Virus record (IMG/VR): IMGVR_UViG_3300044796_000078
Span: 1 to 22,406 of that record
Length of the DNA stretch: 22,406 nucleotides
Direction: 5' to 3' (one strand)
Origin: a virus
The notes below the pieces were generated by a model. The model was given only the letters and a program-made list of their open reading frames with translations, was not told where the DNA came from and did no database searches. Positions 1-22,406 of the stretch are shown here, one piece after another. Position numbers and translations under genes: made by a program. Each line of letters begins with the position of its first letter. Positions within the stretch are counted from its first letter, which is position 1.

Positions 1-144
1 AAGTATCAGATCTTTGACCATCCATACTAAAATACCTGCGATTTCATTGGATTTTAGTCCTTCAGGCTCAAAAGCGGCCTTGATTTTATCGTGTATCCGC
101 GCAAACGTCTCTGTAGGAATTTGCTTATATTGCAGATCATCCAT
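1..144 (-). CDS. Hypothetical phage protein, cut off by the window edge
   Basis: Only the first 48 codons are visible; the reading frame is open to position 1. The protein starts MDDLQYKQIPTETFARIHDK and continues as a soluble, probably helical sequence (KSNEIAGILVWMVKDLIL near the edge). The ATG at 144 is preceded by a good ribosome binding site (GAGGAG about 8 bases upstream). It overlaps the stop of the upstream regulator gene by 8 bases, so the two are probably translated from one leftward mRNA. I do not recognise the family. Its position after a Cro/CI-like protein suggests a role in the immunity region, but that is only context. Confidence 0.65.
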   Translation of the reverse strand, partial: MDDLQYKQIPTETFARIHDKIKAAFEPEGLKSNEIAGILVWMVKDLIL

Positions 145-337
145 GTGATTTCTCCTCTCTTAATTCTATGGCTGTCACCTGACCGCCTGTGATTAATTCT
201 ATTTGTTTAGCAAGCTGTAGTCCCGGAATTATCTTTCTATTTTTCACCAGAAAAAAATAACTGGGAGTTATTCCTAATTCCCTGGCAAATGAACTGGCTT
301 TCATGTCATTTCGAAATAGCCATTCTTTCAGCATCAT
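137..337 (-). CDS. Small Cro/CI-like helix-turn-helix transcriptional regulator
   Basis: A 66-residue protein that is almost entirely one helix-turn-helix domain. Residues 15-36 read as helix 2 (SSFARELGI), a turn, and recognition helix 3 (TPSYFFLVKNRK), followed by PGLQLAKQIELITGG, the usual fourth helix of Cro/CI-type DNA-binding domains. There is no C-terminal cleavage or dimerisation domain, so the size fits Cro rather than a full CI repressor. The ATG at 337 (a second lies at 334) has a near-perfect Shine-Dalgarno, AAAGGAGGTCG, just upstream. It is transcribed divergently from the recombination operon starting at 530 and has an extended -10 promoter of its own. I infer that it controls the divergent promoters. 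YdaS-type antitoxin-like regulators have a similar fold and are an alternative. Confidence 0.8.
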   Translation of the reverse strand: MMLKEWLFRNDMKASSFARELGITPSYFFLVKNRKIIPGLQLAKQIELITGGQVTAIELREEKSHG

Positions 338-364
338 TTCGACCTCCTTTTCTTTTGCGATCCC

Positions 365-393
365 ATTATATCAAAAACGATAATTTCTTGCAT
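365..393 (-). promoter_or_regulatory. Leftward sigma70-type promoter of the regulator gene
   Basis: Read on the minus strand there is a perfect -10 box TATAAT (365-370), preceded by TGA to give an extended -10 (TGnTATAAT). A weak -35 ATGCAA (388-393) lies 17 bases upstream. The regulator's Shine-Dalgarno and ATG follow within about 30 bases. The -10 overlaps an imperfect inverted repeat (365-384, ATTATATC/GATAAT) that could be an operator. Confidence 0.65.
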
Positions 394-406
394 CTGATTT
401 ATTTTG

Positions 407-435
407 TTGTGTTAAATTAACGTATTTGCTATATT
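407..435 (+). promoter_or_regulatory. Rightward sigma70-type promoter of the recombination operon
   Basis: TTGTGT (407-412) and TATATT (430-435) are separated by exactly 17 bases, in the gap between divergent genes and upstream of the first rightward gene at 530. The 11-base palindrome GTTAA-A-TTAAC (411-421) lies between the two boxes, where a repressor would block polymerase. Predicted transcription start is near 442, leaving a leader of about 88 bases. Confidence 0.6.
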
Positions 436-455
436 TAGGTTATTGAAGCAGTCTC

Positions 456-482
456 CCTGACATCGGCCCTCGAGCCGACAGG
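456..482 (+). promoter_or_regulatory. GC-rich hairpin in the leader of the recombination operon
   Basis: CCTG-(ACA)-TCGGC (456-467) pairs with GCCGA-CAGG (474-482) around the six-base loop CCTCGA, giving nine base pairs with a three-base bulge. The patch is clearly more GC-rich than the surrounding AT-rich leader and is followed by GCAGCAGCTG. It would lie roughly 15-40 bases into the mRNA. It has no T-run after it, so it is not a standard terminator; an RNA regulatory element or a protein-binding site are both possible. Confidence 0.4.
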
Positions 483-529
483 TCGCAGCAGCTGAGATAG
501 GATAAAAAACAAATACTAGGAGATGAATT

Positions 530-718
530 ATGAGTGATATAGAAAAACTTATCGAGGTGACGCAAACGTTATGCTGCACACTCGAACATATGTCCGAGAA
601 TGAAAGGAAATTTGGTTACGAGATAGCTGGGGTGTTAGAACACTTAAGCTATGATGCTTATAAGATGAGCGAGGACCTAAAAGCAATTAAATGTTACGTG
701 AGAGGTGTAGAATGCTAG
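530..718 (+). CDS. Small hypothetical early phage protein
   Basis: A 62-residue acidic, helical protein (starts MSDIEKLIEVTQTLCCTLEH) with no recognisable domain and no membrane segment. It contains three cysteines (CC at 15-16 and the C-terminal Cys) but no zinc-binding spacing. The ATG has a good Shine-Dalgarno, AGGAGAT, about 7 bases upstream. It is the first gene of the rightward operon and its stop codon overlaps the start of the next gene (ATGCTAG), so the two are translationally coupled. Its place next to recombination genes fits the small host-takeover or accessory proteins common at this position, but function is unknown. Confidence 0.7.
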   Translation: MSDIEKLIEVTQTLCCTLEHMSENERKFGYEIAGVLEHLSYDAYKMSEDLKAIKCYVRGVEC

Positions 719-891
719 ACAATGACAAAAACAACATGAATCAAGAAGCATTCGATGAGATGCAATTGCTTAGGGATTCGATCTTAGATAACTTAACCTC
801 ATTGGAGATCGCAGCCCTGAATCAAGACCTAGATGAATATGTATATCAACTGAAATGTGAAAGGGAAAGGAGTATTTATGAAAACATCTGA
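712..891 (+). CDS. Small hypothetical early phage protein
   Basis: A 59-residue, very acidic, helical protein (MLDNDKNNMNQEAFDEMQLL...) of unknown function, with a charged C-terminus (KCERERSIYENI). I chose the ATG at 712 because it overlaps the preceding stop (ATGCTAG) and has AGAGGTG a few bases upstream; an in-frame ATG at 691 would cause a longer overlap and lacks a clear ribosome binding site. Its end overlaps the start of the ERF gene at 878 by 14 bases. Tight packing on both sides supports a real gene in the operon. Confidence 0.65.
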   Translation: MLDNDKNNMNQEAFDEMQLLRDSILDNLTSLEIAALNQDLDEYVYQLKCERERSIYENI

Positions 892-1507
892 AATGATAAA
901 TGAAATATCAAAGGCCATGTCACTTGCTCAAGGAGAGATGAAACCTGCTTCAAAGAGTACTGTAAACCCCTTTTTTAAGAGTACCTATGCGTCTTTAGCT
1001 CAAGTAATGGATTCAATTAGAGAACCATTCTCTAAAAACAATCTGTGTGTTTTTCAAGATGTCTGTTCTACAGAAACAGGCGTCGCTATTCACACAAGAA
1101 TTTCACATGCATCTGGACAATGGATTGAATTTGGTCCGTTAGAAATCCCGTTAAATAAGAAGGATGCCCAAGCCGTAGGTAGTGCGACATCATATGGTAA
1201 GAGATATTCTTTGAGTGCTGCGGTTGGAGTGGTTTCAGATTTAGAAGACGATGATGGAGAGCGAGCAATGAATAGAAATAGCAAGCCTGAAGATAAGAAA
1301 AAGGAGTTGATATCTCAGTCTCAAGCTGCGGAACTTTTATATCTTTTTGATAAATGTGATGCGGACTATTGTGAAAAACTTAAGAAGTATTTGTCTTCTG
1401 AAAAGATTATTAATTTAGAGAAATTACCCTTAGACATGTTCGAAAAGGTGAAAGCTGGAATTTTAAAAAATGTAGAAGTAAACAAGGAAAAGTTAAAAGA
1501 TGTTTAA
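878..1507 (+). CDS. erf: ERF-family single-strand DNA annealing protein (phage recombinase)
   Basis: A 209-residue member of the ERF superfamily, which anneals complementary single strands during phage recombination and genome circularisation, working with a 5'-3' exonuclease. Two family signatures are visible: NPFFKSTYASL at residues 30-40, and AQAVGSATSYGKRYSL in the middle, followed by an aliphatic stretch and an acidic DLEDDDGE. The C-terminal part (from about residue 140) is Lys/Glu-rich and variable, as is usual. The ATG at 878 is preceded by AAAGGAG at a good distance; an in-frame ATG at 857 would overlap the upstream gene further. A YqaJ-type nuclease lies downstream at 2188, giving a complete two-component recombination system, now interrupted by an HNH endonuclease gene. 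Confidence 0.9.
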   Translation: MKTSEMINEISKAMSLAQGEMKPASKSTVNPFFKSTYASLAQVMDSIREPFSKNNLCVFQDVCSTETGVAIHTRISHASGQWIEFGPLEIPLNKKDAQAVGSATSYGKRYSLSAAVGVVSDLEDDDGERAMNRNSKPEDKKKELISQSQAAELLYLFDKCDADYCEKLKKYLSSEKIINLEKLPLDMFEKVKAGILKNVEVNKEKLKDV

Positions 1508-1530
1508 GTCATATTTTTGGAGATCATGGA

Positions 1531-1782
1531 ATGAAGATGAATTTGTCAGATAACAAACCTGGATATCAAAATTTAATTGATTTAACAGGTGTGAGATTTG
1601 GAAATTTAAAAGTTATAGAAAGATTCGGAACGGATAAGTATAGATCTGCATTATGGAAAACGGTTTGTGATTGTGGTAAAGAACATATCTCAAATGGTAG
1701 ATGTTTGAGAGATGGAATGTCTTTATCTTGTGGATGTAGAATGAGTTTTAGAAAACCAGTTTTAGATCGTTTCAAATATTGA
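1531..1782 (+). CDS. N-terminal half of a frameshifted HNH endonuclease (zinc-ribbon domain)
   Basis: 83 residues carrying the zinc-ribbon-like module often found at the N-terminus of phage HNH homing endonucleases: DLTGVRFGNLKVIER, then VCDCGKEH and SLSCGCR, giving four or five cysteines for zinc. The ATG has GGAG eight bases upstream. The frame stops at TGA 1780-1782. The next reading frame, beginning in frame at 1766, immediately continues with IEKTENCWEWKG, the standard entry into an HNH domain. Removing a single A from the AAA at 1774-1776 would join the two parts as DRFNIEKTENCWEWKG. This is therefore probably the front half of a broken gene (or of one needing a +1 shift), not an independent protein. 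It lies between erf and the exonuclease gene. Confidence 0.7.
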   Translation: MKMNLSDNKPGYQNLIDLTGVRFGNLKVIERFGTDKYRSALWKTVCDCGKEHISNGRCLRDGMSLSCGCRMSFRKPVLDRFKY

Positions 1783-1843
1783 GAAAACTGAAAATTGCTG
1801 GGAATGGAAGGGTACTATTTTACAAATTGGATACGGCGGTTTA

Positions 1844-2191
1844 ATGATAAAAGGAAAACATAGATATGCACATAGACTATCCTATGAAATTCATAATGGT
1901 GAAATACCAAAAGGAATGTTAGTTTGCCATACTTGCGACAATAGAAAATGTGTAAATCCTTCTCATTTATTTTTAGGAACACATTTGGAAAATTCACAAG
2001 ACATGGTAAAAAAACAAAGAAATTGCAAAGGAGAAAATACTCATAGTCATAAATTAACGAATGAAGATGTTGAAAAAATAAGATCCTTGAGAAATCAAGG
2101 AAAATTTTATAGAGAATTAAGTGAAATTTTTAATGTTTCAAAATCCGTAGTAAGAAAAATTTGCCTTAAATTAAGTTGGAAACATGCATGA
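1844..2191 (+). CDS. C-terminal half of a frameshifted HNH homing-type endonuclease
   Basis: 115 residues from the first ATG, but the homologous frame reaches back to about 1766 (CWEWKGTILQIGYGG precedes the ATG). The HNH_3-type core is clear: RYAHRLSYEIHNGEIPKG, then LVCHTCDNRKCVNPSHL and FLGTHLENSQDM, with the catalytic His of AHR, the Cys pairs and the final NPSH. A C-terminal helix-turn-helix-like region (KLTNEDVEKIRSL...KSWKHA-type ending) probably gives DNA specificity. The ATG at 1844 has no convincing Shine-Dalgarno, which also argues that this part was once read as the continuation of the upstream zinc-ribbon frame. The family makes site-specific DNA breaks that spread its own gene. 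Whether the protein is still made is uncertain. Confidence 0.75.
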   Translation: MIKGKHRYAHRLSYEIHNGEIPKGMLVCHTCDNRKCVNPSHLFLGTHLENSQDMVKKQRNCKGENTHSHKLTNEDVEKIRSLRNQGKFYRELSEIFNVSKSVVRKICLKLSWKHA

Positions 2192-2754
2192 AAATAATTC
2201 CATATGAGCAAGGAAGCAATGAATGGTTAAACTGGAGAAGATCCGTTATAGGTGGAAGTGATTCCGGTGCGGTCCTGGGGCTTAATCAATTCAAAACAGA
2301 AAAACAAATATGGCAAAATAAAGTTTTTGGATGGGATGAATGTATAAGCGAAAAAATGAAAGAAGGTCAAAGACTTGAACCTCTCGCAAGAGAAGCTTAT
2401 AACAAAGAAAAAGGAATGATTTTTAAACCTATTGTTGGACAATGCAAATCCATCCCTTATATAGGCGCTTCATTCGACGGTATTTCTGAAGATCTTACAA
2501 GGGCTGTAGAAATCAAGTGTGGTAAAAATTACCATAGATTAGCTAAAGAAGGTAAAGCTCCATCATATCTTTACAGTCAGCTACAGCACCAGATCTATGT
2601 AGCTGACTTGACGGGGATCGATTACTTTTCATTTTACGATGGAGATGCAATCACGATGAGATTCCATAGGGACTATGAGTTTATAGATGCGATGTTAAAA
2701 AAATATAATCAATTTTGGGAAAAAGTAACTAAGGGAGAGTGGTATGAGTTTTAA
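2188..2754 (+). CDS. YqaJ/lambda-exonuclease-like viral recombinase nuclease
   Basis: A 188-residue PD-(D/E)XK nuclease of the YqaJ viral recombinase family, which resects double-stranded ends 5' to 3' to load the annealing protein. Visible motifs: NEWLNWRRSVIGGSDSGAVL at residues 11-30, the conserved EGQRLEPLAREAY with Glu64, SFDG with Asp97, VEIKCG with Glu108 and Lys110, and QLQHQIYV with Gln131/Gln135. These match the metal-binding and catalytic set of the family, and nothing essential is missing. The ATG at 2188 overlaps the HNH stop as ATGA; an in-frame TTG at 2176 is a weaker option. No strong Shine-Dalgarno is present, so expression may rely on coupling to the HNH reading frame. Paired with the ERF gene at 878. 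Confidence 0.9.
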   Translation: MKIIPYEQGSNEWLNWRRSVIGGSDSGAVLGLNQFKTEKQIWQNKVFGWDECISEKMKEGQRLEPLAREAYNKEKGMIFKPIVGQCKSIPYIGASFDGISEDLTRAVEIKCGKNYHRLAKEGKAPSYLYSQLQHQIYVADLTGIDYFSFYDGDAITMRFHRDYEFIDAMLKKYNQFWEKVTKGEWYEF

Positions 2755-2896
2755 AACATTTATTTTTATATGGATCACTATAATATTAATAACATTCTGT
2801 TACAAAGAAGTAAAAGATAATTATGAAGTTGTTGGCGTTAACTCTCATGTCTACGTCTTAAATAAATTAAACGGAAATCTTAATATTAAATATTAA
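2744..2896 (+). CDS. Small single-pass membrane protein
   Basis: A 50-residue gene overlapping the last 11 bases of the nuclease gene. It begins MSFKTFIFIWITIILITFCY, a compact hydrophobic segment at residues 4-19 that reads as one membrane helix or an uncleaved signal anchor. A short polar tail follows (KEVKDNYEVVGVNSHVYVLN...). The cysteine at residue 19 is preceded by Phe, which does not fit a lipobox. The ATG has GGGAGAG about 7 bases upstream, which supports translation. I do not recognise a family; small membrane peptides in phage early operons include superinfection-exclusion proteins, but nothing here shows that. Confidence 0.6.
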   Translation: MSFKTFIFIWITIILITFCYKEVKDNYEVVGVNSHVYVLNKLNGNLNIKY

Positions 2897-2918
2897 AAAC
2901 ACAAAAAAAGATTTGCAT

Positions 2919-3137
2919 ATGAAACCTTGTTTCAATTTGACAGGTAATTATTTCGGGAGATGGTTGGTAATTCGACAGGTCGACCCTCCCGAATATTTAA
3001 ATTCACATAAAACACAAGCTCATTGGCTTTGTAGATGCGATTGTGGGTATGAATCTGTTTTAAGAGGGTCTAGCCTTCGATCGGGACGATCAAAGAGCTG
3101 TGGGTGTTCAACTGTTCGGAAGGGGGTTTTTCGGTAA
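2919..3137 (+). CDS. Stand-alone zinc-ribbon protein related to HNH endonuclease N-termini
   Basis: A 72-residue protein (from the ATG at 2919; a TTG lies at 2913) containing the same module as the one at 1531: NLTGNYFGRWLVIR, then WLCRCDCGYESVLRGSSLRS and SKSCGC, with five cysteines in CxCxC and CxC arrangements likely to bind zinc. In most phages the module precedes an HNH or AP2-type DNA-binding domain; here no HNH follows in any frame, so it is either truncated or a free-standing DNA-binding protein. Its ribosome binding site is weak. The last 68 bases overlap the end of the convergent glycosyltransferase gene. It is not a close copy of the module at 1531. Confidence 0.6.
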   Translation: MKPCFNLTGNYFGRWLVIRQVDPPEYLNSHKTQAHWLCRCDCGYESVLRGSSLRSGRSKSCGCSTVRKGVFR

Positions 3138-3789
3138 GGCATTCAATGAATGCGGCTTTCTGTCCTGCATGGTCTAATTGAATCATTGGATCAATCCATA
3201 TCCTAAATCCAGCTTTCCGAGCGTTACGGCAAAAGACATAGTCTTCTCCCCAGAATTCTCCATCCCAAAGTTCAATTCCAAAAAATAGGTGTCCCTTGGT
3301 ATGTTTTAGTTCCTCGGCTTTTGGTTCATAATATAGATCAGGTCTTTGTAGTATGATGGACTCAAAGACGATACGTTTAATCAGCATGAACCCAGCAGGT
3401 ATATATTCCATTTCAAGAAGACCTTTTTCGCTTACGTCCATTTTCTTGTTTTCTCCATAGACTCCTCTAAAAAGAAAACATTTATCAGGACCACGCGCGG
3501 GATAAAGAGCGCCCACAAAATCTTCTTTGTGATCGATTAGTTTTTTGATATCTGGAGGATTCCATGCGATATCGCTATCTATGCATAGCATATGAGTACA
3601 ATCAGATTCTAGGAATGCCTTTACAAGGTCGTTCCTTTCTCTTACAAGAAGAGATCCTGATGTGTGAATACGAATGACTGTTTCAATAGAATTAACGGCA
3701 AGATAAAGTCTCGTATCCGCTAAAGCGCATGCGTACGAGACATTTACTTTGCCATCAAAGGCTGGAGTTGCTATGAAAATTTTTGTCAT
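3070..3789 (-). CDS. Phage glycosyltransferase (GT-A fold)
   Basis: 239 residues. After a beta strand (KIFIATPAFDG) come RERNDLVKAFLESDCTHML and the metal-binding DxD motif CIDSDIAW at 71-73, then ALYPAR, PAGFMLIKR, and the C-terminal EDYVFCRNARKAGFRIWIDP and LDHAG, a pattern seen in many phage-encoded GT-A glycosyltransferases that transfer a sugar from a nucleotide-sugar donor. No membrane segment is present, so it acts in the cytoplasm. The ATG overlaps the upstream fibre gene's stop as ATGA, and AAAGG lies upstream, so it is the last gene of the late operon. Candidate targets are virion proteins (the fibre upstream), DNA or host surface sugar; the sequence does not decide between them. 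Confidence 0.8.
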   Translation of the reverse strand: MTKIFIATPAFDGKVNVSYACALADTRLYLAVNSIETVIRIHTSGSLLVRERNDLVKAFLESDCTHMLCIDSDIAWNPPDIKKLIDHKEDFVGALYPARGPDKCFLFRGVYGENKKMDVSEKGLLEMEYIPAGFMLIKRIVFESIILQRPDLYYEPKAEELKHTKGHLFFGIELWDGEFWGEDYVFCRNARKAGFRIWIDPMIQLDHAGQKAAFIECLTEKPPSEQLNTHSSLIVPIEG

Positions 3790-5699
3790 AGTGCCTTTAT
3801 ATAATAATCACGTAAAAAATTTCCAGTATATTCTACAAAAAGTTGACCATTTGTGTTAACGGATGTAGGTACTTGAAATTGAGTAGCAGGATTATATGGA
3901 TAAGTTGTATTTGAAGTTTCAACTCCGGTTGATCCATTAGCACTAACAAATTTAGTTCCTACAGTTATCATTGAGGTGCTTATTTTATTAGCTGGTTGTG
4001 CTGTCCATGTTATTGCATCGGTAGATGTGTATTTTGTTGTACCTGCTGATGTCCCTAAAACATATATAGAATTTCCAAATGCCAATGATCCAATTGCGGA
4101 AGCTGTTCCACTAGTTCTAGCTGTTAAGGTGATAGTATCGGTGGAAGTGTAAATTCCTCCAGATGAATCGCCAAAAACAAATTGGGTAGTATATAAACCT
4201 GTATTTAGTCCACCAGCATATACTCTTCCTCCATTTGTCCAAGTTGTGCCATCTGTAGATGTATATAATCCAGAGCTATTGGTAGATGCATAGAATCCTG
4301 AGTTATAAATAACTCCTGTAAAAAGGGAAGAAGTTCCACTTGTTCTTACAGTCCAAGTTATACCATCAGTTGAAGATTGAATTGTTCCACCAACCCCTAC
4401 ACCTACATAAACACCAGCTCCATAAGCTATAGAATACATGGATGAAGTAGTTCCCGACGTTCTTGCTGTCCAAGTTGTACCATCAGTAGATGTGGCAGCG
4501 GCTCCATTATGACCTAGATATACATAAAGTGAGTTTCCATATCCTAATGCATAAACTGCTGAAGTTGTCTGACTTGTTCTAACAGTCCAGGTTATAGCAT
4601 CTGTGGAACTAGCTACTACACCACCAGTTCCACCGTAAACATAAACTGTACCATAAGTTAAGGCATTAATCTGAGATGCTGTATTTGAGGTTCTACTTGT
4701 CCAAGTAGTTCCATCTGTACTTGTCGCAGCAGTTCCACCAGCTCCAGCATATACGTGCACTGTTCCATAAACTAAAGCTCGTATAATACTTGTAGTGCCA
4801 GAAGTTCTTGCTGTCCATGTTATTGCATCAGTGGAGCTTGCAATTAAACCTCCATCTCCACCATAAACATAAGCAGTTCCATAAGTTACAGCATTTATGT
4901 TACTTACTGTTCCGGATGTTCTTCCTATAAAACTTGCAGCGTTGGTAGATGTCGAAATAACTCCTGTTGTTGCACAAGCTAAATATAGCCCTCCTCCAAA
5001 TGCCAATGGAGTAAGTCCGTTTGAGGTCTGAGATGCTGCACCAATAGCGGGGCTTCTAGTGCTCCAAGTTGTTGCATCTGTAGAAGTTACAATTACACCA
5101 GATCCAGACCCTCCCACTGCCACATAAATACTATTTCCGTAAAACATCCAATTCAAGTCTGTATTTGTGGGAGATCCTCTAGCTGTCCAAGTTGTGGCAT
5201 CAGTTGAAGAGGCCAATCCTCCTGATAATGTACAATATGCATAAACAGTTCCATAAGCTATAGATTTAACTGAGCTTGTTGTTTGGCTAGTTCTAGCTGT
5301 CCAAGTCACAGCATCGGTTGAACTGGCTACTACTCCTCCTTGACCTCCATAAACGTATATTGTTCCATATGCAATAGCATTCAAGGCACTAGCGGTTCCG
5401 CTTGTTTGTGCTGTCCAAGTTGTCGCATCGGTTGAGGTTCTTACAACACCACCAACAGCTACCCCCACGTAAAGACTGTTACCAAAAGTTACAGTAGCTA
5501 TTGACGATGCAAATGTAGATGTCCAAATACTACCACCAGGATTTAGAAGACCTAAAACAGATGTAAGAGTTGGATAAGTTGCTTGTGAATAAGTAGAACC
5601 ATCACATTTAAGCCATTTACCATTAAGATAAGCCACTCCATTAGCATTGCAGAAGTAAGCAAGTTCTCCGATTGGAGCTGAATCAATATTGTAAGCCAT
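3786..5699 (-). CDS. Tail fibre with a collar-like domain split by a long Asp-box beta-propeller
   Basis: 637 residues. The N-terminal 55 residues (PIGELAYFCNANGVAYLNGK, then WLKCDGSTYSQATYPTLTSV) match the first half of a phage tail-collar domain. Residues ~57-595 hold 13 copies of a unit of roughly 40 residues centred on STDxxTWT (for example SSTDAITWTARTSGTTS), resembling Asp-box/BNR beta-propeller blades. The last 35 residues (FQVPTSVNTNGQLFVEYTGN and YYIKAL) look like the second half of the collar domain, where FNLP and IKY-like sequences normally occur. The protein probably sits at the tail tip and binds a surface glycan or protein. GAGGT precedes the ATG. It is directly followed by a glycosyltransferase. 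Recognition of the collar and the propeller is by eye only. Confidence 0.8.
   Translation of the reverse strand: MAYNIDSAPIGELAYFCNANGVAYLNGKWLKCDGSTYSQATYPTLTSVLGLLNPGGSIWTSTFASSIATVTFGNSLYVGVAVGGVVRTSTDATTWTAQTSGTASALNAIAYGTIYVYGGQGGVVASSTDAVTWTARTSQTTSSVKSIAYGTVYAYCTLSGGLASSTDATTWTARGSPTNTDLNWMFYGNSIYVAVGGSGSGVIVTSTDATTWSTRSPAIGAASQTSNGLTPLAFGGGLYLACATTGVISTSTNAASFIGRTSGTVSNINAVTYGTAYVYGGDGGLIASSTDAITWTARTSGTTSIIRALVYGTVHVYAGAGGTAATSTDGTTWTSRTSNTASQINALTYGTVYVYGGTGGVVASSTDAITWTVRTSQTTSAVYALGYGNSLYVYLGHNGAAATSTDGTTWTARTSGTTSSMYSIAYGAGVYVGVGVGGTIQSSTDGITWTVRTSGTSSLFTGVIYNSGFYASTNSSGLYTSTDGTTWTNGGRVYAGGLNTGLYTTQFVFGDSSGGIYTSTDTITLTARTSGTASAIGSLAFGNSIYVLGTSAGTTKYTSTDAITWTAQPANKISTSMITVGTKFVSANGSTGVETSNTTYPYNPATQFQVPTSVNTNGQLFVEYTGNFLRDYYIKAL
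3960..5530 (-). repeat. Coding repeat array of 13 Asp-box-like units
   Basis: Within the fibre gene, 13 units each carry S-T-(D/N)-x-x-x-(W/F/L) followed by a loop and a hydrophobic YG-containing strand. Several units alternate between two types: SSTDAITWT and TSTDGTTWT. The units differ too much at the DNA level to be a CRISPR array and contain no spacer-like variation. Confidence 0.75.
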
Positions 5700-5710
5700 T
5701 GTTTACCTCT

Positions 5711-6988
5711 TTAGATTATGAAGAAATTGGAACCAGACCAATAAAGTTGAATGCTTCCGTAATTTGATGCTATCACATTTGTGGCAGCTCCATCGATATT
5801 AGATCCATTACCACTAACAGTAATATTGTGCGTGGCTGCCCCACCCGATTCATCTTTGATTATCCAAATCTGACCAGCTGTTAAACTTGCATTGGGCATT
5901 GTAATAGTTCTAGGAGCTGCTGTGGATGTTACGCCAATGATCGCATCTGTTCCTAAAACCTGATAGGAGATGGGAGTAGCAGTATAATTTAATAAAAATC
6001 TTCCTGTTGTTCCAGTAGTTGATGGGCTTATTGGACCAGGTCTAGGGTTTGATAAAGCCAACGTCATCCAGTATAAATCGATTTGAATTTCAGGAGTAGT
6101 TCCGCTTAAATTTGTTGCATATACAAATGGAGTTAAACTTGCTGTAGGAATATTAGTTGTAATAGCTGTACCAACTAGGACATTATTTATATAATATGAA
6201 ATTGATGTCGCACCTGCATTTATCACCATCGTAAGTGTATTAAATCCAATTGCTGTTACTACAGAAGTACTAACAGTTGTGGTAACACTAGAAGAAGTTG
6301 ATTTTATTTGCCATTGTCCTCCGTTAACTGCATTCGTATATTGAAAATATACTCCATCTACGAAGCTATCTGAATTTGAATTTAAAGTAGTTGTATCAGA
6401 CAGACCACAACTAAATCTATATGTATTTCCTCCAGAAGATAAAGCTGTTAAATTAACTATCCAGTTAATAGTGGTAGTTCCTCCACCTAACCTAAAGGGT
6501 CCGATTTCATTAATAAGCACATCGGCCTGATTTAAATAAATACCAATGTTTACTCCTCCAGCTGGTTCTAAAGACCAAATACCTGGATTATTAATAGTTC
6601 CAGCCACTTGTCTTAAGCTGTTATTAATCCTTGCCCAATTAAGTTTTGAAAAAATCCCATTTTCTGTTGAAGCTATAAAATCATCAAATTCTTGAAGAAC
6701 TGCATTAGGCTGAAAACCCGCTGCCTGTCCACGAATATCTATAGTTCCTGATCCATTAACCACTCTAATAGATCCATCAGTCGAAACAATATTACCTATT
6801 TTAGACCTAGTCCCTCCAGCTGTAAGGGTAGATGAACCGATCCACAAATCACCGTCAGATGCAAAACAATTCCCAATTTGTCCCGGAGGCAGTATTCCGC
6901 TAAGGTCTAAATTACCTCCGCAAAGCGTACCATCATCAAAATGAGGACCTGCACCCTGAACCGAACCGGTTATTCCTTTATAAGCCAT
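5711..6988 (-). CDS. Tail spike/fibre protein with jelly-roll-like middle and conserved C-terminal beta domain
   Basis: 425 residues starting MAYKGITGSVQGAGPHFDDG. The ATG at 6988 overlaps the preceding stop as TAATG; an in-frame upstream ATG at 7024 would lie inside the previous gene. The middle (about 130-320) is rich in beta-strand patterns such as VDGVYFQYTNAVNGGQWQIK and looks like a jelly-roll or laminin-G-like sandwich. The C-terminal ~95 residues (IIGVTSTAAPRTITMPNASL, IWIIKDESGGAATHNITVSG, SNYGSIQLYWSGSNFFII) match a domain very common at the end of phage fibres and spikes. It is likely a receptor-binding or fibre tip component. No catalytic motif can be identified. Confidence 0.75.
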   Translation of the reverse strand: MAYKGITGSVQGAGPHFDDGTLCGGNLDLSGILPPGQIGNCFASDGDLWIGSSTLTAGGTRSKIGNIVSTDGSIRVVNGSGTIDIRGQAAGFQPNAVLQEFDDFIASTENGIFSKLNWARINNSLRQVAGTINNPGIWSLEPAGGVNIGIYLNQADVLINEIGPFRLGGGTTTINWIVNLTALSSGGNTYRFSCGLSDTTTLNSNSDSFVDGVYFQYTNAVNGGQWQIKSTSSSVTTTVSTSVVTAIGFNTLTMVINAGATSISYYINNVLVGTAITTNIPTASLTPFVYATNLSGTTPEIQIDLYWMTLALSNPRPGPISPSTTGTTGRFLLNYTATPISYQVLGTDAIIGVTSTAAPRTITMPNASLTAGQIWIIKDESGGAATHNITVSGNGSNIDGAATNVIASNYGSIQLYWSGSNFFII

Positions 6989-7566
6989 TATGACACCACC
7001 GTATATGTTCCGTGGCAAAGCCACTTGATTGTTTTACCAGCTACACCCGTGACGATTACACTAAATTGAGTTGAACTTCCGTTAAAGTTAATAGCTGTTG
7101 CAGCTGGGAAAGCTCCAGCCGCATCCTCTTGAGTCACAAAATCATCATTTGATAAAAGAACTGGAACCCCGCCGGTAGTCCTAAATGAAAGGGTTGCAAC
7201 TGTCGCCAAACTTGAATTATCTGTGACATCATAAGCCACCAAATTCACAACGAACTGAAAAGTTGCTGGGTTGGTTGTCATTGGACATGTGGAAATTGTG
7301 GTAGGGGTTGCGTCTGTAGTGGTTCCAGAGCCATGAAATCGATTCGTTAGATAAACATCTGTTTCATTTGTTGTACCAGTTCCGGGAGGATTACCGCCAT
7401 TTGTATTACCCTTAGTTTCAATCCCAAATACATTATTTTCAGTTGTATCATAACCATTAAGGATAATGACGTCCGAAATTGGGGTTGCATTTCCACTCTG
7501 AGTATTAATCTGGTTTACAGATGATCCTCCGCCCCCTCCTCCTCCTGCTTGACCTGCTTGGCTCAT
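6988..7566 (-). CDS. Putative virion protein with poly-Gly N-terminus
   Basis: 192 residues: MSQAGQAGGGGGGGSSVNQI gives a flexible glycine hinge, followed by a Thr/Asn/Gly-rich beta domain (GSGTTTDATPTTISTCPM, FQFVVNLVAYDVTDNSS, KTIKWLCHGTYTVVS). A glycine-rich N-terminus followed by a compact beta domain is common among phage tail-fibre-associated proteins. Its start overlaps the end of the preceding gene by 4 bases (ATGA-type), and its stop overlaps the next ATG. I do not recognise a named family. Confidence 0.65.
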   Translation of the reverse strand: MSQAGQAGGGGGGGSSVNQINTQSGNATPISDVIILNGYDTTENNVFGIETKGNTNGGNPPGTGTTNETDVYLTNRFHGSGTTTDATPTTISTCPMTTNPATFQFVVNLVAYDVTDNSSLATVATLSFRTTGGVPVLLSNDDFVTQEDAAGAFPAATAINFNGSSTQFSVIVTGVAGKTIKWLCHGTYTVVS

Positions 7567-7889
7567 GGTTGTCCTACTCTTGGGATATAAAGAACTACTA
7601 AATAAACGCTTCCAGCTCCTGCACCCTTTGCATAAATTTGAGTAAATTTAGGCTCGTAGATACTTCCTGTTTCGGGAGGTGAATTTGCAGTAATATCATA
7701 AAGATAAAAACCTCCTGAAGGAACAACGTCATGATCAGTTACGCCGTCAGTAGAAATAAATATGGTCTGATTAGATAGATTAACCACTTTAACAATGGTT
7801 GCAGAATGGGAAAAAGCTGCACCTAACGCGGCATAACCTGCCGCGATAGATATAGTTCTTATAGGATCATAAACTAGTTGGCGGCTCAT
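7563..7889 (-). CDS. Hypothetical small virion-associated beta protein
   Basis: 108 residues from the ATG at 7889 (MSRQLVYDPIRTISIAAGYA). I prefer this start because ACGGAGC lies just upstream and because the longer frame (to 7937) would add a poly-Lys leader that overlaps coding sequence of the gene before it. The rest is a beta-rich sequence (VKVVNLSNQTIFISTDGVTD, GGFYLYDITANSPPETGSIY, VYLVVLYIPRVG) that resembles small virion decoration or fibre-adaptor proteins. It overlaps its upstream neighbour by 23 bases and its downstream neighbour by 4. Confidence 0.6.
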   Translation of the reverse strand: MSRQLVYDPIRTISIAAGYAALGAAFSHSATIVKVVNLSNQTIFISTDGVTDHDVVPSGGFYLYDITANSPPETGSIYEPKFTQIYAKGAGAGSVYLVVLYIPRVGQP

Positions 7890-8094
7890 TTTGCTCCGTA
7901 GGTTGTTCGGCTGCTTTTTTTTCTTTTTCAGCCTCAAATTGATTTATGACTGATAAAACATGTGCTTTCATTTCACACAAGACATCGAAACATTCTCCAA
8001 GAGGCGAATCATTGGATAAGATCAATTGATATCTTCTTTCACCTTTAACAACTTCTAAACTTGTAATTGCTTTAATCATTTTATTTTCACTCAT
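7867..8094 (-). CDS. Small hypothetical protein with SD inside a strong hairpin
   Basis: 75 residues (MSENKMIKAITSLEVVKGER), with a beta N-terminal half (RYQLILSNDSPLGECFDVLC), then a helical segment and a charged tail ending AEQPTEQNEPPTSL. It may be a chaperone or an assembly helper for the fibre gene just upstream, but there is no direct evidence. The Shine-Dalgarno AAGGAGG is ideal, six bases before the ATG. However, it forms the 3' arm of a 12-base-pair hairpin (8101-8135), so translation is likely regulated or depends on ribosomes opening the stem. Confidence 0.65.
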   Translation of the reverse strand: MSENKMIKAITSLEVVKGERRYQLILSNDSPLGECFDVLCEMKAHVLSVINQFEAEKEKKAAEQPTEQNEPPTSL

Positions 8095-8100
8095 TTTAAA

Positions 8101-8135
8101 CCTCCTTAGGTTGAAATTAATCTAACCCAAGGAGG
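8101..8135 (-). terminator. Hairpin burying the next gene's ribosome binding site (possible weak terminator)
   Basis: On the transcribed strand CCTCCTTGGGTT (8124-8135) pairs with AACCTAAGGAGG (8101-8112) around an 11-base loop: 12 pairs including one G-T wobble, plus three more A-T pairs after a bulged base. It follows the stop of the 855-residue fibre gene by 16 bases. The trailing sequence TTTAAAATG is a poor T-run, so termination would be inefficient. The 3' arm contains the AAGGAGG of the gene starting at 8094. Confidence 0.6.
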
Positions 8136-8151
8136 ATTTAAATAAAACTAT

Positions 8152-10719
8152 TTAGTTTACAATCATGTATCCAATTACAGAAACGTCTGTTGTGCAAAGA
8201 GATGTTGCGTTTGCTGTTAGCCATGAATTAATTACAAATGAAACACCGTTAACGATTGTTCCAACACTTAAGATACCTAATGCAGCGGCTCCTGTAGATC
8301 CTACACTGGTCCTTGTGAGGAATACGATAGAACTGGAAGTTATCGCACTTGTTGAAACGGTTGCAGTTCCTGCAACTAATGTTACAGTTCCAAAAGAGTT
8401 CGCTCCTGCGGAAGTTGTTGATCCAACGTTTGCACTCAGGATTTTATTTCCTGAAGTTACAAAGTTCATGTTACCAGTCAGGTTAATATTACCTGTACCA
8501 GCAAGGATATTTACCGCTGCGGATGAAGTTGCATGACCAATTGACACTGAACCAGTTGTCAAGCTTCCACCAATTGACACTGATCCAGTTGTGATGCTAG
8601 TTCCGATAGCAATTGTGGAGGATGTTCCACCAACAACATTAAACGCTTGTCCTGCTGCAACTGTGAAACCGATTGTTCCACCTGAGCTAACAGTAATTGC
8701 ACCAGAGGCTGAGTTACCGATATTAACGACAGCTGGGGAGCTTCCTGTTGCTAGGTTAAAGGTCTGAGTTCCTCCGGTCGCTGTTCCTGTCAATACGTTG
8801 AATGTGCTAGTTCCTCCGGAATATGCACCAGTCATGAAGTTACAAACGCCCGCTGAATTTGATAGACCAGTCATGACGCTTAATGTCAAGGCTGCGGCTG
8901 GTGTTGTTCCATCAAGGATATGAACTGTAGAAGCTGTCCCAATTGAGGTAGCTCCTGCAATATTAACCACAGCTCCGGTGGTCGTTACGTTTGCAATGCT
9001 GACGGTTGTCGATCCAGATCCGTTTGCAATAAGTACGCTGTTAGATGCTCCTGAAGAGCTACCAACTGTAATAGCACCAGTTTGAGTTGATCCACCGACT
9101 AGGATTGTTCCAGTTGTGAGGGAAGATCCACCAATTGAGTAAGTTGTTGTAGTACCACCAACCAAAGCGAATGCACTACCTGCTGCTTGTGTCATGGTGA
9201 TATTTCCAGCTGAAGAACTACCGACGTTTAACACGTGAGCCGCGGCCCCTGTGCCTAAATTAATGGTGACTTTTGTTCCAGTTGCTCCAGATCCTGCAAT
9301 ATTTACGGTGTTTGTGGTTGTAGTATTTGCACCGTTAAACAGATTGAAGGTTTGTGCTGTGGAGGCTGCTGTAGTAGAGAAAACGGAAATAACTTGTGTT
9401 CCTCCGGTAGTAGCACCATTGATAAGAGAAAGTGTATTTGTTCCTGTAGATGGTACACCATCCAAGATATGCACGTTATCGGTATGAGCCGGAGCATTTG
9501 ATTGACAAGCACCGATATAAATATTTCTAGTCGCAGAAGGTGCAACGTTACCGATATCCACTTGAGTGACTCTTGGGCTATCTGCCATAAGTAATGTACT
9601 TGATCCGGCAGTTTCTACACCTGAAAGAATTTCTACTGTACTACCTCCAGAACCTGCACCATTACAAATTTCGACGGTTTGAGCACTTGTATTTATTCCG
9701 CTGGCAATTAAAACAGTATCACCGCCAACACCATTTGATAGGTTCAATGTGTTCGCTGTTGTTCCTCCCAATATAGTGACGGTATTGCCTCCGTTACCTG
9801 TTGCTACGTTAACCTGGTTAGCTGTTCCGCTTCCTGTTGCTAGATTAACGGTCGCGACACCATTTCCGATAGCAAGATCTAATGTGTTATTTGCTGTTGA
9901 GTTACCAACTTGAATATGACCAGCTGCTTGAGCTGTACCACCAATTCGGATGGTTCCAGTTGTGACACCAGCACCGATATTGATATTGGTTCCAGTTGTA
10001 CCGTTAATTGTAACAGCTGTTCCGCCGATAACTTCGGTATTTGTTGAGCTTGTGCTACCCATGATAATGGTTCTAGCTCCGGCAGTTCCGATACTTATAT
10101 TATCATTTTGGGTATCTGTTCCGATTAAAATTGTATTAGCACCACCAGATAACCATGATCCTCCGGCTGTTCCTGACGCTGTCGTAAAGGCAAGTGTCGT
10201 GAATGCTCCGGCTGCGGCAGCAGTTCCACCAATTGCAGGAGGAGATGCGAACATGGTTGTAATTTCATTAACTGGAACAACTGTATTAGTTCCGTGTAAT
10301 GGTGTGTAAGGAGAAACAACCGCTGTCGCATCAGCCAAATAAACAATACCTTTTGTGGCTGTGTCTGCGTTAGTTCCTCCACCAATTGCAACTGAATTAA
10401 CGAAAGTAAAAACATCATTTGCAAGAGGTACGTAAGCACCTACTGGAGCACTTCCACCCTCTAATTGTGCTAGAGTTGATAATTTAACAGTTCCGAAAGT
10501 TGTGGTAGTTGCTGGAGCACTTCCACCACGTTCCCAGTTTGCGGAACCTGCTGTTTCTCCGGCTTTTTGCCAGATAGTATTGGATACATTGTTGAACCAC
10601 ACCTGACAAGCAGGATAATTTGTATCACTAGAAACTGGATCTCGATTAACGTTAACTGGTGGGGGGAATACTGGAACTGGGGTTACTGAGACACCGACGG
10701 CTTGTAAAATCTTAGACAT
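8152..10719 (-). CDS. Large beta-repeat tail fibre/adhesin-like protein
   Basis: 855 residues starting MSKILQAVGVSVTPVPVFPP. The N-terminal ~120 residues (CQVWFNNVSNTIWQKAGETA, NWERGGSAP, GTVKLSTLAQLEGGSAPVGA) look like a virion-attachment segment. From about 190 to 790 come many degenerate short repeats such as TTGTIRIGG, VNIAGATSIG and TTGSVSIG, rich in Thr, Gly, Ala, Ser and Asn and almost free of charged residues, as expected for a beta-helix or beta-prism shaft. The C-terminus (GTIVNGVSFVINSWLTANAT, VSVIGYMIVN) resembles a fibre-tip domain. I chose the ATG at 10719 because GAGGT precedes it by six bases; another in-frame ATG is at 10731. Probable long tail fibre. Confidence 0.75.
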   Translation of the reverse strand: MSKILQAVGVSVTPVPVFPPPVNVNRDPVSSDTNYPACQVWFNNVSNTIWQKAGETAGSANWERGGSAPATTTTFGTVKLSTLAQLEGGSAPVGAYVPLANDVFTFVNSVAIGGGTNADTATKGIVYLADATAVVSPYTPLHGTNTVVPVNEITTMFASPPAIGGTAAAAGAFTTLAFTTASGTAGGSWLSGGANTILIGTDTQNDNISIGTAGARTIIMGSTSSTNTEVIGGTAVTINGTTGTNINIGAGVTTGTIRIGGTAQAAGHIQVGNSTANNTLDLAIGNGVATVNLATGSGTANQVNVATGNGGNTVTILGGTTANTLNLSNGVGGDTVLIASGINTSAQTVEICNGAGSGGSTVEILSGVETAGSSTLLMADSPRVTQVDIGNVAPSATRNIYIGACQSNAPAHTDNVHILDGVPSTGTNTLSLINGATTGGTQVISVFSTTAASTAQTFNLFNGANTTTTNTVNIAGSGATGTKVTINLGTGAAAHVLNVGSSSAGNITMTQAAGSAFALVGGTTTTYSIGGSSLTTGTILVGGSTQTGAITVGSSSGASNSVLIANGSGSTTVSIANVTTTGAVVNIAGATSIGTASTVHILDGTTPAAALTLSVMTGLSNSAGVCNFMTGAYSGGTSTFNVLTGTATGGTQTFNLATGSSPAVVNIGNSASGAITVSSGGTIGFTVAAGQAFNVVGGTSSTIAIGTSITTGSVSIGGSLTTGSVSIGHATSSAAVNILAGTGNINLTGNMNFVTSGNKILSANVGSTTSAGANSFGTVTLVAGTATVSTSAITSSSIVFLTRTSVGSTGAAALGILSVGTIVNGVSFVINSWLTANATSLCTTDVSVIGYMIVN
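8536..8592 (-). repeat. 33-base tandem duplication in the fibre gene
   Basis: The 24-base segment at 8536-8559 recurs at 8569-8592 with one mismatch, a period of 33 bases. It encodes two consecutive 11-residue units, TTGSVSIGGSL and TTGSVSIGHAT, and shows how the repeats in this fibre grow. Confidence 0.75.
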
Positions 10720-10728
10720 GTTATACCT

Positions 10729-10752
10729 CATGGGTTGAAAAACTCAACCATG
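10729..10752 (-). promoter_or_regulatory. Hairpin directly upstream of the large fibre gene's ribosome binding site
   Basis: On the transcribed strand, CAT-GGTTGA pairs with TCAACC-(C)-ATG around a GTTTT loop: nine pairs with one bulge. The 3' arm runs directly into the AGGT of the Shine-Dalgarno for the fibre at 10719. No T-run follows, so it is not a typical terminator; it may stabilise the mRNA end or affect translation. Confidence 0.45.
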
Positions 10753-10787
10753 CGTAAGAAAATTGGAAATGTCAAGATTTTGAGAAA

Positions 10788-10913
10788 TTATTTTTTCTTA
10801 ATGGAGTTTCGACGCTCTTTTTCGAGCTGAACAGCCGTTTTTAAACGGGTGAGTTGATCTTTTGGCATGACAGATAATCTTTTTCTAATGGCAGCTACGA
10901 CTTTTTCTTTCAT
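10788..10913 (-). CDS. Very small basic protein
   Basis: A 41-residue frame (MKEKVVAAIRKRLSVMPKDQ, then LTRLKTAVQLEKERRNSIKK and K) that is strongly basic, with 13 Lys/Arg, and predicted helical throughout. Its ATG overlaps the stop of the preceding gene as ATGA, the usual coupling arrangement in this phage, with GAGGTC further upstream inside that gene. It fills what would otherwise be an empty 190-base gap. No family is recognised; small basic phage proteins can bind DNA or RNA or act as assembly factors. The ATGA overlap and continuous coding-like composition are the main support. Confidence 0.6.
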   Translation of the reverse strand: MKEKVVAAIRKRLSVMPKDQLTRLKTAVQLEKERRNSIKKK

Positions 10914-12445
10914 CTGAATTTTTTGACCTCTTCTTCTGGTACAGCTTCCATTAAAGAAGAAAATTCTTCATCTGAAAGCTCTTGGAATTCTGGAAATGCT
11001 TTAGCTTGTGACTTTCTATCACTAAATTTATTTACCATATCTATAACAGAGGTAATCATTTTCACGCGAGGGCCAAAATCTTTTTCTTTCTCCATCATGC
11101 CAATAACGGAATGGGCGAGCATTCTTCGGAAGTCATTTGAACTTACTTCCGTTTTGCCTTGTTTTCCTCCTTTAGGCGATGGATTAGGTCTTTGAATCTT
11201 TTGAATTCTTGGGTCGATAAGGGATATAGTGTTCCAGATGATATTTGGGGTGATGCCTTGGAATGTGTTAAAGACATTTTCTTGCTCCTCATCGCTTAAA
11301 AGATTATACTTTGAAGGGATTCCAACTAAAGACCTTAAGACATCTTCTGCAGTAGAAAGTTGGATTTTCGAATCTTCTTTCATCGGCAAAAGATCTTGGA
11401 AGGTTTTTCCCGAAACTAAGTGCTTAGCTGTTTTGTCGACGGCATCATCGATTATTCGGAATGTCTTAATTTCTTCGGGAGATAAATCTTTGTATTTCTG
11501 CTCATAAGTCACACTGGTTAAAGGTCTCATCTTCTTCTTAGGAAATAAAGCCTCATTAGTTTTTTCCGCAGTAGGAGACAATTTACCCTCTTTTGAAATG
11601 GATATGTCGAGTGATCTTTTTGGTTTTTCTTCAGTTGGTAATATTTCCTTAACAGTTGGTTGAATTGGTTCTTGAGCAGGCGCAGGGGCTTGAGGTAATC
11701 CTTGAGGTTGTTGCTGTGGTTGTTCTTGAGGAGTAGATTGAATATAATCGGCAATGATCTTTTCTATAGGAGCGCCAGCCATTCTTTCAGCTTCTTGGAC
11801 ATTCTTACCAAGTCTATTCCTTACGATACCGGCAATCAATTCGGGAGGGTTTTTCGACTTCATAGCGTCGACCATGTCTTTTTGTCCGATTCCTTGCAGG
11901 AAAGTACCAGCATCGAATTGAGTATTTTGAAGGGGGGCTTCGGGAATAGGTGTTTGCCCATGCTTTGCTTGTTCAACTGGCGCGCTTGCCTGCTGGGATA
12001 TACTTTGAGCGATATTAGGGCCGGGAGTTGGGCTAGGTGATGGTGCAATTCCCTGTGTAGAGGGAGATGGAGGCATTCCAGGAGTTGGTTGAGGCTGCGG
12101 GGAGGATTGACCTCCCATCATTGAGCCTAAAACTCCGGCGCCAGCTTGTAGGGCACGGCCTCCAAGAATGGCAGTACCTGCTAATGCGGCTCCTTTCCCA
12201 ATATTACTTTGAATATTTCTTTGCCTCTCAACATCCTTAGCTCTAGTCTTTTCATGTTCAGTTATCGGTTTATTGACTTCGTTTCGACCGCCAGCCAGAT
12301 ATTTAATTATCTTATCTGGGGAAAAACCTCTTGCTAAAGCTGTTTCAATCTGTTTTCTGGCATGAGGAAATTGCCTTAAGATAAATTCCATTATGTTTTC
12401 GTAGGAATAGCCTTGAGTCAATGCGCTCGTTATCTGATTCATCAT
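10910..12445 (-). CDS. Putative internal/ejection virion protein with Pro/Gln-rich linker
   Basis: 511 residues. The first 50 contain two copies of a helical motif with period 28: ITSALTQGYSYENI (5-18) and IETALARGFSPDKI (33-46). Residues ~83-110 are Gly/Ala-rich and hydrophobic (GKGAALAGTAILGGRALQAG), a possible membrane-active segment. A long Pro/Gln/Ser linker follows (SSPQPQPTPGMPPSPSTQG), then a helical, charged C-terminal region ending in an acidic cluster (EEEVKKFR). Such helical, low-complexity proteins after the tail hub are usually internal virion or DNA-ejection proteins, analogous in position to P22 gp7/gp20/gp16; this is inference. Start ATG at 12445 overlaps the previous stop (ATGA). 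Confidence 0.6.
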   Translation of the reverse strand: MMNQITSALTQGYSYENIMEFILRQFPHARKQIETALARGFSPDKIIKYLAGGRNEVNKPITEHEKTRAKDVERQRNIQSNIGKGAALAGTAILGGRALQAGAGVLGSMMGGQSSPQPQPTPGMPPSPSTQGIAPSPSPTPGPNIAQSISQQASAPVEQAKHGQTPIPEAPLQNTQFDAGTFLQGIGQKDMVDAMKSKNPPELIAGIVRNRLGKNVQEAERMAGAPIEKIIADYIQSTPQEQPQQQPQGLPQAPAPAQEPIQPTVKEILPTEEKPKRSLDISISKEGKLSPTAEKTNEALFPKKKMRPLTSVTYEQKYKDLSPEEIKTFRIIDDAVDKTAKHLVSGKTFQDLLPMKEDSKIQLSTAEDVLRSLVGIPSKYNLLSDEEQENVFNTFQGITPNIIWNTISLIDPRIQKIQRPNPSPKGGKQGKTEVSSNDFRRMLAHSVIGMMEKEKDFGPRVKMITSVIDMVNKFSDRKSQAKAFPEFQELSDEEFSSLMEAVPEEEVKKFR

Positions 12446-13878
12446 CTACCTACAATATTTAATTTATACAATATCTTATTCAAATTAGATAAAGGTGGTT
12501 CATTTAAATAATCGTTATATAAATTGTTTTGATCTGGATTCAATATAATTTTTTCATCCATAACCAAACTATTCATAGCATCTTTAAAAGCTCTCCAGTC
12601 ATAACCTTGATCTTCATATTGTTTTCTTAATAAAATCGGGTTTATGGATGGATTTTCTTTTTCACCACCCCATACAGATTTAATATTTGATTTAAGATCT
12701 TCTAATGATTTTTCTGAATAGGTCCTTTCAGTATTTGGATTATAATTTTTAACTCCTGCTACGGCAGCGGCAGCATTGGACTTATTATATGTAGGTTTCG
12801 GAATTGAATTGACTATGTTTTTTGTTCCTGGAGGAATTTCGCCGAAAATGATTCTTTCTCTTTCTTCAGGATAAAACCCTCCACCAGCCAATAAATCTCT
12901 AGACGTGTCATAAAGACCTAAGTTTATGAATGGCTGAACTAAACTTTTTGCGTCTGATTCCGCCTGTTTTAAATCGGATGTTTTACCTTCTGCCAATCTG
13001 GAAATTTTGTTTTGGATCCTTGGAGCTTGCAATTGCCTTTGAGCATTCGAATAGTCATCTGCAAACTTTACAGCGTCTTTTGTTAAGGTCCTTTTAATTT
13101 CAGCTTGACTTTTTCCTCTTCCGGCTACATCCTCACCCTTTTTTCTGAAGATAGCTTTTTGCTCAGCAGTAGCATTTTTAAATTGATCAACTAAAGCGGT
13201 TTCGGCTATTTCCCCAAAGGCTTCTTGTTCAGCAATTCTTTTTTGCCTTTCGGTCTCAATATTCTGATTGTAAGCCTTATTTTCTTCATTCTCTGTTCTT
13301 TTTATGTCAATTGCTTGTTCAAGCGTTCTGTCTGTTCTACCTTCTCCAATCCATTTTTTATAAAGACCTTCACCTTGTTGCAAAACTTCTTCGCCGCTCC
13401 AAATAGGTTTGATTTGGCCGCCCGTTGCTTCTTGGGGAAGATTCCCAGGTGCTTCATTAGGACCTATGTTTTTCGGAAAAAACTTACTCACTTGATCGCT
13501 AGGAGCATTTCCTTGCGCTCCAATTTGACCGCCTTGAAAAGATTGCTGGGGTTGTTGTGGAGTTTGTCCAGTCAACGGTACATTTGCGGCAGCTTCTCTA
13601 TTTCTTTGAGCCATTAAAGTTTCATAAAGTGGGCCTACATACCTTTCAGCCCCGGGTATTCCAGCTGTTGCGCTAATTAGGGAGGTCATAACATCGGTTG
13701 AACTAGCATCTTTAGGAAGGTTTTTTAATTCACCTAAAGCTTGCTGAAGTCTACCGCGCTGATATTCTTGTTGAACGGATGGTTTAAAGGATTCCTGAAA
13801 TCCTTGGGATAGACTTGATCCTAGAGTGTTTCCTAGGCTTGGGCGTGGGGCGCCTCGTTGGGGGATAGTGTAAACGAT
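12442..13878 (-). CDS. Putative internal/ejection virion protein, probably starting at a rare ATC codon
   Basis: The first ATG (13689) gives 415 residues but has no ribosome binding site. The frame stays open and protein-like for 63 more codons upstream (VYTIPQRGAPRPSLGNTLGS ... LQQALGELKNLPKDASSTDV) to an ATC at 13876-13878, which lies exactly five bases after a perfect AGGAGG. No ATG, GTG or TTG exists in this stretch, so initiation at ATC, or loss of an original ATG, is the best reading. The protein is Gln/Ala/Lys-rich and mostly helical, with a coiled-coil-like middle (KAYNQNIETERQKRIAEQEA) and no known domain. It sits between two similar proteins, suggesting an internal virion or ejection role. 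The conservative version of the gene is 12442-13689. Confidence 0.65.
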   Translation of the reverse strand: MVYTIPQRGAPRPSLGNTLGSSLSQGFQESFKPSVQQEYQRGRLQQALGELKNLPKDASSTDVMTSLISATAGIPGAERYVGPLYETLMAQRNREAAANVPLTGQTPQQPQQSFQGGQIGAQGNAPSDQVSKFFPKNIGPNEAPGNLPQEATGGQIKPIWSGEEVLQQGEGLYKKWIGEGRTDRTLEQAIDIKRTENEENKAYNQNIETERQKRIAEQEAFGEIAETALVDQFKNATAEQKAIFRKKGEDVAGRGKSQAEIKRTLTKDAVKFADDYSNAQRQLQAPRIQNKISRLAEGKTSDLKQAESDAKSLVQPFINLGLYDTSRDLLAGGGFYPEERERIIFGEIPPGTKNIVNSIPKPTYNKSNAAAAVAGVKNYNPNTERTYSEKSLEDLKSNIKSVWGGEKENPSINPILLRKQYEDQGYDWRAFKDAMNSLVMDEKIILNPDQNNLYNDYLNEPPLSNLNKILYKLNIVGR

Positions 13879-13883
13879 AAAAG

Positions 13884-13891
13884 CCTCCTAG
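13884..13891. repeat. 8-base direct repeat at the downstream edge of the HNH gene
   Basis: CCTCCTAG (CTAGGAGG on the transcribed strand) occurs here and again at 14407-14414. The two copies bracket the HNH coding region, and each acts as the Shine-Dalgarno of the gene after it. Eight bases of ribosome-binding sequence can match by chance. Confidence 0.5.
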
Positions 13892-14403
13892 ATGTGTTTC
13901 CAATTTCTTCTATTGATAACATCTACTATAGTATAATATTTAACGCCATATATATTTGCCAATTCCTTCATGGAAATTCCTGTTTTATGTAATTTCCTAA
14001 TTTTTAGCACTTTTTTTTCATCCAATTTAGAAAGTGGATGTTCTTTCCCTACATTTATATGATATTCACCATTATGTCGTTGTCGTATTTCATCAATTTT
14101 ATTTTCTTTGTAGGTCCCAAGTTTCATGTGGTCAGGATTACAACAAGCTGGCTGATAATCCCCAGGACATTTATGTAAAACAATTAAACCATCTGGAATT
14201 TCACCTTTAAATGCAAGCCAAGCTGCTCTATGAGTATTTAAATGAAATCTTTCTGTTCCATTCCAATAGACAATTTTACCATAACCCTGTTTGTGTTTTC
14301 CAAGATTCCAAATCCAACACCCATTTTCATTAATAGTTACGTTTTTCTTAATTCTTTCTGTTATAATTTTCTTAAAATGTTCAACGTCTTCTATGATTTT
14401 CAT
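13888..14403 (-). CDS. HNH homing-type endonuclease inserted in the virion gene cluster
   Basis: 171 residues from the ATG at 14403 (MKIIEDVEHFKKIITERIKK), which has AGGAGG three bases upstream. HNH_3-type core: CWIWNLGKHKQGYGKIVY, then THRAAWLAFKGEIPDG, LIVLHKCPGDYQPACCNPDH and MKLGTYKEN, with the catalytic His and Cys/His metal set. The C-terminal HTH-like segment (LSKLDEKKVLKIRKLHKTGI ... NRRNWKHI) is the same kind as that of the HNH at 1844, so the two are related. It has its own promoter (14426-14454), lies between genes that otherwise overlap or nearly touch, and its TAG stop overlaps the next gene's AGGAGG. It is a mobile, selfish gene by family and setting. No sign of damage is seen here, unlike the copy at 1531-2191. 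Confidence 0.85.
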   Translation of the reverse strand: MKIIEDVEHFKKIITERIKKNVTINENGCWIWNLGKHKQGYGKIVYWNGTERFHLNTHRAAWLAFKGEIPDGLIVLHKCPGDYQPACCNPDHMKLGTYKENKIDEIRQRHNGEYHINVGKEHPLSKLDEKKVLKIRKLHKTGISMKELANIYGVKYYTIVDVINRRNWKHI

Positions 14404-14406
14404 AAT

Positions 14407-14414
14407 CCTCCTAG
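14407..14414. repeat. 8-base direct repeat at the upstream edge of the HNH gene
   Basis: Same CCTCCTAG as at 13884-13891. On the transcribed strand it forms the Shine-Dalgarno CTAGGAGG of the HNH gene. It may be the original ribosome binding site of the interrupted downstream gene, with the other copy carried in or duplicated. Confidence 0.5.
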
Positions 14415-14425
14415 GGTATATGCAA

Positions 14426-14454
14426 ATCATATATGGTTTACTTTTTTAAGTCAA
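14426..14454 (-). promoter_or_regulatory. Sigma70-type promoter of the HNH gene
   Basis: On the minus strand TTGACT (14449-14454) and TATGAT (14426-14431) are separated by exactly 17 bases, matching consensus at 5 of 6 positions in each box. It lies in the short gap before the HNH gene, so that gene can be expressed apart from the late operon. Predicted start of the mRNA is near 14419. Confidence 0.7.
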
Positions 14455-14469
14455 ATTACACCATACCCC

Positions 14470-15156
14470 TTAGGTTAAATAGTTTGGTAATTGACCGAAT
14501 GAACCTTGATAGCCACCGCCACCACCACCGCCAACATCAAAGGCATTCGATTGACCACCGCTGCCTTTATTCATTCCCTGCACGAAGTTGCTTAATCCTG
14601 AATATGCTGCGCCCCCTGCTGGACCACCAAACGCATTGGCTGCGGCATTTAGTCCAGTGTCTAGAATCTTACCAGCAAAGCTGAGTTGTCCTTCTTGACC
14701 AGGGTCGTAAGCATTTTCAAATGGTCTTGCATTAAGACTTGTGTTTGTGATCTGATTGTATTGATTCAGAAGATCATTGATCGATTGACGGCGATATTGT
14801 TCTTTCATCTGGGCCAGTTGAGTTTGAAGATTAGCTCCAGCTGCTCCTAATGACTGACCAAATCCAGAAGTCATTAACCCAGATCCCATTGCATTAGCTC
14901 CACCAAATCTTTCGGCTATTTGTGGGATAGTTTGTTGCTCAAATTGTTGTAAATAGGGTTTTTCGAAGTTTTTATAGACATCAGATTGAGGATTAAGATA
15001 ATCCGACAATAGCCCCATGGCATCTTTATATCCGCCTTGAGCTAATTGATTCTGCTGTTTATTTACGTTTGAAAGAGTTTTCTCCTGACCTCGATTATAA
15101 TTTGAAACTTTCTGCCAGCTCGGTTCTCTTCCTTCTTCCCAAAATGGATTTGCCAT
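14470..15156 (-). CDS. Gln/Gly-rich putative internal virion protein
   Basis: 228 residues from the ATG at 15156 (MANPFWEEGREPSWQKVSNY), chosen because AAAGGGGT is just upstream; a GTG at 15177 is a weaker alternative. The helical core (FEKPYLQQFEQQTIPQIAER, then FGGANAMGSGLMTSGFGQSL and AQMKEQYRRQSINDLLNQY) resembles a pattern I associate with uncharacterised proteins of many tailed phages next to tail hub and ejection genes. The C-terminus is Gly/Ala-rich and ends in a run of seven glycines (GGGGGGGYQGSFGQLPNYL). Likely part of the virion interior or neck. No named domain. It is the first of three similar low-complexity genes. Confidence 0.65.
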   Translation of the reverse strand: MANPFWEEGREPSWQKVSNYNRGQEKTLSNVNKQQNQLAQGGYKDAMGLLSDYLNPQSDVYKNFEKPYLQQFEQQTIPQIAERFGGANAMGSGLMTSGFGQSLGAAGANLQTQLAQMKEQYRRQSINDLLNQYNQITNTSLNARPFENAYDPGQEGQLSFAGKILDTGLNAAANAFGGPAGGAAYSGLSNFVQGMNKGSGGQSNAFDVGGGGGGGYQGSFGQLPNYLT

Positions 15157-15201
15157 ATTTACCCCTTTTTCTTTCACTGTATTTGAGAAAATTGATTTCG
15201 T

Positions 15202-15699
15202 CTAGTTTTTAGTATATTCCAAGGTTATATAAACCTGGGTTAAAGTCTGATTCCCTGTAATAATGACAACATTTGTCTGAGTTGCATAAATCTCAATCAT
15301 TCTAGCGACAGTGGTAGAAGCATAAGGAAGAGGTAAAAATGATATAGGAGGAACATTATTAGTTGCAGTGCCAAATATTCTAGTGGGATTAACAATTCCC
15401 GTAATTCCATGAGCAAAAGAATAAGTGGTAGTCGGATTTAATGGCCCTCCATTAAGAGCAACCATATCAAATGTTTTTCTATAGACGTTTCTAAACTTCT
15501 GCGTGCTGCTGGGATCAAAATATAAATTGAATGAGGCAATCTCTTGAGGAATGTAAAGAGCTCCCTCTTTTGTATTGACCACCCCATTTATTCTTTTAAC
15601 CATTAATTCCATCTCAATACGCCATTGATCGATCTCATCGGGCAGATCGAAAGAGATTGGCAACTGATTAGAAATAAGTGGTAAGTCTGATCCAAACAT
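15202..15699 (-). CDS. Putative virion structural protein of unknown role
   Basis: 165 residues: MFGSDLPLISNQLPISFDLP, then DEIDQWRIEMELMVKRINGV, KFRNVYRKTFDMVALNGGPL, FAHGITGIVNPTRIFGTATN, LPLPYASTTVARMIEIYATQ and a C-terminal VVIITGNQTLTQVYITLEYT. The layout (short N-terminal helix, FRKTFDMVALNGG-like middle, HGI motif, LPYA, and a final ITG..T..YVTLEY beta strand) is recurrent among small virion proteins of uncultured tailed phages. Its ATG follows the hub gene's TAA directly, so they are translated together. Probably a tail or fibre-anchor component; function unknown. Confidence 0.65.
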   Translation of the reverse strand: MFGSDLPLISNQLPISFDLPDEIDQWRIEMELMVKRINGVVNTKEGALYIPQEIASFNLYFDPSSTQKFRNVYRKTFDMVALNGGPLNPTTTYSFAHGITGIVNPTRIFGTATNNVPPISFLPLPYASTTVARMIEIYATQTNVVIITGNQTLTQVYITLEYTKN

Positions 15700-17961
15700 T
15701 TAGAATATCTGCTTTCCAGCCCTTCTGGCATGGATTGTAATTGCGTTCAATGACCATTCTTGACGATGAGTTTCAAGCGTTGACATAAGCGCATCTCCAT
15801 AGGTAAACTCAATTCTAATTAATTGACCGTACAATGTCTTGTAGAGCCTATGCCATAGAATATTAGATGCTCCAATAATATTGTTTCCAAAGAATGGCTG
15901 AGCTTGAGATGTTTCAATGGTATTTTGACCTACATTAATATCTCCTGCATATGCTTGATATGTGTTTGAGAACACATTAACAGTCATGGCAGCAGATTGG
16001 GAAACTTCTAAAAGAAGATCAATGTAAGAAATCTTAACTTGTTGACCTTTCTTTTGATATGGATTGAAGTCTTTTGTTACGATATCCATCTTAGGAAATA
16101 ACGCAATTTGACCTCCGCCAATATAAGTAATCCCTGCAGGAGCTGGAGTAAACGCAAAATCAGCGACATAAATACCTTGAGTAAAATCATATTTATATAA
16201 ATCTAGGAAATTATCATCAACATATTTCGCTTGATAAATTTGATTGTTAAGATTCGTAGTGACAGGAGCCGGCACAGTATTAATAAACATTAATCCTGTA
16301 ATGAAAATTATCTCTTGATCGACAAGGTTATGATTTGGGACATTTATTCTTATTGGTGTTACAGTTAAATCAATCGAGGCAATGAAATTCTGTGGATCGT
16401 CGGGGGTTTTATAGCCATAATAATGAATATATCCTGCTTGATTTCCGATTACTACCCTTTCGAATTCAGCAACAGATGAAACGGTATCCCATGTGATATC
16501 TTCGTCATCCCAAAATACATCTGTAGAATCCCAGGTTACTCCTAAAATAGGCTGTAAGTATCCAAACACGGTTACATTATCTCTAAACTGAGCATACGTT
16601 TGATTTCGGTAATTATATACCAGGACTGTATTAGGAAAGTATTGAGTTGGAGAGGACATAATAGCATCATTATAATTCCAAAAAGCTAGTTCTCTTCTAA
16701 AGTCTCGCATACCATGAACTCTTTCGGGTCCTGCTAAAGTATTTAGCATTGAGAAGACAAGATCAGGAATCTTTTCATCAATACGAGTGACTGAATTAGA
16801 CGTTGAAACGGTTAAAGCTCGATTGCCGACAGCTATGTCACCACTATCAAAAAGAATGCCTGAGAATGTGCTTTCCGAACCAAAATCAGAAGATATCCTT
16901 TCAAAAAGAAACGGTGTGCCATACTCTCCCATATATCTAAGTTGCCATGTTGAACGCTCAAACCTTACAATCAAAGTATTTTTAAAAAGAGTAGCACCGA
17001 TAATTTTTTCTGCTGTTGGAGCGTCAGCGAAACCACCTTTACCAAAAATATTAACTTGCCATGCATCTGCTTGTGTGGGGTCCCCTTGTTGAGAAAATCT
17101 CGCACGAGCAAAGAAGTTCTTATTTGCAGGATCTGCAAGGGCAACCCCTTCAATTGTGTTTAGAGCGATCAATCGACCATAATAGGGAATTAGGATAAGC
17201 GCTTCTAACAGTAATTGACCAGCACCATCTAATGCAGGAGAAAAGTTTGTATAGGTTATATTATCAGTAGTGTAGCGCATTGGTGTTGCGGCAGTATCTA
17301 AAAACTTTGTAATGAAAAATAATCGAATACTCGAATCTACTCCCCTAAAGTTTGTAGACCAAACGAAATTATCATCTGCACCTGTCCAGGTAAAACCTAC
17401 AACATCATTGAAATTGACTCCGTCGAAGGTATAGGCATATATGGTGTCAAAGAAAACCGTCTGCTCGAAATTGATTGAGGCGATTTCTCTTGTTTCGGCT
17501 CCCATTACAGGAAGACCAGGGAAATAGTTCAAAGAGTTTACAGTTCCATTGAATGGCCCAGCAACAAAAATGCTGGTTGTCATTACTCCAGTTACATAAT
17601 TAAATGTTCCGGTTCCTGCGGGATCTCCGACAAGAATCCCATTGGCTAAAGGATCAGTATAGATATTGCTATTATAACCTATATCAATGGAACCCGGTTC
17701 AAAGGTAGCAGTTGATTCTAGACCTAGCAATGTTTTAACATTGGCAACACCATCGACAAAAGAAATAACGGTTGGAGTTGTCAAAACCCTTCTTAGCCTT
17801 CCAACCAATTCAAGGCACTCTCTTTTTATAAGTCTATCACGAAATACATAGGCATTACGCAAGACAGGAAAAGCCTTATCAATCAATAGAAAAGGCTTCT
17901 TATCAGTCTCAAGACCTCCTCCATCGAATGCGGTAATTGTGAAAGGCTCTAATGGGGTCAT
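15700..17961 (-). CDS. Tail hub / DNA-stabilisation protein, P22 gp10-like
   Basis: 753 residues, the second-largest protein here. Features that recall P22 gp10 (packaged DNA stabilisation protein, a tail hub): an N-terminal mixed region (FPVLRNAYVFRDRLIKRECL ELVGRLRR), a central region with an IALN... and RARFSQQGDPTQADAWQ sequence, then LIVRFERSTWQLRYMGEYGT PFLFERIS and DIAVGNRALTVSTSNSVTRI DEKIPDLVF, all in the order expected of that family's repeated beta-sheet body. The C-terminal part is all-beta. It would close the head after packaging and hold the tail parts. The match is by eye and weak enough that another tail-tube or hub protein is possible. Its ATG overlaps the end of the preceding gene by 4 bases (ATGA). 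Confidence 0.55.
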   Translation of the reverse strand: MTPLEPFTITAFDGGGLETDKKPFLLIDKAFPVLRNAYVFRDRLIKRECLELVGRLRRVLTTPTVISFVDGVANVKTLLGLESTATFEPGSIDIGYNSNIYTDPLANGILVGDPAGTGTFNYVTGVMTTSIFVAGPFNGTVNSLNYFPGLPVMGAETREIASINFEQTVFFDTIYAYTFDGVNFNDVVGFTWTGADDNFVWSTNFRGVDSSIRLFFITKFLDTAATPMRYTTDNITYTNFSPALDGAGQLLLEALILIPYYGRLIALNTIEGVALADPANKNFFARARFSQQGDPTQADAWQVNIFGKGGFADAPTAEKIIGATLFKNTLIVRFERSTWQLRYMGEYGTPFLFERISSDFGSESTFSGILFDSGDIAVGNRALTVSTSNSVTRIDEKIPDLVFSMLNTLAGPERVHGMRDFRRELAFWNYNDAIMSSPTQYFPNTVLVYNYRNQTYAQFRDNVTVFGYLQPILGVTWDSTDVFWDDEDITWDTVSSVAEFERVVIGNQAGYIHYYGYKTPDDPQNFIASIDLTVTPIRINVPNHNLVDQEIIFITGLMFINTVPAPVTTNLNNQIYQAKYVDDNFLDLYKYDFTQGIYVADFAFTPAPAGITYIGGGQIALFPKMDIVTKDFNPYQKKGQQVKISYIDLLLEVSQSAAMTVNVFSNTYQAYAGDINVGQNTIETSQAQPFFGNNIIGASNILWHRLYKTLYGQLIRIEFTYGDALMSTLETHRQEWSLNAITIHARRAGKQIF

Positions 17962-18590
17962 GTTTTAGGTCCGATAATTAAATAATTAAAAGGTGTGTTT
18001 TTTGGAATTCCAGAGGTTGCAAGTCTTATTGTCGTAGTTGTATAGGATCCTAATCCCCAGTTATAACCTGTGTTAACAACATTCAACTGAGTGGCAAAAG
18101 CAACCCAAGGGATAGCTGCAACACCTGCAAGAGTAAATCCTTCTCCACCTAAAATATAATTATAAGTTGTTGAGCCAACTCCTCCCACAAAAGATGTTTG
18201 ACCGGCTAGCATGGTTCCCCATGTCATCCATAAACCACCTGGAAGGAAAGAGCTTCCTTGAGCCGCATTCGTCGGTTTAATATTCGTCATCTGAATGATA
18301 GCACCTTGATTTCTCAAAGGATCTGCACCAGTAGATTCTTGCTGCCATACCATATTTGCAAATGGTGTAGCTCCAAGTGATTGACCATATATTGCGCATT
18401 CATCTGCAACGGTAACTTGATTGGCTACATTAGGCATCTCAATGAATCTATGCTTACCTGCATTTGTAAGATTCAAATCAAAGTGATTCTTTGCTAAATA
18501 AGTAAATAGATCGCTAAAGTTGGCTCTAACTTGTGGTTTAGAGTTTCCTAAAGATTGCCCATCATTTGGGATGCCTACTGTATAAGTCAT
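17958..18590 (-). CDS. Putative tail fibre-like virion protein
   Basis: 210 residues beginning MTYTVGIPNDGQSLGNSKPQ VRANFSDLF. The stretch IPNDGQSLGNSKPQVRANF, followed by GKHRFIEMPN and VTVADECAIYGQ, recurs in tail fibre or base proteins of many uncultured phages. The rest is beta-rich and hydrophobic (GGLWMTWGTMLAGQTSFVGG, YNYILGGEGFTLAG), ending FNYLIIGPKT. It is preceded by the AAAGGAAAATAAA leader shared with two neighbouring genes. Probable fibre or tail-tip component; no enzyme motif. Confidence 0.6.
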   Translation of the reverse strand: MTYTVGIPNDGQSLGNSKPQVRANFSDLFTYLAKNHFDLNLTNAGKHRFIEMPNVANQVTVADECAIYGQSLGATPFANMVWQQESTGADPLRNQGAIIQMTNIKPTNAAQGSSFLPGGLWMTWGTMLAGQTSFVGGVGSTTYNYILGGEGFTLAGVAAIPWVAFATQLNVVNTGYNWGLGSYTTTTIRLATSGIPKNTPFNYLIIGPKT

Positions 18591-18591
18591 T

Positions 18592-18777
18592 TTATTTTCC
18601 TTTTCTTAGTTTGCCAAGTGTTTCGGCTAAAACTGCTCTTTTTTTAAGTGTTGGATTTTTTGAATGTTCTGCTTTCTTAAGTTTTGAGACAGGTATTTTC
18701 TTTCCTTCAGGAACTCCTAACTCTTTATGGAGAGCACCTTTTTTCATATGCATCTTTTGAATGAATTTTTCAGACAT
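18592..18777 (-). CDS. Small basic phage protein ending LRKGK
   Basis: 61 residues, about one-third Lys/Arg: MSEKFIQKMHMKKGALHKEL GVPEGKKIPVSKLKKAEHSK, then NPTLKKRAVLAETLGKLRKG K. The pattern KKGALHKELGVPEGKKIP and the KAEHSKNPTLKKRA tail recur in many tailed phages and are thought to be virion or DNA-binding components, though not experimentally assigned. It ends one base before the next gene's ATG. Its last codons, AAA GGA AAA TAA, also serve as the ribosome binding site of the gene at 18590. Confidence 0.75.
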   Translation of the reverse strand: MSEKFIQKMHMKKGALHKELGVPEGKKIPVSKLKKAEHSKNPTLKKRAVLAETLGKLRKGK

Positions 18778-18778
18778 T

Positions 18779-18949
18779 TTATTTACCTTTCTTTTTTTTT
18801 GAAATACCAGCTTCAGACAATGCTATGGCAATTCCTTGCTTAGGATTAGTTACCAGGGGGCCCTTTTTGGAACCGCTGTGTAATTTTCCCTCTTTCATTT
18901 CGTGCATGACTTTTTTGACTTTTGATTTTTCTTTTTTAGTTTCTTTCAT
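18779..18949 (-). CDS. DUF6496-like small basic protein
   Basis: 56 residues from the ATG at 18949 (MKETKKEKSKVKKVMHEMKE), preferred because AAAGGAAAG sits upstream; a longer frame to 18991 overlaps the preceding gene. VKKVMHEMKEGKLHSGSKKG followed by PLVTNPKQGIAIALSEA is the signature of the DUF6496 family, found in phages and bacteria with unknown function. It is very basic and ends ISKKKKGK. Its C-terminal codons AAA GGT AAA TAA double as the ribosome binding site of the following gene (18777). Adjacent small basic genes suggest a paired role in the head. Confidence 0.75.
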   Translation of the reverse strand: MKETKKEKSKVKKVMHEMKEGKLHSGSKKGPLVTNPKQGIAIALSEAGISKKKKGK

Positions 18950-18960
18950 TTTACTTTCCT

Positions 18961-20046
18961 TTATGAACCAGAGCCTTGGCCGCCGAACCATCCGAAGCCA
19001 GAACCACTGTTATTGTTTAATTGATCTGCAAATATAGATTGCATTTGATTTTTTCCAAGCTCTGCATATGTTCGAGTGAATGCGACTTGATAAGCTTCTT
19101 CTAGATATTGACTCATCAAACCAACTCCATCGGGATCGAGTCGATTCTGATAGATCTTTTTAGCGGCTCCAAATGCCAGACATTCCCACCATTCTAATAG
19201 TTCAGGGGTTCCTGTGTAATTTGGATTAGCTGGATCGGTTGTTCCAAGAATTGCTTGTGAGGGCTGCCTATAAGCTATAAATTCGATTGTATAGCCTTTA
19301 TCGGGAACTGGTCTAACTGTAAATTGATTCTGAAAGAACATGATCGCTTGAGGAATTGCGAGCGTTGCAGGACCGTATTGAATTGTGATGTTCTCGCCTT
19401 GAGTAACAAGCTGAGTGAATGTTAAATTTAAAACTTCTCCAGTTTCATAGTTAATTGAACCTCCGGCTACGCAATCACCGATCAAGTTTCCTGCTCCGTC
19501 GTCGGTTACATTTAATGTACTTCCATAAGCAAGGTTTACGGTGATAAGGAGGTTCTGAACTCTTTGCAGTGTGGCTTGAGGATAGACTGGTTGGTGACTT
19601 TCTGTCGCTCCTGTTGAAAATAGAGGAGAAGTAACAGCAGGATTATTATTATAGCTTCGAATAATGGGGGTCGCAGTTGTAAAGCCTGCGTAGGGTCCCG
19701 CGTTTCCGTTACCTTGGGTAAGTGTTTCTTGGTATTGCCAATTATACCAGAATCCAAAGAATTGCCATTGATCATAATAAAGTTGAATGGATCTTTTAGC
19801 ACAAAATACCGGCTGTTGAATTGTTGTGTAATGTTCCATATCGAATGGATATGTATCAATTCCCCTTTGAGTATTAAAAATTAGCTTGTCTTTTAGCTTG
19901 AGAGATCGGTATTGAGCTGGGAAGTCGTAGAGATAAAATGAGTTTATAAAGTCAATGATTTGAGCATCTGTAAGCTCAAAGTCTGTTGCTGATCCTGTCA
20001 AGAATCTAACCTTTTCAATGATGTCGGCGAGTGTTGCTATGCTCAT
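18961..20046 (-). CDS. Neck/tail adaptor-like virion protein
   Basis: 361 residues starting MSIATLADIIEKVRFLTGSA. The N-terminal part (TLADIIEKVRFLTG, LTDAQIIDFINSFYLYDFPA, QYRSLKLKDKLIFNTQRGID) matches a recurrent pattern in head-to-tail adaptor or tail-tube-like phage proteins: a helical start with LTD.QI..FIN, then beta strands. The C-terminus includes an aromatic helix-rich region (LEWWECLAFGAAKKIYQNRL) and a Gly/Ser/Phe tail (GFGWFGGQGSGS). It probably joins the portal to the tail in the neck; exact role not established. It overlaps the previous gene by 4 bases, and the next small gene's leader sits directly after its TAA. Confidence 0.6.
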   Translation of the reverse strand: MSIATLADIIEKVRFLTGSATDFELTDAQIIDFINSFYLYDFPAQYRSLKLKDKLIFNTQRGIDTYPFDMEHYTTIQQPVFCAKRSIQLYYDQWQFFGFWYNWQYQETLTQGNGNAGPYAGFTTATPIIRSYNNNPAVTSPLFSTGATESHQPVYPQATLQRVQNLLITVNLAYGSTLNVTDDGAGNLIGDCVAGGSINYETGEVLNLTFTQLVTQGENITIQYGPATLAIPQAIMFFQNQFTVRPVPDKGYTIEFIAYRQPSQAILGTTDPANPNYTGTPELLEWWECLAFGAAKKIYQNRLDPDGVGLMSQYLEEAYQVAFTRTYAELGKNQMQSIFADQLNNNSGSGFGWFGGQGSGS

Positions 20047-20402
20047 GTGAAGACCTCTATGTTATCGAATGCGTCGTTTAGAATGAAATAAGGACTATAG
20101 TCAAATTGCACTCCTGAACCGACAGGAACCGCAACAGGAGGGGCCTGCGCAGTCGTTACGGGATAAATAAAAGGAGTAAAGTAAGACGTATCAATATCAA
20201 TAACAACGGTATTAGAACCCACCGCAAGAACTTTAGCCCTCTCATTATTTATTTCGACCATACCATATGGGCGACTTACTCGAAATGAAATTATTTCAGA
20301 CAAAACAAAATTGTGCGCAGCCGTAAAAGTAACGGTTGGATATTGCTCATTAGTAATACCGCTAACATAAACAAAGCCGGGCACATTTTGATTTGTTGCC
20401 AT
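20043..20402 (-). CDS. FCCH-like beta-barrel virion protein
   Basis: 119 residues consisting of one beta domain: TVTFTAAHNFVLSEIISFRV, then GMVEINNERAKVLAVGSNTV and IDIDTSYFTPFIYP. The ISFRV...GM..INN..A.VL.V and IDIDTS..TPF arrangement is the pattern annotated as FCCH-like (ubiquitin-activating enzyme E1 barrel) domain in other phage virion proteins. The same arrangement is at the C-terminus of the protein at 20814, so the two are paralogous. The ATG follows directly after the preceding TAA. Likely a capsid- or neck-associated decoration protein. Confidence 0.65.
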   Translation of the reverse strand: MATNQNVPGFVYVSGITNEQYPTVTFTAAHNFVLSEIISFRVSRPYGMVEINNERAKVLAVGSNTVVIDIDTSYFTPFIYPVTTAQAPPVAVPVGSGVQFDYSPYFILNDAFDNIEVFT

Positions 20403-20768
20403 TTACATTACATCCATAGGAGTAAATCTGATTCTTGATTGTACGTCGTAGGTTGTTGGAACACCTCGAACACCGGCTTTTAATTCTGTGTTAGCCATTG
20501 TTCTGATCTTTTTCTTGGTGTTGTTAAGATGCTTAACAATACCCATAGGAAGCTCGCAGACCTCTCCATGAGTTAAACGAATAGTATAGATCGGATCGTC
20601 TTTGAAAAAGCGATAGACGAAGTCTAACCATCCGCCTTGAGCATCTAAGAACTCGAACATCCCTTTACAAGGTTTTTCGTGCTCTTTTCGCAGTTTTTTG
20701 ACTAATTCTTCATATTTTTCTGGAGGAAGACGGTTTTTTGTTGTCTTTGTCATTTCTTTTATTTGCAT
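20403..20768 (-). CDS. Conserved phage head-region protein of unknown function
   Basis: 121 residues: an N-terminal basic helical stretch (MTKTTKNRLPPEKYEELVKK LRKEHEKPCKG) followed by MFEFLDAQGGWLDFVYRFFK, then YTIRLTHGEVCELPMGIVKH LNNTKKKIRTM. The G.F...E.PGG.L.FVYR...L..GEV.E.P..V..HLN pattern is widespread in tailed phages near capsid genes, with no confirmed role. I chose the ATG at 20768 because AAAGGATTAAAA precedes it. It begins just after the UUCG terminator, so its expression is probably lower than that of the capsid genes. Confidence 0.65.
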   Translation of the reverse strand: MQIKEMTKTTKNRLPPEKYEELVKKLRKEHEKPCKGMFEFLDAQGGWLDFVYRFFKDDPIYTIRLTHGEVCELPMGIVKHLNNTKKKIRTMANTELKAGVRGVPTTYDVQSRIRFTPMDVM

Positions 20769-20786
20769 TTTTAATCCTTTATTAAA

Positions 20787-20806
20787 GGGCTGCCCGAAGA
20801 CAGCCC
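20787..20806 (-). terminator. UUCG-tetraloop intrinsic terminator between capsid genes and downstream genes
   Basis: On the transcribed strand, GGGCTGTC-TTCG-GGCAGCCC forms an eight-base-pair stem (one G-T wobble) with the stable TTCG loop, followed by TTTAATAAAGG. The short T-run is only partial, so the terminator is likely leaky, letting some polymerase reach the downstream neck and tail genes. It sits 8 bases after the stop of the gene at 20814 and just before the ribosome binding site of the next gene. Confidence 0.7.
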
Positions 20807-20813
20807 ATGATTA

Positions 20814-21854
20814 TTATTGACCATTATATTGAGAGTACTTGAATGCTTGCCACATCCATGTATCTCCAACAGTTGGAGCAAAGCTTGCTACGGTAAACAA
20901 GCCAGTTCCGAAGTTGATTACACGTGTGTTTCTGTTGTCAAAAGAATCCTGTAAGTTAGTTCCAGGTGGTTCTTGAGGAATAGTTGCAGACCCGTTGAAA
21001 GGTACAACTGCGGAAGAACTTGGAACGCAAACAGCAGGAGACACAGAGGCAAAGTTCGCATCCGATGGGAATGTGAACGCTGTGAAACCTGAAGTATCAA
21101 GATCAAGTGTGATGCTTGAAACAGTTGCAGTATTTACAACACTTAAAACACGAGCTGGCACGTTGTTAATTTGAGTCATACCGAACAATGCAGGAACTCG
21201 GAAAGAAACTTTCTCTCCAGGTGTGAAATCATTTGGCATCGTGAAAGAAACAACTGCTTGAGCTGCTTGAGTAATATTGGCAATGTAACGCTCTTTTGGA
21301 TAGAAACGATTAGGAATATACTTAGTAATCGTTGCTTGGGTTGCGGCTGCACCAAGTGCAAGACCCGCACTAGCCCAATATCCAAGAGTGATAGATACGT
21401 TTGCGCTTACTGCTGTAACTTGTGCAGTATAACCAGAAATTTCTCTAGCACCCAAAAGATTAGTAATACGCACTCTATCACCAACAACAATTGATCCAGT
21501 GTTTGCCATCAACACAACAAATGTACTTGCATTTATTGCGGTTGCTGCCAATCCTGCAAATGTTGGAGGATTAGAAGTGTCATAATGACTAATCCCAAGA
21601 GTTGTTAAAGCTTTTGAGGTAAGAGCTGGGTTTGTACCATCAGATGACTGTTGAATACCGCGAGCAGTATACTGAGCCATTGATCTTTCCCACCACCACT
21701 CGATAGATTGAGCTTGTGAAACTTCTCCCCATCCGGTGACTGCTCTACAAATAATAAAATCTGGTGGATTCTGAGGTATACAAGTAACTTGTACGTCAGC
21801 ACCAGTTGCTGGAACTAAAAAAGTACCTCCAGCGATCATTTCATACGGTAACAT
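20814..21854 (-). CDS. Capsid-associated virion protein with C-terminal FCCH-like barrel
   Basis: 346 residues starting MLPYEMIAGGTFLVPATGAD VQVTCIPQNPPDFIICRAVT. A mixed N-terminal region (WWWERSMAQYTARGIQQSSD) is followed by two beta barrels: one around GDRVRITNLLGAREISGYTA, then a second around VSFTMPNDFTPGEKVSFRVP, GMTQINNVPARVLSVV and LDLDTSGFTAFTFP, the latter sharing its pattern with the neighbouring protein at 20043. It lies directly downstream of the capsid-like gene (stop TAA overlaps the SD TAAGGAG), with AAGGAGAAAAATT before the ATG. Probably a head decoration or cement protein or a head-neck fibre; no exact family recognised. Confidence 0.65.
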   Translation of the reverse strand: MLPYEMIAGGTFLVPATGADVQVTCIPQNPPDFIICRAVTGWGEVSQAQSIEWWWERSMAQYTARGIQQSSDGTNPALTSKALTTLGISHYDTSNPPTFAGLAATAINASTFVVLMANTGSIVVGDRVRITNLLGAREISGYTAQVTAVSANVSITLGYWASAGLALGAAATQATITKYIPNRFYPKERYIANITQAAQAVVSFTMPNDFTPGEKVSFRVPALFGMTQINNVPARVLSVVNTATVSSITLDLDTSGFTAFTFPSDANFASVSPAVCVPSSSAVVPFNGSATIPQEPPGTNLQDSFDNRNTRVINFGTGLFTVASFAPTVGDTWMWQAFKYSQYNGQ

Positions 21855-21865
21855 AATTTTTCTCC

Positions 21866-22406
21866 TTAACCAGGTGTCATGGTTGATCTAGCGTTCATGA
21901 TCCACAGGTCGTTTGTGATGCATTGCCCTTGATAGAAGTTGCAAGCAGCAGTATGACGGAGCATAGCAGGGTCATTGTTATAACCAGGAGGTAGATAAAT
22001 GAATTTCATTTTTCCACCAGCTTGCCAAACAACCTTGTAAGCTTCTTTAGCGCAAATGAAGTTATTCGCAACATCTGCATTGTTTAGAGAAGCTCCAACG
22101 GAAATTGAACCCTGATCTGACACGAACATACGAGTGTTATTCACACCCCCCCACTCGGTACTCAATGTTTCAGAGACGTTGGGATACTGAAATTTACGAG
22201 TAAATCCAGTCATGGAGTTGAATACAGGAATCATCTGAGTTGGTGATAGGCATCCATAAGAATCACCAATAGGAGATGTTCCGATCTTCAATTGTCCAGG
22301 AATCATATTTGTAATGTACTCACCAGAATTGTTCTGGAGGATGGTTACAAAATCTGAAACGTCTTCGAAGGCCATTTCTGTGGGCAAATCGCCGTTCTGG
22401 CCATTT
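21866..22406 (-). CDS. Putative major capsid protein, C-terminal part
   Basis: At least 180 residues are visible; the frame is open to the window's right edge, so the start is missing. The sequence is neutral and mixed alpha/beta (VTILQNNSGEYITNMIPGQL, LSPTQMIPVFNSMTGFTRKF, SVGASLNNADVANNFICAKE, FIYLPPGYNNDPAMLRHTAA, CNFYQGQCITNDLWIMNARS). The C-terminal YLPPGYNND...LWIMNAR stretch resembles the end of coat proteins that are recurrent in uncultured tailed phages. It is the first gene of the strongly terminated head unit, where the major capsid protein usually lies. The assignment rests on context and appearance, so another head protein is possible. Confidence 0.5.
   Translation of the reverse strand, partial: NGQNGDLPTEMAFEDVSDFVTILQNNSGEYITNMIPGQLKIGTSPIGDSYGCLSPTQMIPVFNSMTGFTRKFQYPNVSETLSTEWGGVNNTRMFVSDQGSISVGASLNNADVANNFICAKEAYKVVWQAGGKMKFIYLPPGYNNDPAMLRHTAACNFYQGQCITNDLWIMNARSTMTPG

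Follow-up and report, generated by a model that had tools for sequence, protein, structure and literature searches.

A gene for an HNH_3-type homing endonuclease very probably entered the window (the whole 22,406-nt viral stretch analyzed here) as a free-standing insertion on the start codon of a conserved late gene, carrying its own ribosome-binding site. The late-gene N-terminus was placed by alignment with relatives at an ATC, and we assign a probability of about one half to the reading that this ATC is the true base and would be used as the start codon, which is an inference slightly favored over a base error. This anatomy is firm and represents a variation on a known type of element; the start apparently rebuilt as ATC sets the window apart. 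The features discussed are listed in Table 1.

Table 1. Features at and around the late-gene junction of the window.
Feature	Position	Strand	Description
Conserved late gene	12442..13878	-	478 codons counted from the ATC; predicted protein mainly helical
Inverted repeat, 12/14	arms 13860..13873 (right) and 14456-14469	-	spans the insert
ATG	13687..13689	-	earliest ATG in frame; does not align with the starts of homologues; without ribosome-binding site
ATC	13876..13878	-	at the place of the late gene's start codon, from sequence and alignment with relatives' ATG
TAGGAGG	13884..13890	-	putative ribosome-binding site including the HNH stop TAG; anti-SD -10.2 kcal/mol
HNH_3 and helix-turn-helix homing endonuclease gene (predicted)	13888..14403	-	171 aa; between two adjacent late genes
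TAGGAGG	14407..14413	-	putative ribosome-binding site of the HNH gene
GTAAACCATA	14432..14441	-	perfect reverse complement of TATGGTTTAC, the native start as deduced (joined ends)
ATG GTG	14459..14464	-	apparent native codons 1-2 of the late gene, stranded; followed by TAA 14458-14456
AAGGGG	14466..14471	-	apparent native ribosome-binding site; overlaps the upstream gene's TAA 14472-14470
Upstream late gene (MANPFW...)	14470..15156	-	constant neighbor of the late gene in relatives

The minus-strand sequence across the junction (13895-13861) is ACATC-TAG-GAGG-CTTTT-ATC-GTT-TAC-ACT-ATC-CCC. The AGGAGG at 13889-13884 is followed by the five-base spacer CTTTT (13883-13879) and the ATC (13878-13876), and the HNH stop TAG (13890-13888) overlaps the AGGAGG in frame with the ATC. 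Between the ATC and the ATG at 13689 the frame stays open for 63 codons with no ATG, GTG or TTG, and the only one-base neighbors of ATG within this extension are the ATC triplets at codons 1 and 5. Anti-SD pairing amounted to -10.2 kcal/mol at the ATC site vs 0.0 kcal/mol at ATG 13689; among the scored gene starts only g8094 (-12.7) surpassed the ATC site, and the HNH gene tied with it. The original prediction had drawn attention to this arrangement, namely an AGGAGG five bases before an ATC, an open 63-codon frame, a downstream ATG lacking a ribosome-binding site and an HNH stop in phase with the late gene, and on recalculation every coordinate was exact and each of these features was recovered. 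An exact-pattern scan of viral contigs for the junction did not find a second copy.

From its position, the late-gene product is probably a virion or ejection protein. Searches of PHROGs and Pfam with the late protein gave no match, its predicted structure (pLDDT 74) had no significant match in the PDB and matched uncharacterized phage proteins among viral structures, and a PDB profile search returned weak hits, the best of which (E 5e-4) was the short chain Bot.0671.2. Scans with single proteins, those of the late gene and the 753-aa gene, yielded no close relatives, and none were found by tblastn of the late gene against isolate phages. Relatives, comprising many contigs of the same phage group, were reached via a partial major head protein, the upstream gene and alignments, and the order upstream gene - late gene was constant in their contigs. 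The late gene starts with ATG in 72 of 79 non-identical homologous junctions, mostly as ATG-GTN ("MVQ..."), usually -1 to +12 nt from the stop of the upstream gene, and valine is the second residue in 62 of the 75 junctions with a called start. The other seven junctions comprise one true TTG start (L123), two miscalled starts for which the script chose another codon (TTG in L107; GTG in L143, which is the HNH start) and four with other inserted DNA or no called start. The TTG of the L123 homologue, near position 1684, lies behind a GGAGG and is the only clear non-ATG start besides that of the window.

The N-termini of relatives, for example MVQILPPK (L006, L008) or MVTILPPKPNAG (L051, 44% identity overall), were aligned to the window protein, which reads I-V-Y-T-I-P from the ATC. 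In these alignments the ATC falls on the ATG of the relatives, and V2 does not vary in alignments A3 and A4 and hardly varies in A5. Identity between the 63-residue extension and the aligned N-termini of 20 relatives is 24-42%, about the level seen over the remainder of the protein; in L006, L008 and L125 the extension is the better conserved part. Judged by sequence comparison, this homology is more than chance, in line with the earlier impression that the 63 codons encode ordinary protein. With the ATC aligned to the relatives' ATG and V2 kept, these alignments put the late-gene N-terminus at the ATC and rule out 13689 as the ancestral start. A search of the extension against homologues had been proposed originally, and homologues beginning at 13689 had been named as the outcome that would speak against an ATC start; the opposite was found, as their N-termini begin exactly at the ATC position. 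Of the claim that the gene begins at the ATC, the position has thus been upheld, and the use of ATC as the initiating codon is what we infer.

The protein encoded between the two late genes contains an HNH_3 domain (PF13392, E 9e-9) together with an HTH_7 match below the cut-off, and its 17 PHROG matches are mostly HNH endonucleases. In more than 70 relatives the junction is empty of HNH genes, and in nearly all relatives the two late genes directly adjoin; a scan for close HNH relatives returned one distant locus. Behind the stop of the upstream gene the window reads CCTAAGGGGT-ATG-GTG-TAA (14474-14456), in the same place as the starts of the relatives and matching their ATG-GTN, and an ATGGT this near the upstream stop occurred in 2.4% of shuffles. 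The stretch AAGGGGT-ATG-GTG-TAA at 14471-14456 looks like the native late-gene start, stranded when the HNH gene entered. This remnant, which would explain how the ATG was lost, was absent from the original prediction, and its persistence upstream of the HNH gene argues that the latter is a free-standing insertion at the start codon.

HNH_3 genes were also found at the late-gene junction of L142, L143 and L144, with a rebuilt ATG in each case; ATC is seen in the window only. In L142, TAAGGAGTAAAAA-ATG-GTG-AAA... is stranded ahead of an HNH_3 gene of an architecture unlike that of the window, which is followed by AAGAGG-TAA-AT-ATG. The related HNH_3 gene of L143 (36%) borrows the old ribosome-binding site (TAAGGAATATA-GTG) and ends in ACATGTATAATGCCA-GTGCAAATAATT, giving a new ATG before what had been codon 2; L125, a relative with an empty junction, reads AAAAAATGGTTCAAATAATT there. 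L144 carries an HNH_3 gene adjoined by a tRNA-Gly (TCC; 2224-2294). At other places in these phages, related HNH genes frequently terminate right at the ATG of the next gene, and behind one of them in L017, at another gene, TAG-GAG-AAA-ATT-ATG shares its layout with TAG-GAG-GCT-TTT-ATC of the window. The presence of HNH_3 genes in the window and in L142-L144 indicates that the late-gene start codon is a repeated landing site at which the inserts rebuild the start.

Other DNA was observed at the same junction in L033, L034 (16596-16823) and L036, namely a non-coding insert of ~225 bp that is GC-rich, rich in stem-loops and without an Rfam match; it presumably resembles the guide-RNA-like ends of IS200/IS605-type elements. 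In L066, L083, L088 and L131 the HNH leaders contain short hairpins (AATCTCC...GGAG type) that would mask the HNH ribosome-binding site and can be likened to the hairpins controlling T4 homing endonucleases.

In the proposed sequence of events, the HNH homing gene would first have entered this conserved, podovirus-like late gene at its start codon. AAGGGG-ATG-GTG, the native signal, would have been left upstream, where the TAA would cut reading after two codons, and the insert would have brought the strong TAGGAGG that overlaps its stop. Through this overlap, ribosomes finishing the HNH protein would be placed at the next start, and either these ribosomes, ending at the TAG in TAGGAGG, or ribosomes binding afresh may initiate at ATC 13878-13876. 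Initiation with fMet-tRNA at ATC would proceed at lowered efficiency, aided by the strong site and the terminating ribosomes. Initiation at ATC has a precedent in E. coli, where one ATC uTIS was identified by N-terminomics (PMC13245402). The mismatch of AUC with the initiator anticodon at the third base counts against an ATC start; since IF3 disfavors weak third-base pairs at the start codon (PMC10158994), the output of the late gene should be low. The strength of the ribosome-binding site, the stranded start of L142 as a parallel and the layout of L017 speak for this scheme, in which use of the ATC as a start is plausible rather than proven.

A competing explanation of some weight, though a tentative one, is that the normal start is ATG and that the ATC arose by a single G-to-C assembly or base-calling error, or is a damaging mutation or rare null allele in the sampled population. 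A one-base error would look identical, the other starts rebuilt at this junction, those of L142, L143 and L144, are all ATG, L017 also has ATG, and the relatives are under strong purifying pressure for ATG (72 ATG, 1 TTG). Moreover, the window has a second HNH gene (1531-2191), apparently split by a frameshift where L135 has a single ORF, so that errors or decay may be present in the contig. Against this, the rest of the 478-codon frame is intact, no breaks were seen in other late genes, and a single substitution would a priori seldom fall precisely on the third start-codon base. The leader sequence GTAAACCATA matches the ATG version and not the ATC, as expected if there was once an ATG here or if the base is an error. 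Silencing of the late gene, leaving the phage defective or reliant on co-infecting relatives, would be in keeping with ATC as a poor start and the extension offering no better one; the intact frame and conservation of the gene in relatives make it unlikely. Translation from ATG 13689 into a 415-residue protein is less probable still: this is the first canonical in-frame start, yet it lacks a ribosome-binding site and would drop 63 residues conserved in the aligned relatives. Equally hard to credit is readthrough of the HNH stop, which had been raised initially as formally possible and would make the late protein an HNH fusion. The matching of the two frames, on which it is based, is a one-in-three chance, and the TAG here belongs to the ribosome-binding site; TAG terminates genes at 718 and 15202, as noted before, and also at 3070. 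The HNH genes of L142 and L143 end with TAA at this junction and translation restarts at ATG, the L017 layout likewise has an ATG, and an HNH fusion was seen in no relative.

The insert (~580 nt) might alternatively be spliced out or bypassed, joining the stranded ATG-GT to TTAC and restoring MVYTIP. The stranded ATG-GTG would then still be the real start, with GTAAACCATA guiding a very small, unrecognized splicing or bypass element. As an internal guide would, GTAAACCATA in the leader complements the joined TATGGTTTAC (0.1% of insert shuffles), and a 12/14 inverted repeat connects both ends of the insert (0.17% of shuffles), both being noticed after the fact; in addition, a stop follows the GTG and the landing codon would be GTT, reminiscent of the logic of T4 gene 60 (PMC5009743). 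The leader fold is not unusual (z -1.0), nor is that of the whole insert (z -0.3). An Rfam search of the insert, read up to E 10, returned neither a group I nor a group II intron; the SPO1 HNH intron used as positive control was recovered at E 5e-4 with 25.6 bits, short of the gathering score, which makes the search only modestly sensitive. Just ~70 nt lie outside the HNH gene, and under the group I rule (U before, G at the end) the sole U/G join, ATGGT+TTTAC, breaks the frame. A bypass would have to skip ~583 nt after a two-residue peptide, compared with 50 nt in T4, and the inserts of L142, L143 and L144 are plainly free-standing. Excision or bypass is accordingly very improbable, and the same holds for a guiding role of GTAAACCATA; the free-standing insertion followed by a start at the ATC position is preferred.

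Near-cognate ATT starts are found in the bacterial genes infC and pcnB. These starts and the ATC site of E. coli (PMC13245402) likewise combine an AUN codon with ideal spacing and a strong ribosome-binding site, whereas the ATC of the window would lie in a phage late gene and would have been created by insertion of a mobile element. Free-standing HNH homing endonucleases of phages, such as the T4 mob genes or those near lysA in Cluster J mycobacteriophages (PMC3706429; reviewed in PMC2988022), resemble the window in their precise intergenic insertion in some genomes and absence in close relatives and in being co-directional with their neighbors; they differ in that the window insertion lies on the start codon itself, with the native ATG apparently stranded and the start rebuilt with ATC. 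In T4 gene 39/60 (PMC5009743) a homing endonuclease splits a gene and translation must be restored, as in the window; T4 uses a 50-nt bypass, while the window would use a new ribosome-binding site with no hop, the gap being far too long. Phage group I introns with HNH genes (SPO1 DNA polymerase; tail and capsid genes, PMC3706429) share with the window an HNH-type gene, a late-gene site and a short sequence complementary to the joined flanks, but in the window no core was found, the ends depart from the splice-site rules and new start signals are supplied.

If the ATC is real, it would be a natural case in which a selfish gene swaps the start codon of a virion gene for a near-cognate one; it would also offer a clean test of how far a phage tolerates start-codon damage under a strong, stop-coupled ribosome-binding site. 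Should the base be an error, HNH_3 genes have nevertheless been inserted repeatedly at this one start codon, each rebuilding the start, and these show how free-standing homing genes can enter tightly packed operons while the neighbor survives.

Two further observations concern other parts of the window. In the second HNH gene, on the plus strand, the apparent frameshift lies near 1776; a zinc-type N-terminal ORF (1531-1782) and an HNH_3 ORF (1793-2191) are in different frames, in L135 a single ORF (about 371-1004) covers both, and the TGA of the window gene overlaps the ATG of the next (2188). A small protein encoded on the minus strand at 137-337 has a weak, below-cut-off match to YdaS (E 0.002).
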